In this document: piece after piece, positions 1 to 64,000 of the stretch
Layout of the letters: each line of letters opens with the position of its first letter
How positions within the stretch are numbered: position 1 is the first letter of the stretch
Assembly (NCBI RefSeq): GCF_022869805.1
Contig: NZ_CP094974.1
Location: 496,001 to 560,000 of the forward strand
Origin: Halosolutus halophilus
GTDB lineage: Archaea > Halobacteriota > Halobacteria > Halobacteriales > Natrialbaceae
Length of the DNA stretch: 64,000 nucleotides
Reading direction: 5' to 3'
Translations under genes and position numbers: made by a program
The notes under the pieces: generated by a model
Database searches by the model: none
What the model saw: only the letters and a program-made list of their open reading frames with translations
Told to the model about the DNA's origin: nothing

Positions 1-2
1 CC

Positions 3-194
3 GAAGCGGAAGCGACGCAGATTCGGATCTCACTGTACCATATGTACATCCCGGCGCTAGCGGAGCTCTCGCTCGTCGAATACGATCGGGAACGTCGGCT
101 GGTGGAACCGACATCCCGGTTGGAACAACTGGAGCCCCAGCTGTCGGCGATCATCAGTGCTGATCCCGGTCTCGAACCGCCAGTTACGCTGTGA
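3..194 (+). CDS. DUF7344-type winged-helix protein, C-terminal part
   Basis: The window opens inside this gene, and only the last 63 codons are visible. The fragment reads RIRISLYHMYIPALAEL followed by LVEYDRERRLV. This is the typical end of small haloarchaeal winged-helix proteins (DUF7344 type), in which a Y-H-x-H/Y-x-P-x-L helix is followed by a short wing with a D-R turn. An intact protein of the same type lies at 4641-4931 (YHIHLPKLEDAGLINWD). Such proteins are presumed DNA-binding regulators, but no target can be inferred here. The start lies outside the window. Confidence 0.75.
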   Translation, partial: EAEATQIRISLYHMYIPALAELSLVEYDRERRLVEPTSRLEQLEPQLSAIISADPGLEPPVTL

Positions 195-334
195 GTTCAT
201 CTCCCACCGCGTGGATGACGTGGCCGTCGATCGTTTTGCTATGCAGTGGCTGACCTCATGCGCGTACGCACGGTACCAGCGTATCTGAACACGACTCCGC
301 GAAACGCCGATACTGTTAAATACGGCCGCGAGTA

Positions 335-351
335 TTGGTATCACATACCAA
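335..351. promoter_or_regulatory. Inverted repeat before the zinc-ribbon gene
   Basis: TTGGTAT-CAC-ATACCAA is a perfect 7-base inverted repeat with a 3-base spacer. It sits 11 bases before the start codon at 363 and about 15 bases after a TATA-like GTTAAATAC (315-323). The position between TATA box and start suits a repressor operator. The regulator is unknown. Confidence 0.45.
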
Positions 352-362
352 GGTGAGCATCG

Positions 363-521
363 ATGCCGACCTGTCCAAACTGCGACGAAATGGTGTCCAG
401 CGATTTCGTCCGCGTCTTCGGGGACAACCGCGGACGAATCGATGGCTGCGTACACTGTCTCACATCGAGTGAACTCACCGGCGACGCAGCCGAGAGTGGG
501 TTTCTGCCTCCGGCCGTATAA
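363..521 (+). CDS. Small zinc-ribbon protein (DUF7563-like), 52 aa
   Basis: This 52-residue protein begins MPTCPNCDEMV and has a second Cys pair in GCVHCL, so it has two CxxC knuckles for one zinc ion. Between them is the block FVRVFGDNRG-x-I-x-GC, which recurs in the paralogue at 38267-38437 (FARVFGDNDHEVYGC). The family is abundant and essentially restricted to haloarchaea. Its biochemical role is not established; nucleic-acid or protein binding is a guess from the zinc ribbon. It starts at the ATG at 363, downstream of a TATA-like box and a perfect inverted repeat. The C-terminal tail (about residues 36-52) differs from the paralogue. Confidence 0.8.
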   Translation: MPTCPNCDEMVSSDFVRVFGDNRGRIDGCVHCLTSSELTGDAAESGFLPPAV

Positions 522-890
522 ATCGACGCTGGCGTTCTGGGGCAGTGTGCACCGACTGGTCTGGCCCGGTTGCGGTGAGCTACTCTCGGCGTCACGCCTT
601 CTCACACGGCACGAAACGAGACTGAGATGGAACCCCTCCGGTGAATGGCGATCGGGCACAGCGAAGCGATGACGGGAACGAGCGGCTTGCATCCCCACTG
701 CTCTCATCCCCGTCGGTGTGTCCATCCACGTCGGTAGTTGTGAATGTAACTCGCAGCCTCACGCGCTGATCTCACCGGGGTAGCTCCTCTGGCCAGCATG
801 TTCGCTGTTGGGTTTTCAACCAGTTTTGATCGCTCCCTATACCAGTGGGTTGCCGTTCCGTTCGGGTCTGACCGCCTCCTCTCAACGGTG
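522..890. other. Intergenic, no gene seen
   Basis: The 369 bases between the zinc ribbon and the membrane protein on the opposite strand hold no reading frame with recognisable family features, and no clear repeat was seen. Confidence 0.5.
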
Positions 891-1430
891 TTATTCCGGT
901 GCCTTCCTGTCTCGTTCGATGGCGGCACGGAGTGGCTCGAGCCCGGGAGAGCCGTCCCACCTCCAGCGGACGACCGCGAGGGATGCGAAGCCGACCTCCG
1001 AGAGGCGGTAGAACAGACCCAGCGGCGGGTGAGCGGCGGCGAGCACGGGTGGGATCGGGACCGCGATCAGCGGCCAGAAGAGAAACGGAACGCTCGCGGT
1101 GGGGTCCCACAGCAGCGGCGTGATATCGAGCAAACTGTGGGTGATCGCGCCGATCGCGAACGCGATTCCGTACTCGCCGCGGCCGTAGCGCCGCGCGAGG
1201 AGAGAGAGCCCGATCGCGAGCGGGACGAGGAAGAGTAACGAGTGGCCAAGTGACCGACCCGAGGGGAGGAGCCCGAGCGACCACGCCAGCGGTTTGTCGA
1301 CCAGATCCGGAAAGAGGCTCCCACCGAGGACGAGAAGAACCGGGACGGCCGTCGGCGGGCTGAGAGCGCGGAGACGGGTCGCGAGGCTGTAACAGAGATA
1401 GGCGACGGCGAGGTGACCGAGCGGGAGCAC
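891..1430 (-). CDS. DUF457/YdjM-like membrane-bound metal-dependent hydrolase
   Basis: This 179-residue multi-pass membrane protein begins MLPLGHLAVAYL (GTG start at 1430). It contains the family pattern of an N-terminal His, then GGSLFPDLVDKP, then a GRSLGHSLLF helix. These His and Asp residues are the presumed metal ligands of the DUF457 (YdjM, LexA-binding inner-membrane hydrolase) family. A TATA-like box at 1454-1459 lies 24 bases before the GTG, which supports this start and a leaderless transcript. A full-length paralogue is at 61481-62053. A frameshifted acidic microprotein gene lies just upstream on the same strand. The real substrate of this family in archaea is unknown. Confidence 0.75.
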   Translation of the reverse strand: MLPLGHLAVAYLCYSLATRLRALSPPTAVPVLLVLGGSLFPDLVDKPLAWSLGLLPSGRSLGHSLLFLVPLAIGLSLLARRYGRGEYGIAFAIGAITHSLLDITPLLWDPTASVPFLFWPLIAVPIPPVLAAAHPPLGLFYRLSEVGFASLAVVRWRWDGSPGLEPLRAAIERDRKAPE

Positions 1431-1453
1431 AGGTCATCACACGAAGCGGAGCA

Positions 1454-1459
1454 TATAAA
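1454..1459 (-). promoter_or_regulatory. TATA-like box of the DUF457 gene
   Basis: TTTATA, read on the minus strand, lies 24 bases upstream of the GTG start at 1430. This is the usual distance for a leaderless haloarchaeal gene. Confidence 0.45.
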
Positions 1460-1478
1460 GGATCGTTGTCGAGGTGGG

Positions 1479-1586
1479 TCAGGAGCCGATCGGGCCGTTC
1501 GATCGCGTCGGTCGCGGCGTCGACGTCCGCCTGGGTCGCCTCCGGACGTTCTGCGTCGGCCCTGCCGCTCGGTCGTTCGCCGGCAT
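1479..1586 (-). pseudogene. Frameshifted EATQ-type acidic microprotein (copy A)
   Basis: The ATG at 1586 starts MPANDRAAGPTQ, which matches the start of copy C at 58663-58791 (MTANDRAVETDG). The diagnostic core PEATQADVDAATDAIE is then found in a different frame, so the reading frame is broken near 1545-1560. Compared with copy C, a short stretch between the N-terminal part and the EATQ core is missing. The shifted frame does not stop where the intact copies stop but runs on toward the DUF457 gene. It is best read as a decayed member of the microprotein family. Confidence 0.6.
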
Positions 1587-2040
1587 CCCCGATCGCGTCG
1601 TCGGTGTGGTATCCACGATATCTGTGGTGGTGGCACCACCGTCCCGATCGCGTTGTGCCACGCCACCCGGGGACGGCGCCACGGGGCGCGCCGACGAGAC
1701 GTGGTAACCGGAGGCCGACTGCTCGCTTCGGTGTGCGGCGATCGGTTCGCGTGGCGCGGCGAGTCGACGATCCTTGCGTCGCGGCAGTCGCCCAGCGACG
1801 TGGCCCCGGGCGACCGGGAAACACTCAATGTGGGTCCCGCAGAACGAGTCCATATGGCAGACACACTCCGGCTCGTGGGGCTCGCCGTCGTCGGCCTGGT
1901 CGCCCTCTGGGTCCTCCTCGAACTGGTCGCGATCGCCGTCGGGTTCGTCTCGTGGGTCGTAACCACCGTCGTCTCGCTGGCGGTGCTCGCCCTCGTGCTG
2001 TCCGTCGGCTATCTCGTGCTCTCGGCGGTGCTGGAGTGAG
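1480..2040. repeat. Dispersed duplication, copy 1 (partner 58680-59241)
   Basis: The segment spans the microprotein relic, its divergent intergenic region and the 61-codon membrane gene. It aligns along its length with 58680-59241. Shared stretches include TCGGTTCGCGTGGCGCGGCG and the start and end of the 61-codon gene. Similarity looks like roughly three quarters of positions by eye; it was not computed. Confidence 0.6.
1854..2039 (+). CDS. 61-aa two-helix membrane protein
   Basis: The protein starts MADTLRLVGLAVVGL at the ATG at 1854 and is almost entirely hydrophobic. It has one helix about residues 7-30 (ending in ALWVLLELVAIAVGF) and a second about residues 33-58 (VVTTVVSLAVLALVLSVGYL). 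The family is not recognised and no function can be assigned. It is divergent from the microprotein/DUF457 pair on the other strand. A dead copy at 59055-59240 has the same length and nearly the same sequence but lacks the start codon and has TGA at codon 19, where this copy has Trp. That the reading frame is intact here and decaying there supports this copy as a real gene. Confidence 0.65.
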   Translation: MADTLRLVGLAVVGLVALWVLLELVAIAVGFVSWVVTTVVSLAVLALVLSVGYLVLSAVLE

Positions 2041-2362
2041 TCCACGCCTGAGGGTTCCGCTGCCAGGAATGGCGGACTCGCCCGCAGCGATGCCACTGGT
2101 GAAACCGGTTCGAGACGCCGGCATCCGCGAGCGCGACGAGTGCCAGGTCGGGGGAATCGATCGCGAGGTAAGGCGTGTCAGGGTGGGTTTGCCGCCGTTC
2201 AGGGGGTGGTCTCGGCGGACTCTCGGCGCGACTCCCCGTCGTTTCCCCACGTCGAAGCCTGCGACTGCGTCGACGACCGCTGGTGGGTGCACGGCCGCGA
2301 TCACGGGTGGGAGGCCTGAGACGCCACCTGGTATTTCGTCGTGGCCGTCGAAGCGGATCGTG
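2040..2362. other. Intergenic, no gene seen
   Basis: These 323 bases lie between the 61-aa membrane protein and the next small gene. No reading frame in any phase resembles a protein family. Confidence 0.4.
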
Positions 2363-2608
2363 ATGCACGTGTCAGAGCCGTTCGCCCGCGGCGATCGCAT
2401 CGTGATCGACATCCCGGATCCGGAAGCCGACTATCACCGCTACCACGGCGACACCGGCACCGTCGTCGAAGTCGTCGCGGATCACAGCGCCGACTCGGCC
2501 CGGTGGATCATCGGCGTCTGGATCGACAGCGCCGGCCTCAAAGGCATCCCGACCTCGCCGATCCCAGCCCGACCGGACGACCTCCGACGGCTCGAGGACG
2601 GCGACTGA
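2363..2608 (+). CDS. Small SH3-like haloarchaeal protein (resembles DUF8139)
   Basis: This 81-residue acidic protein begins MHVSEPFARGDRIVIDIPD. It has a barrel-like pattern of short beta strands: GDRIVIDIP, then YHGDTGTVVEVV, then WIIGVWID, and a C-terminal DDLRRLED. The G-D-x-V-x-I-x-I-P and H-G-x-x-G-x-V signatures resemble small haloarchaeal proteins of the DUF8139 type, which look like KOW/SH3 barrels. The function is unknown. The ATG at 2363 is chosen because family members start a few residues before G-D-R. The upstream in-frame codons run on without a plausible start context. Confidence 0.65.
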   Translation: MHVSEPFARGDRIVIDIPDPEADYHRYHGDTGTVVEVVADHSADSARWIIGVWIDSAGLKGIPTSPIPARPDDLRRLEDGD

Positions 2609-2985
2609 TCCCGATCGCGAGCACCGACCCACGACGTGCTCGATCACCCAGGCGACGTCTGCCGGGAGCCCGCCACCCGTCGCAGCGATGCGTCCCGGAA
2701 CCGAGAGCGGCGCCACCCCACGCGCAACGAGTACAGAGTGGCGCTGCCGAGCACGCACAGCATCGGACCGAAGACGCCTGAACGGCGTCCACGCCGGCTA
2801 TCTGCCGCCGACAGTCGCGATCCACCAGCCGTGATCCCGGCACCGTTGCGGATCGTGGCGGGTGACTTCCTCGTGCCCGGGTCATCCCGTGCTCGGTACC
2901 GCTCGCTGGTGATCGGTCACAGGCCATGGCATGTGTTAGCAATGCTTATGGTGCCGTGTCTCGATATCAGTCCTAGAGACGCCCT

Positions 2986-3330
2986 ATGCCCACACCGTCA
3001 GCACCGTCGGTGGCGCTCTCGCTCACTCGCGACGAGGAGTGGACACTCCACCACGTGCTGCTCGATCGGATCGAAGCGGAACTCACAGCGGCGACGACGG
3101 ATATCGATCCGCCTCCGCTCGCGGTGTACACGGCGTTCGACACGCTCGACGCCGGCACAACCCGCTTTACCGACGCCGAACTCGAGGCGATGCGGGACGT
3201 GCTGGGCGAGTATCACCACCGCACCGACTGGTGCGTCGAACGCGATCGACTCGAGCAGTTGCTGCGCACACTCACGCGCGCGCTCGAGCGAACCCGCCCC
3301 GCCCGTGACCACAGCCTGGCGGACGATTGA
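2986..3330 (+). CDS. Conserved haloarchaeal protein (resembles DUF7853), 114 aa
   Basis: This 114-residue, mostly helical acidic protein includes LSLTRDEEWTLHHVLLDRIE near the start. Its middle segment is RFTDAELEAMRDVLGEYHHRTDWCVERDRLEQLL. This helix-rich arrangement with an L-T-x-D-E-x-W-x-L-H-x-V-L-L signature is found in a small haloarchaeal family (recalled as DUF7853) of unknown function. There are no membrane segments, signal peptide or metal motif. It ends just before a decayed CinA/MoaB-like gene on the opposite strand, so the two converge. Confidence 0.65.
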   Translation: MPTPSAPSVALSLTRDEEWTLHHVLLDRIEAELTAATTDIDPPPLAVYTAFDTLDAGTTRFTDAELEAMRDVLGEYHHRTDWCVERDRLEQLLRTLTRALERTRPARDHSLADD

Positions 3331-3344
3331 GGGCGTTCGCGACA

Positions 3345-3694
3345 CCGGCGCGACGGCCGATTCGATCTCCACCCGGACCGCAGCATCCGGTTCGAGTTCC
3401 AGGTCGAGCGCGGCCACGACCCCCGCGAGCGTCACGTCGACCGGCGTCGATCCGAGGCCGCCGGTGACGATCGTCGCGTCGACTCGGCCGGCGATCTCGC
3501 GAACGACGGATGCGATGGCGGCCCGCTCGTCGGGGACGACCCGCAGTTCGCGCACGTCGCCCCCCGTTCGGTGAGTTGCCTCGCGAGCCACGTGGCGTTC
3601 GTGTTCTCGCCGTCGCCGGCGAGCCGTTGGTCTCCGACGGTACGAATCGCTCCGTCCCGCCGTCCGTTGCCGCAGCAATGATGGCGGCACGCAT
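3345..3694 (-). pseudogene. Decayed MoaB/CinA-like molybdopterin-binding gene
   Basis: Three reading frames must be joined to recover the protein. The start MRAAIIAA is in one frame, GENTNATWLARQLTERGA in a second, and VRELRVVPDERAAIASVVREIA followed by DATIVTGGLGSTPVDVTL in a third. The T-G-G-L-G-S/P-T-x-D-V-T block is the hallmark of the MoaB/CinA (competence/damage-inducible) fold. At least two frameshifts are visible, one near 3640-3660 and a one-base loss near 3555. The C-terminal part after VTLAGV is shortened. Intact homologues are about 240 residues. The gene is inactive, and nothing nearby shows a molybdenum cofactor role. Confidence 0.7.
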
Positions 3695-3849
3695 AACGGC
3701 CGGCCGTCACAGGCGGGGCCAGCACCCGTTGGTTCGGAACGACGCCCGTGGACCGGCGTGGAGCGACCGCCGTTCCGTCGTGGTCCCAGGTTTATGGATC
3801 TCGTCCGCATATTCGTCCAGATAGGGGGACCCGAAGACGGACACGATCG

Positions 3850-4524
3850 ATGGCCGACGCACTCACTCACGATCTCTGGCGGTTGCACCTTCGCGGTGTC
3901 AACGCGTACCTCGTCACCGACGACGTCGTCACGCTGGTCGACGCCGGGACGCCGTGGGACGCCGACCGGCTTCGGGCCGAACTCGCCGACGCCGGCGTGG
4001 CCGTCGGCGACGTCGATCGCGTCTTGCTGACCCACTACGATCTCGACCACGTCGGGACGCTCGCAGCGTTGACGCCCGACTTGGACGCGACTCTCTACGG
4101 CGGCCGGTTCGAACTCGAACTTCTCACCGGGCGGCGGACCCCTCCCTGGCGAAATCACAAGGGCGCGTTACAGCGCGTCTTCGGACCGTTGATCGACCGG
4201 CCCGCACTCGAGGGCACGGCGATCCCGGATGGGGGCACGATCGGTACGTTCACCGCGTTCCACACCCCCGGCCATACGCCGGGCCACGTCGCGTACGTGA
4301 GCGAGTCACTCGGCGTCGCGCTGCTCGGCGATCTGGTGCGGGCGTCGAACGGCATCCTCGAGCCATCCGGGTGGGTCGTCAGTTACGATACGAATCAGGT
4401 CCGCGAGAGTATCGACCGCCTGGCGGCCGAGTCGCCCGCGTTCGAGGTCGCGTGCGCCGGCCACGGCGAACCGATCACCCCCGACGGGGACGCTGCACTC
4501 GACGCCGTGGCCGAGCGGCAGTGA
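3850..4524 (+). CDS. Metallo-beta-lactamase-fold hydrolase, 224 aa
   Basis: The protein begins MADALTHDLWRLHLRGVNAYLV, a typical first strand of MBL-fold hydrolases. It carries the zinc motif T-H-Y-D-L-D-H at residues 61-67, followed by FHTPGHTPGHVAYV (third metal His) and LLGDLV (bridging Asp). A C-terminal CAGHGEPI supplies the last His. These are all the conserved ligands of the glyoxalase-II-like hydrolases. The ATG at 3850 is preferred over an upstream in-frame ATG at 3748 because homologues start just before the first strand and the extension is basic and unlike a haloarchaeal protein. The substrate is unknown; thioester or lactone hydrolysis is typical of the family. Confidence 0.85.
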   Translation: MADALTHDLWRLHLRGVNAYLVTDDVVTLVDAGTPWDADRLRAELADAGVAVGDVDRVLLTHYDLDHVGTLAALTPDLDATLYGGRFELELLTGRRTPPWRNHKGALQRVFGPLIDRPALEGTAIPDGGTIGTFTAFHTPGHTPGHVAYVSESLGVALLGDLVRASNGILEPSGWVVSYDTNQVRESIDRLAAESPAFEVACAGHGEPITPDGDAALDAVAERQ

Positions 4525-4640
4525 CCACAGGCGGACGACCTCTCTGCAGCCCCGTACCAGAAGCACACTATCAGGACCCACCAGCCGAAGAATCCGGAGC
4601 CGGTCCGCTTCCCTGCCGATAGGCTACGGCGAGTTTAGAA

Positions 4641-4931
4641 CTATCCCTCGGCCGGACGATCGACATTCTCGTGCATCGATGCGAACAGCGGTTGTATCTC
4701 TTCGAATCGTGGTCCCTTGGTGATGACGTGGTCTTCAGTATCCCAGTTAATTAATCCGGCGTCCTCCAGTTTGGGAAGGTGGATATGGTACAGTTCTATC
4801 CATCGACGCTCGGTCATTCCGCTCGGGTGAAGTTCGATATTCTGTTTCGTAATCGCCAAAGCGTCCAACAATTGTCTGCGTTCCGAACGTGTGAGTGCCT
4901 CGTAAACGCTATTTGGGTGGTCCTGTGACAT
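4641..4931 (-). CDS. DUF7344-type winged-helix regulator, 96 aa
   Basis: This small acidic protein has the order helix (SVYEALTRSERRQLLDAL), linker, recognition helix and wing. Its signature is ERRWIELYHIHLPKLEDAGL followed by INWDTEDHVIT. This is the standard haloarchaeal DUF7344 winged-helix arrangement, presumed to bind DNA. The start at 4931 (MSQDHPNSV) is chosen because the upstream in-frame extension is not acidic and contains no family sequence. It is directly downstream of the large PAS/GAF/HTH regulator on the same strand, with about 90 bases between them, so co-expression is possible. No target can be named. Confidence 0.8.
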   Translation of the reverse strand: MSQDHPNSVYEALTRSERRQLLDALAITKQNIELHPSGMTERRWIELYHIHLPKLEDAGLINWDTEDHVITKGPRFEEIQPLFASMHENVDRPAEG

Positions 4932-5021
4932 GGTTGCATACCGGTCTGGATGCGGATCAGGCTGGTTCTGTGATGACACAGGAATACAACTGGCCGCGTG
5001 GGCCAAAAGTAGCACCCGTAA

Positions 5022-6902
5022 CTATTCACTGTCCAGTCTCCCTGACCACGACGTATCAAATAATTCCTGAGCGATCCGTTCCTCGGCGTTTCGCAAGTGG
5101 CGATGGAACGTTGTCGTCGTCACTCCCATCTTTTCGGCCAAGTCTTCACCTGTACTCTGTCGTGGTTGCTCGAAATACCCGGCCAGGTACGCTACTTTCA
5201 TCGCTGTCAGCTGTCGGTCGGTCAATTGCGATTCCAACAGATGTCTGAACGTGCGTGGCGTGAAAACGAGTCGCTCACCGTCGAGTTCCAGATCTGGATA
5301 CAGTGCCTGGACACGTGCCGTCATTGATTCACGATCAGCTGTCCGTGGAAGTTGCAAGTCGAAGTACAGTACGCCGTCTTCGATTTCTGCCGAGGTGATT
5401 TCCCCGTCGAAGGTCGGGAGCTGCGAAACCAGACTCTCTGCCGTCGTGTGAACCTCCAGTTCGAAACTCTCCTCGGTCGTGCTGAGTAACCGCACGTCCT
5501 CTGTCGCCAGTTCACTGAATACCTCGACTGCATCCTGGGTTGCGATACCGTTGACGGTATAGTACTGAAGGAACGTCCCATCTTCTAATTCGACAGTTCC
5601 ATTACCGTCCATCTGGAGCGCCTCTCCACCGCGCTCGACGAAGGGGCGAGCCAATGCTTCCGATCGGAACGTAAGTTCGACGAGCTGTTCGTTCCGGAGT
5701 TTCTCCGTGGCCTCGATCGTATAGAGCGCATATCCGATCATCTCACCCAGTTCTTGGAGGAGTTCTTGCTCATCGTCGTCGAAGACGATCGGTTGCTGTG
5801 CGTAGACGCCCAACACCCCGAACACGGTTTCTTCGTAAACGAGCGGGACCGAGGCATACGAGTGAAACCGGTTCTTTTCGGCTGCCTTTTCCCAGTGCTC
5901 GTACGGGAGTTCGGTAATGTTCTGCACCACCTGTACGTGACCCGTCTTCGCCGCCATTGCTCCGGGGCCCTGGTCGAGTGGAGGGGCATCGGGATTGTTC
6001 AGGAGTTCATCGAGATAGTCCTCTCCAATTCCTCCCGTTGCGTGCGGGGTAAACTCGGTGTACGACGATGAGAACTGACCGAGAACCGCAAACAGGTAGG
6101 GCTCAGAACGGGCGATGAGATCACAGATCGCGTTTTCAATGTCCTCTCTCGTTCGCTCCTCTATCATCGTTTTGGCGACTCCTCGAATCACCCGATTGAC
6201 CCGATGGAGACGCATCAACTCGGCTCGCTGGGACTCGAGGCGTGTCTTTTGATATCTGAGTTCAGAGATGTCTTCTACTCCAACGACGACTCCTTCGATC
6301 GTTCCGTCGTCGGCCTGAATCGGGGCCGAGTTGCTCGATAGCCAGCGTTCCGTTCCGTCCGGAAGCGTGATGCCGTGTCGTAATCCCCACACTGGCTCAC
6401 CGGTCCGAAACACGCGCGTCACGGGATGGTCGTCTTCGGTGATCGGATCGCCGTGTTCTTCGAAAATATTCCAGTCAGGGTCGCCGTGGGCACGACTCGT
6501 GATCTCTTCCGGTGACCTGCCGAGTATTTCCGCCAGACGGTCGTTTGCGAAGACGATGGAATGGCTGGAATCGACGACTGCGATCCCTATCGGGCTGGCA
6601 TCACAGATACGGTGAAAGAGCTCGTGTACTGGGAGGCTGAAATCCCCGCTAAATCGGTTCTTGTGGTCACTACTATTGCCTGTGGGCGCAGGAAGCCACC
6701 AGACGCGTCCGCGGGCACCAACCTTTTTCGTTCGGAGCAGGTCGCGTTCAACCAGCGCATCCAATTTATTGTATGCTGTGCGCCGAGCACAACCGAGGGC
6801 GTCTGCAACCTCGTTCGTCGTCAGAGGGGTGCCTACGTTGACTTCCTGTTCAAACACTGCAAGCACACCTCTGCCGGCTCTCCCTCCGGGAGGGTCACTC
6901 AT
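5022..6902 (-). CDS. Bacterio-opsin-activator-like regulator (HTH-PAS-GAF-BAT-HTH)
   Basis: This 626-residue regulator has five visible parts. They are an N-terminal winged helix (about 20-70, LTTNEVADALGCARRTAYNKL), a PAS domain (about 95-215, PIGIAVVDSSHSIVFANDRLAEILGR) and a GAF domain (about 240-395, SYASVPLVYEETVFGVLGVY). A BAT domain follows (about 405-560), and then a C-terminal HTH_10 (about 565-620, LTDRQLTAMKVAYLAGYFEQPR and TTFHRHLR). This is the Bat architecture, which senses redox or light-linked signals and activates transcription directly. No opsin or carotenoid gene is in the window, so its target is unknown. The N-terminal extra HTH is less common. A TFB gene diverges from it about 370 bases upstream. 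Confidence 0.85.
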   Translation of the reverse strand: MSDPPGGRAGRGVLAVFEQEVNVGTPLTTNEVADALGCARRTAYNKLDALVERDLLRTKKVGARGRVWWLPAPTGNSSDHKNRFSGDFSLPVHELFHRICDASPIGIAVVDSSHSIVFANDRLAEILGRSPEEITSRAHGDPDWNIFEEHGDPITEDDHPVTRVFRTGEPVWGLRHGITLPDGTERWLSSNSAPIQADDGTIEGVVVGVEDISELRYQKTRLESQRAELMRLHRVNRVIRGVAKTMIEERTREDIENAICDLIARSEPYLFAVLGQFSSSYTEFTPHATGGIGEDYLDELLNNPDAPPLDQGPGAMAAKTGHVQVVQNITELPYEHWEKAAEKNRFHSYASVPLVYEETVFGVLGVYAQQPIVFDDDEQELLQELGEMIGYALYTIEATEKLRNEQLVELTFRSEALARPFVERGGEALQMDGNGTVELEDGTFLQYYTVNGIATQDAVEVFSELATEDVRLLSTTEESFELEVHTTAESLVSQLPTFDGEITSAEIEDGVLYFDLQLPRTADRESMTARVQALYPDLELDGERLVFTPRTFRHLLESQLTDRQLTAMKVAYLAGYFEQPRQSTGEDLAEKMGVTTTTFHRHLRNAEERIAQELFDTSWSGRLDSE

Positions 6903-7270
6903 AATCGACTAACGCGCCCACTCGAGATAGGGATTCCGTCAACGGCAATCTTACTCTTTTGATATAATCGTGCTTCCACTCGGGACCATCTCCCAGTCGA
7001 GGAATTGAAGCTGGTAAAAACGAACGACGTATCCATCACGTCTCTCCTGACAGCTAACAGTGATCACCCGATCAGAGAGAAGGGTCTTTTGATGATTCGC
7101 TCGCCCGCCACCGTCTGCCACGTCGCAGCCGATGGCGGGACCGACTTTCGAACACCTAATTCGCCAGCACCGCTCTACGTGCTCTCCCATCAACGGAGGT
7201 GATTGTGACTCAATTTACGAGGATCACTCCCAGTGTTTAACCGTCTCGAGCGATTCTTCACAACGAACTG
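6903..7270. other. Divergent intergenic region, no gene seen
   Basis: The 368 bases between the Bat-like regulator and tfb should contain both promoters. AT-rich stretches occur near 6950-6965 (CTTTTGATATAAT) and near 7230. No coding sequence was recognised. Confidence 0.4.
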
Positions 7271-8236
7271 ATGAACCACTCGACTCGCCAGAAAGTACCT
7301 GATGCTCAGACAGAGCACGAAACCGATGAGCAAGAAGGCAGTCGGTCCTGTCCTGAATGTGAGTCGAGTACGCTCGTTCGAAGCTCGGATGAGAGCGAAA
7401 TTAGTTGTGAGGAGTGCGGCTTGATCCTCGAAGAGGAGACTATCGATCGCGGGCCAGAATGGCGGGCGTTCAACCAGTCCGAGCGGGACAGCAAATCTCG
7501 CGTTGGAGCGCCGACAACCCAGACGATGCACGATAAGGGATTGACCACCACCATCGACTGGAAGAACAAGGATGCCTATGGACGGTCCCTCTCCGCAGAG
7601 AAGCAGACTCAAATGAATCGGCTGCGGAAATGGCAAGAGCGTATCCGAACAAAGGATGCTGGGGAACGAAACCTCCAGTTTGCACTGTCCGAGACCGATC
7701 GGATGGCCTCCGCCCTGGGAATCCCTCGGTCTGTACGGGAGGTTGCGAGCGTCCTTTACCGACGCACACTCGACGAAGATCTCATTCGCGGGCGCTCGAT
7801 CGAAGGCGTTGCCACAAGTACACTGTATGCGGCCTGCCGTATGGAAGGCATTCCGCGGTCACTGGACGAAGTCGCGGCAGTCTCCCGCGTTGACCGGATG
7901 GAAATTGGCCGCACGTACCGCTATATTTCACAGGAGCTCGGCCTTGAGATGCAGCCCGTCGATCCGAAACAGTATGTCCCTCGCTTCTGTTCTGAACTCG
8001 ATCTGTCCGAAGAAGTCCAAACGAAGGCCAACGAAATCATCGATACCACAGCCGAAAAGGGACTGTTATCGGGAAAATCTCCAACCGGATACGCCGCGGC
8101 TGCAATCTACGCGAGCGCGCTCCTTTGCAACGAGAAAAAGACGCAGAGGGAGGTTGCCGACGTGGCTCAAGTGACTGAAGTCACCATTCGAAACCGGTAC
8201 CAGGAACAGATCGATGCGTTGGGGATACACAGCTAA
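7271..8236 (+). CDS. tfb: Transcription initiation factor IIB (TFB), 321 aa
   Basis: The N-terminal zinc ribbon has Cys27, Cys30, Cys46 and Cys49 (CPEC and CEEC). A B-finger/linker follows ([19 protein letters not shown]). Then come two cyclin-like repeats, about residues 125-215 ([35 protein letters not shown]) and 220-315 ([44 protein letters not shown]). The protein bridges TBP, the BRE and RNA polymerase at promoters. Haloarchaea carry many TFB paralogues with partly specialised roles. Its position beside a Bat-like regulator hints at an accessory rather than a housekeeping paralogue, but that is inference. The length is normal. Confidence 0.95.
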
Positions 8237-8592
8237 TACACCCGACCTGTATCGTTCTGGATGGGGTACTTCATTGCAAACCCGTTTGACGTGAAGCCAC
8301 CGTTCACTGCAGGTACGAACGAACCGCCGGAATTTATGTCAGTTACGGATAACATTTGCAGAGTGAATACAAGGCGTGTGTCGAGTGAATCGATCGGTAC
8401 TCGACGCCCGGTGGTGATCGTGACACGGGGGACGGTCTGGGGCCCTCGTTCGACCCCCGCGCCGACCGTGGATCGATCGGCGTCCACGCGGGCTAGTCCG
8501 TTAGTCTGCCGGGACGTCTCGGCGGTCCCGCCACGGCACCGGCGATCGAGCCCCCACTCGGGAACGGACTCTACATCACGGCACTGCTCACG
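8237..8592. other. Intergenic, no gene seen
   Basis: These 356 bases follow tfb. Open stretches exist but none resembles a protein. The last 70 bases read in frame into the small membrane ORF that follows, without an ATG or GTG in good context. Confidence 0.4.
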
Positions 8593-8787
8593 GTGGCGAC
8601 GCCAGTAGCGTTCTATCTGCCGGCCATCCTCGGCGAGGGGACCGGCGAGGGTGCTGCGGCCGCCGGCGCGTTCCTCGGCGGAGTTCTCGAGCTGTCCGTC
8701 CGGGGCTTCGTCGTCTTCGCGGTCGTCCCCGCCGCCACTGGGTACGCCGTGAACCGGCGCGCCAAGCGACAGCTCGCCGCTGACTAA
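8593..8787 (+). CDS. Small hypothetical membrane protein, possibly 5'-truncated
   Basis: The reading frame from the GTG at 8593 gives 64 residues with two hydrophobic stretches: VAFYLPAILG, and a longer helix around GAFLGGVLELSVRGFVVFAVV. It ends in a basic tail (NRRAKRQLAAD). The coding-like sequence continues upstream of the GTG (GNGLYITALLT in the same frame), so the true start may be lost and this may be the end of a decayed gene. No family is recognised. Low confidence. Confidence 0.35.
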   Translation: MATPVAFYLPAILGEGTGEGAAAAGAFLGGVLELSVRGFVVFAVVPAATGYAVNRRAKRQLAAD

Positions 8788-8985
8788 CCGGTTCGCCGGC
8801 GCGGCGATCGCCCCACCCGTGGACACCCGTCGTCTCCGGACGGCCCCACGAGGCCGTCACGCCGGTCCCCTACCAAACCTGCTCGCGCCGAGTCACCCAC
8901 CGCTCCTAGCCCCCGGTGAACGGTCATACACACTCGTGGTTCCGCTGGAGGTCGTCCGATACAACTGCGCTGCTCAGGGAACCGG

Positions 8986-9634
8986 GCAGTGTTCGAAGTA
9001 GCCGATTCCAGCAGGCTGCGTCGCGCTGGCGCCATGGGTCGGCGGGTGTTCGATCGGCTTGGCTGCAACAGTTCCCAAACTGGGAGGTCCGTCGTTATAT
9101 ATCTTGGAAGAAATGTTCGATAGTTTGCCCAGTGTCGTGGTTTTCGTCTCGCGATCGGAGCCCGTGATCGTGGAGGGTAGCGTTGGGCCAGGCGGCAGAA
9201 CCGACGAGAACCACGCGCGTCTGCGATGTCGTGCTCCTCTCGAAGTTCCCGGCGAACCGTCGGGGTCAGGGCGGTCGTTCGCGCCGAGTAGCGCTTTTCC
9301 ATGGCGGAAAACCGTTTGTTTCGGAGGTGACAGCCGCGTACAGCAAGTCGCGCTGTTCGTCGAGGTGGATCACGGGGTCGTCCAGCGCGGTGTGACTCGG
9401 CCACTTCCCATCGGCCGGCTGGAGATCGGCCTTCTGCACCCAGTCGGGAACTGTCGATCGTGCGCGTTCGACTCCAATACTCTCTAATATAGATACAGTA
9501 TCTGAAACTGATAATCCGACCAGATGGAGTTGGGTACGCAATCGCAGCAGCTCACGCGGTGTCGCTTCGCGCTCCACAAATCGAATCTCGGAAAACGCGA
9601 TACCTCTCCTTTCAATCCTAATCTGAACACTACC
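8986..9634 (-). mobile_element. Decayed IS6-like insertion sequence, copy 1
   Basis: The transposase remnant reads on the minus strand. EREATPRELLRLRTQLHL, then LSVSDTVSILESIGVERARS and VPDWVQKADLQP match the start of haloarchaeal IS6-family transposases. The DDE part is broken: LDDPVIHLDEQRDLLYAAV still reads, then LREEHDIADA continues in another frame, and about a third of the gene is missing. The ends carry imperfect terminal inverted repeats, GGCAGTGTTC at 8986-8995 and GAACACTACC at 9625-9634 (9 of 10 matching). Copy 2 is at 19257-19778, and both share CTCTAATATAGATACAGTAT. Neither can encode an active transposase. Confidence 0.75.
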
Positions 9635-9977
9635 GGTATCTCACCGTCTGGAACCGCAACGCCGGCACGCTTCACGCCCGTGGAATTCGAGAACGATGGA
9701 ACGGAAGAAAGCGATGGAACTCGATCCAGCCTGCGCTGAAAGACTCCCTGGGGTGGATCCGCCGGAAGACTGTGGCGACATCTGGAACGTTCTCGGTAGC
9801 GCCCGGTTCAAACCGGCCCCCAGCTCAGCGGCCCCGCAGTGCAGTGGTCGCCGTCGTCCCGGCTGTGCAAGGGCGGATCGGACGGGGACGGTCGGCCGAT
9901 TCAAGCAAGGCCGGAGTCACAACTCGTCGCAGGTGATGAGCCTCGAGTTGGGTTCGTGAAAAGCGGGCCGGGGCCGC
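9635..9977. other. Intergenic with a possible short relic
   Basis: A plus-strand frame from 9696 contains DPPEDCGDIWNVLG. This loosely recalls the PPEDxGGxWGY motif of the plasmid pRiA4b ORF-3 family. The resemblance is short and the rest of the frame is not convincing, so no gene is called. Confidence 0.25.
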
Positions 9978-11714
9978 TCAGAAGAGGCCCGGGAAGAGGG
10001 CGTAGCTGAACACCGTCGCGAGGATCCCGACGCCGAGGGCGTAGTAGACGAGCGGAATCAGGTTCAACCGCATCACGCGCCCCTCGTGGCCGACGAGGCC
10101 GACGGTCGCCAGCGCGGCGACGACGTTGTGGATCGCCACGAGGTTCCCGATCGCGCCGCCGACGGCCTGTGCGCCGACGATGAGCTGGGTGGGCAGGCCG
10201 AGCTGTGAGGCGGCCTCGAACTGGAAGCCGCCGAAGGTGATGTTCGACACCGTGTTCGAGCCGGCCATCGCGGCCCCGAGTGCGCCGATGAGCGCGGCGA
10301 TGAACGGGTAGGCAGGGCCGACGATGTCGGCGGTCGCCTGTGCCAGCACGACGATCATGCTCTCGGTGCCTTCGGCGTGGGCGCCGGACTGGAGCATCAC
10401 CTGGACCATCGCGATGACGAACACGAGCGCGATCAGCGGCGCGATGAGTTTCTGACCCGCTTCCGACCAGGCAGCCTTGATCTCCCGACTCGACATTCCG
10501 TACAGGGGGATCGCGATCAGCGCACAGACGAACAGCCAGAAGCCGGGCACGTATAGCCAGTCGATGCCGCCGTCGATACCCGTCCCGAGGATATTACTCC
10601 ACTCCGTGCCGAACCGCTGCAGGACTGTGGGGAGCGGATCGACGACGCGAGTGACGACGAGCAAGACGACCAGCAGGATGTACGGCGTCCAGGCGCGGAG
10701 CAGCGACATGTTCGACGTGCCGACGCCGCCGTCGGCGACGGTCGCGTCGCCAGTGCCGCTGCCCGTCCCGGGTGCGTTAGCTTGCCCGGGTTCGATCGTG
10801 CCGACCCAGTGGTCGGGCCACTCCTGGCGGTCCGGGAAGTCCCACTCCTCGTCAGGGACGAAGTAGCCGGCTTTCAGCGCGCCGACGACGATCGCACCGC
10901 CGACCATCGCACCGAGCAAACTGGGGAACTCGGCGCTGATCTGGGCCGACAGCCAGTACGGGACGACGAACGCGATCCCGGAGAACAGACACAGCGGCGC
11001 GACCTCCCAGACGGGTTCGAGACTGCGCTCCTCCGTGTCGCCGAAGAAGTAGACGACCATCGCGACCGCGAACAGCGGCATCACGAAGCCGACGAGCGTG
11101 TGGTAGGTCGCCGCCCAGACGGCGACCTCGAGCGAGTACTCCTGGATGGTGAATCCGCCCTCCGTAATGGCCGTGTTCGTCGCCTCGGCCGACTTGAGCG
11201 GATCCTGGATCCCGATGATGATCGGCGTGCCGACCGCACCGTACGTGACGGCGATGATGTGGCCGATCAGGCCGGCGATCACGGCGGCGAACGCCGGAAA
11301 TCCGAGCGCCAGCAGGAGCGGCGCGACGACCGCCGCGGGCGTCCCGAAGCCGGCCGCCCCCTCGATGAACGCCGCGAGGAAAAACGCGATCAACACGATC
11401 TGTACCCGCCGATCGTCGCTGATTCTCGCGAAGCCCTGGTTGATCCGGTCGAACGCGCCGGCCTGCATCAGCGTGTACAGGAGGAGCAACGCGCCGAAGA
11501 CGATCCAGAGGATCTGGACCGCCGTCATCATGCCGGACACGGAGGCAGCGACGAGGTACTCTCCTGGCATGTTCCAGACGAAGTAGCCGACGATCAGGGC
11601 CGTGACGTACGCGATCGGCATCGCCCGCGTCGCGGGCCACAGCAGGCCCACGAGCAGGACGCCCGCGAGCACGAGCGGCGTCGCTGCGAGCACGAGTTCG
11701 ACGAGACTAACCAT
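9978..11714 (-). CDS. lctP: L-lactate permease (LctP family), 578 aa
   Basis: This is a polytopic membrane protein with about 12-14 hydrophobic helices. The family block AAFIEGAAGFGTPAAVVAPLL (about residues 115-135) is diagnostic of the LctP lactate permeases. Further conserved regions are GLIGHIIAVTYGAVGTPI and, near the C-terminus, AGSNTVSNITFGGFQFEAA and VGAQAVGGAIGN. It would import lactate (possibly glycolate) with a cation. The next gene on the same strand, upstream at 12623-15613, is a large FAD/Fe-S D-lactate dehydrogenase-type protein, so the pair supports lactate oxidation. The 908-base gap between them suggests separate promoters. Length is normal and the start at 11714 (MVSLVELVLAATP) suits the first helix. 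Confidence 0.93.
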   Translation of the reverse strand: MVSLVELVLAATPLVLAGVLLVGLLWPATRAMPIAYVTALIVGYFVWNMPGEYLVAASVSGMMTAVQILWIVFGALLLLYTLMQAGAFDRINQGFARISDDRRVQIVLIAFFLAAFIEGAAGFGTPAAVVAPLLLALGFPAFAAVIAGLIGHIIAVTYGAVGTPIIIGIQDPLKSAEATNTAITEGGFTIQEYSLEVAVWAATYHTLVGFVMPLFAVAMVVYFFGDTEERSLEPVWEVAPLCLFSGIAFVVPYWLSAQISAEFPSLLGAMVGGAIVVGALKAGYFVPDEEWDFPDRQEWPDHWVGTIEPGQANAPGTGSGTGDATVADGGVGTSNMSLLRAWTPYILLVVLLVVTRVVDPLPTVLQRFGTEWSNILGTGIDGGIDWLYVPGFWLFVCALIAIPLYGMSSREIKAAWSEAGQKLIAPLIALVFVIAMVQVMLQSGAHAEGTESMIVVLAQATADIVGPAYPFIAALIGALGAAMAGSNTVSNITFGGFQFEAASQLGLPTQLIVGAQAVGGAIGNLVAIHNVVAALATVGLVGHEGRVMRLNLIPLVYYALGVGILATVFSYALFPGLF

Positions 11715-12622
11715 TCACATCACCCCCCGCAGATCGTGCGAACGGCGGTGATTCGAACTTTACCTCGATGCCATTCTGGATCGCATCTGGCATGAAAAGT
11801 AAACTGTTCATTTAGTATTTATAATTGTCGACTGTTATCATGTATCAGACAATCGTAGTCACCGAAGGGACCGTGTGAATGTAGATATCGTTTCTCGCTT
11901 TCGGCGACGCACAAACGGCCGATAACTGCTAGATATGAACGCGGTTGCCCTGTTTTCGCGGCGGTCTTCGGCCAGCGAGTAGTCGTCGGTCAGTGACTGA
12001 CGCCGACCGACGGACGAGACACCCGTCTGAATCGATGGAGCATACGCCGATGAATCGGTTGCCGAACTCGGATATACTGGCTGTACCGGTCGACCAAGGA
12101 TCGAACGCCGGTCACGCGACGAGGCCTCGCGGCTCCGTCGGAGACGAACGGGAACCGATTCGAGGCGGCACGCGCCGATTTCGCGGTGCCGGTGACCCGC
12201 ACCGAACCGGGAGGCCTGGAGTCGACGCTCGACGCGATCGTTCGCGAGCAGTTCACCGAATCCCGGACTCGGAATCGGATCGTCGACGGGAGTGGGCCCT
12301 CCTGTGAGGACCAGCTCGAGTCGCTGCTCGAGCGCGATGCCAGTCCCCCGGTGGAACGCCTCGATCCACGGCAGCGGATCGGCCGCTAACGACGGTTACT
12401 ACCGTTCCAGGAGTCGATTCGATCCGCTGCCCGGCGGGCTCGTTCTCGCCGGTGCGATTCTCTCGGTGGAGTTGTCCGGCGTGCCGATCCGGATCGGCGC
12501 GTGGCAATCACCGGGCGCTCACGAACCCGGAAACGGCTCGGTTCACCGCTTCCGTCGGAAACGAGACACAGCAGACACCCGGCTCCGAGATCGCGCAGAT
12601 ACGCCCCGAATCGCGGAGGCGA
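11715..12622. other. Long intergenic region; possible LUD (LutC-like) relic at 12150-12260
   Basis: This 908-base gap lies between lctP and the dehydrogenase gene. The part next to lctP (11800-11850) is AT-rich and probably carries its promoter. A plus-strand frame about 12150-12260 reads RFEAARADFAVPVTRTEPGG and then LESTLDAI. This resembles the N-terminus of LUD-domain lactate-utilisation proteins, but it degenerates at once. No complete gene is present. Confidence 0.3.
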
Positions 12623-15613
12623 CTACGGGGCCGTGAGCAGTTCGTTCACTTTCTCGATCGGGTGAGGTGGCTTCTCGTCTCGGGTTTCGCGATCGTCGAT
12701 CTGACTCCGGCAGGACGCACCGGGTGCGACCGGCGTCCCGTCGCTCGCGTCAAGCTTCTCGTAGAGTCGCTCGCCGATCGCCTTGGAGAGGTCGTAGTGC
12801 TCGGCCTCGTAGCCGAACGAGCCGGCCATGCCACAGCAGCTGGACTCGATCGGGTCGACCGCGTAGCCAGCGCGCCGGAGGACGCCGACGGCGTGGTGGT
12901 CCTTGCCGGTCGCCTTCTGGTGGCAGTGGCCGTGGTACGCGAGAGTTTCGTCCGTCTCGTCGAGGGGCAACCCCTCGACGAGCCGGTACTCGTCCATGTA
13001 CTCGCTGATACCGTACGTGTGAGCGGCGACCGTTTCCGCCTGTGACGTGTCCACCAGGTCGAGGTACTCGTCCTGAAACACCACCGCGTCGGACGGTTCG
13101 ACGGCGATTATTTCGTAGCCGTCCTCGATATACTCGGTGAACAGATCGACGTTCGCTCGGGCGCGCTCTTCGGCGGTGTCGAGCATTCCAACTGAGAAGG
13201 CTGCACGGCCGCTCGGGGCGACGTCATCGGGAATCTCGACGTGGACGCCCGCCGATTCGAGCACGCGCACGGCGGCTTTCCCGGGTCGGGGATAGTTGTA
13301 GTTCGTGTAGGTATCGGGGAACAGCAGCACCTTTCGATCAGCCTCCTGCGGGCTCACCCGCGAACCGCGCTCGGCGAACCAGTCCTGCAGGGACTCGCGC
13401 TCGAACGAGGGAAGCTCCCGCTCGGGAGCGATGCCGACGACCTTCTCCATCACGAGGCGGCTCCCCGGCAGCTTCTGTCCGACGTTCGAAAGCGGCGCGA
13501 GCTTGCTCCCGATCTTCGAGAGCGTGTCGACGTTGCCGAACAGCCGCTCTCGGAGTCCGATTCCTTCGCGATCGTGGTACTGGTGTTTGGTTTCCGCCTT
13601 GAGCTTCGCCAGATCGACGCCGGTCGGACAGTCGCTCTTGCACCCCTTGCAGCCGACACAGAGGTCGAGCACTTCCTCCTGGAAGCGCACGGAGTACATC
13701 TCCTCCTCGGGAATCTCGCCCGAGATCGCCGCCCGGAGCATGTTCGCACGGCCGCGCGTCGTCGCGATCTCGTCTTTCATCCCGCGGTAGGTCGGACACA
13801 TCACGTCGTCGGTCTGCCGGCAGGTCCCGCAGCCGTTGCACAGCTCCACCAGCTGGGAGAACCCGCCCTCGTCGGAGAAGTCCAGTTTCGTCTGGGGCTC
13901 GATCGACGTATAGGAGTCCCCGTACCGCAGGTTTTCGCGCATATCCGTCGGGTTCTCGTCGGTGTAGACGACCTTCCCCGGGTTCATCCGCCAGTCGGGA
14001 TCGAAAACGGTCTTGACCTCCTTGAACGCCGCCCAGAGGTCGTCGCCGTACATCTTCGGATTGAACGCCGTTCGCGCGAGCCCGTCGCCGTGTTCCCCGG
14101 AGAACGATCCGTTGTGTTCGAGGACGAGGTCGGTCACGTCCTCGGTGATCGACTGCATCTTCTGAATCCCCTCCTCGTCTTTCAGGTTGAGGATGGGCCG
14201 GATGTGCAGCGTCCCGCTGCCCGCGTGAGCGAAGTAGGCGGCGGAGGTGTCGTGCTCGTCGAGGACGTCCATGAACTTCTCGACGTATTCGGCGAGCTCC
14301 GCCGGCGGGACCGTTGCGTCTTCGATGAACGGGTACGGTTTCGGATCGCCTTCGAGACTCATCAACAGCGGAATGGCCGCCTTGCGGAGCTTCCAGAGCT
14401 TCGACTGCTCCGCCTCGGTGTACGCCTCGAGGGCCTCGAAGGCGTCGCCCTCGTCGACGAAGTGGGCGTTCGTCCGGTCGATCGGCTCCTCGAGGTCGTC
14501 GAAGAGTTCGGAGTCGAACTCCAACATTAGCGCCGCGTTCGTCCCGTCGGGGATCGGCTCCTCGTAGCGGGAGAACTGTTCCGATCCCCGTGCGAGCCTG
14601 AACACCTCGCTGTCCATCAGTTCGACCGCGCTGGGATCGAACTCGAGGGCTTCGGGAACCGCCTCGAGCGCGTCGATGAGATCCTCGAAACAGTAGAGGA
14701 CGAGCGCCGTCTCCTCGGGAAGTGACACGAGACTGATCTCGGCCTCGACGATCACGCCGAGGGTAGACTCGGCGCCGACGAACAGCTTCGAGAGGTTGAT
14801 GACCTCCTCGCCGTCCTCGTTTTCGTAGATGACCCTGTCGAGATTGTAGCCGGAGACGTTGCGCTTGAGATCCGAGTACCGCTCCTCGATCTCGTCGGCG
14901 TTCTCCTCGACGAGGGAGCGAACGGTTCGGTAAATCGCCGCCTCGCGGTCCTCCGTCGACACGATCTCGTCCCACTCCTCGGAGTCGAGTACGACCTCGC
15001 GAGTGTGAATGATCGTGCCGTCGGCGAGGACCGCTTTCAGTTCCTCGGTGTAGGCGTCGGTGATGCCGTATCGCACCGAATGCGCGCCGGTGGAGTTGTT
15101 TCCGATCCCCCCACCGATCGTCGCGCGGTTCGACGAGGCGGGATCCGGTGCGAACTTGAGCCCGTACTGTTCGACGTGCTCGTCGAAGTCGTCCTGGACG
15201 ACCCCCGGTTGGACGCGCGCTCGTTGCCGCTCGACGTCGACCTCGAGAATATCGTCCATGTACGTGGTCATGTCGAGCACGACACAGCCCGGCCCCACCG
15301 TCTGCCCGCCCAGAGACGAGCCGGCGCCGCGCGCCATGATCGGAACGTCGTGCTCGGCTGCGACGCGCACGGCGTTTTGCACGTCTTCAGTGTCGCGAGG
15401 GAGGACGGCGCCCGCAGGTCGAGCCTGATAGACGCTGCCATCGGTCGCGTACAACACCTGCGCATATTCGTCGAAGCGCACCTCCCCCTTGACGACTGAT
15501 CGAAGATCGTCTGCGAGTTCCGCGTACGCGCTTACGTCGCTGTGATCGTGATCGAGCGTGTCTCGGAACTCCTCGTAGCTACTTAGGTCGCCCTGTGGCT
15601 TTTCGACGGCCAT
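12623..15613 (-). CDS. FAD- and Fe-S-binding D-lactate dehydrogenase-type oxidoreductase, 996 aa
   Basis: This is a fused GlcD/Dld-type enzyme. The FAD-binding PCMH domain is at about residues 60-280 (MARGAGSSLGGQTVGPGC) and the FAD-oxidase C-terminal domain at about 290-560. Two 4Fe-4S ligand sets follow at about 588-600 (CNGCGTCRQ and CP) and 650-662 (CVGCKGCKSDCP). A CCG module comes next (GHCHQKA at about 892, SCCGMAGSFG at about 923). It would oxidise D-lactate (or glycolate) and pass electrons to the respiratory chain. The neighbour lctP supports lactate as substrate. No homologue is known to lack any of these parts, and none is missing here. The start at 15613 (MAVEKPQGDLSSYEEF) is acidic and family-like. 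Confidence 0.9.
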   Translation of the reverse strand: MAVEKPQGDLSSYEEFRDTLDHDHSDVSAYAELADDLRSVVKGEVRFDEYAQVLYATDGSVYQARPAGAVLPRDTEDVQNAVRVAAEHDVPIMARGAGSSLGGQTVGPGCVVLDMTTYMDDILEVDVERQRARVQPGVVQDDFDEHVEQYGLKFAPDPASSNRATIGGGIGNNSTGAHSVRYGITDAYTEELKAVLADGTIIHTREVVLDSEEWDEIVSTEDREAAIYRTVRSLVEENADEIEERYSDLKRNVSGYNLDRVIYENEDGEEVINLSKLFVGAESTLGVIVEAEISLVSLPEETALVLYCFEDLIDALEAVPEALEFDPSAVELMDSEVFRLARGSEQFSRYEEPIPDGTNAALMLEFDSELFDDLEEPIDRTNAHFVDEGDAFEALEAYTEAEQSKLWKLRKAAIPLLMSLEGDPKPYPFIEDATVPPAELAEYVEKFMDVLDEHDTSAAYFAHAGSGTLHIRPILNLKDEEGIQKMQSITEDVTDLVLEHNGSFSGEHGDGLARTAFNPKMYGDDLWAAFKEVKTVFDPDWRMNPGKVVYTDENPTDMRENLRYGDSYTSIEPQTKLDFSDEGGFSQLVELCNGCGTCRQTDDVMCPTYRGMKDEIATTRGRANMLRAAISGEIPEEEMYSVRFQEEVLDLCVGCKGCKSDCPTGVDLAKLKAETKHQYHDREGIGLRERLFGNVDTLSKIGSKLAPLSNVGQKLPGSRLVMEKVVGIAPERELPSFERESLQDWFAERGSRVSPQEADRKVLLFPDTYTNYNYPRPGKAAVRVLESAGVHVEIPDDVAPSGRAAFSVGMLDTAEERARANVDLFTEYIEDGYEIIAVEPSDAVVFQDEYLDLVDTSQAETVAAHTYGISEYMDEYRLVEGLPLDETDETLAYHGHCHQKATGKDHHAVGVLRRAGYAVDPIESSCCGMAGSFGYEAEHYDLSKAIGERLYEKLDASDGTPVAPGASCRSQIDDRETRDEKPPHPIEKVNELLTAP

Positions 15614-15888
15614 TGTCTACTCGTCCAGAATCAATTATTATAAACTCTATTGTTCTATTCTTGACTTAATGACGATGGTAAAACACCGTAGCGAAGAGAA
15701 CGAATGCCCAGCGCTCCCGCGGACCTCGTCGCTGGAACCGGTAGCTGTCGGGGTCGAGCGAACGAGACTCGAAACGTATCGGTTACGCACGTGGGCCGAC
15801 GACGAGCGCTCGAATCCCGGATATCGGTCACTGATCCCCTGTTCTCGGTCGACGTCGTCTTTACACAGCGTTCGGTAAACTGGGGCGT

Positions 15889-16023
15889 ATGTCGTTAGAA
15901 GACGAATCACTCGACTATCACGAGTCGGATCCGCCGGGAAAGATCGAGATCGCGACCACCAAGCCGACCGATACGCAGCGAGACCTGTCGTTGGCTTACT
16001 CACCCGGCGTCGCCGGCCCGTGT
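15889..16023 (+). pseudogene. 5' fragment of an NADP-malic enzyme gene
   Basis: The first 45 codons read MSLEDESLDYHESDPPGKIE, then IATTKPTDTQRDLSLAYSPG and VAGPC. That is the N-terminus of archaeal/bacterial malic enzymes (the S-L-A-Y-S-P-G-V-A block precedes the catalytic region). After this the frame runs into unrelated sequence and the remaining roughly 700 codons are absent. It is therefore a truncated relic. Malate synthase lies 1.8 kb downstream on the same strand, so malate-related genes were once closer here. Confidence 0.7.
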
Positions 16024-16112
16024 CGGTCGGCTACTGACCGCCCTCCCCGACCGGTACGCCAGTCTGGCCGGTACCCGATGAATTTAATAGATCGATCGTC
16101 AGGACGTAGGAT

Positions 16113-16481
16113 ATGGGACTCATCCATATCAATATCAACGTCGCCGACGCTGCCGAAACCATCGAGTTTTACGAGCAGTTCGGGTTCGAAGAGAGCTGGG
16201 AGTTCGAAACGCCGGACGGAGAAACGCGAAACAGGTACATCGCGGACGAAACCGGGACCGAGCTGCAGCTCTCGGATACCGCCGGCGACGCGGATTTCGA
16301 TCAGGGAACGTCGTGGGACCATCTCGCCATCGGCGTCGACGACGTCGACGAAGTCTTCGAAACGATCGACCACTATGGCGTTGCGAAAGAACCGGGAGAT
16401 CAACCCGAGGCGGGTGCTCGGACGGCGTTCGTCTACGATCCCGATGGACGGAAAGTCGAACTGGTCGAACCGCTGGAGTAG
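16113..16481 (+). CDS. VOC-family (glyoxalase-fold) protein, 122 aa
   Basis: The protein has two beta-alpha-beta-beta-beta modules. The first is MGLIHININVADAAETIEFY followed by EQFGFEESWEF. The second is WDHLAIGVDDVDEVFETI followed by TAFVYDPDGRKVELVE. The His near the start, the mid His in WDHLAIGV and the C-terminal Glu in VELVE are the usual VOC metal ligands. Members include lactoylglutathione lyase-like and dioxygenase-like proteins, and the substrate cannot be told from sequence. It is a single gene between the malic-enzyme relic and a decayed small ORF. The length is typical of a single-chain VOC domain. Confidence 0.85.
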   Translation: MGLIHININVADAAETIEFYEQFGFEESWEFETPDGETRNRYIADETGTELQLSDTAGDADFDQGTSWDHLAIGVDDVDEVFETIDHYGVAKEPGDQPEAGARTAFVYDPDGRKVELVEPLE

Positions 16482-16719
16482 TTTCGATCCGCCGTACACG
16501 CGAGAGACGGTTTTCGCCGAAATATCGGTTACCCCGTCCCGGTAGCGAAAGACGGTTCGTTGACGCAGATATCTGTGCCGCTCGTCTGATCGGCGGTTTC
16601 AAACCTTGCTCTCGGTTTCACCGATGATCTGGCGATGTGCTTACGAACCCCGATCACTCGTTCTCCATGTTAGAACACCTACTGCTCGACCGCATATCTC
16701 CCCGTACTATTACACGCAT

Positions 16720-16899
16720 ATGGATGTAAATAGGCGAGGGGCGAACCCCTGAGAAAAGGCGGGTGAAAAGACGGACCGTCCCGGTTATTCATTATATCAG
16801 AATCCGCATTTGACAAGCGAATGGGCCGACAGGTTTACCGCCGCTCGAATAACCGTCGGCTTCGTCACTTCCTGCCTGCATCGGGACGCCCCTCGCTGA
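16720..16899 (+). pseudogene. 60-codon ORF interrupted by TGA at codon 11
   Basis: From the ATG at 16720 the frame reads MDVNRRGANP, then TGA, then EKAGEKTDRPGYSLYQNPHL, TSEWADRFTAAR and a hydrophobic end, and stops at 16897-16899. The composition and the coherent sequence on both sides of the TGA suggest a real small gene that lost a CGA (Arg) or similar codon. An AGGGG-CGAA-CCCCT hairpin coincides with the stop. The family is not recognised. Confidence 0.35.
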
Positions 16900-16929
16900 G
16901 ACGACTTGTTTTCTATTATAGAACAAGAC

Positions 16930-16935
16930 TTATAG
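16930..16935 (+). promoter_or_regulatory. TATA-like box of the IclR regulator gene
   Basis: TTATAG ends 24 bases before the ATG at 16960. This supports that start and a leaderless transcript. Confidence 0.45.
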
Positions 16936-16959
16936 CTCCGGCCTGTAATTCAGTATCGT

Positions 16960-17727
16960 ATGGGAAAAAGGGCCAAACACCCCGTTCGGACGACCGAGAA
17001 ATCGTTAGAGATCATCTCGGTGCTCAATCGGTTAGGGGAGGCGCGAGTGACGACGCTGGCGAACGAACTCGAGATGGGAAAGAGCACCATCCATAATCAT
17101 CTGACGACGCTCGAGGAACACGGGTACGTCGTCAAGAATTCCGAAACCAAAACCTACCGTCTCAGCCTCAAATTCCTCGATATCGGCGGGCAAATCCGGA
17201 GCGAGATAGACGTCTACAAAGTCGCCGAACCGAAGATCAGGGAACTCGCAGAAACGTCGGGGGAGTTGGTCCACCTCGTCGTCGAGGAGGACGGAAAGGG
17301 GGTCTATCTCTCTCGAGCGAAGGGCGAACGAGCGGTCGAGTTGGATACGTACGTCGGGTGTAGACACCATATGCACAGTACGGCGTTCGGGAAAGCGATC
17401 CTCTCTCACCTCCCCGCGGAACGGGTCGACGAAATCATCGATCGACACGGCCTGCCGAAAGTGACGCCGCAGACGATAACCACTCGCGACGCACTTTTCG
17501 ACGAGCTAGAGCGAACCCGGGAACGAGGCTTTGCGATCGACGACGAAGAGCGTCTCGAGGGTCTCCGCTGTATCGCTGCGCCGATCAGGTTCGATTCGGA
17601 CGTCATCGGGGCGATCAGCATCTCGGGTCCTACTGCTCGAATCGACGACGACTGGGAGGCGAACGAGTTCGTGGATCAGCTCTGCCGGGTAGCGAACGTG
17701 ATCGAACTCAACAAATACAACGTCTAA
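16960..17727 (+). CDS. IclR-family transcriptional regulator, 255 aa
   Basis: The protein has an N-terminal winged helix at about residues 8-70 (VRTTEKSLEIISVLNRLGEA, ELEMGKSTIHNHLTTLEEHG) and a C-terminal IclR ligand domain at about 80-250. The latter includes VHLVVEEDGKGVYLSRAKGE, HSTAFGKAILSHLP, GFAIDDEERLEGLRCIAAPI and IGAISISGPTARI. IclR proteins bind small metabolites such as glyoxylate or pyruvate and control nearby catabolic genes. Malate synthase follows on the same strand 125 bases downstream with its own TATA-like box, so it is the likely target. The start at 16960 is supported by the TATA box 25-30 bases upstream. Confidence 0.92.
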   Translation: MGKRAKHPVRTTEKSLEIISVLNRLGEARVTTLANELEMGKSTIHNHLTTLEEHGYVVKNSETKTYRLSLKFLDIGGQIRSEIDVYKVAEPKIRELAETSGELVHLVVEEDGKGVYLSRAKGERAVELDTYVGCRHHMHSTAFGKAILSHLPAERVDEIIDRHGLPKVTPQTITTRDALFDELERTRERGFAIDDEERLEGLRCIAAPIRFDSDVIGAISISGPTARIDDDWEANEFVDQLCRVANVIELNKYNV

Positions 17728-17817
17728 CAGCGTCGCGCCCCTGCCGGAAGCGCTCGGCTCTACTACGGTCCCCAGTTCGGAGCCGCGCCGCTCACGACGC
17801 CGCGTCTCACCAAACAC

Positions 17818-17839
17818 TTTAATATTGGAAAGCGATATT
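17818..17839 (+). promoter_or_regulatory. Promoter and imperfect palindrome before malate synthase
   Basis: TTTAATA (17818-17824) lies 29-35 bases before the ATG at 17853. It overlaps AATAT-TGGAAAGCG-ATATT, an inverted repeat with 5-base arms. A palindrome over the TATA box would suit repression by the neighbouring IclR protein, but this is inference. Confidence 0.35.
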
Positions 17840-17852
17840 GTCAGATGGACTC

Positions 17853-19157
17853 ATGAGTGTACAACGACAGCACGATCGTGAATTCGTGCGAACGTTCTTT
17901 ACTACTCCGACTGCTGTGGAAGGAGAAGACGATTCCAGCAAGATGCTGCGACGTGCGGTCCAGCTACGCGGAATAGAGGCCCCCGACGTCTGGGTGCCGG
18001 ACAACGAGGACGCGACGGCGCCTTCGATGCGCGACGAAGGAGCCCAGAACATCATCGACGTGATCTCGGATCACGGAGCCGATTTCCCGGGCGAAATTCA
18101 CCCCCGCGTCGTCTGGCACAGGGAAAGTCCCAGTACCCGCTATCAGAGTTTCCAGCGCATGCTGGAGATCGCCGACCCCGAGAACGGGGCCGTCGAACAC
18201 ATCGACGGATTCGTGATCCCGGAGGTCGGCGACATCGACGACTGGAAGAAGGCCGACGAGTTCATCACCATCGTGGAAAACGAGCACGGTCTGGAGGAGG
18301 GCAGTCTGGCCATGTCGGTCATCGTCGAGAGCGGAGAGGCCGAACTCGCGCTCGGCGACCTCCGCGACGAGATGGGCAAGCCCGCGAACAACCTCGAGCG
18401 CATGTTCCTCCTCGTCGACGGTGAGGTCGACTACACCAAGGACATGCGTGCTATGACGCCCACCGGCGAATTGCCGTCGTGGCCGGAGCTGCGCCACAAC
18501 ACCTCTCGGGGTGCGAGTGCGAACGGGCTCATCGCCGTTGACGGTCCGTACGACGACATCCGCGACGTCGAGGGTTACCACGAGCGTATGACCGAAAATC
18601 AGGCGAAGGGAATGCTCGGCATCTGGTCGCTAACGCCCGGACAGGTGGAGGAAGCGAACACTTCCCCGCTACCGCCGAAGACCGGGAGCTGGCTCCTCGA
18701 TGTCGACGGCCGTGACGTCGAACTCGAAGAAGAGGACGGTCGCTACGTCTACGACGGAGAGGACGTGGAACTCGAAGCGATCGGTGACGACCGGTACAGG
18801 CTCCGTCTCGGCGGGGACGAACGCGAACTCGACGGGGACGAACTGGAAGAGGAGCTGCTCGACGTGACCGACTACATCCCGAGCATGACCGACATCGTCG
18901 ATTCGATGGAGGAGTTCGAGGCGGCCAAGGAGGCCGGCCGGGGCGCCATCGCCATGGAACAATCGGGGACGTTGCTCATCGACGGCGTCGAGGTCACTAT
19001 TAGCAAAGACCGGATGTGGGACGAGGCCACCTATCAGGCGGCCCAGACGCCCATCACCCTGTTCCAGGACGTCTACGAGAACCGCCCCGATCAGCACGAG
19101 GATCTCGAGGAGATGTACGGCGAAGAAATTGTCGAACGCGCGATGATCGTTGGATAG
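17853..19157 (+). CDS. aceB: Malate synthase, haloarchaeal (AceB) type, 434 aa
   Basis: The protein condenses glyoxylate with acetyl-CoA to give malate. It is the short haloarchaeal type of about 430 residues, distantly related to the CitE-like lyases. Recognisable blocks are RRAVQLRGIEAPDVWVPDNE, HPRVVWHRESPSTRYQSF, NNLERMFLLVDGEVDYTKDM, and a C-terminal AGRGAIAMEQSGTLLIDGVE. An internal acidic stretch (about residues 275-335) is rich in Glu and Asp. Translation is taken from the ATG at 17853, 29-35 bases after a TATA-like box; an in-frame ATG at 17838 lies within the promoter spacing. No isocitrate lyase gene is in the window, so glyoxylate may come from elsewhere in the genome or from the methylaspartate cycle. 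Confidence 0.92.
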   Translation: MSVQRQHDREFVRTFFTTPTAVEGEDDSSKMLRRAVQLRGIEAPDVWVPDNEDATAPSMRDEGAQNIIDVISDHGADFPGEIHPRVVWHRESPSTRYQSFQRMLEIADPENGAVEHIDGFVIPEVGDIDDWKKADEFITIVENEHGLEEGSLAMSVIVESGEAELALGDLRDEMGKPANNLERMFLLVDGEVDYTKDMRAMTPTGELPSWPELRHNTSRGASANGLIAVDGPYDDIRDVEGYHERMTENQAKGMLGIWSLTPGQVEEANTSPLPPKTGSWLLDVDGRDVELEEEDGRYVYDGEDVELEAIGDDRYRLRLGGDERELDGDELEEELLDVTDYIPSMTDIVDSMEEFEAAKEAGRGAIAMEQSGTLLIDGVEVTISKDRMWDEATYQAAQTPITLFQDVYENRPDQHEDLEEMYGEEIVERAMIVG

Positions 19158-19256
19158 TTACCTCGACGAGCATCAGGATCGGAGACGAACGCCGTCTGCA
19201 CGCTTTTCGGGCTGATCGCCGGATTCCTCCGCAGGGATTTGTCGGCGCCGATCCGC

Positions 19257-19778
19257 GGCAGTGTTCAGAGGAACTGGTTCCAGCCGGATGCGTCGCGCTG
19301 GAGCCACGTTTCGGCGGTTGCCGGTTTGGTGGTTCTACAGCAGTCTCCGAACTGGTAGGTACGCCGTGTTCTATCTTGGCCGAGACGTTCGGTGTTCCGA
19401 TTTCCGTGTCTCTCGTGTCGAAATCGGAGGGCATGTCGGTGTAGTGAACCTCGCAACCAGGGGCCTGAATCGACGAGAAACACGACGTCGAGCGCGGCGT
19501 AACTCGCCCCCTTGCATCGGCCGTCTGGAGATCGGCCTTCTGCACCCAGTCGTGAACTGTCGGGCGTGCGCGTTCGACACCGGAAAATTCTCTAATATAG
19601 ATACAGTATCTGAAAGTGATGATTCTGCCAAATGGTGCTGGAGACGCAACTGCATCAGTTCGCGCTCCACAAAATCTAATCGGATGTCGCTGTTAGGCCC
19701 GTTGAGGCGATCGCATTCTGGCAGTGGCACCACGAATTCCCCCGCCTCGCTCCTTCACAATTTGATTTGAACAGCGCC
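19257..19778 (-). mobile_element. Decayed IS6-like insertion sequence, copy 2
   Basis: On the minus strand, RLDFVERELMQLRLQHHL and SLSDTVSILENF match the N-terminus of IS6-type transposases. The C-terminal part reads FLVDSGPWL, then RHGNRNTERLGQD and TYQFGDCCRTTKPATAETW, in another frame. The central DDE region is shortened and frameshifted. The ends carry GGCAGTGTTC (19257-19266) and GAACAGCGCC (19769-19778), matching 8 of 10 as inverted repeats. It is the same family as 8986-9634. At 522 bases it is shorter than that copy and cannot be active. Confidence 0.7.
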
Positions 19779-19837
19779 ATCCGGCCGGGCGTTACGTTCA
19801 TTGCCGGCACGCCACTCTCGCCAGTACTTGTGACCGC

Positions 19838-20260
19838 ATGCGCACGGTCGCCGACCGCTTCGCGGCGGCCGCCCCGGACGACAGCGTCTTCGTCGACGAG
19901 AAAGCGCTCGATCCGCTCGCCGACTCGGCCGAGATCCACGCTCGTGACGCACAAGAGCGCGACCTCGTCACGATTCTGAACGGCGTCCACGACGGTTCTC
20001 TGCCGCCGACGGTCTCGGTCTCCGGCCCGTCGGGGGCGGGGAAGACGCTGACGACCCGCCGGGGCTGTCGAGCGTTCGCCGCCACGACCAGGTCACCGTC
20101 GAGTACGCACCCGCAAGGAGTGTCGCACGCTCTTTAGCGCGGCCACCGAGATCCGGTACGAGCTTGTGGGCGAGCGAAGGGCACCTATTCCTCTGGCGCG
20201 CTGGGCGTACTGTGCGGGCGGCGGTGCTCGCGGCGCGATCCGAACTCCTGAGCCGCGGGC
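19838..20260 (+). pseudogene. Truncated, frameshifted orc1/cdc6 gene
   Basis: The first frame reads FVDEKALDPLADSAEIHARD, then AQERDLVTILNGV and VSVSGPSGAGKTLTTRRGCR. This is the N-terminus and Walker A (GPSGAGKT) of archaeal Orc1/Cdc6 replication initiators. The frame then shifts to HDQVTVEY and again to CRTLFSAATEIRYELVGERR, and the rest (Walker B, sensor regions, winged helix) is absent. Functional homologues are about 400 residues. The remnant cannot initiate replication. It may mark an earlier plasmid or origin insertion. Confidence 0.75.
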
Positions 20261-20282
20261 GGGGCGCCTGTCCGGAACGCGA

Positions 20283-20390
20283 CTACGAACCGATGATCAG
20301 GTCGTCGGACTCGGTCTCGGAATCCGCGATCGCCTCGTCGACCTCCTGCTGGGTCGCTTCGTCGAACTGCGTCTCGTCCTGCTCTTCCAT
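20283..20390 (-). CDS. EATQ-type acidic microprotein (copy B), 35 aa
   Basis: This 35-residue, strongly acidic peptide starts MEEQDETQFDEATQQEVDEA and ends DLIIGS. It shares EATQ-x-x-VD-x-AI with copies C (58663-58791) and D (61235-61363) and with the broken copy A. A TATA-like box (TTTTAATA on the minus strand, 20417-20424) lies 27-34 bases before the ATG at 20390, which supports this start over the longer in-frame ATG at 20417. A DUF457-like membrane protein lies about 490 bases upstream on the same strand. The function is unknown. A helical, negatively charged peptide acting on a membrane or protein partner is only a guess. Confidence 0.6.
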   Translation of the reverse strand: MEEQDETQFDEATQQEVDEAIADSETESDDLIIGS

Positions 20391-20416
20391 CCTATTCACT
20401 CCATTCGTGTAGCTCA

Positions 20417-20424
20417 TATTAAAA
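20417..20424 (-). promoter_or_regulatory. TATA-like box of microprotein copy B
   Basis: TTTTAATA on the minus strand is placed 27-34 bases upstream of the ATG at 20390. It indicates a leaderless transcript of its own. Confidence 0.45.
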
Positions 20425-20880
20425 GATTGTGCTGCCGACACGTACGTTGAGATGGTCGGGGAGCGTGGGCGCTTCAACGCCGGAAGCGCACCACGGCGTG
20501 CCGCGCGATGTCCGTCAGCGACGCAGCAGGTGCGGGTCCGCGGTGGGCGGCGGACGCGCCGGCGGATCGCGTCGCCGCTTCGTGCGTCTGTGGCGACCGG
20601 CGCATCGACATCGCCGACCGGAGCGATGTCACGGTCGGTGCCGGCCGGCTGATCATCGCCCGACCCCACACCCGCTCGACCCGCAAGGCACACCGAGCGC
20701 TGATGACCCGGCGAGGTCAGTGAGCGATGGCCGACTGACTCTGTGACGCCGAGCCGCTGTAGCGGGTCACGCCCACTGGTCGTGACACCGTGGTCGGCTC
20801 GCACGCTGTCGTGCGTCTGATCGGCGCCATCACGGTACTCGCGCGACAGCCGTGGCCAGCCACGCCGCCCGCGGTCCTCG
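20425..20880. other. Intergenic; one weak plus-strand ORF at 20508-20723
   Basis: The only candidate is a 71-codon plus-strand frame with a CVCGDRRIDIADRS segment. It has a single Cys pair and no match that could be recognised, so it is not called. The rest of these 456 bases holds nothing identifiable. Confidence 0.3.
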
Positions 20881-21324
20881 CTACGGAAGCGCGCCAACCG
20901 TCGCCGCGATGAGCAACAGGGTCGGGAGCAGTGCAATCGCCAGGGCGACGAGCCGGGGACCGATCGGGGCTGCACCGGCAGTTCGGTCGCGGACCTGTAC
21001 AATCACCGTAAACACGCTGACGGCGGCGAGCACACACAGGAGCGACCCGAAGACGCTCGCAGTGTACCGCGCTCGAACGGCCGGCCGATCGAGCGTGGAG
21101 TGGAACGCAAAGAGATCGGCCCACGGGGAGGTATGGAGTGCGTACAGCTGTGTCTCGTAGAGTGGCGCGATGTGGTGGACGTCGGGTCCGAGCCCCCAGA
21201 GCCCGCCACAGACGACGAGCCACAGCGGCGCCCACGGCGCGAGCTGGTAGCGAAGCGCGAGCGGCGTCGCGTACAGGAGCGCCAGCGACGCACCGACGAG
21301 GAAGTGGACGAGTGCGGGGGCCAT
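20881..21324 (-). CDS. DUF457-like membrane protein, type II, 147 aa
   Basis: The protein has four predicted hydrophobic helices. It begins MAPALVHFLVGASLALLYAT and contains GGLWGLGPDVHHIAPLYETQ and then HTSPWADLFAFHSTLDRP. The D-x-H-H and the later paired His and Asp residues recall the metal-site pattern of DUF457-type membrane hydrolases, though the sequence is distinct from the copies at 891-1430 and 61481-62053. A degraded copy is at 58258-58661. The EATQ microprotein copy B lies downstream on the same strand. The enzymatic function is unproven. Confidence 0.65.
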   Translation of the reverse strand: MAPALVHFLVGASLALLYATPLALRYQLAPWAPLWLVVCGGLWGLGPDVHHIAPLYETQLYALHTSPWADLFAFHSTLDRPAVRARYTASVFGSLLCVLAAVSVFTVIVQVRDRTAGAAPIGPRLVALAIALLPTLLLIAATVGALP

Positions 21325-22459
21325 TGGTGGTGAAGCCGACAGGACGAGTCGATTCGTCGCCGGGACAGGTTAGTAATGGGTGGCTGACTGCGTGTCACGG
21401 AATCGGAGGCCGGGTACGCACCGCACTGCCGATCGGATAGGTATCCCCTGGTGTCCGTCTCGGACCCTCTCAGCGCCCGAAGACCCTCTCCGACGGACCT
21501 CGGAACGGCATCGCTAACACAGCAGTCGAGGTGACGGGAGTGCCGCCGATCTTGTAGTCAGAAAGGTGTTATAATAGCAATCATATAACTAATAGCACTT
21601 GAATTGGGTAGGGAGACACACGGGGGAGTTCACGCCCAAATATTTCGACTTTAGATAGTTATCTGGCAGATATTGGGTTATTAAGCTCCTATCGCTCCCT
21701 ATTTTTGGATGAATGTTTGTTTAGAACTCCTTTTGGGGGATTAGCGCAGTACATACAGATTTCAGGCGTCTTTACCCTCTCAATTGTCGGTTTCAACTCA
21801 GAAATTGTAGGGCGTCTTTGCAGAACAGTAAAATTTCTACTTATACAATATTAATTACAGTTCACACCGTGAAGACGGCACCCGATCTACAGCACACGAT
21901 CGACTCTTCCTGCAGAGGATCGGATGAAGCGGTCCCCCGCCGGCCAACGAACCCGATTACGCACAAACCTGTAAGACAATCGATCATCCCCGGATGGAGA
22001 CGGATAGACGCTGCGGCGGATCCGGCCACCGACGCAGCGGGCTCACAGCCTCGACCGCACGAGCGATCGAGTGCAGCACGGCCGATTCTTTACACTAATA
22101 CGCATGTAAATGCCCTGGCGCGTTCGTCCGGTCACGGCCCCGCCGCAGTATGGTTCTCCTTGAATACATATTCGATATTTGTCTACAGGGCCGATAATAA
22201 ATAGAATTCTTACACTATTGACCCCTTTCCGTCCCCCGATTTCTGCCCAAGAAGTTCGAAACGAAGAAGTATAAGAGAATACACGTTTCAGGGGATAGTA
22301 CCGTTTTTAGTACTATTCGGCCGAGACGAATTCGGCTCCGCGGGCGGTCTACGCGGTACTGGCGACTGCGGCCGGCGGCGGCCGCGTCGATATCAGGTCT
22401 CGTAACGAGCGGCGACGGAACGGAATTATTCGCGGTTTCGACTGTGCGGTGTCGGCGAT
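21325..22459. other. Long non-coding region with AT-rich core (about 21540-21860)
   Basis: These 1135 bases hold no recognisable gene on either strand. The middle is conspicuously AT-rich for this genome (for example ATAATAGCAATCATATAACT at 21569-21588), whereas both ends have the normal GC-rich composition. No clear origin-binding-box pair, tRNA or structured RNA was found by eye. A plus-strand frame at 21818-22204 exists but does not look coding. Confidence 0.4.
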
Positions 22460-24700
22460 TCAGCGGTCGATCGGCCGGACGTCGAGGTCGAACGTCCGGT
22501 CCCCGACGAAGAGGCGGAGGCTCCCGGCATCGTCGCGGCCGTCGCGCGACCGCTCGAAGAGACCGACCTGGTCCGCGCCGATCCGGAGTTCCACGGTCGC
22601 TCGTTCGCCGGGTGCTAGTTCCGCGCGTTCGAACGCCCACAGTTCGCGGACGGGCGTTACGACCGAACTGAACTCGTCCCGGCCGAACACCTGGACGACC
22701 TCGCTCCCGAGCCGATCGCCCGTGTTGGCCAGCGTGACGCGGACCGTGACGTCCTCGCCCGGGCGGATCACGTCTCCGCCCACCTCGATCGACTCGTACT
22801 CTACGGTGGTGTAGCTGAGTCCGTGGCCGAACTCGAACAGCGGATCGTACGACGCCGGGTGCTCGTCGGGACCGATCGGGTGCGGGTGCGGCCGGTGGTT
22901 GAAGTACGTCGGAAGCGTCGCCGCCGATCGCGGGATCGAGATCGGGAGCCGCCCGCCGGGTTCGGCCTCGCCGAACAAGGTCTCCCCGATCACCTCGCCG
23001 CCGACCCTGCCGGGATGGTACGCCATGAGGATCGCCGGCACCGCCTCCGACAGCCACTCGATGGCCAGCGGGCGGCCGGTGACCAGGACCGCGACGACGG
23101 GTGTCCCCGTCTTCGCCACCGCGTCGACGAGTTCGCGCTGCGCGTCGGGAAGCGAGAGTTCGTTCCGCGTCGGGAACTCGCCGGTCTCGCCGTCGGTTTC
23201 CGCCGAGGGTCCGAACTCGTGGAGGTACCAGTCCTCGCCGAGCGCGACCACGGCGACGTCCGACTCGGCCGCCCGCTCCGCGGCGGCGTCGATATCGACG
23301 GGAGCGGTAATGTCGCTGCCTGGTTCGTGGGTGACGACCGTATCGTCGGCAACGGCGTCGACGATCCCCTCGCGGATCGTCGTCCCGGGGACGCCGGTGT
23401 CCGCGTTACAGCTCCACCCGCCGTTCTGGTGTACGATCTCGTCGGCGTTCGGCCCGGTCACGAACACCTCGTCGACGCCGTCGTCAAGGGGGAGCACGTC
23501 CCCGTCGTTTTGCAACAGCGTGAGCGATTTCCGAACGGCCTCGCGCGCGACGTCGAGGTGCTCGGGAGCGCCCAGTACGTCTTCGGCCTCGCGGTCCGGG
23601 TACGGATCCTCGAAGAGGCCGAGCGCGAATTTCGCTCGCAGCACCCGCTCGGCGCTGGCCTCGATCAGCTGTTCGGACAGGTCGCCGCGCTCGATCAGTT
23701 CCCGAACGTGTCGGGCGTGTTCGCCGCCAGCGACCGACCCGATATCGAGGCCCGCCTCGCGGGTCTGGCGCGCGGCCTCGATCGGCGTTCCCGCCGTGCG
23801 GTGTTCCTCGTGCAACTGGGTGATCCCGTTCCAGTCGGAGACGACGACCCCATCGAAACCCAGTTCCTCGCGGAGGAGGTCGGTCAGGAATCGACGCGAT
23901 CCGTGCGCCGGTTCGCCGTCGATCGAGTTGTAGCACGGCATCACCGCGCCGACGTCCTCCTCGAGCGCCGTCTCGAACGGCGGGAGGAGTACGTTGCGGA
24001 GCGTGTGCGAGGAGACGTCGACCGGTGCGGCGTCCTCGCCGCGCGTGGGGTCGCCGTAGGCCGGAAAGTGCTTCGCCGTCGCGAGCACCGAGGTCTCATC
24101 GAGGTCGTCGCCCTGGTACCCGCGGATCTCGCTGGCGGCCAGCGTCCCGACGAGGAACGGGCTCTCACCGTACGTCTCCCCGGTCCGGCCCCAACGCGGA
24201 TCACGCGCGACGTCGCAGGTCGGGCTATAGTTCTGGGCGGCCCCGGTGACGCGCATCTCCGCCGCCGTGATCTCGGCCGTGCGTTCGACGAGATCGGGAC
24301 ACCACGTCGCCGCCGCGCCGAGATTGTTCGGGAACACGGTCGACTCTTTGATGTACGCGTGACCGTGAATCGCGTCGGCGGCGAACAGCAGCGGGACGCC
24401 CAGCCGCGTCTCCTCGACGGCGTGGGTCTGCAGTTGACGCGCCGCGTCGATCGCGTCCTCGAGCGACTCGTTGGGCGAGCCACCCCAGCCGAAGGGGGCG
24501 ACCGCGCCGACGTGGTACTCGTCGATCTCGTCGATGACGTCGTCGACGCCGTGAGGACCCTCGGCGAGCGTCCCGACGTAGGACCCGGCCAGTTGACCGA
24601 TCTTCTCTTCGAGCGTCATCCGGTCGAGCAGATCGGCGACACGCTGCTCGATCGTCAGCGACGGATCTAGGTACGGCTCACCGTCGTCTAGGCTTGTCAT
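22460..24700 (-). CDS. Glycoside hydrolase family 3 beta-glucosidase, 746 aa
   Basis: The N-terminal TIM barrel (about residues 15-345) carries the family landmarks RWGRTGETYGES, ATAKHFPAYG (Lys210-His211) and GVVVSDWNGI, where Asp289 is the catalytic nucleophile. The alpha/beta sandwich (about 375-590) and C-terminal FN3-like domain (about 650-735) complete a full-length enzyme. There is no signal peptide, so it should act in the cytoplasm, releasing glucose from imported beta-linked oligosaccharides. It diverges from an ABC importer operon, with 190 bases between the starts. A TATA-like TTTATTAA (minus strand, 24725-24732) lies 25-32 bases before its ATG. With the GH81 gene at 31285 it forms a beta-glucan locus. 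Confidence 0.93.
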   Translation of the reverse strand: MTSLDDGEPYLDPSLTIEQRVADLLDRMTLEEKIGQLAGSYVGTLAEGPHGVDDVIDEIDEYHVGAVAPFGWGGSPNESLEDAIDAARQLQTHAVEETRLGVPLLFAADAIHGHAYIKESTVFPNNLGAAATWCPDLVERTAEITAAEMRVTGAAQNYSPTCDVARDPRWGRTGETYGESPFLVGTLAASEIRGYQGDDLDETSVLATAKHFPAYGDPTRGEDAAPVDVSSHTLRNVLLPPFETALEEDVGAVMPCYNSIDGEPAHGSRRFLTDLLREELGFDGVVVSDWNGITQLHEEHRTAGTPIEAARQTREAGLDIGSVAGGEHARHVRELIERGDLSEQLIEASAERVLRAKFALGLFEDPYPDREAEDVLGAPEHLDVAREAVRKSLTLLQNDGDVLPLDDGVDEVFVTGPNADEIVHQNGGWSCNADTGVPGTTIREGIVDAVADDTVVTHEPGSDITAPVDIDAAAERAAESDVAVVALGEDWYLHEFGPSAETDGETGEFPTRNELSLPDAQRELVDAVAKTGTPVVAVLVTGRPLAIEWLSEAVPAILMAYHPGRVGGEVIGETLFGEAEPGGRLPISIPRSAATLPTYFNHRPHPHPIGPDEHPASYDPLFEFGHGLSYTTVEYESIEVGGDVIRPGEDVTVRVTLANTGDRLGSEVVQVFGRDEFSSVVTPVRELWAFERAELAPGERATVELRIGADQVGLFERSRDGRDDAGSLRLFVGDRTFDLDVRPIDR

Positions 24701-24724
24701 GGATGTAGGTATCTGAAACGCCAG

Positions 24725-24732
24725 TTAATAAA
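24725..24732 (-). promoter_or_regulatory. TATA-like box of the GH3 gene
   Basis: TTTATTAA on the minus strand is 25-32 bases upstream of the ATG at 24700. Confidence 0.45.
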
Positions 24733-24854
24733 TGTATCCCTGACGACCGGACGGCACGATCGGGCACCGTACAGTCGAGCACCTCACCCGGGAGTGGGGC
24801 GAGCCCACACGCGGTGAACCCTCTGTTATGATGAAATGTTATGATTTTCGAAAG

Positions 24855-24885
24855 CTATTTACTGTCGGATACCCAAGGTTGGGTA
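24855..24885 (+). promoter_or_regulatory. Promoter with perfect palindrome upstream of the ABC importer operon
   Basis: A TATA-like CTATTTA (24855-24861) lies 30-36 bases before the ATG at 24891. Directly after it, at 24870-24885, is TACCCAA-GG-TTGGGTA, a perfect 7-base inverted repeat ending 5 bases before the start codon. This is the expected place for a repressor operator overlapping the transcription start. The TrmB-family protein at 35032-36174 is the obvious candidate regulator, but binding is inferred. Confidence 0.55.
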
Positions 24886-24890
24886 GCACC

Positions 24891-26681
24891 ATGAGCCAAG
24901 AGAGTGTGCCACACAGCACCGCAGAGGCATCACGGCGTCGAATCCTGCAGTTCACCGGCGCGGCCGGCGCGGCGGCGCTCGCGGGCTGCTTCGGCGACGA
25001 CAACACCGGTTCGACCAACGGGGAGATCACGGGCGACGAGCCGATGACCGATCGGACGTTCACCGCCCCGACGTCGGTCCTTCCCGACGACATGCAGTGG
25101 AACGCCGCGAACGACTCGAACTACCCCGACCGTCCGGGGTTCGTGGTCTTCGACCAGCTCGTCTACTTCCGGGTGACGACCGGCGAGTTCACTGCGGGCG
25201 CCCTCGCCGACTGGGAGGTCGGCGACGACACGGCGACGCTGACCCTTCAGGACGACCTGACCTGGCACAACGGCGAGGCCGCCACCGCCGAGGATCTGGA
25301 GCGAAAGCTGCACATCTCGCTTTACGACAATCACCCGATCGGGAACTTCACCTCGGTCGAGAACGTCGAGGCTGTCGACGACACGTCGGTCGAAGTCGGA
25401 CTCGAGGCGGACGTCTCCGAGCCCATCTTCCTCAACTCGATCCAGAACATGGAACTCGACATGCCGGGCGCGCAGTACGACGACATCCTCGCGGAACTGG
25501 AGGACGACCCCGAATCGACGGTACTGGCGGACTTCGCGCCCGAGGAACCGATCGGCACCGGTCCGTTCCAGTTCGACCGGACCGGGGAGCAGGAGCTCGT
25601 GACCACGAAGTTCGAAGACTCCTACTGGGCCGACAACATCAATTTCGCCGAGTACCGGTTCCGGTTCATCGACGGGAACGAGCAGGCCTGGCAGGCGATC
25701 CGCGGTGGAACGGTCGACGCCCTCCACAACATCTTCACGTCGCCGGACATCATGGCGTCGTTCCCCGATCACGTCGTCGAGATGCAACAGCCCGCCAACT
25801 GGGGGCTGTCGATCGCGTTCGACCACGAGCACGAGCACCTCGGTCAGCGCGAGGTCCGGAAGGCGATCGCCCACGCCATCGACCGCGAGGTCGTCGCGGA
25901 GAACTCCGCGGGCGGCGGCGACGCGAAGGCGCCCGTGAAAACGCCGACCGGCATCGTCGGGAACTTCGACGACTCGGCCAACGACTGGCTCGACGATCCG
26001 GACGCCTTCGAGGACTACGCCGGACAGAACACCGACCGGGCCGCCGAACTGCTCGAATCGGCCGGGTTCTCCCGGGAGGACGGCACCTGGGTCGACGAGG
26101 ACGGCGAGACGCTCACCTTCGAGTACAAGGTGCCCGCCGCCTGGACCGAGTGGGTCGACGCCGCGATCACGATCAACCAGCACCTCCAGGACTTCGGCAT
26201 CGAGACCAATCTCATCACCCGCGACGACGGCGTCTACTTCGGCCAGGACCTATACGGCGACACCGGCTTCGACGCGGCCGGGTTTTGGTGGTCCGACGGC
26301 TGGACGTATCCCTACCACACGCTCAACTGGAATCTCAATACCTGGGACGCCAGGAACGTCTACAACTACCCCGAGACCGTCGAGGTCCCGCCGAAAGGCC
26401 AGCCCGACGGCGAGACCGAGACGGTCGAGCTCGCACCCGAACTCGAGGACCTCGTCGGCATGGACGCCGACGGCGACGCGGCCCGCCAGAAGATCCAGGA
26501 CCTGGCGTGGATCTTCAACTACGACCTCCCGCAGCTTCCCATCCAGGAGAAGGTCGATCAGGGGTTCATCTCCACCAAGGACTTCAAAGTCGTCGACGAC
26601 TCCGATCCGGACGCGTCCGTCAAGTACGCGACGACGTTCCTCCCCCGAGTCGGAAAGCTCGTCGCGAAGGCCGACGAATAG
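24891..26681 (+). CDS. ABC transporter substrate-binding lipoprotein (family 5), 596 aa
   Basis: The N-terminus has a twin-arginine signal (SRRRILQFTGAAGAAALAGC) with a lipobox Cys33, so the protein is exported folded and anchored outside the membrane. The mature part shows SBP family 5 features (peptide/nickel/oligosaccharide binders): LTWHNGEAATAEDLERKL, PIGTGPFQF, and REVRKAIAHAIDREVV. The ATG at 24891 is preferred over an upstream in-frame ATG at 24828 because it directly precedes the signal peptide and follows the promoter. The four transporter genes follow in order on the same strand. Its place between GH3 and GH81 genes suggests beta-glucan oligosaccharides as ligand rather than peptides. 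Confidence 0.92.
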   Translation: MSQESVPHSTAEASRRRILQFTGAAGAAALAGCFGDDNTGSTNGEITGDEPMTDRTFTAPTSVLPDDMQWNAANDSNYPDRPGFVVFDQLVYFRVTTGEFTAGALADWEVGDDTATLTLQDDLTWHNGEAATAEDLERKLHISLYDNHPIGNFTSVENVEAVDDTSVEVGLEADVSEPIFLNSIQNMELDMPGAQYDDILAELEDDPESTVLADFAPEEPIGTGPFQFDRTGEQELVTTKFEDSYWADNINFAEYRFRFIDGNEQAWQAIRGGTVDALHNIFTSPDIMASFPDHVVEMQQPANWGLSIAFDHEHEHLGQREVRKAIAHAIDREVVAENSAGGGDAKAPVKTPTGIVGNFDDSANDWLDDPDAFEDYAGQNTDRAAELLESAGFSREDGTWVDEDGETLTFEYKVPAAWTEWVDAAITINQHLQDFGIETNLITRDDGVYFGQDLYGDTGFDAAGFWWSDGWTYPYHTLNWNLNTWDARNVYNYPETVEVPPKGQPDGETETVELAPELEDLVGMDADGDAARQKIQDLAWIFNYDLPQLPIQEKVDQGFISTKDFKVVDDSDPDASVKYATTFLPRVGKLVAKADE

Positions 26682-26702
26682 CCTGCCCGAACCGCACAAC
26701 AT

Positions 26703-27728
26703 ATGCAACGATACTACATCGAACGCACACTGCAGGCGGTCGTCACGGTCGTGTCAGTGATGAGTCTCGCGTTTTTCCTGGTCCGGCTGATGCCCGGCAA
26801 CCCCGCGGACGCGTACCGCGCCGAACTCATCCAGAACAATCCGCAGATGACGCAGGCCGAGATCGACCACCGCGTCGAGCGCAAACTCAACGTGCTCCCG
26901 GACGCGCCGCTCCACGAACAGTACGTGAACTACGTGACCGGACTGCTCCGCGGCGATCTGGGCGAGTCGATCAACGAGGGCGTCGCGGTGTCGGAGATCA
27001 TCGCGGAGGCGCTTCCCTGGACGATCTTCACGATGTCGATCGCCCTGTTGCTCTCGTTTACGATCGGCATCTCGCTCGGCGCAGCGATGGCGTACAAGGA
27101 GGGGGACTACTTCGACACCGGGTTCTCCGTGGTCTCGATCCTGTTCAACTCGATCCCGAACTACATCATCGGCATCCTGTTGATCTGGTTCCTCGGCTAC
27201 CAGTTCGAGCTGTTCCCCACCGGGGGCCGGTACTCGACGGAGATGGAGCCGACGGTGGGGCTCCTGGAACCGATACGGACGCTCACCTTCCTCGGCGACG
27301 CGCTCTGGCACGCGGCGCTGCTGATACTGTCGTACGCGGTCGTCGCGGCCGGGGGCTGGGCGCTCCGGATGCGCGGCAACAGCATCCAGGTGCTCGGCGA
27401 GGACTACCTGCGGGTCGCGCGACTCCGCGGCCTCTCCGAGCGCCGGATCGCGACGCGCTACGTCGGCCGAAACGCGGTACTGCCGCTGTACACGGCGTTG
27501 TTGATCGCGATCGGCTTCGCGCTCGGCGGCAGCGTCATCCTCGAGCAGGTGTTCACGTACCCCGGCGTGGGCTACTACATGATCGAGGGGCTGGAGGCTC
27601 GCGACTACCCGCTCATGATGGGCGTCTTCCTCGTGATGACGATCGCGGTCGTGCTCGGCGTCTACGTCGCCGACCTCACGTACGGGCTCATCGATCCGCG
27701 CGCACAGACCCGGGGAGGTGAGCGCTGA
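26703..27728 (+). CDS. ABC transporter permease, DppB type, 341 aa
   Basis: This is an inner-membrane permease of the dipeptide/oligopeptide importer family, with about six helices. It starts MQRYYIERTLQAVVTVVSVM. The characteristic cytoplasmic EAA loop reads DYLRVARLRGLSERRIATRY, and the C-terminal block VFTYPGVGYYMIEGLEARDY is typical of DppB. It pairs with the next gene (DppC type) to form the channel. It begins 21 bases after the binding-protein gene and overlaps the following gene by one base. The substrate is inferred from the flanking glucanase genes. Confidence 0.92.
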   Translation: MQRYYIERTLQAVVTVVSVMSLAFFLVRLMPGNPADAYRAELIQNNPQMTQAEIDHRVERKLNVLPDAPLHEQYVNYVTGLLRGDLGESINEGVAVSEIIAEALPWTIFTMSIALLLSFTIGISLGAAMAYKEGDYFDTGFSVVSILFNSIPNYIIGILLIWFLGYQFELFPTGGRYSTEMEPTVGLLEPIRTLTFLGDALWHAALLILSYAVVAAGGWALRMRGNSIQVLGEDYLRVARLRGLSERRIATRYVGRNAVLPLYTALLIAIGFALGGSVILEQVFTYPGVGYYMIEGLEARDYPLMMGVFLVMTIAVVLGVYVADLTYGLIDPRAQTRGGER

Positions 27729-28768
27729 TGAGCGAACGCAACGAGTCGCTCCACGCGCTCGACGACGGCGAGGCGTTCGAAGCCGTCTCCGAGACCACGA
27801 TGAGCCGGAAAGAGCGCTACCGGCGGCTGTTCGACCGCTGGGTCCTCGCTCCGGGTCGGATCGTCTGGGACGACCTCCGCGCTCGCGTCGGCGCGTCGAT
27901 CATCCTGCTGTACCTGGTGGTCGGCCTGCTCGGGCCGACGCTCTACAAGGCGCCCCAGGTCAATCAGGGACCGCGCTCGATCGCACCGCTCGCCGAGGGG
28001 TTGACCTATCCCCTGGGAACCGACAACCTCGGCCGAGACATCCTCGCTCAGCTCGTCCACGCGACGCCATCGATGCTCCAGATGATCGTGGCGGGCGGCC
28101 TGTTCGTGACGGTCACGGGCGTGGCCGTCGGGACGACCGCGGGATACGTCGGCGGGCGGACCGACCGGGTCCTCTCCCTACTCACGGACATCGTGATGAC
28201 GATCCCCGGGCTCCCGCTCATCGTCATCCTGGCCGCGCTGCTCGAACCCCAGAACCCGATCGTCACGGGGCTCATCCTGACGATCAACGTCTGGGCCGGC
28301 CTCGCCAGGGAGATCCGGTCGCAAGTGCTCTCGATCAGCCGCCACTCCTACGTGGAGGCGTCGAAAGCGATGGGGCTGTCGACCCCGACGATCATCGTCA
28401 AAGACATCCTTCCGAACATCATGCCCTACGTGTTGATCACGTTCGTTAACGCGGCGAGACAGGTTATCTTCGCATCGATCGGTCTGTACTTCCTGGGCGT
28501 GTTGCCCTACGACAGCGTCGTCAACTGGGGGGTCATGATCGACCAGGCGGTCAGCGGCGGTGCGATGCACGTCATGTCGATGGCCCACTGGCTGATCGCG
28601 CCCCTGGCGACGATCACGCTCCTGTCGTTCGGGCTGATCCTGTTCGCGCAGGGCACCGACCGGATGTTCAACCCGCGCGTTCGCGCCCGCCACTCCACGA
28701 CGACCGGCTCCGACGACGAGCCGACGGGCGACGGTGCGACGGCGACGACCGGGGGTGGTGTCCGATGA
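27728..28768 (+). CDS. ABC transporter permease, DppC type, 346 aa
   Basis: This is the second permease subunit. It has a long N-terminal cytoplasmic region (about residues 1-60) before the first helix (ASIILLYLVVGLLGPTLYK). A PLGTDNLGRDILAQLVHATP signature and an EAA loop (SYVEASKAMGLSTPTIIVKD) mark DppC-type proteins. It has a hydrophilic C-terminal tail rich in Thr, Asp and Gly (about residues 315-346). Start and stop codons overlap with both neighbours by 1-4 bases, which indicates translational coupling within one operon. Confidence 0.92.
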   Translation: MSERNESLHALDDGEAFEAVSETTMSRKERYRRLFDRWVLAPGRIVWDDLRARVGASIILLYLVVGLLGPTLYKAPQVNQGPRSIAPLAEGLTYPLGTDNLGRDILAQLVHATPSMLQMIVAGGLFVTVTGVAVGTTAGYVGGRTDRVLSLLTDIVMTIPGLPLIVILAALLEPQNPIVTGLILTINVWAGLAREIRSQVLSISRHSYVEASKAMGLSTPTIIVKDILPNIMPYVLITFVNAARQVIFASIGLYFLGVLPYDSVVNWGVMIDQAVSGGAMHVMSMAHWLIAPLATITLLSFGLILFAQGTDRMFNPRVRARHSTTTGSDDEPTGDGATATTGGGVR

Positions 28769-29823
28769 GCGGGCGCGCCGATGCGGCCCCCGCCACGGAG
28801 GCCGACGGCCGGTCCGATCCCGTCCTCAGCTGTCGGGACCTCTCCGTCGAGTTTCACATGGATCGCGGAACGTCGACGGTTCTCAACGGGCTGGACATCG
28901 ACATCGAGCGCAACGAGATCATCGGCATCGTCGGGGAATCCGGCTCCGGGAAGTCGATGTTCGCGTCCGCCCTGCTCGACGCCGTCGTCGAACCCGGGGT
29001 CACCTCGGGGACGGTCACCTACCGGCCGTCGGAGGGTCCGGCGGTCGACGTCCTCGACCTCTCGGACGATCGACTCCGGCAGCTTCGCTGGGAGGATATT
29101 TCGATGGTGTTCCAGGGCGCTCTCTCGTCGTTCAACCCGACGCTGAAGCTCCGCGGCCACTTCGTGGAGACGCTCGACGCGCACGGTTACGACGTCGAAG
29201 CGGGCCTGGAACGCACGCACGAACTCCTGGCCGACCTGTATCTCGATCCCGATCGCGTGCTCGACAGTTACCCCCACGAGCTCTCCGGCGGGATGAAACA
29301 GCGCGCGCTCATCGCGCTCGCGCTCGTCCTCGAACCGGAAGTGCTCGTCATGGACGAGCCGACGGCGGCGCTCGATCTCCTGATGCAGCGGTCGATCGTC
29401 AGCCTGCTGTCGGACCTCCGGGACAAGTACGACCTGACGATGGTGTTCATCACCCACGATCTGCCGCTCGTGACGAAACTGGCCGACCGGATCGCGGTCC
29501 TCTACGCGTTCGAACTCGCGGAGGTCGGGCGGACCGAGGAACTCCTCCGGTCCCCGAAGCATCCCTACACGCGAGCGCTGCTGAATTCGACCCCCGATAT
29601 CGAGTCGCCGTTAGGGGAGATGCGCCCGATCGAGGGGGCGGCACCCGACCCCGTCAACGTCCCGTCGGGCTGTCCGTACCACGAGCGGTGTCCCATGGCG
29701 ACCGGCGACTGTGCGACGGTCACGCCCGCGATGGAGGCGGCCAGCGAGAGCCACGACGTCGCCTGCCACCACTGGACGCGCGTCGACGACGAGATCGATC
29801 TGACCACGGAGGTGGGCCGATGA
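28765..29823 (+). CDS. ABC transporter ATP-binding protein, DppD type, 352 aa
   Basis: The Walker A GESGSGKS is at about residues 53-60, the signature LSGGMKQRALIALALVLEPE at about 172-191 and Walker B VLVMDEPTAALD at about 193-204, followed by the H-loop MVFITHDLPLV. The C-terminal oligopeptide/dipeptide transporter domain is recognised by the Cys cluster CPYHERCPMATGDC. In DppD/DppF-type subunits these cysteines can bind a 4Fe-4S cluster. It overlaps both neighbours by 4 bases. It forms a heterodimer with the following DppF-type subunit. Confidence 0.92.
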   Translation: MSGRADAAPATEADGRSDPVLSCRDLSVEFHMDRGTSTVLNGLDIDIERNEIIGIVGESGSGKSMFASALLDAVVEPGVTSGTVTYRPSEGPAVDVLDLSDDRLRQLRWEDISMVFQGALSSFNPTLKLRGHFVETLDAHGYDVEAGLERTHELLADLYLDPDRVLDSYPHELSGGMKQRALIALALVLEPEVLVMDEPTAALDLLMQRSIVSLLSDLRDKYDLTMVFITHDLPLVTKLADRIAVLYAFELAEVGRTEELLRSPKHPYTRALLNSTPDIESPLGEMRPIEGAAPDPVNVPSGCPYHERCPMATGDCATVTPAMEAASESHDVACHHWTRVDDEIDLTTEVGR

Positions 29824-30905
29824 GCGCCGACGATCCCGTGGTCTCGATGGAGAGCGTCGACGTCCACTTCGAGTCGGACGGCGGCCTCACCCCCTTCGCG
29901 GACTCGCAGACGGTCCGGGCGGTCGACGCGGTCGACCTCGAGATCGCCGAGAACGACGTCGTGGCGATCGTCGGCGAGTCCGGCAGCGGGAAGACCACGC
30001 TCGGCAAGGCGGCCGTCGGCTTGCAGAAACCGACTGGTGGGACCGTGAGCTTCCGCGGACAGGATATCTGGGAGGCGAAACAGCGTTTCTCGAATCCGTC
30101 CATCCCGTACGCCGACATTCGTCGATCGCTCCAGATCATCCATCAGGATCCCGGGTCGTCGTTGAATCCACACCGAACCGTCGAGGCGTCGCTCGCCGAA
30201 CCGCTGAAGAAGCACCAGACCGACCTGGGGCCCGAGGATCGCGAGGCGCGGATCCTCGCGATGCTCGACCGCGTCGGGATGACGCCGCCGCACGACTACG
30301 CTAGGCGGTATCCCCACCAGCTGTCCGGCGGGGAGAAACAGCGCGTCGCGCTCGTCCGGGCGCTGCTGATGAACCCGGAGCTCATCCTTGCCGACGAGGC
30401 CGTCAGCGCGCTCGACGTCTCGCTGCGCGTCGAGGTGATGGACCTGATGCTCGACTTGCAGGACCAGTTCGACACGTCGTTCCTGTTCATCTCGCACGAC
30501 CTCTCGAACGCGCGCTACCTGGCCGAGCACGCCGACGGCCGGCTCGGCGTGATGTACCTCGGTGAACTCGTCGAACTCGGTAAGGCCGAGGAGGTCCTCC
30601 GGAACCCACAGCACCCCTACACGAAGGTGCTGAAATGGGCGACGCCGTCGCTCAGTCCGGACGAGGGCGCGGCGGAGCCCCCGGTCCGGGAGATCGATAT
30701 CCCGGACCCGGTCGACCCGCCGTCCGGATGCCGATTCCACACGCGGTGTCCGTACGCGACGGAGTACTGCCGGGAGTCGACGCCCGACCGGCACTCGGTC
30801 GGCGAGGAACCCCATCGCGCGTCCTGCTTCCGTCTCGACGAGGGCAGCGACTACTGGCGCAGCGATCCCCTGGAGGGCGTCAGTCTGGAAGCGGACGAGC
30901 GGTAA
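29820..30905 (+). CDS. ABC transporter ATP-binding protein, DppF type, 361 aa
   Basis: This is the second ATPase subunit. It starts at the ATG at 29820 (MSADDPVVSMESVDVHF), overlapping the stop of the previous gene by 4 bases. Walker A is GESGSGKTTLGKAAVG, the signature is LSGGEKQRVALVRALLMNPE and Walker B is LILADEAVSALD. The H-loop reads FLFISHDLSNARYLAEHADG. The C-terminal part has the family Cys set (CRFHTRCPYATEYC). The reading frame stays open upstream of the ATG, but that part is antisense-like noise across dppD. It is the last gene of the importer operon; the GH81 gene follows after 379 bases with its own promoter. Confidence 0.92.
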   Translation: MSADDPVVSMESVDVHFESDGGLTPFADSQTVRAVDAVDLEIAENDVVAIVGESGSGKTTLGKAAVGLQKPTGGTVSFRGQDIWEAKQRFSNPSIPYADIRRSLQIIHQDPGSSLNPHRTVEASLAEPLKKHQTDLGPEDREARILAMLDRVGMTPPHDYARRYPHQLSGGEKQRVALVRALLMNPELILADEAVSALDVSLRVEVMDLMLDLQDQFDTSFLFISHDLSNARYLAEHADGRLGVMYLGELVELGKAEEVLRNPQHPYTKVLKWATPSLSPDEGAAEPPVREIDIPDPVDPPSGCRFHTRCPYATEYCRESTPDRHSVGEEPHRASCFRLDEGSDYWRSDPLEGVSLEADER

Positions 30906-31284
30906 GCGACGGCCGCTTTTTGCCGACTCGTCAGTTGCCGCCTTTCTGAGCGAGATTCGCTTCTGTCGAGCGATAGCTGTCCAGTCGTGGCCGCCGCCGT
31001 GCGCCGTCGCCGTTAACGACGAAGAAGACGTTTCCCGGGGCTGCGCTCCCGACTGAACCCGCCGGGCCGGCTTCCGCTGCCGCCGTGGCTCCACTCACGA
31101 AATTTGGCGCGGGATGTTCGTCCGACTCGATCACGCCGCGTGTTCGCGACGAATCCGACATCCGTCACGCAAAAAATCATCAGTTGATTGCGACAGTTTT
31201 ATAAGAAAAAATACGGTCGATAAGAATGACTGTCCGTTAGTGACACGACACCAGCTGTCACGATCGCGCAGTCGTGAACATGCC
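30906..31284. other. Intergenic region containing the GH81 promoter
   Basis: These 379 bases hold no gene. TTTTATAAG at 31197-31205 is a good TATA-like element for the GH81 gene, and the transcript would then have a leader of roughly 55 bases. The inverted repeat seen before the importer operon is not repeated here. Confidence 0.45.
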
Positions 31285-34200
31285 ATGAGCGAGAAACGAT
31301 CATTCCGTGCGAGCACGGACCGGACCGACGACGAGCGCACCCTTCCGGTATCGCGCAGAACACTGATGAAAGCGACCGCTGCCGGTGCTTTTCTCGGCGG
31401 TAGCGTCGCCAGCGTCGCTGCGATCGACGAAGAAGACATCGTCGACGTCGGGAGCGGGAGTTACACTACCACCATCCCGGCGGGATACGACTACGACTCG
31501 CCACCGACGGCGGACACGATGTACACCACGGAGAACGTCGAACCGCCGTACCCGAGCAACGGCTGGGCGAGCGGACTCCACTTCGGATACGATCCGTACG
31601 CCGAGGAGGAGACTCCCTACAGCAACGGCGCGACCGTGGCGTATCCGTACTACGCCGCTCCGCGAGCGGAGGGACTTCGCGTCCAGATACCGAGCACCTG
31701 GCAGGGCTGGCGCGATCCGTGGGACGACCAGGAGGACGAACCCGCGCCGATCGAGGAGGCGGATTTCGTCCGCATGGATTACGAGGAGACCCCACGGGTA
31801 GTCCTCGGCCACGACGCGGTATCGACGTTCGACGACGCGCGGACCGACCACCACGGTGACTGGCACGTTCGTTCCCGGTGGGGAGACGGAACGAGCACCG
31901 CAATGGACGTGACGATGGCCCGCGGGTCGCCGTTCATCTTCGCGGAGTACGAGGGCGGCGGGGCCGAACTCTCGCTGCTGGACGAGACCGACGATCCGCT
32001 CGACAGCGCCAACGTCGCGGTGTTCGCCGACGAGGGGAACGTGCTCGGCCTCACCGTCGAACCGACCGAGGCCGGCCACTCGACACAGCACTTCGGCGTG
32101 TTCGCTCCGGCCGGCGCGGAGTGGTCGGGCGTCGGCGGCGACACCCTGACCTCCGATCTTGCGGGCGCGGGCTACCTGACGATCGCCGTTCTTCCGGACG
32201 GGACGGCGGCCACGCTCGACGAGTTCGAAGCGTACGCCTACAACGTCGTGCGCGACACGATCGTCGACTGGGAGTACGTCCAGACCGACGGGAACGGCGA
32301 TCCCGTCTCGGAGGTCCACACGACGTACTCGTACTCGCTGGAGGAGAAACCCGAGAGCGAGACGAGCGGAACGCTCGCGGCGCTGCTCCCGACGCAGTGG
32401 AAGCACACGGACGAGTCGTTCACCTCACACACGTACTGGTCGCCAAAAGGGGAGATGAAGGTGCTGGCTGGCTCGTCGTTTTCGACGACGTTGACCTATC
32501 CCGGCATCCTGCCCCACCTGCCGGACGTCGGCACGTACGACGGCGCCCAGCTCGACGACTACATTCAGACGCTGCAAGACCAGTACGGGCCGTACACGTC
32601 CCAGGGGGTTCCAGAGTGTGCCTACTGGGCCAGCAAGGACCTGATGCGCAACTGCACCGCCTGCGGGGTGGCCGACGTTCGCGGGCGCACGGACGATCGG
32701 GATTACTTCCTCCAGGCGATCCGTGGGCGACTGTCGACGTACTTCGACGTCAGGACGAACAGCTGGACGGTCGACGGCGGAACCTTCTCGACCGAAGAGG
32801 GCGAGGAACTGTTCTACTACCACGACGACGTCGGCGTCATCCAGTCCTATCCCGGCTGCGAGTTCGGCGGGATCGACGCGTTGAACGACCACCACTTCCA
32901 CTACGGATACTTCGTCTACGCCGCAGCCGAGGTCGCCAGGCTCGATCCCGAGTGGGCTGCGGACGATGCCTTCGGGGAGATGGTCGAGTTGCTCATCCGC
33001 GACTACGCCAACTGGGAGCGTCCCGACCACTCGGCCGAGTTGGATCCAGCGACCGATCCGAAGAACGCCTTCCCGTTCCTTCGGACGTTCGAGCCGTACG
33101 CAGGCCACTCCTACGCGGGCGGGATCAACGGGAGCGCATGGGGGAACAACCAGGAGTCGTCCTCCGAGGCGGTCAACGCCTACGCCGCGATGATTCGCTG
33201 GGGCGAGTTCACCGGCAACGAGGCGCTCCGGGACGCCGGTATCTTCCTCTACACCCACGAGATCAACGCCACGACCGAGTACTGGTTCGACCACGACGAG
33301 GACTCGTTCCCCGCGGGCTGGGGAGAGAACCTCGATCCCGACGAACTGGACACGGACGGCTCCGGTCCGTTCGAGTACTCTCCGATGGTCTGGGACGTCG
33401 GATACTGGCGGACCGTCTACTGGGACACGTCCGATCCGATCGAGACGTTCGGCATCAACTGGCTGCCGATGGCCGGCCACACGCTCTACCTCGGGCACGA
33501 CCAGGACTACGCCGAGTCCAACTGGACTCGCCTGATCGAGGCTCGCGACGCGATCGCTCGCGGTCCCGGTGGCGACAGCAATTGGCCCGACGGCTGGCAA
33601 CAGACGGCCTGGGGGTACCGGGCGATGACCGACTCCCAACATGCCGTCGACATGACCGAGAACGGCGTGCCGATCGAACCGGCGGGCAGTTCGACGCCGT
33701 TCGTCTATCACTTCGTCCACTGCCTGAACGAACTCGGTGCGCCCGATCCGTCGGTCGTCGCCGACGCGCCGTGCTACCAGGTCTTCGACGACGGGACCGA
33801 GCGGAGCTACGTCGCCTACAACGCGGACGACGCGACGAGAACCGTCTCGTTCTCCGACGGAACCTCGGTCGACGTCGCGCCGAACTCGTTTGCAGTGGCC
33901 ACCGGTGACGGCGACGAGGAACCAGCAGCGCCGACGAACCTCGATTCGCCGTCGAACACCGATACGACCGTCGACCTCGAGTGGGAACACGACGGCGCGA
34001 ACACCGCCCACTACAACGTGTACGTCGACGGGTCGAAGTACGGCGAATCGACGGACCCCACGAAGACGGTGAGTGGGCTCGATCCCGACACCACCTACGA
34101 ATTCGTCGTCACAGCGGAGTCGACCGACGGGATCGAATCCGACCCGAGTAACACGATCGGGGTGACGACCGACGCGGACGGCGATTCGGCGCCGAGCGTC

Positions 34201-34482
34201 GACCAGTTCGCCGTCTCGGACACGAGCGCTGGCCCGTGGACGAAGTTCGCCGTCGAGTGGACCGTCTCCGACCCGGATGGCGACATGGATCTCGTCGAGA
34301 TCGAGATGATCGACGACAGCGGAACGGTCGTGGACTCGACATCCACGAACGTAAGCGGCGACAGCGCCTCGGGATCTGACTCCGTCCGCGAGCGGAACGG
34401 TGGCGGCGAGTACGACGTCACGCTCACGGTCACCGACGAGGTTGGAAACAGCGCTTCGGAGACGGTGATCATCACCGCGTGA
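31285..34482 (+). CDS. Secreted GH81 endo-1,3-beta-glucanase with FN3 and C-terminal beta-sandwich domains
   Basis: A twin-arginine signal (SRRTLMKATAAGAFLGGSVA, about residues 25-44) directs export. The GH81 catalytic region spans about residues 60-860. It contains DHHFHYGYFVYAAAEVA (around residue 535, general acid Asp) and WGNNQESSSEAVNAYAAM (around residue 620, with the conserved Glu pair). It is followed by a fibronectin type III domain (about 880-965, PTNLDSPSNTDTTVDLEW) and an Ig/PKD-like domain (about 970-1065). It would cleave internal beta-1,3 bonds of laminarin-like glucans outside the cell. At 1065 residues it is longer than a bare GH81 because of these two domains. The start at MSEKRSFRAST is chosen just before the signal. 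Confidence 0.92.
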   Translation: MSEKRSFRASTDRTDDERTLPVSRRTLMKATAAGAFLGGSVASVAAIDEEDIVDVGSGSYTTTIPAGYDYDSPPTADTMYTTENVEPPYPSNGWASGLHFGYDPYAEEETPYSNGATVAYPYYAAPRAEGLRVQIPSTWQGWRDPWDDQEDEPAPIEEADFVRMDYEETPRVVLGHDAVSTFDDARTDHHGDWHVRSRWGDGTSTAMDVTMARGSPFIFAEYEGGGAELSLLDETDDPLDSANVAVFADEGNVLGLTVEPTEAGHSTQHFGVFAPAGAEWSGVGGDTLTSDLAGAGYLTIAVLPDGTAATLDEFEAYAYNVVRDTIVDWEYVQTDGNGDPVSEVHTTYSYSLEEKPESETSGTLAALLPTQWKHTDESFTSHTYWSPKGEMKVLAGSSFSTTLTYPGILPHLPDVGTYDGAQLDDYIQTLQDQYGPYTSQGVPECAYWASKDLMRNCTACGVADVRGRTDDRDYFLQAIRGRLSTYFDVRTNSWTVDGGTFSTEEGEELFYYHDDVGVIQSYPGCEFGGIDALNDHHFHYGYFVYAAAEVARLDPEWAADDAFGEMVELLIRDYANWERPDHSAELDPATDPKNAFPFLRTFEPYAGHSYAGGINGSAWGNNQESSSEAVNAYAAMIRWGEFTGNEALRDAGIFLYTHEINATTEYWFDHDEDSFPAGWGENLDPDELDTDGSGPFEYSPMVWDVGYWRTVYWDTSDPIETFGINWLPMAGHTLYLGHDQDYAESNWTRLIEARDAIARGPGGDSNWPDGWQQTAWGYRAMTDSQHAVDMTENGVPIEPAGSSTPFVYHFVHCLNELGAPDPSVVADAPCYQVFDDGTERSYVAYNADDATRTVSFSDGTSVDVAPNSFAVATGDGDEEPAAPTNLDSPSNTDTTVDLEWEHDGANTAHYNVYVDGSKYGESTDPTKTVSGLDPDTTYEFVVTAESTDGIESDPSNTIGVTTDADGDSAPSVDQFAVSDTSAGPWTKFAVEWTVSDPDGDMDLVEIEMIDDSGTVVDSTSTNVSGDSASGSDSVRERNGGGEYDVTLTVTDEVGNSASETVIITA

Positions 34483-34664
34483 GCGTCGTTCGCGCAACTC
34501 GCGGCGAGGCGGCCTTCCGTGATCACGCTGGGTGAACCACTCCGTTCGCGCGCGGCGGTACCAGTAGGTTGGTAGGCGACCGCGCAACGGACGAAGCACA
34601 CGGGCGGGAGTCGACGAACGGCGCTGCACTCGTCCGTCGCGGGGACGGGGCGCTCGACGACCGA

Positions 34665-34904
34665 TCAGGCGGTCCGGCGGCGCTGCCGACAGCGGTACAG
34701 GACGTAGCTCGCGGCGAGAAAGCCCGCGCCGACGAGCGCGAAATCGACGACGAGGACGGTTCTCGTCCCGGGGTCCTCGGGGCGTAGCCACAGCGCGATC
34801 AGCAGAAGCATCAACAGGACGGCTTCGAGGCCCAGCAGCAGGACGACGGCGGCGCGGTACGCGCAGATCGTCTTCCAGAACCGATCCGAGTAGGTGTCGG
34901 CCAT
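34665..34904 (-). CDS. Small two-helix membrane protein, 79 aa
   Basis: The peptide begins MADTYSDRFWKTICAYRAAV. It has two hydrophobic helices, about residues 19-41 (VVLLLGLEAVLLMLLLIALW) and 50-70 (VLVVDFALVGAGFLAASYVL), and ends with a basic tail (RCRQRRRTA). No family was recognised. It lies downstream of the TrmB-family gene on the same strand with a gap of about 130 bases, and converges with GH81. It could be co-transcribed with the regulator, but no functional link is visible. Confidence 0.6.
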   Translation of the reverse strand: MADTYSDRFWKTICAYRAAVVLLLGLEAVLLMLLLIALWLRPEDPGTRTVLVVDFALVGAGFLAASYVLYRCRQRRRTA

Positions 34905-35031
34905 CGACGACAGTGTGCGAGCACTCGCACTTGGCTCTACCGATCGTCGGGGCGACGGTCTCCGATGGCACCGCGCTCGACGTCGATCCGGAGGGCGATG
35001 GCGGTCGAGTGATCGCCGGGGGGCGTCCGGG

Positions 35032-36174
35032 TCAGTCGTCTTCCGACGCGCGCTCGATATCCGGCCCGCCGTCGGCGCCGCTCGCGACGCCGACCGCGCT
35101 CGTCGGTTCTTCGAGTTCGACGTCCTCGAGGGTGATCCGAACCGCCTCAATGTCCTCGTAGACGGCGCCCCACCCGCCGACGCTGTACCGGTTGCCGTCC
35201 GCGGCGAGCTCCAGTTGCAGGAACCCGGCGAGTTCCTCGAACGACGGGCGCCCCTCGGAGCGGTACACGCCCGGGTACCAGATGTCGGTGACGACGCCGG
35301 TGATCTCGCAGGATTCGTTCGTATCGACCCACGCTCCATCGATCGTCACTGCGACGTTCGCTACGTCCCCCCACAGCGGCGCCACGTCGCGCACGAACTC
35401 CTCGAGGGTCATGTAGACGTACGGCGGATCGGTGTCCTCGTAGACCGTCTCCCAGAGCGCCCAGACGCCCGTCTGGAAGTACCAGTGGAAGATAAACGAG
35501 AGGAGGTAGTCGTCGATCAGGACGCCGAACGGCCTGTTGGCCCAGTCGTTCGGCGTGAAGGACGTTCGGGTGCGGTCCGTTACGATCAGGAACGGACCCG
35601 GGATCCGGCAGGCGCGCAGTTCCGAGACCGTTCCCTCGAGGTCCGCGTTCGCGAGCCACTCGTCCAGATCGTCGCCGTACACGGCTACTTTCGCGACGAC
35701 GCCGCGGTCGTGGGCGTCCTCCAGGGCGCTCGTCAGGGATCGGAACTGGTCGACGTTCGCGGACAGTTCGATGAAGCTCTCGGCGTCCCGGATCAGGTCT
35801 CGCGCGCGGTCGATCACCGTCTCCTCGTGCTTGACGACGCTGACCTTGTGGTCGCTGACGGCCGGCCGCTCCCACCGGTCCTCGATCGAGTCCGCGGCCT
35901 CGTTCATCCGCTCTCCCCGGGTCCGCAGTTCCCGGAGGACGTCGATCGGCTCTCTAGGGCGGGCGTGGAGTTTGTCCTGATCGTGCGTCTCGATGTAGTC
36001 CATCCGCTCGAGCGCGCGGAGCACGTCGTAAATCTGGGACACCGGGACGGAACACTGCTTTGCAACCTCCACGGCCGGCATCATCCCCTGCTCTAACAGC
36101 GTGATGTAGGCGTCGGCCTGGTACGAGGTCAACCCCGCGTCCTCCAGCGCGTTCCGGAGTGGATCCCTGTCCAT
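35032..36174 (-). CDS. TrmB-family sugar-sensing transcriptional regulator, 380 aa
   Basis: The N-terminal winged helix (about residues 5-75) contains LEDAGLTSYQADAYITLLEQ and SVPVSQIYDVLRALERMDYI, the classic TrmB DNA-binding domain. A coiled segment and a PLD-like/TrmB effector domain follow (about 105-250, DRARDLIRDAESFIELSANV). The C-terminal sugar-binding domain covers about 255-365. TrmB proteins bind sugars and control sugar transport and metabolism in archaea. It is the only such regulator beside the GH3/ABC/GH81 locus and is the likely controller of it. The start MDRDPLRNALEDAG (36174) matches family starts better than the ATG 21 bases upstream. Confidence 0.9.
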   Translation of the reverse strand: MDRDPLRNALEDAGLTSYQADAYITLLEQGMMPAVEVAKQCSVPVSQIYDVLRALERMDYIETHDQDKLHARPREPIDVLRELRTRGERMNEAADSIEDRWERPAVSDHKVSVVKHEETVIDRARDLIRDAESFIELSANVDQFRSLTSALEDAHDRGVVAKVAVYGDDLDEWLANADLEGTVSELRACRIPGPFLIVTDRTRTSFTPNDWANRPFGVLIDDYLLSFIFHWYFQTGVWALWETVYEDTDPPYVYMTLEEFVRDVAPLWGDVANVAVTIDGAWVDTNESCEITGVVTDIWYPGVYRSEGRPSFEELAGFLQLELAADGNRYSVGGWGAVYEDIEAVRITLEDVELEEPTSAVGVASGADGGPDIERASEDD

Positions 36175-36820
36175 GCCCCACAACGGAAGCACCAACTAAT
36201 CAGTCTTTTGCAACGTAGGGGTGGCGGTCGCCGGCGGACGCATCCGCGCGAGTCTGCGGTGCTCGGCGTCGTGTCGGACTTGCGGGTTCCATTTCCTGTG
36301 GCCCTCGAGACGCCGCCAGTACCCGGCATCAAAGACTAAAATATAAGATATTTTACCGTTTCTATTTTCGCGTCCTTCGATACGGAAACAGCAGAGTGCG
36401 ACGCCCAATAGTTGACAGAGCTCGATCATATATCGATAGAACAGACAGAATACTGCCACAACGATACCGGGGACTACGCCCTGGGCGCCGGTTGTTGCCA
36501 GTCGCCGTATTCGCCGCGCTCGGCGCGAGTTCCTGCTGAAGACGAACTCGATGCCCTGCCCGGAGCAGCTTACTTGGCCGGGTGTCGTCGCGCTCTGCAA
36601 AATCTAACCGGCTCCTGTTACACTCGCTGGGGCGGACGGCTCGTCTGAGCAGTGCCCAGTCACCTGTATTGTCTTCGGAAAACATTGCAGATTGATGGTT
36701 TGCTAGACGATGGCGGCTGTGTGCACCGGGCGCCCACTCATTTTACAACCATATGGATGTAATGTATTGGTCCGTAGTTATCGTCCACCACAATAACGAA
36801 TACGGGGGTCACGAGTGCTG
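36175..36820. other. Gene-poor region with possible IS fragment
   Basis: No full gene is seen. On the minus strand about 36590-36640, SRLDFAERDDTRPSKLL resembles the start of the IS6-type transposases at 9.5 and 19.7 kb, and the DNA GCAAAATCTAACCGG is close to GCGCTCCACAAAATCTAATC in copy 2. This could be a third, much smaller fragment. A hydrophobic minus-strand stretch at about 36370-36470 is not recognised. Confidence 0.3.
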
Positions 36821-36979
36821 ATGAAAAGTGAGAGGCGTACGCAACGGCGATCCGAGAACATCCAACAGCCACGCTTACAGGCGATCCGGGACTGGAAAGA
36901 GATCCTCGACAACGCCCAAAGTGACCCGCGACGACGAAGCCAGCGAGAGGCGACATTGATCAGAATACTATCAAGATAA
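36821..36979 (+). CDS. Short uncharacterised ORF, 52 aa
   Basis: The frame reads MKSERRTQRRSENIQQPRLQ and continues AIRDWKEILDNAQSDPRRRS. It is basic and Arg-rich, unlike a typical haloarchaeal cytoplasmic protein. It lies directly upstream of a decayed transposase and may belong to that mobile element. No family is recognised and it may not be expressed. Confidence 0.3.
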   Translation: MKSERRTQRRSENIQQPRLQAIRDWKEILDNAQSDPRRRSQREATLIRILSR

Positions 36980-37002
36980 GTGGGAAACGGTCTTGGGTAT
37001 AA

Positions 37003-37379
37003 GTTGCAATAAACACCGGATCAAAGCTGATTTTCGACGTCGCAGTCTTCGGACGGCGAGTCACCGATTCAGTCGCCGCGTTCCTGCATCGATTAACCGA
37101 GAAACACGATCTCTCTGGAACGGTATATTCCGTCGACGGTTACAGCTATCTGACCGCCCTTTCTCGGTTGGGATTGAGAGGTCAGTTCGACTATGTCGAA
37201 CGAAACCTGATCGAAACGTGATTTCACATACTGAAGAAGCGTGTTGACCGCTTCCACAACTCGTGGGTGGGCAGTTGTGCGAACGTCACAGGGTGTATTG
37301 TAAATTTGCACAATACTATAACACGTACCGACCTTTCCAGTCACTCAACGGACAAGCGGAAACGGCGGTGCTAAACTAG
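37003..37379 (+). pseudogene. Decayed DDE transposase, C-terminal part
   Basis: The frame reads VAINTGSKLIFDVAVFGRR, then FLHRLTEKHDLSGTVYSVDG and YLTALSRLGL-x-GQFDYVERN. It continues as LIET, a TGA stop, then FHILKKRVDRFHNSWVGS. Homologous haloarchaeal transposases have IEKWFH at that place, so the TGA replaces a Trp codon. After SCAN the frame shifts and the end reads FAQYYNTYRPFQSLNGQAET up to 37379. This is the DDE catalytic end of an IS transposase, different from the IS6-type relics elsewhere in the window. The N-terminal half is missing. Confidence 0.7.
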
Positions 37380-37486
37380 ATAGACCGTTTTGGAACAGTT
37401 ATCGGATTCAGATTTTCACATTTTATTGATTTTGAATTCCAGTATGAAAAGAAATCAAATGCAGCATCGTTGAAGACTCACGTGGG

Positions 37487-37762
37487 ATGAACGACCTCAC
37501 CGGCTTCCAACGCGACTTGTTGTATGTGATTGCAAGCGCCGACCAGCCATCCGGCCAAGATGTCAAGGAGAAAGTCGAGCAGTACTACAGCAGCGAGATC
37601 AACCATGGCCGGCTCTACCCAAACCTCGACACCCTCGTCAACAAGGAACTGGTCGAGAAAGGACAGTTCGATCGCCGGACGAACTACTACGCGATCACCG
37701 ACGCCGGAGAAGAAGCGATTTACGAGCGCCGAGAGTGGGAGAACCAGTACGTCGATATGTAA
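37487..37762 (+). CDS. PadR-family transcriptional regulator, 91 aa
   Basis: This is a short one-domain PadR winged helix. It reads LTGFQRDLLYVIASADQPSG, then VKEKVEQYYSSEINHGRLYP, NLDTLVNKELVEKGQFDRRT and NYYAITDAGEEAI. The N-H-G-R-L-Y-P-N-L-D-x-L turn is diagnostic of haloarchaeal PadR proteins. It lacks the long C-terminal dimerisation helix of bacterial PadR, which is usual in archaea. Regulators of this kind often control the adjacent gene, here a 103-residue unknown protein 93 bases downstream on the same strand. Confidence 0.9.
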   Translation: MNDLTGFQRDLLYVIASADQPSGQDVKEKVEQYYSSEINHGRLYPNLDTLVNKELVEKGQFDRRTNYYAITDAGEEAIYERREWENQYVDM

Positions 37763-37855
37763 CATGGATATCATTTCGGCCGTACCGTACGTTCACCGAG
37801 ACCGACGTTTTTGTCAAAAAGAAGGCTTATGTCGGCGGAATAGCGTCATCAGAGT

Positions 37856-38167
37856 ATGCCCGCTGAGACTGACGAAACGCTGCCAAATCTCATTACGATC
37901 GTCGGCAGAGGCGTTCCATCGGCCTACGAAATCACCGTCGACGGCGATATCGAATTAGTCGGTGCAGACCCACTCGAGGAAGCAACGGTCGTCACGGACC
38001 ACGCTGCCGAAGGCGCGATCGAGACCGGCGTGATGCGGTTCCGGTTCTCCGGACAGATGGCGAACATCCATATTGTCGACTGGAACGGTGTCCCAGCACC
38101 GAAATCACCGAGCACACCGGAAGTACACATCGACCACGGCATACCTGCTCAGAGCGACGGAAGCTAA
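37856..38167 (+). CDS. Conserved haloarchaeal protein of unknown function, 103 aa
   Basis: This acidic protein is mainly beta-stranded. LPNLITIVGRGVPSAYEITV is followed by GDIELVG, a linker with DHAAEGAIETGVMRFRFSGQ, then MANIHIVDWNGVPAPKSPS. The I-V-G-x-G-V-P-S-x-Y-E and F-R-F-S-G-x-(M/I)-x-x-(I/L)-H-(I/L)-V-D-W blocks look like a conserved haloarchaeal family, but no name or function is known to me. There is no signal peptide or membrane segment. A PadR regulator lies just upstream. Confidence 0.6.
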   Translation: MPAETDETLPNLITIVGRGVPSAYEITVDGDIELVGADPLEEATVVTDHAAEGAIETGVMRFRFSGQMANIHIVDWNGVPAPKSPSTPEVHIDHGIPAQSDGS

Positions 38168-38266
38168 CCAGCGACGCAGTCTCCTCTTTGACTGTACTGC
38201 ATACACTCTCTGAGCCGTGTTTGAACGCGAAAATTCGAGGGGGAGCAAGGCAGATCACTGGAAAAA

Positions 38267-38437
38267 TCACGTCCTCCCTCGGTTAGTATCCTCGTCGTCC
38301 GGTTTCGCGAGACCACCGTCTACGATATCGCTCACTGGCAAGCACTGGCGACACCCGTAGACCTCGTGGTCGTTATCACCGAACACCCGCGCAAATCGTG
38401 ACGTCACGAATGCCCCGCACGAATGGCAGTCTGGCAT
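38267..38437 (-). CDS. Small zinc-ribbon protein (DUF7563-like), 56 aa
   Basis: Starts MPDCHSCGAFVTSRFARVFG and continues DNDHEVYGCRQCLPVSDIVD. The two knuckles C-x-x-C (residues 4 and 7) and C-x-x-C (29 and 32) would hold one zinc ion. The F-A-R-V-F-G-D-N block is the family hallmark and is shared with 363-521. The C-terminus is an acidic, poorly ordered tail (KPDDEDTNRGRT). The role of the family is unknown. The ATG at 38437 is chosen because every family member begins at this Met. Confidence 0.82.
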   Translation of the reverse strand: MPDCHSCGAFVTSRFARVFGDNDHEVYGCRQCLPVSDIVDGGLAKPDDEDTNRGRT

Positions 38438-38653
38438 GATGTGTTTCCTCCCCTGATTCGAAGGGGGGCACCGATACAAATCATGGCCGGGTGTGTCCCT
38501 TCGTCACACGACCGCACTACCTTACACCGCGGACGGGGTAACGGTCGGTCGATCGAGAGTCGTCGGTAAACTTTCTTGTCGAAACGCTCGTTCAGTAGCC
38601 AGTCTCGTCAGAGCTATCCGGCGGAAGCGGCGGGTCCACTCCTGTCCAGCGGT

Positions 38654-39154
38654 CTACAGACCGGCATCGACTGCGACGCCGGTCGAAGCGTTCTCCAGTC
38701 GTATTACACAGTCATGAACAGTGGTCGTTCGATCACTGTCCGAGCAGGGAAACACGCCCACGAGACGGTCGGCGTCGTATAGGGCGAGGCAGATGGTCGG
38801 TAACACGACGACTTCCGTTCGCTCGTCGGAGACCATCGATGTTTGCTCACATCGTTTGAACGCCGGTTCGAGGGAATAGCCGTTCCGACTGGCCCAGGAT
38901 TCGAACTCCGAAATCCGGTTGCGGATCCGTTCGACATCGTCCCCATCGATGACGGATGGGGATGCAGCGATCTGCCGTCCCCAGATCCGGAGCGAGACGT
39001 CAGCGAGAGCGCCTTCCTGACGTAGCCCCTTCAACCGGTCAAGTAGCGTCCGTTGATCGGGTGTCGGGGCAAATCCGCGCATCCAGACAGTCACACGCAA
39101 CCGATCGCCGGGGATATTACTTATTGGTGAATTCTCTTCGTTTTCCCGGTCCAT
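38654..39154 (-). CDS. Conserved haloarchaeal HTH-associated protein, 166 aa
   Basis: The protein reads RLRVTVWMRGFAPTPDQRTL, then LADVSLRIWGRQIAASPSVI, and ends VGVFPCSDSDRTTTVHDCVI. It has an alternating beta-alpha arrangement with the patterns V-x-V-W-M-R near the start and L-R-I-W-G-R-Q in the middle. Similar haloarchaeal proteins are annotated only as HTH-domain or hypothetical proteins, and I cannot assign a reaction. The start MDRENEENSPIS (39154) is preferred over the ATG at 39223 because the extension is not conserved in character. No operon partner is visible. Confidence 0.6.
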   Translation of the reverse strand: MDRENEENSPISNIPGDRLRVTVWMRGFAPTPDQRTLLDRLKGLRQEGALADVSLRIWGRQIAASPSVIDGDDVERIRNRISEFESWASRNGYSLEPAFKRCEQTSMVSDERTEVVVLPTICLALYDADRLVGVFPCSDSDRTTTVHDCVIRLENASTGVAVDAGL

Positions 39155-39459
39155 ATTATTCCGAATTATTTCCTCCGTATTCGCCGGTGCGCCGTGTGCC
39201 CAGTTCGATCGATCCTTGAACACAGCGATCAGGCGTGTCTTCGATCATCGAATAAATCGGTTCTCAGCACCACCCGTACAAACAAAATGCTATCCCGGTC
39301 TGGCAACGCAGTTGAACGTCCGCCAAACGCTATACTGATAATTCGAAGCCGAAACCGACGCTTCGTTCGTGTGCTCGTCGAAATACAGATATTGATGATG
39401 ATTCGAAAGAACCCACTTCAATCACCTTCTGCCGACGAGTGAGTGTTCGCCTGCTGCCG
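39155..39459. other. Intergenic, no gene seen
   Basis: These 305 bases lie between two minus-strand genes. No family-like reading frame was found. Confidence 0.4.
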
Positions 39460-40128
39460 TCAGTCGGCGGAAATCCCGGGAACGTCTTGCGGTTCGACTG
39501 CCCCGTCGGCCTGGAGTTCCGCGAGCGACTTCGGGAACTCGCGGAGACTCTTGTGGAGGGCGATGCCCGCTTTCGCACCCTGGCCCATCGCGACGGGGAT
39601 CTGGTTGTGGCCGGGGGTCAGATCGCCGACGGCGTAGAGGCCGTCGACCGACGTTCGGCCGTGATCGTCGACGACGACCGTGCCGTCCTCGGTGAGATCT
39701 GCACCGAGCGACGCCGCCAGGTCGTTGTTGTAGTTGGATCCGTACATCGCGAAGCCGCCGCGATAGTCGCGGACGGTGCCATCGGCGAACTCGGGGCCTC
39801 GAGCCAGCCGTCCTCGCCGTTCCGGACGCCGGTGACCTCCTCGCGAACGATATCGACGGGGTGGTGCTCGAGCAACGCGCCCGTCTCGTCGCTCCAGTCG
39901 GGGTCGTCGCCCCGCAACAGGAGGTCGACGCTGTCGGTGAAGTTGAGCATGAGCATCGCCACGGTGGCGGCGCTGTCGCCGTTGCCCATCACGTACACCG
40001 ATTCGTCGACGAACAGATACGCGTCGCAGTGAAGACAGTAGTGCAGTCCACGTCCGGTCCGGGGCAGCGGTGGATCGGGTCGACCGTCGGAGAACCCGGT
40101 CGCGAGGACGACGCGATCGGCGGTCGCC
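39460..40128 (-). pseudogene. Truncated, frameshifted thioredoxin-reductase-like gene
   Basis: Read on the minus strand, the N-terminal part is ATADRVVLATGF, then LHYCLHCDAYLFVDESVYVM and GNGDSAATVAML. It has the CxxC redox pair (C-L-H-C) and the NAD-binding G-N-G-D-S-A. After VRNGEDGWLEAP the frame shifts near 39800, and the end reads EFADGTVRDYRGGFAMYGSN, SVDGLYAVGDLTPGHNQIPV and AMGQGAKAGIAL. The N-terminal FAD-binding third is absent, and the sequence stops abruptly at about 40128 against another truncated flavoprotein on the plus strand. It is inactive. Confidence 0.75.
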
Positions 40129-40129
40129 G

Positions 40130-40955
40130 ACCACGGCTTCTCCCGACAGCGGACGAAGAGGTGGCCGACGCGTTCACCGAGCGCTACGCCGATCGATTTG
40201 CCGTCCACACCGGCCACGCGGCTACAGCCGCCTCGGAAGCCAATGGGACCGTAACTGTCGAAGCGCGACCGTACGAGTACGGCGACGACGGGGGGCTCGT
40301 CGAAGACGAGGATCCCGTGACTGTACGTGGCGACGAGTTGCTGATCGCCGCTGGACGGGTACCGAACTCCGATACCCTGAACCTCGACGCGACCGGTGTC
40401 GAGACGGACGCTGATGGCTTCATCGAGACCGACGAGTACCTGCGAACGACCGCGGACGGCATCTGGGCCCTCGGCGACATCGTCGGCGAGTACCCACTCA
40501 AACACAGTGCCAACCACGAGGCCCGCACAGCCGCTCGAAACATCTTCGGGACCGATCTCCAGCCAGTCGACTACAGCGCGATGCCGTTCGCCGTCTTCGC
40601 CTCCCCGGAGGTCGCAGGCGTCGGCGCTCGTGAGGGAGACCTTCGTGCTACTGACCAAGAATATGCCACGAACACGTATCAGTACCAGGACACTGCCAGG
40701 GGCGATGCGATGAAAGCTGATGGCTTCGTGATTGTACTCATCGATCTGGAGGGAGAGATTCTCGGCTGTCACATCGTCGGGCCGGAGGCTTCGACGCTCG
40801 TTCAGGAAGTCGTCGTCGCGATGAAATCCGGGTCAGGAACGGTCCAGGATATACGGGACGCGATCCACATTCATCCAGCACTACCCGAAGTCGTCCAGCG
40901 TGCGTTCTCGGGGCGATTCACACCAGGAACGGACACCGATACGCACCACCACTAG
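40130..40955 (+). pseudogene. 5'-truncated mercuric reductase/dihydrolipoyl dehydrogenase-like gene
   Basis: The homology begins without a start codon at RLLPTADEEVADAFTERYAD. It continues through LLIAAGRVPNSDTLNLDATG, DGIWALGDIVGEYPLKHSAN and HEARTAARNIFG into the dimerisation domain (FAVFASPEVAGVGAREGDLR), ending IHIHPALPEVVQRAFSGRF. That is the last 270 or so residues of a class I disulfide reductase of the MerA/Lpd type. The FAD-binding part with the CxxxxC active site is missing. No protein with this activity can be made unless an internal start is used. It abuts the truncated gene on the other strand head to head. Confidence 0.75.
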
Positions 40956-41044
40956 CCGCCAAAAAAGCGGGTGAGCAATTCGTAACCCCGTTACTCATTC
41001 GTTCGCGTGAGCTTTTGTAACCGCCGGCTGTACTGGGACTCGCA

Positions 41045-41401
41045 ATGACGAAAGCAGCAGTCGTAATCCTCGCAGGTACTGAATCGCACGCCGACGTGGG
41101 ACGTCTCGTGAACGGTCTCGAAGCGGCCAAGGAATTCGCGGAAACCGACGGCGACGAGGTCGAACTCATCTTCGATGGTGCTGGGACACAGTGGATTCCG
41201 GAGCTAGAAGACGAAGAGAGCGACTATCACGAGCTCTATCAGGCTGTTCGGGACGATGCGGCCGCCTGTGACTTCTGTGCCGGTGCGTTCGGTGTGGAGG
41301 ACGCAGTTAACGAGACAGGCGTCGTGACGCTCGACGATCACGATGGTCATCCGAGCGTCCGATCGCTCGTCGGTGACGACTACGAAGTCATCACCTTCTG
41401 A
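41045..41401 (+). CDS. DsrE-family protein, 118 aa
   Basis: A compact Rossmann-like sulfur-relay protein. It begins MTKAAVVILAGTESHADVGR, then ELIFDGAGTQWIPELE, and continues AACDFCAGAFGVEDAV and SVRSLVGDDYEVITF. The two Cys in ACDFCAGAFG lie in the usual DsrE active-site loop. Family members pass sulfur or act on thiol groups, and the exact partner is unknown. A MerA/Lpd-like relic lies immediately upstream (90 bases), so an older thiol-redox cluster may have existed here. The start is the ATG at 41045. Confidence 0.85.
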   Translation: MTKAAVVILAGTESHADVGRLVNGLEAAKEFAETDGDEVELIFDGAGTQWIPELEDEESDYHELYQAVRDDAAACDFCAGAFGVEDAVNETGVVTLDDHDGHPSVRSLVGDDYEVITF

Positions 41402-41817
41402 CCCCGCTACTGGCTCCCAGAGGGTAACTCTCCGTCCGGGTCCGCGCAGGTTTATCCGTCAGTTGACCGGAAACCCGTCGTCCGCGAGACCCCGATCGAG
41501 ATACCACACGACGACCATCTCGCCGAGAATCGTTTTGAGCGGCGGTTTTCCTCCGTAGCGGTCACGCCGATCGTGCTGTGTGGGTCAGACGATGGCACGA
41601 AAGTCACGTCTGGCTGGGAGATCGGTGGTACGGGGTGGGTTTTCTTCGAGGGCCGATTCCCGACTCACGTGGACTGCGGTGTCTCTTCGTCGCGCGGGCG
41701 CATTCGGTCGAGTGCGGCCCTCGTTCTTTTTCCTGCTGGTCCTCGAACGGTACGTCATGCACATCGCCTCGCCCCTCGGGTACTCCGCGTTCGACGCCAC
41801 TATTCGTACTGCGGGTG
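41402..41817. other. Intergenic, no gene seen
   Basis: These 416 bases lie between dsrE-like and the GH15 gene. Open frames extend the GH15 frame upstream but do not resemble protein. Confidence 0.4.
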
Positions 41818-43686
41818 ATGTCGGTGACTGAGTCCAGAGCGTATCCGCCGATCGAAGCCTACGGCGTCGTCGGCAACCTCGAGACGTGCGCGCTCGTCGC
41901 GCCGGACGGCTCGGTCGACTGGTTCCCCTTCCCGCATCTGGAGTCACCGAGCATCCTCGCCGCGATCCTCGACGCCGAGCGCGGGGGTCGATTTCGGATC
42001 GTTCCGACCGACTCCTTCGAGACGGATCGACGGTACGTCGACGACACGAACGTCCTCGAGACGACCTTCGAGACCACCGACGGAACGGCGACAGTGACAG
42101 ACTTCTTGCCCCCGGCCGATCGGGTCGACCACCCGAAGCGGGTTCTCTACCGTAAGGTCTCCTGTACGGACGGTACCGTCGATCTCGAGGTCGAACTCGA
42201 CCCACAGTTCGATTACGGCCGCACGGAGACGACGATCGAATCGGTGGAGAAAGGCCTGCTCGCCGAGGGAACGGACGAACGGACGCTGCTCGAGAGTCCG
42301 ATCGACTTCGAGATCGAAGACGGCCGCATCACCGGGAACCTCTCGCTCGAGGGTGGCGAAACGGAGTGGTTCCTGCTCCGGTGTACGGGTGCCGAGGACG
42401 CGAATACGGATCCGGATGCCGCGCTGGACGAGACGATCGAGTACTGGACTGACTGGGCTCACAACTGCGACCCCGAGGACGATTGTGCATTCGAGGGACC
42501 GTGGCACGACAGAGTCGTCCGCTCGGAACTCGTTCTCAAGCTCCTCACACACGTCGAATCGGGGGCGATCGCCGCTGCGCCGACCACGTCGTTGCCCGAG
42601 GACATCGGTGGTGTTCGTAACTGGGACTACCGGTTCAACTGGCTGCGAGACGCGGGGTTTACCGTCCAGGCCTTGATGAATCTCGGGACCGTCGACGAGG
42701 CGTCCGAGTACTTCGACTGGTTCATGGACCTCTGTCAGGCCGACGACCCGGAGGCAATCCAGCCGCTGTACAGCCTTCACGGCAAGTCTGACCTCGAGGA
42801 GCGGGAGCTCGATCACTTCGAGGGGTATCGGGGCTCCCGCCCGGTCCGAATCGGAAACGAAGCGGCACAGCAGCGACAACTCGATATCTACGGAGAACTC
42901 CTGCTGGCCGTCGACGAGATGCGCCAGCACGGGCGCACACTCGGTGCCGACGAATGGTCCCGGATCCGCGATGTCGTCGAATACGTTCGCGAGATTTGGA
43001 GCGAGCGCGACGCGGGTATCTGGGAGGTCCGCGGTGGGAACCAACACTTCGTCTATTCGAAGGTGATGTGCTGGGTTGCACTCGATCGGGGGATCACGAT
43101 CGCGGCCGAGGGGGACTACGACGCCCCACTCGAGACGTGGCGAGAAACCCGCGAGACGATCCGGACGGACGTCCTCGAGAACGGCTACGACGAGGACATC
43201 GAAGCGTTCGTACAATCGTACGGAACCGACGCGCTCGACGCGACTGGGCTGTTGCTCCCGATCGTCGGCTTCCTGCCCTTCGACGACGCCCGTGTTCAGA
43301 AAACGCTCGACGCGATCGAAGAAAAACTGGTCGAGGACGATGTCTTCGTGCAGCGGTACGACGGCGACGACGGACTCCCGGGCGACGAAGGGGCGTTCGT
43401 CCTCTGCTCGTGCTGGCTGATCGACGCGCTCGCCCTTTCCGGTCGCGTTGAGGAGGCAGAGTCCCGATTCGAATCGCTGCTTTCGTACCTGAATCCGCTC
43501 GGCCTCTTTGCAGAAGAAGTCGATCCGGAAACCGGTGCACACCTCGGAAACTACCCGCAGGCGTTCAGCCACATCGGGATCGTCAACAGCGCCCTCTATC
43601 TCGGCTACGTTCGGGGACACGAGACGTCCGGGCCGGCACCGATGGGGGTTCGGCTCGGCGATCCGGTCGCGCTTCCCGAAGAGTAA
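41818..43686 (+). CDS. Glycoside hydrolase family 15 (glucoamylase/trehalase-like), 622 aa
   Basis: This is a cytoplasmic GH15 enzyme with the N-terminal beta-sandwich and the (alpha/alpha)6 barrel. Landmarks are IEAYGVVGNLETCALVAPDG and SVDWFPFPHLESPSILAAI near the start. In the barrel are GVRNWDYRFNWLRDAGFTVQ and the conserved WSERDAGIWEVRGGNQHFVY, which holds a catalytic Glu. A C-terminal block reads LFAEEVDPETGAHLGNYPQA. It would hydrolyse alpha-linked glucosides such as maltooligosaccharides or trehalose. The start MSVTESRAYPPIEAYG (41818) is family-like; upstream codons in the same frame are not. No other alpha-glucan gene is nearby. Confidence 0.9.
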   Translation: MSVTESRAYPPIEAYGVVGNLETCALVAPDGSVDWFPFPHLESPSILAAILDAERGGRFRIVPTDSFETDRRYVDDTNVLETTFETTDGTATVTDFLPPADRVDHPKRVLYRKVSCTDGTVDLEVELDPQFDYGRTETTIESVEKGLLAEGTDERTLLESPIDFEIEDGRITGNLSLEGGETEWFLLRCTGAEDANTDPDAALDETIEYWTDWAHNCDPEDDCAFEGPWHDRVVRSELVLKLLTHVESGAIAAAPTTSLPEDIGGVRNWDYRFNWLRDAGFTVQALMNLGTVDEASEYFDWFMDLCQADDPEAIQPLYSLHGKSDLEERELDHFEGYRGSRPVRIGNEAAQQRQLDIYGELLLAVDEMRQHGRTLGADEWSRIRDVVEYVREIWSERDAGIWEVRGGNQHFVYSKVMCWVALDRGITIAAEGDYDAPLETWRETRETIRTDVLENGYDEDIEAFVQSYGTDALDATGLLLPIVGFLPFDDARVQKTLDAIEEKLVEDDVFVQRYDGDDGLPGDEGAFVLCSCWLIDALALSGRVEEAESRFESLLSYLNPLGLFAEEVDPETGAHLGNYPQAFSHIGIVNSALYLGYVRGHETSGPAPMGVRLGDPVALPEE

Positions 43687-43753
43687 TACCGACACTCGAT
43701 ATCCGAATCATCTCCGCGCAGATGGACGCCGTCGAGGTTTGACCTCGGCATGG

Positions 43754-44343
43754 CTATCGTCTGCTGATTTCGATCTCCCCGCATACTCTGGGGGTGGACC
43801 TGACAGTAATACTCGGCCATCTCTTCGGTAGCCTAAACGTGACCGTCTGTGTGGCCCCTCCTTCGCCGACGAGTTCGGACGCTTGAAGATTCTCCCTGTT
43901 CTCGTCTTCGAGCGCGAAATTGTGCTGCGGGCCGTCGGCGTTCCCCCCAATGAGTACGTACTTGGTGCCCGCCTCGAGCTGAAGGGTCGGGTTCTCCTCA
44001 TCCGCGATGGCATCGGAGACGCAATATCGAGTTCCCGATCGACAACCCGCTCCTCGAGGTCGATCACGATCACGGCGTCGATCCGGGGGTGAAGAGGTAG
44101 GCTGCGTCGGTATCGGGGTCGATCTCGCTCGTGATCGGTGGCGCCGATAACCCGTCGGTGCTGGCTGCCCGTTCGAATCGGACAGACATCCCGACAGCGT
44201 CGCCGTCGCGGTCATTCCGATGGTAGCCGACGATTGCAGGACTCGTCGGCGATCGATCCCGTTCGGGAACGGGTCCTTCGCCGTCGGATTCGGCTGACCC
44301 CGCCCTGTCTCTCTGACGGCTTCCCGTCCTCGTGTTGGTCCAT
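43754..44343 (-). pseudogene. Frameshifted cupredoxin (halocyanin-like) lipoprotein gene
   Basis: The parts occur in three frames. The start MDQHEDGKPSERQG is in one, and the twin-arginine signal IDRRRVLQSSATIGM with lipobox LSGC is in another. Then come ADEENPTLQLEAGTKYVLIG and GPQHNFALEDENRENLQASE, followed by MAEYYCQVHPQSMRG in a third frame and EIEISRR in the signal's frame. The copper ligands His (PQHNF), Cys-x-x-His and Met (YYCQVHPQSM) are all still visible, so it was a type 1 copper protein. At least four indels break it. A DUF3179 lipoprotein gene starts 103 bases away on the opposite strand. Confidence 0.65.
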
Positions 44344-44445
44344 ACGCAGGTTTCGGTCGGAAGCTATCACACACTCAAAAGCGCCTGTGTGCCGGCCACA
44401 CACGACCAACGTCCGGTTAATGAGGTGGCGTGCCTTCCAATACCC

Positions 44446-45546
44446 ATGGCAGACGGACGAATACCCGGCGGCATCTCCAGACGGCATTGTATCGGCTCGG
44501 CCGGAGGCGTCGGTCTCGCCGCCCTGACAGGGTGTCTGGATAGTTCCGGCGCTCTCGATCGCGGAGCAAGTGACGTGAACGGGTCGACTGGCGGCCCGCC
44601 GACTGCCGATCGGCCGCTCCCCGAGGAGTACACGACTCGAGAACTCGACGAGGCGAACCTCTCCGGCGGCCCGGGACAGGACGGCATCCCCTCGATCGAC
44701 GATCCGCAGTTTACCTCGGCCGACGATCCACCCACCAACCTGGCTGACGGCGATCCGGTCTTCGGCGTCGTCCTGAACGGCGAGGCGAAGGCCTACCCTC
44801 AGTACATCCTCGTCTGGCACGAAGTCGTCAACGACGTCGGCGGCGGCGAACCGGTCGCGGTGACCTACTGTCCGCTGACGGGGACGGCGCAAGGCTTCTC
44901 CCGCGGTGAGAGCGAGTTCGGCGTCTCCGGTCGCCTGATCAACAGCAACCTCGTCATGTACGATCGCGGGACTGAGACGTGGTGGCCTCAGATACTCGCC
45001 TGGGGTATCCGGGGCCCACACGAGGGGGCGTATCTCGAAGAGTTCCAGGTGACCTGGACGACGTGGGAGCGGTGGCGCGAGGCGTATCCGGAGACGACCG
45101 TGCTCACGGAGGAGACCGGCCACGTTCGCAATTACGGCGACGATCCCTACGGGGGATACAATCCCCGGAGCGGCTACTACGAGAACGAGAATACGCTGTT
45201 CAGTCCCCTCACGACAGACGACCGGTTCCCTGCGCAGGCGGTCGTCGTCGGGGCCCGGAACGCCGATGGCGCGGTCGCGGTCCCAAAAGCGACGCTCCGA
45301 GAGCGCACGATCGTCGACGGGACGGTGAGTGACGTTCCGTACGTGACCGTCTACGACGAGGGACTCGACACGGGCTACGTGTACAGGAATCCCGACGACG
45401 AAACGGTCGAATACGCCGACGGGACCGTCATCGTCGACGGTGACGAGTACGATCCCGAGGAACTCCCGTTCGAGCGTGAGATCGCGTTCGACGCGATGTG
45501 GTTCGCCTGGTACGGCTACTATCCGTCGACGGTGGTCCACGAATGA
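44446..45546 (+). CDS. DUF3179-domain lipoprotein, 366 aa
   Basis: The N-terminus has ISRRHCIGSAGGVGLAALTG followed by Cys, a twin-arginine-like signal with lipobox. The mature part has the DUF3179 landmarks FGVVLNGEAKAYPQYILVWH, EVVNDVGGGEPVAVTYCPLT, FGVSGRLINSNLVMYDRGTE and a C-terminal FDAMWFAWYGYYPSTVVH. The conserved Cys in VTYCPLTG is typical. The function of DUF3179 is unknown. It overlaps the next gene by 4 bases, so a translationally coupled pair with that membrane protein is likely. A second DUF3179 protein, without signal peptide, is at 54298-55143. Confidence 0.88.
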   Translation: MADGRIPGGISRRHCIGSAGGVGLAALTGCLDSSGALDRGASDVNGSTGGPPTADRPLPEEYTTRELDEANLSGGPGQDGIPSIDDPQFTSADDPPTNLADGDPVFGVVLNGEAKAYPQYILVWHEVVNDVGGGEPVAVTYCPLTGTAQGFSRGESEFGVSGRLINSNLVMYDRGTETWWPQILAWGIRGPHEGAYLEEFQVTWTTWERWREAYPETTVLTEETGHVRNYGDDPYGGYNPRSGYYENENTLFSPLTTDDRFPAQAVVVGARNADGAVAVPKATLRERTIVDGTVSDVPYVTVYDEGLDTGYVYRNPDDETVEYADGTVIVDGDEYDPEELPFEREIAFDAMWFAWYGYYPSTVVHE

Positions 45547-46145
45547 GTACCGAGAGCCGATTCGATCCGAATCCGAAGCAACGGGTCGACGAGACGGTGG
45601 CTGCGACGCTACTCGTCGTTCGGCGATACGACTCGCTGGCGATCGCAACCGTCGTCGCGATCGGGTACCTCGCGGCCTTTCTCTGGGCCGTCGGCGATCT
45701 GGCGTTTCGACCCGACGTGGCGGCGAACATCGTCGTGGTTGACGATCCACTGGTCCGGATGTTCGACCGGACCGGCCCGGCGTCGTTCGAGGCCGTCGCG
45801 CTCCTCGACACCGGCGTCGTTCGACTCCTGGTGTCGCCGCTCAACGCGGTGATCGGCCTCCTGATCGCCGGACTCGTCGGGATCAATCTCGGACTGACCT
45901 ACCTCGCGGTCGTGCAGCCTGCCGCCTGCGGGATCGGCGCGGGAACCGGCCTGTTCGCGTCGTTGCCCGCGCTGCTGTCCGGCACGGTTTGCTGTGGCCC
46001 GGTCGTCCTGATCGCCCTCGGAATTCAGGCGAGCGGCCTCCTGTTGACCACGTTCGCGTGGCTGTTGCCGTTGGGAATCGTCCTGTTACTCTCGAGTCTG
46101 GTGTACGTCGCCGGAAAGGTCGACATAGCTGGAGCGTCAAAGTGA
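45543..46145 (+). CDS. Multi-pass membrane protein coupled to DUF3179, 200 aa
   Basis: The N-terminal hydrophilic stretch MSTESRFDPNPKQRVDETVA precedes about five helices. These include SLAIATVVAIGYLAAFLWAV, LNAVIGLLIAGLVGINLGLT and LLTTFAWLLPLGIVLLLSSL. A Cys-rich loop (AACGIGAGTG, then SGTVCCGPVVLIALG) stands out. The G-T-V-C-C-G-P motif occurs in some metal- or thiol-handling membrane proteins, but I do not recognise the family. Its start overlaps the stop of the DUF3179 gene (ATGA), so the two are probably made together. A role in electron or metal handling is only a guess. Confidence 0.75.
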   Translation: MSTESRFDPNPKQRVDETVAATLLVVRRYDSLAIATVVAIGYLAAFLWAVGDLAFRPDVAANIVVVDDPLVRMFDRTGPASFEAVALLDTGVVRLLVSPLNAVIGLLIAGLVGINLGLTYLAVVQPAACGIGAGTGLFASLPALLSGTVCCGPVVLIALGIQASGLLLTTFAWLLPLGIVLLLSSLVYVAGKVDIAGASK

Positions 46146-46366
46146 GGTGTCAGTGGCGCGAAGTGGTGCTCTGGAGAACCAGCGGCGATTAAGGGGGCTA
46201 CTAGTCGTATGCCCGGTGACCATACCCTTCGACGGTGCCGACACTCCGTTCTACAGGGAGGGTCAGTCCTTCACAGAGCCAGTTCGTAAAAACGGTTGCT
46301 TGCTGAGGATGTGCGCTCCGAGAAGCAAGCAGACGATTCGGTCCCGGCAGTCGATCCCGTTCGGTC

Positions 46367-46489
46367 CTACTCGACGAGGCCGACCTCGTGGACGTGTTTC
46401 TCCAGGGCATCCGACGAGTCGAATCGCTCTTCACAGATGTCGCAGATGTACTCGTCCCCGTTGTTCTCGTCTGCGTCGTGCTCGTTCAT
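46367..46489 (-). CDS. Small C2H2 zinc-finger protein, 40 aa
   Basis: Starts MNEHDADENNGDEYICDICE and ends RFDSSDALEKHVHEVGLVE. Cys16, Cys19 and the His pair in KHVHEVG form a classic C2H2 finger with an acidic N-terminal tail. Haloarchaea encode many such tiny zinc-finger proteins; some affect biofilm formation or swarming, but this one cannot be assigned. It lies just downstream of the disulfide reductase gene on the same strand, 70 bases apart. The ATG at 46489 is chosen because upstream in-frame sequence is not acidic. Confidence 0.75.
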   Translation of the reverse strand: MNEHDADENNGDEYICDICEERFDSSDALEKHVHEVGLVE

Positions 46490-46559
46490 ACGTTCCGTAT
46501 GATCCGGACCACAGTAAATCCACGCCCGTCCAGGGCAGATTCGGTATCCCCGCGCCGTG

Positions 46560-47963
46560 TTAGTCCTCGAGTTCGGCGGCGGCGTCCCGGAACAGTCCGT
46601 CGAGGATCTCCGGGGTGGTCGGGTGGTACGCGCGGTCGGGGAGCTCCCGAACGTCGAGCCCCAGTTCGACGACGATCTGCATCGTCTTGGCCATCGCGTC
46701 GGCGTGATAATGTAGCCCCTGCCAGCCGAGGACCGTTCCGTCCGTTCCGACGACGAGTCGCGCGAGCCCGTCAGCCACGTTCTTCGTCTTGAAGACGCCA
46801 TCGCTGGTCGTCTCTCTGGTCACTACGAGGTGTTCGATGCCTGCTCCACGGGCCGACTCCGCCGAGTGACCGACGCGAGCGTACGGCAGGACGCCGAGTC
46901 CCGAGAACACGACGTGGTGGTGGACGTTCTCGTACGCCGAGAGCGGTTCACCATCGCGGTGGGCGCGGATATTCTCGGCTGCCGTGAACCCCTGTTCTTT
47001 GGCGACGTGGAGGATCGGCTCCTTGCCGTTGGCGTCCCCGACGACGAACACCCGATCGTCCGCTCGCGCCTGCATCGTCTCCCGGACCCACCCGGGTTCG
47101 GGCGTGAGGTCAGTGTGCTCGAGCCCGAGTCGATCGACCGCGGGCCGGCGCCCGGTGAAGGTGAACAGCTGGTCGGCTTCGATGGCTCGCTCGGTGTCGT
47201 CTTCCTCGACGTACATCCGAACGCCGCCATCGTCGGTCGGCTCGACGCGTTTTTCTGCCGTCTCGGTGAGGACGGTGACGTCGAACGCCTCGCGATAGTA
47301 TTCGAGGAGCGCGTCGCCGAACGGCGGGTCCGCCTCGTCGAGCGGCCGGGAGTCGTGTTCGATCACCGTGAGATCCATCTCGCCGGCCTCCGCGAGATAC
47401 GGGACCAGTTCCATGCCGATGTAGCCGAACCCCATCACGATTCCCGAGTCGCCGAACGCGGTCGCGTCGAGGACGTCCGCACTCGTCGACACCGGAACGT
47501 CCTCGATTCCGGGAAGCGGCGGCACGAAGACGTTCGAGCCGGTCGCAACGACGACGTACTCGGGCTCGAGCGTCCGATCGCCGACCCGGAGCGTTCGATC
47601 GTCCACGAACGTTGCGGTCTCTCGGAGCAACGTTACGTTCTCCCGGTCAGCTAGCCGATCGACGGCGGCCCGGCGATGTGCGGCGAAGTCGGTCGTGTGT
47701 TCGTTTTTGATCTCCACGACGCGCTCTAGGTCGACGGACGGCAACGGCCCCTCGAGTCGTGGATCGTGGCGAGCCGCGAACCGGTGTTCGGCGGCCGAGA
47801 GTACCTCTTTCGACGGCATACAGCCGCGGAGAATACAGAGTCCGCCACCGGGGTCGCCGTCGTCGACGAGCGTCAGCCGAACCGTCGGATCGTCCGCGAG
47901 TCGCTGTGCGACGGCCACGCCGGCGCTGCCGTACGCACCGACGATCGCAACGTGCGTTTCCAT
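46560..47963 (-). CDS. Class I disulfide oxidoreductase (dihydrolipoyl dehydrogenase/mercuric reductase-like), 467 aa
   Basis: The FAD-binding start METHVAIVGAYGSAGVAVAQ has an atypical dinucleotide motif (G-A-Y-G-S-A-G instead of G-x-G-x-x-G). It is followed by the redox-active GGLCILRGCMPSKEVL with Cys43 and Cys48. The NAD-binding motif GFGYIGMELVPYLAEAG and the second FAD motif RVFVVGDANG are normal. The dimerisation domain ends in GLHYHADAMAKTMQIVVELG. Lpd enzymes have a C-terminal H-P-x-x-x-E; here it reads AYHPTTPEIL, so the His-Glu pair is present. The substrate is uncertain: no lipoyl-complex genes or mercury genes lie nearby. Confidence 0.85.
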   Translation of the reverse strand: METHVAIVGAYGSAGVAVAQRLADDPTVRLTLVDDGDPGGGLCILRGCMPSKEVLSAAEHRFAARHDPRLEGPLPSVDLERVVEIKNEHTTDFAAHRRAAVDRLADRENVTLLRETATFVDDRTLRVGDRTLEPEYVVVATGSNVFVPPLPGIEDVPVSTSADVLDATAFGDSGIVMGFGYIGMELVPYLAEAGEMDLTVIEHDSRPLDEADPPFGDALLEYYREAFDVTVLTETAEKRVEPTDDGGVRMYVEEDDTERAIEADQLFTFTGRRPAVDRLGLEHTDLTPEPGWVRETMQARADDRVFVVGDANGKEPILHVAKEQGFTAAENIRAHRDGEPLSAYENVHHHVVFSGLGVLPYARVGHSAESARGAGIEHLVVTRETTSDGVFKTKNVADGLARLVVGTDGTVLGWQGLHYHADAMAKTMQIVVELGLDVRELPDRAYHPTTPEILDGLFRDAAAELED

Positions 47964-48020
47964 GCCGAAGAGTGTGTCCAGTGTGGGCTTAATATCCCCG
48001 GTGACGCGGGACTCACCTGC

Positions 48021-48614
48021 TTACTGATACGTGCGGAACGGTTCCGCCTTCGAACTCTCGTCGTTGTCCGGACGGTGCATCTCCTTGGCGAACGTCCGCT
48101 TCTCCTGTCGTATCCCTTCGGCGCGTTCGCGGAGCGGACCGACGTCGATATCCACTCCGGCGATCGGAGCGATTGCCCGTTCGATGAGCACGCACGCCGC
48201 TTCCGGGTCGGGGAACTGAGACGAAGCGTCCACGATAAAGCCGAGTGACGGCTGTCCTCGAGCCCGGGCAACGTCTAGCAGGGCACCGGTTGGACCGCTC
48301 CAGACCCCGGCCTCTGTCGGCGGATCGATCCGCTGTTGGACCAGGATTCGGTCGCCCGTTCCAGTCGCAATTCCGTACACCGAACGCCGCTTGTCCGTGT
48401 CTGTCCCGTTTTCTCTGCCGAGACCGCTAACGTACAGCGGGAGCGCGTCGTGCTCGTCGAGAAACCCAGTCAGACAGGTCGCGAAGTCCGAAACGGTCTC
48501 CGGTGAATCGCAATCGAGACGTCGAGTATTCGCACGGCAGATACCGTGTCGAACGCGTGAGCGACACCGATATATTTCGAGGGGTGCTAGCTCCCGATGG
48601 AGTTCCCGTGTCAC
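48021..48614 (-). pseudogene. 5'-truncated PAC2-family (proteasome-assembly-chaperone-like) gene
   Basis: From about the 35th codon the sequence is a clear archaeal PAC2 protein: SDFATCLTGFLDEHDALPLY, then VWSGPTGALLDVARARGQPS, FIVDASSQFPDPEAACVLIE and RAIAPIAGVDIDVGPLRERA. Functional proteins are about 240-250 residues and have an N-terminal half with a P-G-V-G-L-V-G-type segment. That half is missing here, and the codons before SDFATC are Arg-rich and look out of frame. A GTG at 48614 could still start translation, so a short product cannot be excluded. A UspA gene diverges 34 bases away. Confidence 0.6.
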
Positions 48615-48648
48615 ACACCGGCGTACTCCAGCGGAACATCGTCACCCC

Positions 48649-49074
48649 ATGCCACGCTCGTTCGTCGAAATAGACGTTCTACTACCGCTCGCGGATCGAG
48701 AAGATGCACACACGACCTGCCACGCAGTGCTCCCGTATCTGGAGGGAAAGGACTGCCGCGTACACGTGATTCACGTCGTTCACGGAGAGAAACGGAACGC
48801 CGATCGTGACGCCATCGACGAACGCGTCGACGCGGTGTTCGACGTCGCGAGGGAGTGTTTCGACGGAGTCGGGATCCCCGTCTCGACCGACGTCCGGTAC
48901 GGAAAAAACGTCGGGCAAACGATTCTCGACGCCGCCGACGAGTACTCGGCCGACGCCGTCGTGTTGACTCCGCGCGAGCGATCGATCTGGCGCAGGGTAC
49001 TCTCACAGAACGTGCTCACAACGCTGGCCAAGAACGTCGACCAGCCGCTGATCGTCATCCCAGCGTCCGACTGA
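48649..49074 (+). CDS. Universal stress protein (UspA family), 141 aa
   Basis: A single UspA domain: MPRSFVEIDVLLPLADRE starts the first strand and VHVIHVVHG follows. Then come DADEYSADAVVLTPRERSIW-type and the C-terminal VLTTLAKNVDQPLIVIPASD. The usual ATP-binding G-x(2)-G-x(9)-G(S/T) loop is replaced by SIWRRVLSQNVLTTLAKN, so it probably belongs to the non-ATP-binding subgroup. Such proteins help stress tolerance by unknown means. An AT-rich GATATATTTCG at about 48568-48578 may be the promoter. The start is the ATG at 48649. Confidence 0.85.
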   Translation: MPRSFVEIDVLLPLADREDAHTTCHAVLPYLEGKDCRVHVIHVVHGEKRNADRDAIDERVDAVFDVARECFDGVGIPVSTDVRYGKNVGQTILDAADEYSADAVVLTPRERSIWRRVLSQNVLTTLAKNVDQPLIVIPASD

Positions 49075-49344
49075 CGGTCGCCGTCCGCATCGATCCACCG
49101 GCCCCGTGGAACGACGATCGAACGCGAGGCCGGGAACCCACGTACCGTCGATCGATTCCGTCGGACGTCCTCGACGGTTCCGGACGGCGGGGTTCTGGTG
49201 GTGACTTCCCGCCCCGGAGCCATTCGTCTCGGTTCTACCCGGGCCTTCGTCTCCCTCTTTTGAGGGCAACTCCCGAAAGACGAGTAGTCTAGCGTTCTCC
49301 CTGACGGGATACTGACAACCGAGCTAGATCTGGGAACTCAAACA

Positions 49345-49964
49345 ATGATAGACCAATTCGGTGTCGTCACACTGGTCGGCTGACTCGTCTTAGCCGGCGT
49401 GATCACCGCCAGCGGTGCAGTCCTCCCCGAGGACGATCAGACGGTCGTCTACACGCTGGACGACGAACGATGTGATGTGAGCGAACACCTGAACGAGACG
49501 GTCGATTACACGAACGATCTCGAAGAAAGCGAGAGCGAGAGTGAAAGCGGCCGAGACAGAAACGACAACGATCATCGCGAGAGCGAGCGTGATCGCGACG
49601 TCAGCGAGCGCGACAGCCAGCGTGACCTGAACGAGAGCGAACGCGACAGTCGACACGACAGGGACTACGATCGCGACGGAAGCGAGTCCGAAGTGAACGC
49701 GACGAAAGCGAGCGCGCACACGATCTCGAGACCCGTGATCGCGCTCGGAGCGACAGCGACTCCGAGAGCGAGAGCGAACGCACCCAGAACGAACACGAAC
49801 AGACGGACCGCGAGCAGACCACTGACTCCGATTGCCAGACGATCTCCGAGCGGTTGATCGTCACGGGCGACACCCCCGAAGAACTCGAGCGCAAAGGGAT
49901 CCTCGTCGAAAACGAGGACGGAACCTTCGACGTCGACGTGAGCAAACTCGAGGACGAATCGTAG
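49345..49964 (+). pseudogene. Interrupted secreted low-complexity Asp/Glu/Ser/Arg protein
   Basis: From the ATG at 49345 the frame reads MIDQFGVVTLVG, TGA, then LVLAGVITASGAVLPEDDQ. A signal-peptide-like helix is therefore split by a stop at codon 13, probably from TGG. A long charged region follows, built of E-S-E-S and R-D-R-D type units (about 49500-49690). Near 49692 the frame shifts, and the end reads TISERLIVTGDTPEELERKG, ILVENEDGTFDVDVSKLEDE and stops at 49964. With both lesions repaired the protein would be about 205 residues, exported and highly charged. No family is recognised. Confidence 0.5.
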
Positions 49965-50410
49965 ATACCCGAGTCACGGTTCGACACTTCATTTTTGTGC
50001 CACGCGAGGGATTTCGATCGTCACAGCCGATCGTGACGTTCCGGTGTTCCAGTCGATACCCGCATGCGTAGCCTGGTATCACAGATCGGCTGAGAGGCCG
50101 ACCGTCTTATTGCGTCTGGGCTAAGAAGCCGATCGTCTTCTGTGCAGCGACGACGCACAACCGGGACAGGGATTCACGTTCGAGAACCGTGGATCCAGTC
50201 GTGGGCCGAAATCGTTTCCGGATCTCTCCGGTCGTGATCCGTACTCGGCCCTCGTCGATAGCTGTCTCTCGTCTTGGAGGCCGAGATTTCGAAATTCGAG
50301 ACCCTGGTCCACGTGCTGAACGATCGAATCGGTTCCACCGCGAATCTCACGAGTGCCGGTACTGATCCCGGACGCCGGTGAGTTGCAGGCAACCAACCAA
50401 ACGTACATCG
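49965..50410. other. Intergenic, no gene seen
   Basis: These 446 bases lie before the regulator gene. No reading frame resembles protein and no strong promoter box was seen. Confidence 0.35.
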
Positions 50411-51064
50411 ATGACTACTGATAACCCGAACGAAGACGAGCTGGTCGAAGAATTCGAGTCGCGGAGTTCACGGGCGAACGAACGGAGCATCGAGGACGAG
50501 TTCTACGGAATCTACGAGTGTGAGACGTGTCCGAATATTTGCCTCACGGTTCGTGATCCGCCAGAGTCGATGTCGTGTCACGGCGAGTCGATGCGTCGGG
50601 TGACGACGTGTTCGATCGACGTCCAGACGCCCGAGTTGGAGTCCGTGCTGTTGGAAGCGTTCGGATTACCGAAGTCCGGAATCGACATCTGCATGTGCGT
50701 CATCGACCAGCGCGCGGCGTCGGCATCACAGGTGGCCGACCAACTCGGCTACGATCGGAGTACAGTGACTCGATACCTGAACAAACGGGTTGAGGTCGGC
50801 ATGCTGGGACGCCGTCAACTCAACCGCGAGGACGGTGGCGTCGTCAACGTCTATACGGGGTTACCGATAGAGGACGTGAAGCGGGAAACGATCGTCGGCT
50901 TCTACGTCTGGGCCGGCGAAGCGGCGAAACTGATCGAGGCAGCAAATCTACAGAAAGAGGAACAACTCGACGAACGATCGAATACCGAAGACGACGGAGA
51001 AGGGATGCTTATCTGGGAGCGGTTGAAAGAATCGATGCGGTCCCCGTTCGAGGAGTCGGAGTAA
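50411..51064 (+). CDS. Cys-rich HTH regulator, NarO/DmsR-like, 217 aa
   Basis: The N-terminal half contains CETCPNICLTVRDPPESMSC followed by HGESMRRVTTCSIDV, a group of at least five Cys that could bind an Fe-S cluster or metal. The C-terminal half is a winged helix: QVADQLGYDRSTVTRYLNKR and VEVGMLGRRQLN. Haloarchaeal regulators of anaerobic respiration (NarO, DmsR) combine a Cys-motif N-terminus with a C-terminal HTH, so an oxygen- or redox-responsive activator is plausible. No denitrification or DMSO reductase genes lie in the window. The start is the ATG at 50411 (MTTDNPNEDELVEEF), which is acidic and family-like. Confidence 0.7.
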   Translation: MTTDNPNEDELVEEFESRSSRANERSIEDEFYGIYECETCPNICLTVRDPPESMSCHGESMRRVTTCSIDVQTPELESVLLEAFGLPKSGIDICMCVIDQRAASASQVADQLGYDRSTVTRYLNKRVEVGMLGRRQLNREDGGVVNVYTGLPIEDVKRETIVGFYVWAGEAAKLIEAANLQKEEQLDERSNTEDDGEGMLIWERLKESMRSPFEESE

Positions 51065-51549
51065 CGGAAGTCGGTCTCGCACGGCACACGACGCGAGTTC
51101 GGACACTCGATCCTCGAACAGTATCCGGGCGGGTTCCCGAATCTACTGGCGATAGGGCGTCGCCCGTTCGTCTGTCGCTGGGCCCCAGCGGTCGGTTGAA
51201 TGACGATGGCAGGCCGTTCTTGGCAGAGCGATCGTTGCTGGAGTTCCTTCTGCGCGTCTTCGATCAGTCGGTCCAGCAGCGCAGGCGGGGTGTATCCACG
51301 AGATCAAACGAGTTCGTAGAGGGCAAGCAAGATCCCTCGACGTGCGCACCGAGTTCGACACGGGTTGCCATCTCGCCAGCAGACGCCTGAGCCGTGTTCA
51401 CTTTTCGTTAGAAGGTGAACACCTGGTCAGCGTCTTCGACTTCCTCGAGACTGCTGGTGCACCGTTCGTGCACGATCGTGACTTCCATCTCGACACGATT
51501 CCAGTCGACTCCCATCCACTCGAGACGTCTCAAGAGAGGGGAGGTGCCG
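51065..51549. other. Gene-poor region
   Basis: No gene is recognised. A minus-strand frame ending at about 51409 reads EMEVTIVHERCTSSLEEVED and may be the end of a decayed gene, but it has no start and no known family. Confidence 0.3.
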
Positions 51550-51780
51550 TTACACGCGAGCGGATGCGAATTCGTCGACTCGTTCGAGAAGATCGTCGAC
51601 GGTGGGGCGATCGGCCGGGTGTGTTCCACGATGGACGTATTCGATCGTCGGCCCCTCGCGGGTCGCGTCGACGATGACGGCCTCGAGCATCCGACCGACC
51701 ACGTCGTGGAACGACCCGACGGCACCGAATCTGACGGGCGATCGTACCGCTCGCTCGTCGTCTTCGATTCGTCGGCCAGA
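51550..51780 (-). pseudogene. 3' relic of an unknown haloarchaeal gene
   Basis: The minus-strand frame reads RIEDDERAVRSPVRFGAVGS, then FHDVVGRMLEAVIVDATREG and PTIEYVHRGTHPADRPTVDD, ending LLERVDEFASARV. Its acidic, regular helix-strand character looks like genuine coding sequence, but a stop codon lies in frame just upstream and there is no ATG before the conserved-looking part. It is probably the remaining 3' end of a gene. The family is not recognised. Confidence 0.35.
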
Positions 51781-51867
51781 AGTGGAAACGGGAGTTCACA
51801 CTGATCGTTCCACTGCCGTGTTCGCTCGATCGCTTCGCAAAAAGCGTCACGGACGGCGGAAGAACCG

Positions 51868-52365
51868 CTAGTTCCGAGCGACCAGCGCGTACGCCAGCGC
51901 GACGGGGACGGCGTAGACGACGTGCCCGACGAGGCTCACGAACGTGTCCGGAATCGCGACGTTCGGGAACGGCGGCGCCATAGGAAAGCCGACGATCGAC
52001 AGCCAGATCGGCATCACGAGGACGGCCAGCCCGACGGTCGTCAGCACGCCGTAGCCGATCCCGAGGCCGATCGCGGGGCCGATCCGCGTCGCCGGTTCGT
52101 GAAGCGGTCCGAACTGGACGAGCGCGACGTACGCCAGCCCGAGGACGACGCCGTGGAACTGGTGGATCGCCCACCCGGCGAGCAAGGCCGGTCCTTCGAT
52201 GCCGTACATCGCTGGGATCGCCATCTCGAGCATCGGTGCTGGAATCACGTACTGCATGATCAGCCCGAAGAAGACGCTGCCGACGAAGCCGCCGATCGCG
52301 CCTGCAGCCCAGTCGGTGGACGTAGCGGTACTAATCGATGTCGTCGTTCGTGTGTCAGTAGCCAT
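51868..52365 (-). CDS. Membrane protein of about four to five helices, 165 aa
   Basis: After a Thr-rich start (MATDTRTTTSISTATSTDW) the protein has helices including AAGAIGGFVGSVFFGLIMQY, HQFHGVVLGLAYVALVQFGP, LGIGYGVLTTVGLAVLVMPI and LVGHVVYAVPVALAYALV. A Trp-Ala-x-His-Gln-Phe-His motif at the second helix (GWAIHQFHGVVLGL) is conserved in a group of haloarchaeal membrane proteins often labelled histidine kinase in error; no kinase motif is present here. The function is unknown. It diverges from the NAD(P)H-hydrate epimerase gene (145 bases between starts). Confidence 0.75.
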   Translation of the reverse strand: MATDTRTTTSISTATSTDWAAGAIGGFVGSVFFGLIMQYVIPAPMLEMAIPAMYGIEGPALLAGWAIHQFHGVVLGLAYVALVQFGPLHEPATRIGPAIGLGIGYGVLTTVGLAVLVMPIWLSIVGFPMAPPFPNVAIPDTFVSLVGHVVYAVPVALAYALVARN

Positions 52366-52510
52366 GGTGTGGGTACCTTCTGTAACCTCGTATGCGTCCA
52401 GCCGGTATAGTTGTAAGCTAAGCTAGAAGTAATGCGATAACCTCGTAGTAACACCGTCCCGTGGCGACGATCGTTGGTCCTGTCCGAAGGTTGTTCACCC
52501 GCGTCACCGT

Positions 52511-53260
52511 ATGGCACGTATGGATCCCGGCGCGTTTCGGACACCGACTGGCCTCGACGTGACTGGAGTTACCGCCGAGGAGATGCGTGACGTCGATCGG
52601 GTCGCCGTCGAAGAGTACGGCTTGTCCCTGCTCCAGATGATGGAGCAGGCCGGTCGTGGACTCGCCCGCGAGGCACTGGACCTCGTCCAGGAGCAACCGG
52701 TCGTCGTCCTCGCCGGCGGGGGTGGTAACGGCGGTGGCGGCCTCGCGTGCGCCCGTCATCTCGCCAATCGAGAGATCCCGGTTACCGTGGTCCTCGATCG
52801 ACAGCCGGCGGAATTGGAGGGCGTCGTCGCGAGCCAGTACCATCTGCTCGATCGCATGGAGGAATCGATCCGGACCGACGTCTCTGCCGTCGATACGCCG
52901 GGTCTCGTCGTCGACGCGCTCGTCGGATACGGTCTCGAGGGGCCACTCCGTGGCTCGCCTCGAGAACTCGTCCGATGGGCCGAGGACGCGGCGACCACGG
53001 TGCTGTCGCTGGACGTTCCATCCGGTATCGATGCAACGACGGGAGAAGAGCCCGGTGACGCGATCCATCCCGCACGAACGTTCACGCTCGCCCTTCCGAA
53101 AACGGGACTGCGCGAGACGCCGTCGGAACTCATTCTCGGCGACATTAGCGTCCCGGTCGCCGTCTACGAGACGATCGGCATCCCGTACACGCCACCGTTC
53201 GGTCACGAGTTTTCCGTCAGCCTCGACGCGACGAAATCCCCGCCCGGCACCCGTCGATAA
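52511..53260 (+). CDS. nnrE: NAD(P)H-hydrate epimerase (YjeF N-terminal domain), 249 aa
   Basis: This is a YjeF_N Rossmann-like domain. It reads VTAEEMRDVDRVAVEEYGLS, then MMEQAGRGLAREA, and carries the glycine-rich loop VVLAGGGGNGGGGLACARHL (about residues 66-85). SLDVPSGIDATTGE (about residues 166-180) holds the catalytic Asp. The enzyme epimerises damaged NAD(P)H hydrates so that the dehydratase can repair them. In many archaea this domain is fused to the NnrD kinase-like dehydratase; here it stands alone. The C-terminus ends LPKTGLRETPSELILGDISV as expected, then a short extra tail. The ATG at 52511 is used; an ATG nine bases on is an alternative. Confidence 0.9.
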   Translation: MARMDPGAFRTPTGLDVTGVTAEEMRDVDRVAVEEYGLSLLQMMEQAGRGLAREALDLVQEQPVVVLAGGGGNGGGGLACARHLANREIPVTVVLDRQPAELEGVVASQYHLLDRMEESIRTDVSAVDTPGLVVDALVGYGLEGPLRGSPRELVRWAEDAATTVLSLDVPSGIDATTGEEPGDAIHPARTFTLALPKTGLRETPSELILGDISVPVAVYETIGIPYTPPFGHEFSVSLDATKSPPGTRR

Positions 53261-53429
53261 CACGATCGGGTCGATTCTTCGCTTCCCTGCGACCTCCCTC
53301 GACTACTGTTAATACCGGGTGGCCGTGAAGGATCTTCGAGAGTAATCACACGGACTCGTCTCAGCGATCGATTATGACAGAACGTCCGACAGACAGCACT
53401 CGAACACGATCGACGCAACTCCAGCACCG

Positions 53430-54100
53430 ATGACGAAACCCGATCCCGATGCCGTGCCCCCTACTGAGACCCGAACCCGACGATCGTTCCTCGCAGTGAC
53501 CGGTGCACTTGGCGCGACACTCCTCGGCATACCGGCGAGTGCAACCGCACGACTCGTAGATGCGAATCGTATTTCGGTCGACGAGGCTGTGGGATACGCT
53601 CGTGGTCGAGTGAACCGATTCGCCGATGACGCAGTTGGATCGAACGCGGGAACGACGGATGAGGCCGTGAACGCTGTCGCTGCGTTCGGCACTGCCAACA
53701 GCGATTCCATCGTCGAATATCTGACCGAACACGTTCCGATCACGATCGATAAACGCGAATACGCCGCCTGGCAGGTCGGGTTTCTCGACGGCGAGACGCG
53801 AACGACCAGGTACCTCGTCACGGACGTGGTCGACGATCGAGATCGCTCGATCGAATTCACCGAAATCGAACCACCGGCGATCGATCACGCGGTTACACGT
53901 CACAACGAACAGGCCTCTTCGAGGACGCACCGTCACTCGTCGAAACGTTCCACGAGGAGTACGTGACGACCGGAACGGTCCCGGACCAGCGCGTGGCGGC
54001 GGAGTTCGCCGGCCGCTATGGGATCGAGTCGGTCTGTACCGTCGACGGAACGCGTGCGGACGACGTTCCATGTTCAACTGCCGTTCTCGAGAGTCGGTGA
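53430..54100 (+). pseudogene. Frameshifted Tat-exported protein of unknown function
   Basis: The gene starts MTKPDPDAVPPTETRTRRSF, with the twin-arginine signal RTRRSFLAVTGALGATLLGI. The exported part reads NRISVDEAVGYARGRVNRFA and YAAWQVGFLDGETRTTRYLV. Near 53908 a one-base loss shifts the frame. The continuation in the new frame is TGLFEDAPSLVETFHEEYVT followed by TGTVPDQRVAAEFAGRYGIE, ending at 54100. The net length is not a multiple of three. Without the shift the product would be about 223 residues. A truncated product of 178 residues would still be exported. No family was recognised. Confidence 0.55.
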
Positions 54101-54297
54101 TGGAGCGACCGTCGATACCTGCAGCGTCCTGGAACGTACCAAGAGGGATACTCGTCGACAGAGGTATCGTTTCTTTGTTGTGCCACGGTAATCAGCAGAC
54201 GTCGGTACGCGAACCAGAACGTTGGTAGGTTACCTGCTCCTCACTGGATCGGTCGAGCGACGGGAGTATTATCAAATCCCACTCCGTCGGTGGACGC

Positions 54298-55143
54298 ATG
54301 AACGTTCGTCAGGTGGTGCCGAAAGACGCGATCCCGAGCATCGACAGCCCCGCGTTCGGAACGGCGTACTTCGGTGACGGCGACGACGACGTCATCGTCG
54401 TCGAGACGACGCCGGTGAAGGCGTATCCGGTTCGCATCCTCGATTATCACGAGATCGTCAACGACCTGCTTGAGCACGACGACGAGACGGTTCCGATCGC
54501 GGTGACGTGGTGCCCGCTCTGTGGCAGCGGGATCGTCTACGACCGAACGATCGACGGTCGACGGCTGGAATTCGGCGTCAGCGGAAAGTTAGCCGACGAC
54601 GATCTGGTGATGTACGATCGCGAAACCGGGTCGGAGTGGAAACAATCCACCGGCGAGTGTATCGCCGGCGCGTTCGACGGGCGACGGCTGACGGTCCGGC
54701 CGGCCGCGATGATGACCTGGGAAGCGTTCCGCGACCGCCATCCGGACGGCCTCGTTCTACAACCCCTCGAGGACGCCCGCAGTGAGGCCGCGAGCGACGA
54801 CGACGCACCCGAACCGATCGCGTACGACGACCGCCCGTACGCGAGCTACTTCGATAGTGACGGCTTCGGGATGGCCGCACACCGTGGAACGGACGAGACG
54901 CGATCCTGGGATCGGGGGGATCTGGAGCCGAAAACCGTCGTTCTGGGGCTCGAGTTCGACGACGAGGCGGTTGGCTTTCCGCTACCCTGGGTCCGCGACG
55001 CTGGCGGCGTCGTGACCGAGACGATCGCCGGAATCGACGTCGTCGTGTTCGCGACGGACGACGGAATTCACGCGTTCGAAAACCCTGGATACGAGTTCGA
55101 GTCGGCGGCTGACGGCCGGTTTCGTGGCGATTCGACCACCTAG
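54298..55143 (+). CDS. DUF3179-domain protein without signal peptide, 281 aa
   Basis: Conserved DUF3179 blocks are present: VPKDAIPSIDSPAFGTAYFG, VKAYPVRILDYHEIVNDLLE, VPIAVTWCPLCGSGIVYDRT and LEFGVSGKLADDDLVMYDRE. Further blocks are MMTWEAFRDRHPDGLVLQP and DGIHAFENPGYEF. The Cys pair in TWCPLCGSG is the most conserved feature, and the other DUF3179 protein here (44446-45546) has only one Cys at that place. No signal peptide is present, unlike that protein. The domain function is unknown. The gene lies beside a decayed redoxin-like gene on the other strand, as the first DUF3179 gene lies beside a decayed cupredoxin. Confidence 0.88.
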   Translation: MNVRQVVPKDAIPSIDSPAFGTAYFGDGDDDVIVVETTPVKAYPVRILDYHEIVNDLLEHDDETVPIAVTWCPLCGSGIVYDRTIDGRRLEFGVSGKLADDDLVMYDRETGSEWKQSTGECIAGAFDGRRLTVRPAAMMTWEAFRDRHPDGLVLQPLEDARSEAASDDDAPEPIAYDDRPYASYFDSDGFGMAAHRGTDETRSWDRGDLEPKTVVLGLEFDDEAVGFPLPWVRDAGGVVTETIAGIDVVVFATDDGIHAFENPGYEFESAADGRFRGDSTT

Positions 55144-55260
55144 AACGGCACGACGGGGGAAGCAGCCGACGGACGACAACTGGCGCGACTGCCGGCGCGG
55201 CGACTCTTCGCGTTCGCCTGGCAGGACGATCACGGCCCGGACGCGTTCTTCGGATGAGAG

Positions 55261-55545
55261 TCACTCGGTCCGGAGTTCGTCTAGCTCCGCCAGCAACTCG
55301 TCGATCTCGGGCCGATCGAACGTCGATCGCCCCCTGTGAGTCGCGGCGATCTCCGGCTCTTCGCCCCGGCGATCGACGATGACGACTGCGGGCATCCGGC
55401 CGAAAAATCGCTGAGATCACCGAGAATGCCGAACCGAACCGGCTGGTCGTAGGCGTCACCGACCGCGGCGTCGGGGTCCGCGAGGAGTGGATACGGAAGC
55501 TCGTATCGGGACTGCCACGCTTCGACGCATGAACCGTCGGCTTCA
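55261..55545 (-). pseudogene. Truncated, frameshifted peroxiredoxin-like (redoxin) gene
   Basis: The minus-strand sequence starts with QSRYELPYPLLADPDAAVGD and AYDQPVRFGILGDLSDF. The next part, FFGRMPAVVIVDRRGEEPEI and STFDRPEIDELLAELDELRT, is in another frame and ends at 55261. The L-P-Y-P-L-L-A-D-P-D block belongs to AhpC/TSA-type redoxins. The N-terminal half with the catalytic Cys is missing or scrambled, so it is a relic. Confidence 0.65.
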
Positions 55546-55647
55546 CGGATGGGGTTTCGCCAAGATGCACGCTCATATTCGCTACAAGGCGGCTGAAAAG
55601 GAGATTCTACTAGTGCCACAAAAAGCGGTGCAGTTGACCGACGAATC

Positions 55648-55968
55648 ATGGACGAACTGGGCGAGGAGAGTCGAATTCCGTTGCTCAACATTGAGGAAGG
55701 CGACGTCTACGTCCTTCTCGGATTTCCGATCGCTGGGCTCCTCATCGGCGGATTCGGTGGTCTCGACGGAGCGATCTTCCCGTCCGTTCTCCTGGGTACC
55801 GTCGCGGGTGTAACGATCGTTTACGCGACACCGAGTCATCTTCCAGCGTCGTCGTGGGTACCGCGGTTCAATGGCCCGATATCCTCCTTGACGGCGTCGT
55901 ACGTCTCGCGATCGAGTCCCAATAGCCCGGTACTACCTCAGTGGGCAATTCCAAATAGCCAATTTTGA
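55648..55968 (+). pseudogene. 5' fragment of a plasmid-type membrane protein gene
   Basis: The frame begins MDELGEESRIPLLNIEEGDV and then YVLLGFPIAGLLIGGFGGLD with VLLGTVAGVTIVYATPSHLP. Two helices after an acidic start, with the end of the second helix reading V-Y-A-x-P, resemble the N-terminus of small membrane proteins found beside VirB4-like ATPases on haloarchaeal plasmids (recalled, not searched). The frame then enters sequence that belongs to a VapB-like relic on the other strand, so the gene is cut off after about 72 codons. Confidence 0.4.
55866..55925 (-). pseudogene. C-terminal fragment of a VapB-like antitoxin gene
   Basis: On the minus strand the frame gives GLLGLDRETYDAVKEDI. 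The intact VapB at 57942-58169 has GVGVLDRETYDAVKEDV. A 33-base stretch is identical between the two places (55885-55917 and 58000-58032). This is the debris of a second toxin-antitoxin cassette or a partial duplication of the one 2 kb away. Confidence 0.55.
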
Positions 55969-56007
55969 ATTAGTCTATTCCGAAATAGGCTATTCGGAAG
56001 TATTATT
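55947..56007 (+). promoter_or_regulatory. Tandem related inverted repeats and TATA box of the ATPase gene
   Basis: Repeat 1 (55947-55971) is palindromic at 10 of 12 pairs. Repeat 2 (55978-55999) has perfect 7-base arms, TTCCGAA and TTCGGAA. Read in opposite orientation the two share the pattern TTCC(A/G)AATAGCC(A/T)ATTT. A TATA-like TATTATT follows at once (56001-56007), 24-30 bases before the ATG at 56031. Two matched operator-like sites directly before the TATA box suggest tight, perhaps autoregulatory, control. Confidence 0.55.
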
Positions 56008-56030
56008 CCCCACTGGGATAACGTAAGTAT

Positions 56031-57428
56031 ATGGAGCGCTTTGTGAACCGGGAAGACGAACTCTCGCGTTTACGGGGGTGTTACAGATCCGACGCCGCCG
56101 AGATGGTTGTTATCTTCGGCCGGCGTCGTCTTGGAAAAACACAACTCGTCCAGCACTCTCTTTCCGACCGAGACGACGCCGTCGTCTACCAGGCCACGGA
56201 AACTACATCACAAATACAACTCGACGAATTCGTTACTGTCGCTGCCGACACGTTTCCCGGAATTACGGAAATAAAACAGAACTGGGAAGCCCTCTTGGGG
56301 TATCTCGGCGAGCAAGACGGTATCGTCGTCCTCGACGAATTTCCGTACCTCATCGACGCCGACGAGAGTCTTCCGTCGGTCATCCAGCGGTTGTGGGACC
56401 AGCGATTACGGAGTACCTCAGGAACGTTCGTTCTGGTTGGATCGTCAATCAGCATGATGGAAGAAGCGACTCTTTTAGGGAACAGTCCTCTGTACGGACG
56501 GTTCACGGAAAAACTTGATCTCCGTCCCCTCAACTTCTCTGCTGCACAGGAGTTCCTCCCGGACGGCTACTCTCCCGAAGAGCGGATTTTCATGTGGGGT
56601 ATCTTTGGCGGCGTCCCGTACTACCTCGACGGCGTCGATCTCAACCAGAACCTCGGGTCAGTTCTCACCCAGGAAGTGCTCTCCCAAAAGGGGTACCTCC
56701 ACAACGAACCAGAGTACGTTCTCCGGACCGAGCTCACGGACCCGAATCGGTACTTTGCGATCCTCACAGCGATTGCTGCGGGGAAGACGACATCGAACGA
56801 AATCGCCCAAGCGGTGGGAATCGACGGAAAGCAAATCTCGACGTACACCCAGAAGTTAGAACGATTGCGTCTCATCGAGCGTGAGGTCCCTCTCACCGAA
56901 GAGAAAGCGAAGTCACGCCGCGGACGCTATCGGATATTGGATCCCCTATTCCGCTTCTGCTTCCGCTTCGTCTACGGCAACGAAGATCGGTACGAACGAC
57001 TGGGCGAGGACGCCTACGAGGCAGTCATCGAACCAGAGCTTCCAGACTTCGTCAGTCAGGAATTCGAGAATCTCTGTCAGGATGCTCTTCCTAACCTGTA
57101 TCCAGAAGCGACGTTCCTCGATATCGGCCGCTGGTGGTACAAAGAACACGAGGTTGATGTCGTCGGCTTCACCACAGATGGGACGATGGTCGTGGGAGAG
57201 TGTAAGTTCACGAACGCGCCGCTCGACTACAGTGCGCTCGCCTCGCTCGAAAACCATGCTGCAGAGATCCGCTGGACTCCAAATACTGGCAACATCGACA
57301 CGGAATACGCGTTGTTCACACGCAGTGGTGCCACACAATCCGTACAAGAAGCTGTGGCCGAGCGTGATGACTTACAACTATTCGAATTGAGTGACGTTAC
57401 CAACGCGTCCGGGAACACCATCTATTGA
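56031..57428 (+). CDS. Archaeal AAA ATPase with DUF234-type nuclease-like C-terminus, 465 aa
   Basis: The N-terminal ATPase domain has FVNREDELSRLRGCYRSDAA, then Walker A FGRRRLGKT (residues 29-37) and Walker B GIVVLDEFPYL (residues 97-107, Asp102-Glu103). A winged helix follows (about 255-300, KTTSNEIAQAVGIDGKQIST). The C-terminal DUF234 region (about 310-440) contains FRFCFRFVYGNEDRYERLGE. It also has a PD-(D/E)xK-like set in EHEVDVVGF and MVVGECKFTNAPL. These ATPases are widespread in archaea, often next to toxin-antitoxin or mobile genes, and are suspected to act on nucleic acids; no role is proven. The VapBC pair lies just downstream on the opposite strand. Confidence 0.85.
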   Translation: MERFVNREDELSRLRGCYRSDAAEMVVIFGRRRLGKTQLVQHSLSDRDDAVVYQATETTSQIQLDEFVTVAADTFPGITEIKQNWEALLGYLGEQDGIVVLDEFPYLIDADESLPSVIQRLWDQRLRSTSGTFVLVGSSISMMEEATLLGNSPLYGRFTEKLDLRPLNFSAAQEFLPDGYSPEERIFMWGIFGGVPYYLDGVDLNQNLGSVLTQEVLSQKGYLHNEPEYVLRTELTDPNRYFAILTAIAAGKTTSNEIAQAVGIDGKQISTYTQKLERLRLIEREVPLTEEKAKSRRGRYRILDPLFRFCFRFVYGNEDRYERLGEDAYEAVIEPELPDFVSQEFENLCQDALPNLYPEATFLDIGRWWYKEHEVDVVGFTTDGTMVVGECKFTNAPLDYSALASLENHAAEIRWTPNTGNIDTEYALFTRSGATQSVQEAVAERDDLQLFELSDVTNASGNTIY

Positions 57429-57544
57429 CAGGCGGCGAGGTCGTACACGATGTCGATGCCCTCCCACCGCTCGCGGGATTCAAGGTGCTGTCCGAAGAGA
57501 TTGAATACGCTGATTCTGGCTGCGTCCACGTCCGTGGGCGGATT

Positions 57545-57955
57545 TCAAAAGGTCGTCCAATCGACGACAGTGACGTCGTCCATCCGATCGAAGTGGTCCA
57601 CGTTCGCAGTGAGCACCGAGAGCTGTTCGACCATTGCCGTCGCCCCGATGTAGACGTCATGGAGATCATGAAGTGGCGTGCCTGGCTGTTGTAACTCGCT
57701 GATGATGTCGGCGGCAGCGGTCGCGACCGCGCGATCGACCTCGAGGATTTCGAACCGTGCGAGGAGCCGTTCGAGATCCTCGAGTGCGTCCTGCCGTGTC
57801 GCACTGTCCGTGTATCGCTTGTTTACGCCGAGGCGCAGTTCGGTGACTGTGACCGTACTGATCGCGTGGCGTCCCTCATCGTCAAGCCTGGCGACCCGAT
57901 CGGCGACCCCGCCGCGGTCGATATCGACGAGCACCGACGTATCACAGAGTTTCAT
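57545..57955 (-). CDS. vapC: VapC toxin, PIN-domain ribonuclease, 136 aa
   Basis: This PIN domain begins MKLCDTSVLVDI, with the first catalytic Asp at residue 5. It carries ISTVTVTELRLGV (acidic residue in the second position of the site), HDLHDVYIGATAMVEQL (third Asp) and LTANVDHFDR (fourth). These are the four acidic metal ligands of VapC ribonucleases. The start codon lies within the end of vapB (overlap 14 bases), the usual cassette order antitoxin then toxin. The ATG at 57955 is chosen over an in-frame ATG 21 bases upstream because homologues begin directly at M-x-x-x-D-T-S. The toxin would cleave RNA when the antitoxin is lost. Confidence 0.92.
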   Translation of the reverse strand: MKLCDTSVLVDIDRGGVADRVARLDDEGRHAISTVTVTELRLGVNKRYTDSATRQDALEDLERLLARFEILEVDRAVATAAADIISELQQPGTPLHDLHDVYIGATAMVEQLSVLTANVDHFDRMDDVTVVDWTTF

Positions 57956-58169
57956 CGTCGAGGTCCTCGAGCGCACCGCGACTCAACTGTCCGACATCTT
58001 CCTTGACGGCGTCGTACGTCTCGCGATCGAGTACGCCCACGCCCGTGACGTCGGCGAGTTGGCGACGCTCTTCGAGGTGGTCTCTAATGACGTCGCTGAA
58101 ACTGCGATCTCCCTTCTCGCGTTTGAGTTCGCGATAAACGTCGTCGGAGATCGCGATGTTCTTGCTCAT
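57942..58169 (-). CDS. vapB: VapB-type antitoxin, 75 aa
   Basis: The N-terminal part MSKNIAISDDVYRELKREKG followed by RSFSDVIRDHLEERRQL is a ribbon-helix-helix or DUF217-type antitoxin fold, typical of archaeal VapB. The C-terminus VLDRETYDAVKEDVGQLSRG should wrap the toxin. It overlaps vapC by 14 bases. A 16-base near-palindrome (58177-58192) stands immediately upstream of the ATG at 58169 and is probably its own operator. The same C-terminal segment occurs as a relic at 55866-55925. Confidence 0.9.
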   Translation of the reverse strand: MSKNIAISDDVYRELKREKGDRSFSDVIRDHLEERRQLADVTGVGVLDRETYDAVKEDVGQLSRGALEDLDDETL

Positions 58170-58176
58170 ATAGTAT

Positions 58177-58192
58177 GTATGGGTACTCATAC
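58177..58192 (-). promoter_or_regulatory. Palindrome upstream of vapBC
   Basis: GTATG-GGTACT-CATAC has perfect 5-base arms and a nearly symmetric centre. It ends 8 bases before the vapB start, where autoregulation of toxin-antitoxin operons usually takes place. Confidence 0.5.
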
Positions 58193-58257
58193 GCAAAAGC
58201 GTTTCGTGGAGCTTGTCGATCCAGCAGGATACGAGCGACGATACCAGCGAGTAGTGG

Positions 58258-58661
58258 TTACGGATTCGTGACGCGATCACTCGGCCAGGCGGTGATCTCC
58301 GGGAGGCCGCCGACGATCGCCGCGATGAGGAGCACCGGTGAGAGCAATGCCACCACTAGTGCGACGAGATGTGGGAGGCGTGTCTGTGCGACTCCGGTCC
58401 GTGTGCGCAACTGGGCTGCGCCCGTAAATACCAGCGCCGAGGAAGTACAGGATCGCAGCGGCGATGCTCGCGTCAGTGCGTGCCCGGACGAACGGTCGAT
58501 CGAGCGTGTAGTGGATGGCGAAGAGATCGGCCCACGGGGAGTTGTGGATCGCGTACAGCTGAGTCTCGTAGCCCGGGACGATGTGGTGGATGTCGGGCGT
58601 GAGCCCCCAGAGGCCGCCAGCGGCGACGAGCCACAGCGGCCACCACGGCGAGAGCCGCGGG
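58258..58661 (-). pseudogene. Truncated, frameshifted copy of the type II membrane protein (20881-21324)
   Basis: On the minus strand WWPLWLVAAGGLWGLTPDIH and YETQLYAIHNSPWADLFAIH match the gene at 20.9 kb. After LYFLGAGIY the frame shifts near 58420, and RLPHLVALVVALLSPVLLIA then IVGGLPEITAW continue in the other frame to 58258. The first 27 or so codons of the intact gene are missing, and the sequence runs straight into the 3' end of the EATQ microprotein gene. It cannot give the full membrane protein. Confidence 0.7.
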
Positions 58662-58662
58662 A

Positions 58663-58791
58663 TCAGGACTCGATCGGGGTCCGCTCGTCCCGCTCGATCG
58701 CGTCGATCGCGGCGTCGACGTCCGCCTGGGTCGCCTCCGGGAGGTCCGCATCGGACCCGTCCGTCTCTACCGCTCGGTCGTTTGCCGTCAT
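58663..58791 (-). CDS. EATQ-type acidic microprotein (copy C), 42 aa
   Basis: Sequence pattern: MTANDRAVETDGSDADLPEA is followed by TQADVDAAIDAIERDERTPI and ES. It is closest to copy D (61235-61363), sharing LPEATQ, VDAAI and AIE, and ends in the same type of I-x-S tail. A TATA-like box (58819-58826) is 28-35 bases upstream of the ATG at 58791, so the gene should be leaderless. The stop lies 2 bases before the coding-like sequence of a broken DUF457-like membrane protein, suggesting that the microprotein gene replaced its 5' end. The function is unknown. Confidence 0.62.
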   Translation of the reverse strand: MTANDRAVETDGSDADLPEATQADVDAAIDAIERDERTPIES

Positions 58792-58818
58792 CCCCGCTTG
58801 AGTCGTTATTGTATCTGA

Positions 58819-58826
58819 GATATATG
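58819..58826 (-). promoter_or_regulatory. TATA-like box of microprotein copy C
   Basis: CATATATC on the minus strand lies 28-35 bases before the ATG at 58791. The wider region, TATATGTTTTGTGG on the plus strand, is shared with copy D. Confidence 0.5.
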
Positions 58827-59054
58827 TTTTGTGGCCAACACCATCCCGATTGTGCAGCGTCACCCCACTAGAGCCGGCGTCACGGGGCGTGTCGGCGAAC
58901 CACGGTGGCCGACGAACGACGGCTCGCATCGGCGTGCGGTGATCGGTTCGCGTGGCGCGGCGAACCGGCAATGGAGGTGTCGCCGCAGTCGCCCGGCAAC
59001 GTGGCGTTGGACGACCGGGAAACACGCACTGTGGGTCCCGTTGAACGCGTTCGT

Positions 59055-59240
59055 ACGGCAGACACACTCTGGCTCGTGGGGCTCGCCGTCGTCGGCCTGG
59101 TCGCCCTCTGAGTCCTCCTCGAACTGGTCGCGATCGCCGTTGAGTTCGTCTCGTGGGTCGTGACCACCGACGTCTCGCTGGCGGTGCTCGCGCTCGCGTT
59201 GTCCGTCGGCTATCTCGTGCTCTCGGCGGTGCTGGAGTGA
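59055..59240 (+). pseudogene. Dead copy of the 61-aa membrane protein
   Basis: This is the same length as 1854-2039 and reads TADTLWLVGLAVVGLVAL, then TGA, then VLLELVAIAVEFVSWVVTT. The start codon is ACG instead of ATG, and codon 19 is TGA where the intact gene has TGG. The remainder is open to the same stop. Both lesions are single transitions, so decay is recent. Confidence 0.75.
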
Positions 59241-59520
59241 GTCCGGACCTAGCGGTGCCACCGCTGGAAGCGGCGGGCTCGGCCCGGCGATCGAGGCGGA
59301 CGTATCGACGGCGGAGGCGACCACGGCCAGGGGGTCTGCGATCGGGCACCTCGTCCCGGATCGCTGCCTACGACCTTCTTGGTAGTGACACCTCGTGGGT
59401 CGTCCGCTTCAGCACTTGCCCTCGGCTCGGGCCCGATCCGTTCGCCTTCCTCACGGTCTACTGCATCGATCGAGTACGCTTTTACTGGCGGGGTAAAGTG
59501 AGTGTCTGATCCATCGGAAG

Positions 59521-60696
59521 TTAACTCGGTGTGGCGCTCACAATCGTGTGCGCCTCTACGTCTCTCAAGAACGAGTCTGCCTCCCTGTACCCCAGTCCCT
59601 TCAAATCAGTGATAAAGTCGTGGTCGCGATCTATCTTCGAGGCCGTGCGTAGCTGTCGTGGGGGGTCGAGTTCGCCTTCATCGAGTTGGATCTGGCGGAC
59701 TGGCACGCGCTTGTACTGCTCTCTCATGTCCTCCGTGAATTTCCCCTCGTTCAGCCATCTGTTCACCTTTCGGATGAAGTACAGTTCTTGTTCGAGTGAG
59801 ATGTTCCCGGCGAGTTCATTTCGGCGATTGGCGATCACCTCCAAGGAGTCGAAATCGCCGTTCTGATGCGTTGGGTTGATGCGAATCAGCCAGATCTCAT
59901 CCGGTTTCTGGTCTTTCCCTTCAGGACCAGCGAGAAGGTTTCGAACGGGAGGATTTTGCGAGAGTAACCCGTCCCAGTATGCGTGGCTCGGATCGTTCGA
60001 CGCTGGGAGACTGACCGTGTCGAAGAGCGGCGGGACTGCTGTCGACGCGAGGATAGCGTCGACGGAGATCGGCTGTGACTCTTCCCGCAGTCGCTCCGAC
60101 ATCTCCCTGAGGAGTCGATTCTCGGCGGAGCCACCGTCAGCCGGCCGTTCGAGTTCAGGACGGTCCGAAAACACGTCGAAACTGCCGTCGTTCGCGTCGA
60201 CAGCACTGATCAGAAGCTTCGGTGGAAGCGGAGGGTCCGGAACCGCGTCTGGCTCGATGATGAGTTCCTGGAGCGGCGTGTCGTCGATGAACGAGGTGAT
60301 GGTTCGTCGGAGCCAATCTTGCCCCATCGCCGCTACCGGGTTCAGCGCTGGACTTGTCTGCCACATTGGAAATCCCATATCGTACAGTTGGGCGTTCAAG
60401 ACGACTCCAGCGTTCGCGATCCCTTCGAACGGGTTTGACGTCGCCACACGCTCCCAGAGTTCGTCCAGTGCGGCGCTCGCTTGGTGAGGGCCTCTCGTCC
60501 GGAGTTTGTACCACGTGACAAACGCGCAGAGTGCACCGCCGGAGGTCCCTGAGAGCGCTGCGATCCGGTGGCTGGATCCGTGCTCTTGGAGCAACCGTTT
60601 CAATACTCCTGCAGTGAAGGCCGTGTGGCTTCCCCCTCCCTGGCACGCGATCGCAACCTTCCGTAACGTAGCGCTATCGTCTGCTGACACGATCAC
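59521..60696 (-). CDS. Patatin-like phospholipase/acylhydrolase, 391 aa
   Basis: The patatin fold is shown by the oxyanion loop CQGGGSHTAFTAGVLKRLLQ (residues 18-37), the nucleophile elbow LSGTSGGALCAF with Ser52, and the catalytic Asp242 in AYWDGLLSQNPP. The order and spacing are those of bacterial and archaeal patatin-like proteins with a Ser-Asp dyad. There is no signal peptide, so it should act on lipids or acyl esters inside the cell. The C-terminus (KIDRDHDFITDLKGLGYREA) is typical of a group of PlpD-unrelated patatins. It is a single gene in a gene-poor stretch. The start at 60696 is the first ATG before the conserved strand. Confidence 0.9.
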   Translation of the reverse strand: MIVSADDSATLRKVAIACQGGGSHTAFTAGVLKRLLQEHGSSHRIAALSGTSGGALCAFVTWYKLRTRGPHQASAALDELWERVATSNPFEGIANAGVVLNAQLYDMGFPMWQTSPALNPVAAMGQDWLRRTITSFIDDTPLQELIIEPDAVPDPPLPPKLLISAVDANDGSFDVFSDRPELERPADGGSAENRLLREMSERLREESQPISVDAILASTAVPPLFDTVSLPASNDPSHAYWDGLLSQNPPVRNLLAGPEGKDQKPDEIWLIRINPTHQNGDFDSLEVIANRRNELAGNISLEQELYFIRKVNRWLNEGKFTEDMREQYKRVPVRQIQLDEGELDPPRQLRTASKIDRDHDFITDLKGLGYREADSFLRDVEAHTIVSATPS

Positions 60697-61234
60697 CGCA
60701 ACTATAGCAGGCCAGATAAATACTATTGCGGTGGGTTGAAAAATAATCGTGCGTGACCAATTTGGATAGCGGTCTACGCTCCAAACGTGCTATTCTGCCC
60801 GGTTCAGCGACCACCATCGTGAGTCGTGATCGCCGTCGACAATCGAGACGGAGCGGTCCATAGCGGGCGTCGCAGCCGTGAACACTGCTGACGTCTGTGT
60901 AGTTGCAGCTGGTCGCATCCTGGGTGGCAACTCGGTTGGGGCGATCGGGACCACCTCCGGATCCCCAGTCCAGGGCCTGACGACGAGCGCGCCCGCCGCG
61001 AGCAGTCGGGCGCTCGCCGTCCTCCGTCCCGGACCGTCTCGATCGCACACCGACTCACCGACGTGAGCGGGGCGGTGTCGGACGACTGCCGGGTGCGATC
61101 GACCTTCTAGTCGAGTCCAGTCCCGGAGTGGGCGAGGGGCGCCGGCCACGCGGTGGCTGGGACTCACGACCGACGGGATGGAAATTCGAGAGAGAACAGG
61201 AGCGACGCACCGCTCGCGCTACGACTGGCCGACG
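60697..61234. other. Intergenic, no gene seen
   Basis: These 538 bases lie between the patatin gene and microprotein copy D. No frame on either strand resembles protein. The first 80 bases are AT-rich and should include the patatin promoter. Confidence 0.35.
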
Positions 61235-61363
61235 TTACGACCCGACGACGATCCGCTCGTGCTCTTCGATCGCCTCGATCGCGGCGTCGACTTCTGACTG
61301 AGTCGCCTCGGGGAGTTCCGGCTCGCACTCCGCTTCGTCCGCGTGTCGTTCGTTCTCGGTCAT
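61235..61363 (-). CDS. EATQ-type acidic microprotein (copy D), 42 aa
   Basis: The peptide reads MTENERHADEAECEPELPEA, then TQSEVDAAIEAIEEHERIVV and GS. It has the family core LPEATQ-x-(D/E)-VDAAI-x-AIE and the terminal I-V-V-G-S, like I-I-G-S in copy B. It lies downstream of a DUF457 membrane protein (61481-62053) on the same strand, about 120 bases away. A TATA-like box at 61396-61401 sits 33-38 bases before the ATG at 61363, so it can be transcribed alone. It has one Cys (residue 13). The function is unknown. Confidence 0.62.
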   Translation of the reverse strand: MTENERHADEAECEPELPEATQSEVDAAIEAIEEHERIVVGS

Positions 61364-61395
61364 CGCCAGTCGAGTACTCGTTTTCCGATCCGAGG

Positions 61396-61401
61396 TATAT
61401 G
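61396..61401 (-). promoter_or_regulatory. TATA-like box of microprotein copy D
   Basis: CATATA on the minus strand, in a block (TATATGTTTTGTGGGCGACA on the plus strand) that matches the region upstream of copy C almost base for base. Confidence 0.5.
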
Positions 61402-61480
61402 TTTTGTGGGCGACACCATCCCGAGCGCGAAGCGGGACGTCGGCGTCGGGCTCCGCGGCGGGGCGTGCGTGCCACTGGCG

Positions 61481-62053
61481 TCAGTTGCCGACGGCGGGTG
61501 CCGAGCCGAGATGGGTCCAGACGCGGAGCGAGACGAATACGACGAGCGCAGCCACGATCAGGGAGAGCTCCGGGTGGGTCTGGGGCTGCTGGTAGAGCTC
61601 GAGGAGCCGCATCCAGGGGGCGACGCTGTCGCCCGGATAGCGAGGGGCGGGGAGGACCGGCCAGAGCAGGAACGTCAGGTCGGCGTGGATGCCCGCCAGC
61701 AGGGGCCCGAGGCTGTCGCCGACGAGATGCGAGAGGTAGCCAACGCCGAACGCCGCCGGGGCGACGGCCCCGAGCTGGTGGGTCCGGCTGTGCGCGGGCG
61801 TCCGCCGGCGGAGCGCGTGGGCGCCCCCGCTGACGAAGCCCACGAGGAGCGCGGTGATTAGGAGCGAATGGCCGACCGAGCGGCCGCTCGCGAGCACGCC
61901 ACCGTACGCCAGCGGCTTATCGAGTAGATCGGGGAGTTGACTGCCGATCGCCAGCGGGACGAGGGCCCAGCGCACCGGCAGCGGCCGACGGGCCAGGACG
62001 GCGTAGGCGACGTACCAGAGATACGCGAAGGCGAGATGGCCGAGCGGAAACAC
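61481..62053 (-). CDS. DUF457/YdjM-like membrane-bound metal-dependent hydrolase, 190 aa
   Basis: This is a paralogue of 891-1430. It begins MFPLGHLAFAYLWYVAYAVL (GTG start at 62053) and contains AIGSQLPDLLDKPLAYGG, then GRSVGHSLLITALLVGFVSG and VGYLSHLVGDSLGPLLAG. The His and Asp residues of the family metal site (P-D-L-L-D-K-P, G-H-S-L, S-H-x-x-G-D) are all present, and the last of these is better preserved here than in the first copy. About five helices are predicted. The GTG start is chosen by alignment with the paralogue, which also begins at GTG. The EATQ microprotein copy D follows on the same strand. Confidence 0.75.
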   Translation of the reverse strand: MFPLGHLAFAYLWYVAYAVLARRPLPVRWALVPLAIGSQLPDLLDKPLAYGGVLASGRSVGHSLLITALLVGFVSGGAHALRRRTPAHSRTHQLGAVAPAAFGVGYLSHLVGDSLGPLLAGIHADLTFLLWPVLPAPRYPGDSVAPWMRLLELYQQPQTHPELSLIVAALVVFVSLRVWTHLGSAPAVGN

Positions 62054-62936
62054 GCCGGGGTGTTGACCGCGAGACGTGATAAGTGCGTCCGGGGCGGGGC
62101 GCACACGGCGAGATGGGGTGGCTCCGTCGTGGCGACTGCTGTCGAACCCGACACGATCGCCACGGGCTTGCCGGCACGGACGGCGGCGCACGGCGCGACG
62201 CGGGAGCGAGAAGCACGTCTTCAGGGCGCTGGAAGCACCTGCTCCGGGAGTTCGATAGCTCCACGGAGGAGGATGGCGGGTCGAGGGGGGCACCGGCCGA
62301 CTGTCTCGACGGGCTCCGTTACGCGGTGATGGGCGTCGCCGGAGGCGTCGTCGACGCCGGCCCGACGAGGTCGGGACTGCTGACGGACGCCCGTGATCAC
62401 CGCCCGCCGCGGCACTCCGCGCGCCATGCGTATCACGGGAGCGCGCAGTCGCCGCCAGCGATCGCAGCACGCCTGCCCCTGACCGTGGGGACGGACGAGG
62501 CCATCACCCGGAAGTGGTAGAGCGCCGGTGCCGCCGAGCGCCGCCCCTCGCAGTCGGCTCTCTCCGCTGTGCTCGCCCCGCCGGTCGAGTCGGCGTCGGC
62601 CGCGCTACCGGAGCGCTCCCGGCACGTCGACACGCGGACCGAGTCGAGGCGCGTGTGGTCGACGGACCCGACCAAGAGGTCGACGTCGCCGGCGGAATGG
62701 CGCCGCGATCACATCGCTGCGCGGTGCCGTGCACACGTGGTGCGTAACACAAAACGGCGCTGGACTCGCCGGGCCAGTAGGCCGCCAGCTACGACGACGC
62801 GACGGGACGGGCGCGCCGACACAGGACGGTCAGGGGAGCCCCCCTCACGGTGGAGCACGGGTCAGGCCGTTGGAACGCGTGCGTTCGCGGCCGCCGCCGG
62901 CCGATCGGGGCGCCACCGCACGGCCGGACTGCCCCC
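62054..62936. other. Gene-poor region, no gene seen
   Basis: These 883 GC-rich bases contain long open frames on both strands, as expected by chance at this composition, but none resembles a protein family. A plus-strand LDGLRYAVMG near 62310-62340 recalls the end of phage terminases but is too short to count. Confidence 0.35.
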
Positions 62937-64000
62937 TCACTCGAGCCAGTCGACGAACGGGTCGTTCGACTCGGCGCGCCGAATGTACTCCCGCTGGGTC
63001 TCCGTAATCGCGGCCGCGAGATCCTCGCCCTCGTCGAGTCGCTCCTGTACCTGCCGTCGCTTCCACCGACTCGGCGTCGTCGTCGCGTCCCAGCGCCCTT
63101 CGATGGGGGCAAGCAGCTCTGCGACCCGGTCGGGGCGGAACCCCCGCTCGCGGAGCCCACGACGGGCGAGGGTGAAGAGTTCGTCGTAGATGACGGCGGC
63201 GTCGTGACTCCGGGTGCCGTCACGGGTGACCCAGGCGAGGTCGGCGTCGAGGCCGTCGCGGGCCGCAGCGTACAGCGACTCCTGTGCGGCCGTCCAGGAC
63301 AGCGTCCGCAGGGGGTGGTCGGTCGCGATGATCCCGTGGAGCAGGCCGACGACCAACGCTTGGAACCCGATCACGTCCGCGACAGCGGGTTGGGCAGCCA
63401 GCGGCCGGTACTCGATCCGCGGCCCCTCGGGCCCGAGAATCGGCCGGATCCACCGCCAACAGGTCCCCTGCTTGTGCAGCAGTTCCCAGTACTCGGCGGC
63501 GAACCCCGTGCGAGGCCCCGTCTCGACCCACTCGCGCAGACACGGCGCACACCGGCGGTCGTCGACGACCCGGTCGATCACGTCGGCGGGCGCCTCGAGA
63601 TCACGGGGCAACCGGACCTTCCCCGGTTCGCGGACGTTCATCGCCTCGAAGATCGGCACGCGCAGTTCGGCCATCCCGTCGAGGATGGTCTCGGGCTCGG
63701 CGTCGTCGTAGAGGTCCGGCGGCAGGAACGGCGCGTTCGTCGACAGCGCGAGGATCGGGCCGGCAGTGCGCAGCGCGACGTTGAAATACGCCGGGAAGGC
63801 GTCGGTCGGGACCTGCAGGTGGACCTGTAGTGACGTGGCGAGTGACTCGACGAGGATGGTCGGGAAGGACCGCGTACAGCCGGGCACGTCGAGTTCGATC
63901 GGCCCGTGGGCGGTGAGATCGGCGTCGAGCGCGTAGTACCGCGGCTCGGGGGCCATGTTCGCCGGGACGGCGATCTCACCCGCGTAGTCGACGGCCGTCA
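62937..64000 (-). CDS. Glutamate-cysteine-ligase-like protein, 5' end outside the window
   Basis: The gene continues past the right edge; about 354 codons are visible. Motifs include [53 protein letters not shown] followed by [10 protein letters not shown], and a C-terminal [20 protein letters not shown]. The L-S-x-N-(A/S)-P-F and R-x-E-x-R-x-(L/F) patterns are typical of GCS2-type glutamate-cysteine ligases, the first step of gamma-glutamylcysteine synthesis, which haloarchaea use as main thiol. The closer identity (true ligase or a related unknown family) is not certain. No second thiol-pathway gene is visible beside it. The upstream frame is open to the window edge. Confidence 0.6.

Follow-up and report, generated by a model that had tools for sequence, protein, structure and literature searches.

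Autoregulatory operators are already known as a kind. The operators of restriction C-proteins, of BrxR/CapW and of toxin-antitoxin systems are bound by a separate small regulator, ORC/Cdc6 and DnaA are self-regulated initiators that act on iterons, and MalT is a STAND protein acting on direct repeats, an activator with separate targets and no nuclease. PDC-S27, a phage-defence candidate of PADLOC, consists of an ATPase fused to a PD-(D/E)XK domain; the available part of the report that lists it counts 3503 in archaea and 4562 in bacteria and states that most such candidates await validation (PMC12988326). In the literature searched, which left subscription journals and preprints outside its scope, we found no mechanism for PDC-S27, no mention of PF03008, and, under DUF234, PF03008, PDC-S27 and repeats or autoregulation, no description of the array reported here. 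Some of the DUF234 matches were false ones to DUF2341 or DUF2342, and PMC1913061, as far as its available part goes, concerns DUF1703.

We analyzed a 64,000-nucleotide stretch of the Halosolutus halophilus genome (contig NZ_CP094974.1 of assembly GCF_022869805.1, positions 496,001 to 560,000), referred to below as the window, in which the 61 bases at 55947-56007, when read directly, hold repeats that run up to the TATA box of an ATPase gene. An initial annotation had described two inverted repeats abutting that TATA box. Their sequence and coordinates were borne out (TTCCAAATAGCC at 55949-55960 and, inverted, GGCTATTCGGAA at 55988-55999, whose reverse complement is TTCCGAATAGCC), as was their placement, with the TATA element TATTATT directly after the array at 56001-56007. 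A repeat search resolved three copies of an 11-bp near-palindrome, AATAG-N-CTATT, with start-to-start spacings of 15 and 15.

55954-55964, + strand: array unit 1, AATAGCCAATT, a near-palindrome and member of the direct-repeat family with spacing 15
55969-55979, + strand: array unit 2, ATTAGTCTATT, which together with unit 3 gives the exact two-unit match in the scan of the genome itself
55984-55994, + strand: array unit 3, AATAGGCTATT, a perfect 11-bp palindrome with a central G
55995-56007, + strand: core promoter, CGGAA at the BRE position followed by GTATTATT (TATA), a block kept in orthologues

The same 61 bases can alternatively be read as one inverted pair with 25-nt arms, 1 nt apart and 80% identical. 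We prefer a single tandem array, since it is the 15-bp step that recurs in orthologues, and this particular inverted pair does not. The repeats of the initial annotation are real, but its two-repeat architecture was a misreading: two inverted repeats are how a row of palindromes looks. An outer inverted repeat (arms at 55934-55949 and 56005-56020) was absent from orthologues by eye and was treated as chance. The 15-bp self-match score of the upstream region was 17, which was reached in 0 of 5000 mononucleotide shuffles of 110 nt, whether lag 15 alone or all lags from 5 to 40 were considered, and this excludes a chance origin of the array. The ATG of the ATPase gene is at 56031, placing the core promoter approximately 24 to 30 nt 5' of it; the gene is therefore probably leaderless.

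The features of the gene product are as follows.

56031-57428, + strand: 465-residue protein with ATPase_2, winged helix-turn-helix and DUF234 regions, PDC-S27-like (Pfam and PADLOC matches)
56040-56630, + strand: ATPase_2 domain, residues 4-200 (PF01637, E = 5.2e-25)
56742-56936, + strand: winged-helix domain, residues 238-302, with helix 3 at 266-278 (AlphaFold2 model)
56961-57215, + strand: DUF234, a predicted PD-(D/E)XK nuclease domain (PF03008, E = 3.7e-18)

Both PF01637 and PF03008 matched over the Pfam cut-off. The Walker A motif, G30-R-R-R-L-G35-K36, falls in invariant alignment columns, and D376 (57156-57158) and E390-x-K392 (57198-57206) are invariant in 30 aligned sequences. The winged helix matched MarR_2 under Pfam's cut-off (E = 2.6e-5), and in an AlphaFold2 model built from 30 sequences (pLDDT 91.8) its helices span residues 238-249, 255-262 and 266-278. 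The solved structures nearest to the model were PABY2304 (Z 22.3) and SSO1545 (Z 20.8), with plant NLRs, archaeal ORC2 and CED-4 coming next; model and fold matches alike give the P-loop ATPase fold with a winged helix that marks STAND and AAA+ proteins. Sensor repeats at the C-terminus are a further mark of STAND proteins; the C-terminus of the window protein is the predicted nuclease domain. When modelled alone (pLDDT 83.4), the C-terminal domain matched the EndoMS-type 2VLD (Z 10.8), MspJI (4F0P, Z 10.0) and AspBHI (4OC8, Z 9.9), all of which we take to be PD-(D/E)XK enzymes, and the core fold of that group was found together with its D...(E)xK residues by fold matching and alignment. The ATPase, winged-helix and PD-(D/E)XK assignments made initially are upheld by Pfam, invariant columns, model and fold matches, and the product is, as modelled, a STAND-like ATPase with a winged helix and a putative PD-(D/E)XK nuclease. 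It has the fusion of ATPase to PD-(D/E)XK domain that defines PDC-S27, and it matched the PADLOC models for that system (PDLC04984, E = 1.5e-43 over residues 1-397; PDLC04985, E = 1.3e-29), in output that carries no curated cut-off. One such gene is present in the genome, the second match being weak and 43 residues long.

A search for related loci returned 48, among which the haloarchaeal ones carry the same array at the same place, save for a few with truncated or misplaced starts. Conservation upstream of orthologues had been named as a check on the initial annotation, and nearly all orthologues of at least 68% identity carry the array in that position, so the idea withstood this check. Upstream regions were scored by ungapped self-matches at lags of 5 to 40. 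Of 99 distinct regions upstream of relatives, 88 had lag 15 as their single best lag; in shuffles of these regions it was among the best in 270 of 4950. In a larger set of 168 proteins, comprising the relatives, added paralogues and other groups with a usable start and upstream region, lag 15 was unique in 134 and tied in 10, lag 30 was best in 4, and 20 were without it. This set left out loci having no start within 8 residues of the expected place, proteins identical to a kept one, and cases with fewer than 100 nt upstream or fewer than 380 residues available. Because start codons were assigned by rule at most loci, some individual rows may be off; two loci (L016 and L026) were scored in the larger set from the wrong ORF (16 to 18% identity) and counted as lag 30 and as lacking lag 15, and lag 15 was found for both in the set of 99. 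Among control genes neighbouring the same loci, lag 15 was unique in 7 of 224 and tied in 10, and a lag-15 score of at least 9 was reached by 129 of the 168 family members versus 5 of the 224 controls.

Within the haloarchaea, lag 15 was unique in 105 of 113, and the arrays end a median of 35 nt before the ATG, against BRE/TATA. Loci from a wider Halobacteriota search had it as the unique best in 5 of 22, tied in 5 and not at all in 12. A haloarchaeal clade near 40% identity that seemed free of arrays retains about two units, with lag 15 leading (mean 6.6 versus 3.6 for the next lag, 10 sequences). Palindromy calculated gene by gene exceeded 95% of column shuffles in 54 of 102 haloarchaeal arrays and in 12 of 22 from bacteria or viral contigs.

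The initial annotation had also noted VapB debris and an intact VapBC pair beside the gene, and both are there, the pair downstream of the gene and the debris upstream of the array.

55885-55917, - strand: vapB fragment, a 33-nt exact copy of vapB DNA at 58000-58032, in the same orientation
57545-57976, - strand: vapC-like PIN gene (Pfam PIN)
57942-58280, - strand: vapB-like antitoxin gene (Pfam VAPB_antitox)

These neighbours look incidental to the ATPase gene, because they lie outside the array-gene unit and the flanks of orthologues are mostly unshared. The two 33-nt direct copies of vapB DNA bracket the array, the ATPase gene and vapC in the window; they could be a recombination scar or mark an insertion that took place beside vapB.

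Flanks of approximately 5 kb were compared for 630 pairs of loci from clade A, which comprises members of at least 68% identity with the unit AATAG-N-CTATT. Pairwise homology begins a median of 75 nt before the ATG, approximately where the array starts, and stops near the stop codon, and only 20 of the 630 pairs share another flank stretch over 200 bp. Array, core promoter and ORF thus form a conserved cassette in mostly unrelated places, which fits horizontal transfer of a one-gene system. The selfish or defence role initially proposed for the gene agrees with this cassette-like distribution and with the PDC-S27 model.

Arrays also occur without an intact gene. The exact clade-A pattern is present in 31 of 125 family genomes, in which a reversed control gave 0 matches, and nine of its sites lack an intact gene. 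Six of these nine are remnants or frameshifted copies (G018, G021, G024, G049, G086 and G112); the other three have no remnant, two of them keeping the core promoter (G057 and G108:C29) and one not (G071:C1). By eye, two remnant-less clade-A arrays (L207, 344-370, and L211, 1501-1540) adjoin TnpB-like insertions. At a further locus (L221, 1500-1700), a relic clade-A array with its core promoter lies in the opposite direction approximately 140 bp before a different, 40%-identical family member. The pattern of clade B (approximately 55 to 60% identity, AGTAYSRTACT) was found in 25 of the 125 genomes, with seven sites at which no gene was known; three are N-terminal remnants (L378, L384 and L385), and four have no convincing remnant (L370, L374, L383 and L386). 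No recurring gene was found among the neighbours of the gene-less clade-B arrays; by eye, the four lie near housekeeping-like genes, one of them beside an apparent glutamine synthetase. We read gene-less arrays as probable relics, and they may be landing sites.

Alternatively, the array could be the recognition element of a selfish cassette: the ATPase-nuclease would bind or cleave copies of its array carried by incoming DNA (exclusion or target immunity) or use the array for mobility, promoter control being secondary. Such a reading would account for a conserved unit of array, promoter and ORF in mostly unrelated contexts, and it is consistent with the frequency of orphan arrays and broken copies, the ORC/TnsC/MuB-like ATPase fold and the intact predicted nuclease active site. 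However, terminal repeats or a target duplication were not seen as a rule, the arrays are at one end only, and they sit at the core promoter, a placement that transfer alone would not require. In addition, neither the clade-A nor the clade-C array pattern was found in IMG/VR. We consider this explanation unlikely.

The letters of the unit differ among groups, clade C having GAAATCNYGATTTC and others AACTACGATAGTTTG, GACTATTATAGTCC or AAATCNCGATTA. Median unit similarity is at least 0.79 at protein identities of at least 70% and 0.40 to 0.48 at identities of 25 to 60%. For paralogues in the same genome, unit similarity was below 0.6 in 25 of 29 pairs, and the remaining four were two same-clade pairs (0.73 and 0.96) and two borderline ones (0.60 and 0.64); among 1176 pairs of clade-A orthologues, 2% fell below 0.6. 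The spacing is constant, and each clade has a unit sequence of its own. When the H. halophilus genome was scanned with the two-unit array, allowing up to 3 mismatches, no site was found other than that at the ATPase gene. As in an autoregulated operator, the sites lie at the gene's own core promoter and are absent elsewhere in the genome, an absence that speaks against a regulon. These results bear on the alternative that the array is the site of a separate host regulator of many genes, with the ATPase as one target only. The arrays do sit where any repressor would, and binding by the product's own winged helix is deduced, both of which leave room for such a regulator. It is, however, difficult to reconcile with the lack of a second genomic site, with units that track the ATPase clade and are unlike among paralogues within a genome, and with a spacing, in place of a sequence, that is kept across domains; we regard it as quite improbable.

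With respect to the protein that reads these letters, helix 3 of the winged helix is clade-specific by eye. For mutual information between residue and clade, the helix-3 window (265-275) ranked 4 to 8 of 455 eleven-residue windows, and windows near 353-358 and 158 ranked alongside it. When window identity was compared with unit similarity after removal of overall identity, the winged helix was not singled out, and residues 149-172 came first. It is suggestive of binding of the ATPase to its own promoter array that the unit follows the clade, that helix 3 is clade-specific, that the array travels with the gene and that the genome holds no second copy.

The 15-bp spacing also occurs in Bacillota, Pseudomonadota, Fusobacteriota, Bacteroidota and Rhodothermota, and lag 15 was unique in 22 of 30 bacterial relatives. 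Among 16 plasmid-borne relatives from named organisms (2 of them archaeal), it was uniquely best in nine, those of Rhodothermus marinus, Mesorhizobium huakuii, Cetobacterium somerae, Fusobacteria bacterium ZRK30, Rhizobium leguminosarum, Parabacteroides distasonis, Bacteroides fragilis, a Vibrio and Halobacterium salinarum; in Methanocaldococcus jannaschii it was one point behind lag 6, in Cupriavidus it shared a six-way tie, and five were without it. A Pfam scan of ten plasmid relatives found that seven pass the DUF234 cut-off. Five of these are unique at lag 15, and the other two are M. jannaschii, near lag 15, and Bacteroides uniformis pBUN1 (L323), which scores best at lag 16 instead of 15 although it has DUF234; the three under the cut-off are all without lag 15. 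The array-bearing member on R. marinus pRMAR01 (L316) lies approximately 1.4 kb downstream of csm5 in a type III-A CRISPR locus. A protein profile found relatives on 3 viral contigs (30 to 31% identity), with lag 15 unique in 2 and tied in 1.

Other groups depart from this spacing. Lag 15 leads in one methanogen group (4 sequences), and lags 17 and 12 are on top in another (5 sequences). In related PDC-S01 ATPases from the same bacterial order, with starts chosen by rule, lag 15 was best in 0 of 30. By eye, several PDC-S01 promoters (among L334-L363) have inverted arms straddling the -10 element or start, such as TCGGCTAA ... TTAGCCGA in L334 and L337, with no common direct-repeat lag. A gammaproteobacterial PDC-S27 subfamily lacks lag 15 in 25 of 29 rows; it scores high with the PDC-S27 model (581 bits for L313, for example), and its DUF234 matches lie at the cut-off, below it or nowhere. 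Upstream direct repeats of 53-55 bp scoring at least 9 were present in 14 of 30 rows (L287-L314, L327 and L329), a count made without a shuffle control in rows that include one 15-bp member (L301) and four plasmid loci. The 53-55 bp repeats of gammaproteobacterial and other PDC-S27 members are often long inverted arms. Given these repeats, the principle of private upstream repeats may hold for the whole PDC-S27 family, with a spacing specific to each subfamily.

Of the 25 rows from bacteria and viral contigs, 15 have an array that begins no more than 13 nt from where a -10-like element ends, as judged with a loose consensus; protein bound at such a position would block transcription. This placement bears on a MalT-like activator array, through which the STAND ATPase would activate its own promoter. 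The fold matches include a chain titled for the maltose system, and the position of the haloarchaeal arrays, upstream of TATA, is one that activators use as well; a start at or near the end of the -10 element, in contrast, is a rare position for an activator, and we hold this reading to be highly improbable. The palindromic units could fold, but action of the array through RNA or a leader structure is scarcely credible: haloarchaeal arrays lie upstream of the TATA box of apparently leaderless genes, so that they should not be transcribed with the gene, and the conserved feature is a 15-bp direct periodicity.

Taken together, these comparisons make it likely that the gene of a PDC-S27-type ATPase-nuclease is preceded here by an autoregulatory operator array private to it. 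Autorepression is proposed because the sites are at the core promoter, the units are palindromic, the product has a DNA-binding domain and the sequences are private. Each 15-bp step would comprise an 11- to 14-bp palindrome and a spacer, most likely bound by a pair of winged helices of the gene's own product, and neighbouring protomers would stack along the DNA every 15 bp via the AAA+/STAND domain. A filled array would cover BRE/TATA in haloarchaea and the region at or just after the -10 element in Bacillota, and the gene would therefore stay repressed until occupancy of the array falls. Fixed protomer-protomer contacts would be the simplest explanation for a 15-bp step that stays the same in archaea and bacteria. 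Binding by the product itself, its stacking, the repression and a possible tie to infection are what we infer.

A bolder extension, which we think unlikely, would make the array the sensor of a one-gene immune system. ATP-loaded, inactive ATPase-nuclease would be stacked on its own 15-bp array, and invaders that strip, copy or compete for array DNA would release it, derepressing the gene and arming the nuclease; the constant step with changing letters would be a private address code, common to archaea and bacteria, that stops coexisting copies from triggering one another. A fixed-spacing, clade-specific cis array names the likely DNA ligand of PDC-S27 and yields a prediction for the spacing of the protein along DNA. 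It is also a simple marker for PDC-S27 members and relics, and it opens autorepression, orthogonality and induction by infection to testing. If the proposal is true, archaea and bacteria would share an operator that is conserved in geometry and not in sequence, which is rare.

With regard to known systems, the window protein is like PDC-S27 of PADLOC in model match and domain order. The best-scoring PDC-S27 members among the sequences compared are gammaproteobacterial with 53-55 bp repeats, whereas the family of the window has a 15-bp step, and the available part of PMC12988326 does not mention regulatory or upstream DNA. The archaeal AAA+ ATPases PABY2304 (2QEN) and SSO1545 (2FNA) likewise combine an ATPase with a winged helix (rmsd 3.1 and 3.5, approximately 290 residues aligned), but they have approximately 350 residues versus the 465 of the window protein, and the alignments end at residue 312-313, short of the nuclease part. 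ORC/Cdc6 and DnaA share with it an AAA+ ATPase with a C-terminal DNA-binding domain and arrays of sites (ORC2 1W5T, Z 14.4); unlike these, it has a nuclease domain, and its array is confined to the core promoter. MalT and other STAND regulators are similar in placing a STAND ATPase on repeated DNA sites, and MalT differs in site geometry, in its separate targets, in being an activator and in having no nuclease. The operators of C-proteins, BrxR/CapW and toxin-antitoxin systems are likewise private and palindromic and keep a harmful system quiet. In contrast to these, the DNA-binding domain is part of the effector in the window, and the letters vary at a fixed spacing. What is new here, as far as could be tested, is a fixed geometry with changing letters before an effector that has its own DNA-binding domain.

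Follow-up and report, generated by a model that had tools for sequence, protein, structure and literature searches.

The analysed DNA, a window of 64,000 nucleotides from the haloarchaeon Halosolutus halophilus, raises the question of whether a reading frame of only 42 residues (61235–61363, minus strand) is a working gene and, if so, whether it operates together with the membrane protein gene encoded beside it. The predicted product, MTENERHADEAECEPELPEATQSEVDAAIEAIEEHERIVVGS, is highly acidic (pI ~4.05), and we refer to it and its relatives as EATQ peptides. Our analyses show that this is a selected microprotein gene, which carries its own promoter and has no fixed partner gene.

An earlier note, made from the letters of the window, had described such peptides at four places, one of them broken, and a profile search of the 5.06 Mb genome agrees with this count and extends it. 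All four window copies are located on the minus strand: copy 1 (1479–1586), copy 2 (20283–20390, 35 residues), copy 3 (58663–58791, 42 residues ending in the tail TPIES) and copy 4, the gene introduced above. Constructed from the three intact window copies, the profile returns these at E-values of 4e-25, 3e-23 and 2e-15, and it likewise detects copy 1 (1.6e-7) as well as an intact copy 5 (1e-23), which was not part of the profile and lies at genome positions 573440–573565, 13 kb past the window end. The next-best match in the genome has an E-value of 0.4, compared with 1.6e-7 or better for the five copies, and these genome-scale values argue that the copies are not due to chance. Copy 1 is a frameshifted relic, as its start (MPANDRAAG) is found in one frame and its EATQADVDAATDAIER core in another. 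The segment carrying copy 4 (60958–61430, minus strand) aligns over 473 bp at 92% identity with the segment carrying copy 5 (genome 573165–573632), and the two differ at 2 of 129 coding positions versus 35 of 344 flanking ones (p=0.0009). A further duplicated segment (58681–59291, minus strand; 80% identity, partner 1486–2091) carries copies 3 and 1. The five local copies arose by two or more segmental duplications that do not share their boundaries, and they represent an expansion confined to this region, chiefly within the VVGS subgroup, with a promoter different from that of the commonest subgroup. Copy 5 lies next to glmS and a zinc-finger ORF, and a VapC/VapB-like toxin-antitoxin pair, assigned by eye, is found just downstream of copy 3 (57545–58190, minus strand).

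Beyond this genome, the EATQ peptides are a new, previously unannotated family of standalone acidic microproteins of 26–45 residues encoded by the Natrialbaceae. Matches at E<=0.02 were obtained from 67 of 125 Natrialbaceae genomes, a number that includes a few chance matches inside long frames, a minority of the weakest ones. Strong matches occur in approximately half of the 125 related genomes and are almost absent beyond the Natrialbaceae; in an order-wide search of 392 genomes, those outside the family were few and weak. Among the carriers are Natrinema pallidum, N. altunense, N. gari, N. ejinorense, N. salsiterrestre and N. thermotolerans, Halopiger goleimassiliensis and Natrarchaeobius chitinivorans, and the assignment of this group to the Natrialbaceae agrees with a Natrinema plasmid record. 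The roughly 60 peptides that were read out share the core EAT(Q)xEVxxAIxxLE. Most of them end in a C-terminal tail of the form IIIAD(E/G/R) or (I/L)VVGS, while a minority are tail-less. In the 43 tail-bearing members, E19, A20, V25, A28 and E33 (copy 4 numbering) are invariant. The impression that this family was not a recognized one is supported by searches of Pfam, NCBIfam and PHROG, in which no family matched and the best marginal similarities were to low-complexity helical models (DUF1542, FIVAR), and by a PDB profile search that yielded nothing significant (best E 0.11). No match was obtained from phages by tblastn, and a DNA pattern search of viral contigs gave two matches, both within unrelated proteins. 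Annotation pipelines overlook genes this short: in the one annotated record that was checked (NZ_CP082247.1), no gene is listed at the EATQ copy, with the reservation that the gene table of this collection is incomplete.

Several variants were encountered at the margins of the family. At one locus the helix is fused to a transmembrane segment (L125, 5992–6219), and at two others (L146, L159) to a conserved basic C-terminus of ~30 residues. Tail-less peptides are encoded within tight small-gene operons of provirus- or plasmid-like character (L131, L133, L134, L144, L145), several of which also contain C5-type DNA methyltransferases, as assigned by eye. On a contig of Natrarchaeobius chitinivorans (L124), two EATQ genes are separated by 4.8 kb; one has a P0009-family membrane gene and a TnpB-like gene as neighbours, the other a DUF7835 zinc ribbon. 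In members of the order outside the Natrialbaceae, conserved ORFs of 44–47 residues start from GTG and share WPFxxxEFVRASRLLEATDDDVRRAIE (L149, L151–L155); these could be distant relatives or represent a convergent helix. As acidic helices are common in halophiles, the weak distant matches outside the family may be convergent. Distant matches from a second family of haloarchaea ("RASRLLEATDDDVRRAIE", 47 residues), which are syntenic among themselves, were not accepted as homologous, since they were too weak.

Evidence for a functional product comes from the pattern of substitution. Across 12 independent close pairs (Nei-Gojobori), 66 synonymous changes were counted in 234.5 sites and 65 non-synonymous changes in 899.5 sites, resulting in a pooled omega of 0.22 (Fisher p=3.8e-16). 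From this value over 12 pairs, it follows that the peptide is very probably both translated and useful, and together with the homologues across the Natrialbaceae it upholds the earlier suggestion of a conserved, real product. We regard the EATQ peptides as almost certainly a genuine translated family. Structurally, the peptide consists of one amphipathic helix, in most members followed by the hydrophobic C-terminal tail. AlphaFold predicts a single helix at residues 22–35 (pLDDT ~93 at 21–30) with the remainder unstructured, and differences in ORF length fall in the helix–tail linker and amount to whole codons. Since homology, selection and a conserved promoter all speak for it, the family is a clean target for studies of archaeal small proteomes.

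The unit that is conserved comprises ~170 bp, consisting of the promoter and the ORF, within surroundings that are ever-changing. When loci in different surroundings are compared, homology at the DNA level typically begins ~75 nt ahead of the ATG and ceases at the stop codon. In the window, the promoter region of copy 4 (61364–61430, minus strand) contains CCCACAAAACATAT, a TATA-like element, and is shared with copies 3 (58792–58850, minus strand) and 5, while the promoter of copy 2 has no homology to those of the other copies. Each intact window copy had been credited with its own TATA box and a likely leaderless start. Copies 3–5 do have a TATA-like CATAT(A/G) ~35–40 nt before the ATG, but leaderless initiation is not established, as this spacing fits either a very short leader or none. 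The commonest subgroup, with IADE tails, has a distinct promoter, in which the palindrome GCGTNTTC-N7-GAANACGC is followed after ~8 nt by TTTA(A/C). At up to 2 mismatches, this palindrome is present in 12 of 63 EATQ promoters, 73–77 nt before the ATG, compared with 0.0008 per promoter in shuffles. The IADE subgroup fits a regulon of this operator, which occupies a fixed position just upstream of TATA. The palindrome is missing from the copies of the window itself, where the best candidates have 5–7 mismatches of 14, and the operator is likewise absent from the tail-less forms. A model of the operator (R1) was also run over the 125 genomes, and its best 25 matches (E<2e-4) coincide with EATQ genes, a result that is partly circular, as most of these were in the training set. 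Its weaker, independent matches include many located just upstream of nreA, among them the best match in the genome of the window. The operator was also considered as a general mark of DUF7835 zinc-ribbon genes and dismissed, because 29 such promoters resemble shuffles and the site is confined to a second paralogue present in a few genomes. At three loci (L178, L182, L289, near position 1501), a related palindrome separates such a second DUF7835 zinc-ribbon gene from a divergent HTH_20 and DUF7521 pair, the HTH protein of which is a candidate regulator of the palindrome.

The association with nreA was also evident from direct counts. Eight of 29 nreA upstream regions contain the palindrome at up to 2 mismatches, against an expectation of 0.001 each, and the sites point toward nreA, with a TATA ~10 nt further on. 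They are positioned 155–261 nt upstream of the ATG (L254, L284, L293, L311, L315, L321, L326). This TATA is separated from nreA by a conserved hairpin (GAGGTTCGG...CCGAACCTC), in which 4 of 8 pairs exhibit compensatory change, followed by an invariant TGCCTCTGACA. The hairpin has no match in Rfam and is probably an unannotated small RNA. As a consequence of its placement, the operator may serve this RNA, either in addition to nreA or in its place. NreA itself binds PCNA and, in Haloferax, cooperates with UvrABC in countering mitomycin C damage (PMC7776575). The published UV motif TTTCACTTTCA (PMC2556686) was considered as the operator and set aside, as the sequences differ. An operator common to the EATQ genes and the nreA locus offers a concrete starting point for studying how haloarchaea, for which few regulators are known, control their responses to damage or stress, and the regulation can be examined in culturable Natrinema.

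How, then, should the membrane protein genes beside the window copies be interpreted? The earlier note had suggested that the peptide could serve DUF457-type membrane proteins as a regulator or cofactor, having found all four copies on the same strand as, and less than 500 nt from, such a gene or its relic. As geometry this is correct, and copies 1 and 4 do lie within 120 nt of a YdjM/DUF457 (PF04307) gene on the same strand (891–1430, minus strand, Pfam E 6.8e-14, and 61481–62053, minus strand, Pfam E 1.6e-10, respectively). The neighbour of copy 2 (20881–21324, minus strand) is instead a membrane protein without a Pfam match, termed P0009, with homologues in 57 of 125 genomes, and the frameshifted relic directly downstream of copy 3 (58258–58661, minus strand) belongs to this P0009 family rather than to DUF457. 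A remote relationship between the two families was likewise discounted, as hhalign detected none, albeit with shallow profiles. Even where DUF457 is present, the gene order differs between copies, and copy 5 has no DUF457 gene within 500 nt. Furthermore, a DUF457 profile made from proteins of the same genome, which does recover the window copies, yielded 0 matches in 60 foreign EATQ contexts (705 kb), where ~2 would be expected at the density of the own genome, so that no preference for DUF457 neighbours is apparent among these contexts. Much of the local coincidence is explained by the clustering of PF04307 genes around the window, since 7 of the 14 in the genome are found within ~260 kb (405–664 kb); at this local density, finding two such neighbours by chance would be only mildly improbable (p ~0.02). 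We are therefore confident that the EATQ peptide is not a DUF457 partner, judge neither PF04307 gene to be its functional partner, and consider the cofactor proposal highly improbable. A mobile two-gene module of the peptide and P0009 (MAPA..HFLVGA..PDVHH), most copies of which would have lost one half, has somewhat more in its favor: copy 2 has P0009 as a neighbour, copy 3 has its relic, and the adjacency returns in Natrarchaeobius chitinivorans, where P0009 and the EATQ gene share a strand at a distance of 319 nt upstream; ~0.03 adjacencies would be expected by chance outside the own genome. Such adjacency exceeds chance yet is rare (3 of ~60 EATQ loci), since ~60 P0009 homologues and ~58 EATQ loci elsewhere are non-adjacent, and the order is reversed at copy 3. 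Hence, we view the module as an unlikely explanation and the adjacency as at most a side branch. When contexts were compared across genomes, no neighbour gene recurred beside EATQ genes.

A second proposal of the earlier note, that the peptide is the mobile part of a selfish module, can be broadened to a mini-element spreading promoter and peptide together. The five copies within 76 kb and their two duplicated segments would suit such an element, as would several homologues near integrases, TnpB-like genes, plasmids or contig ends. Nevertheless, there are no terminal inverted repeats or target-site duplications, no mobility gene recurs at EATQ loci, the duplicated segments have unequal lengths and boundaries, close species keep the gene at orthologous positions, and the product is under purifying selection. 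No dedicated element is needed, since gene turnover in a variable region explains the local copies, and this proposal too appears improbable. It would similarly be surprising if the conserved entity were a regulatory RNA or a leader peptide rather than a working protein. Such an interpretation would accommodate the very short ORF, the strong conserved promoter and the candidate hairpin RNA that this operator precedes at nreA, but it conflicts with the excess of synonymous change and the whole-codon shifts of frame length in the linker, and a leader peptide would need a conserved downstream gene, of which there is none. A different kind of alternative accepts the protein and would assign it directly to repair, as a DNA-damage-induced peptide acting with the NreA/UvrABC/PCNA machinery. 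The occurrence of the same operator upstream of nreA and the reported activities of NreA, which binds PCNA and works with UvrABC (PMC7776575), would be in line with this, but the hairpin RNA may be what the site controls, the operator is unlike the published UV motif (PMC2556686), and the peptide has no evident PIP-box. We consider such a repair peptide possible but doubtful.

Our preferred interpretation, which we advance tentatively and rate just short of probable, is that of an adaptor peptide under a stress-type regulator. The EATQ peptide would act in trans, as an adaptor or inhibitor folding onto a partner protein. The helix face formed by V25, A28, I29 and the following L/I would provide affinity, and the hydrophobic tail might add a beta-like clamp. 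The acidic stretch together with the IVV tail might conceivably be read as SUMO-interaction-like. A portable binding helix of this type fits both the helix-membrane fusion and the tail-less forms of the provirus- or plasmid-like operons. The peptide would be made on demand, when the regulator at the palindrome allows, and the same regulator may also act at the nreA locus, plausibly in a response to DNA damage or stress; the connection to DNA damage comes only from the shared operator and the known role of NreA. A more ambitious version, which we regard as rather unlikely, envisions a haloarchaeal stress regulon in which an operator just upstream of TATA leads to the joint production of the acidic adaptor microprotein and the small hairpin RNA or the nreA transcript. 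If this is true, the EATQ peptide would supply the small effector so far missing from an archaeal response to damage.

When compared with known systems, the EATQ peptides can be placed beside the haloarchaeal zinc-finger mu-proteins (HVO_2753-type PF07754, HVO_0758, DUF7835), which are likewise haloarchaeal, shorter than 70 residues and encoded by standalone small genes. Unlike these, the EATQ peptides have 26–45 residues, a single helix plus tail and no zinc site, and none of the aligned members contains C(P)XCG pairs. The YdjM/DUF457 (PF04307) proteins are neighbours of copies 1 and 4 only, do not recur, and are unrelated in sequence to the peptide. Type II antitoxins of the VapB/RelB-like kind are likewise small acidic proteins, and a VapBC-like pair is encoded near copy 3; however, the EATQ peptide lacks a DNA-binding domain, and EATQ contexts exhibit no conserved adjacent toxin gene. 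Short disordered adaptor and inhibitor peptides form a general class that folds on binding. With this class the EATQ peptides share an amphipathic helix, a short hydrophobic tail and strong acidity, a resemblance that is one of analogy and not of sequence relation.
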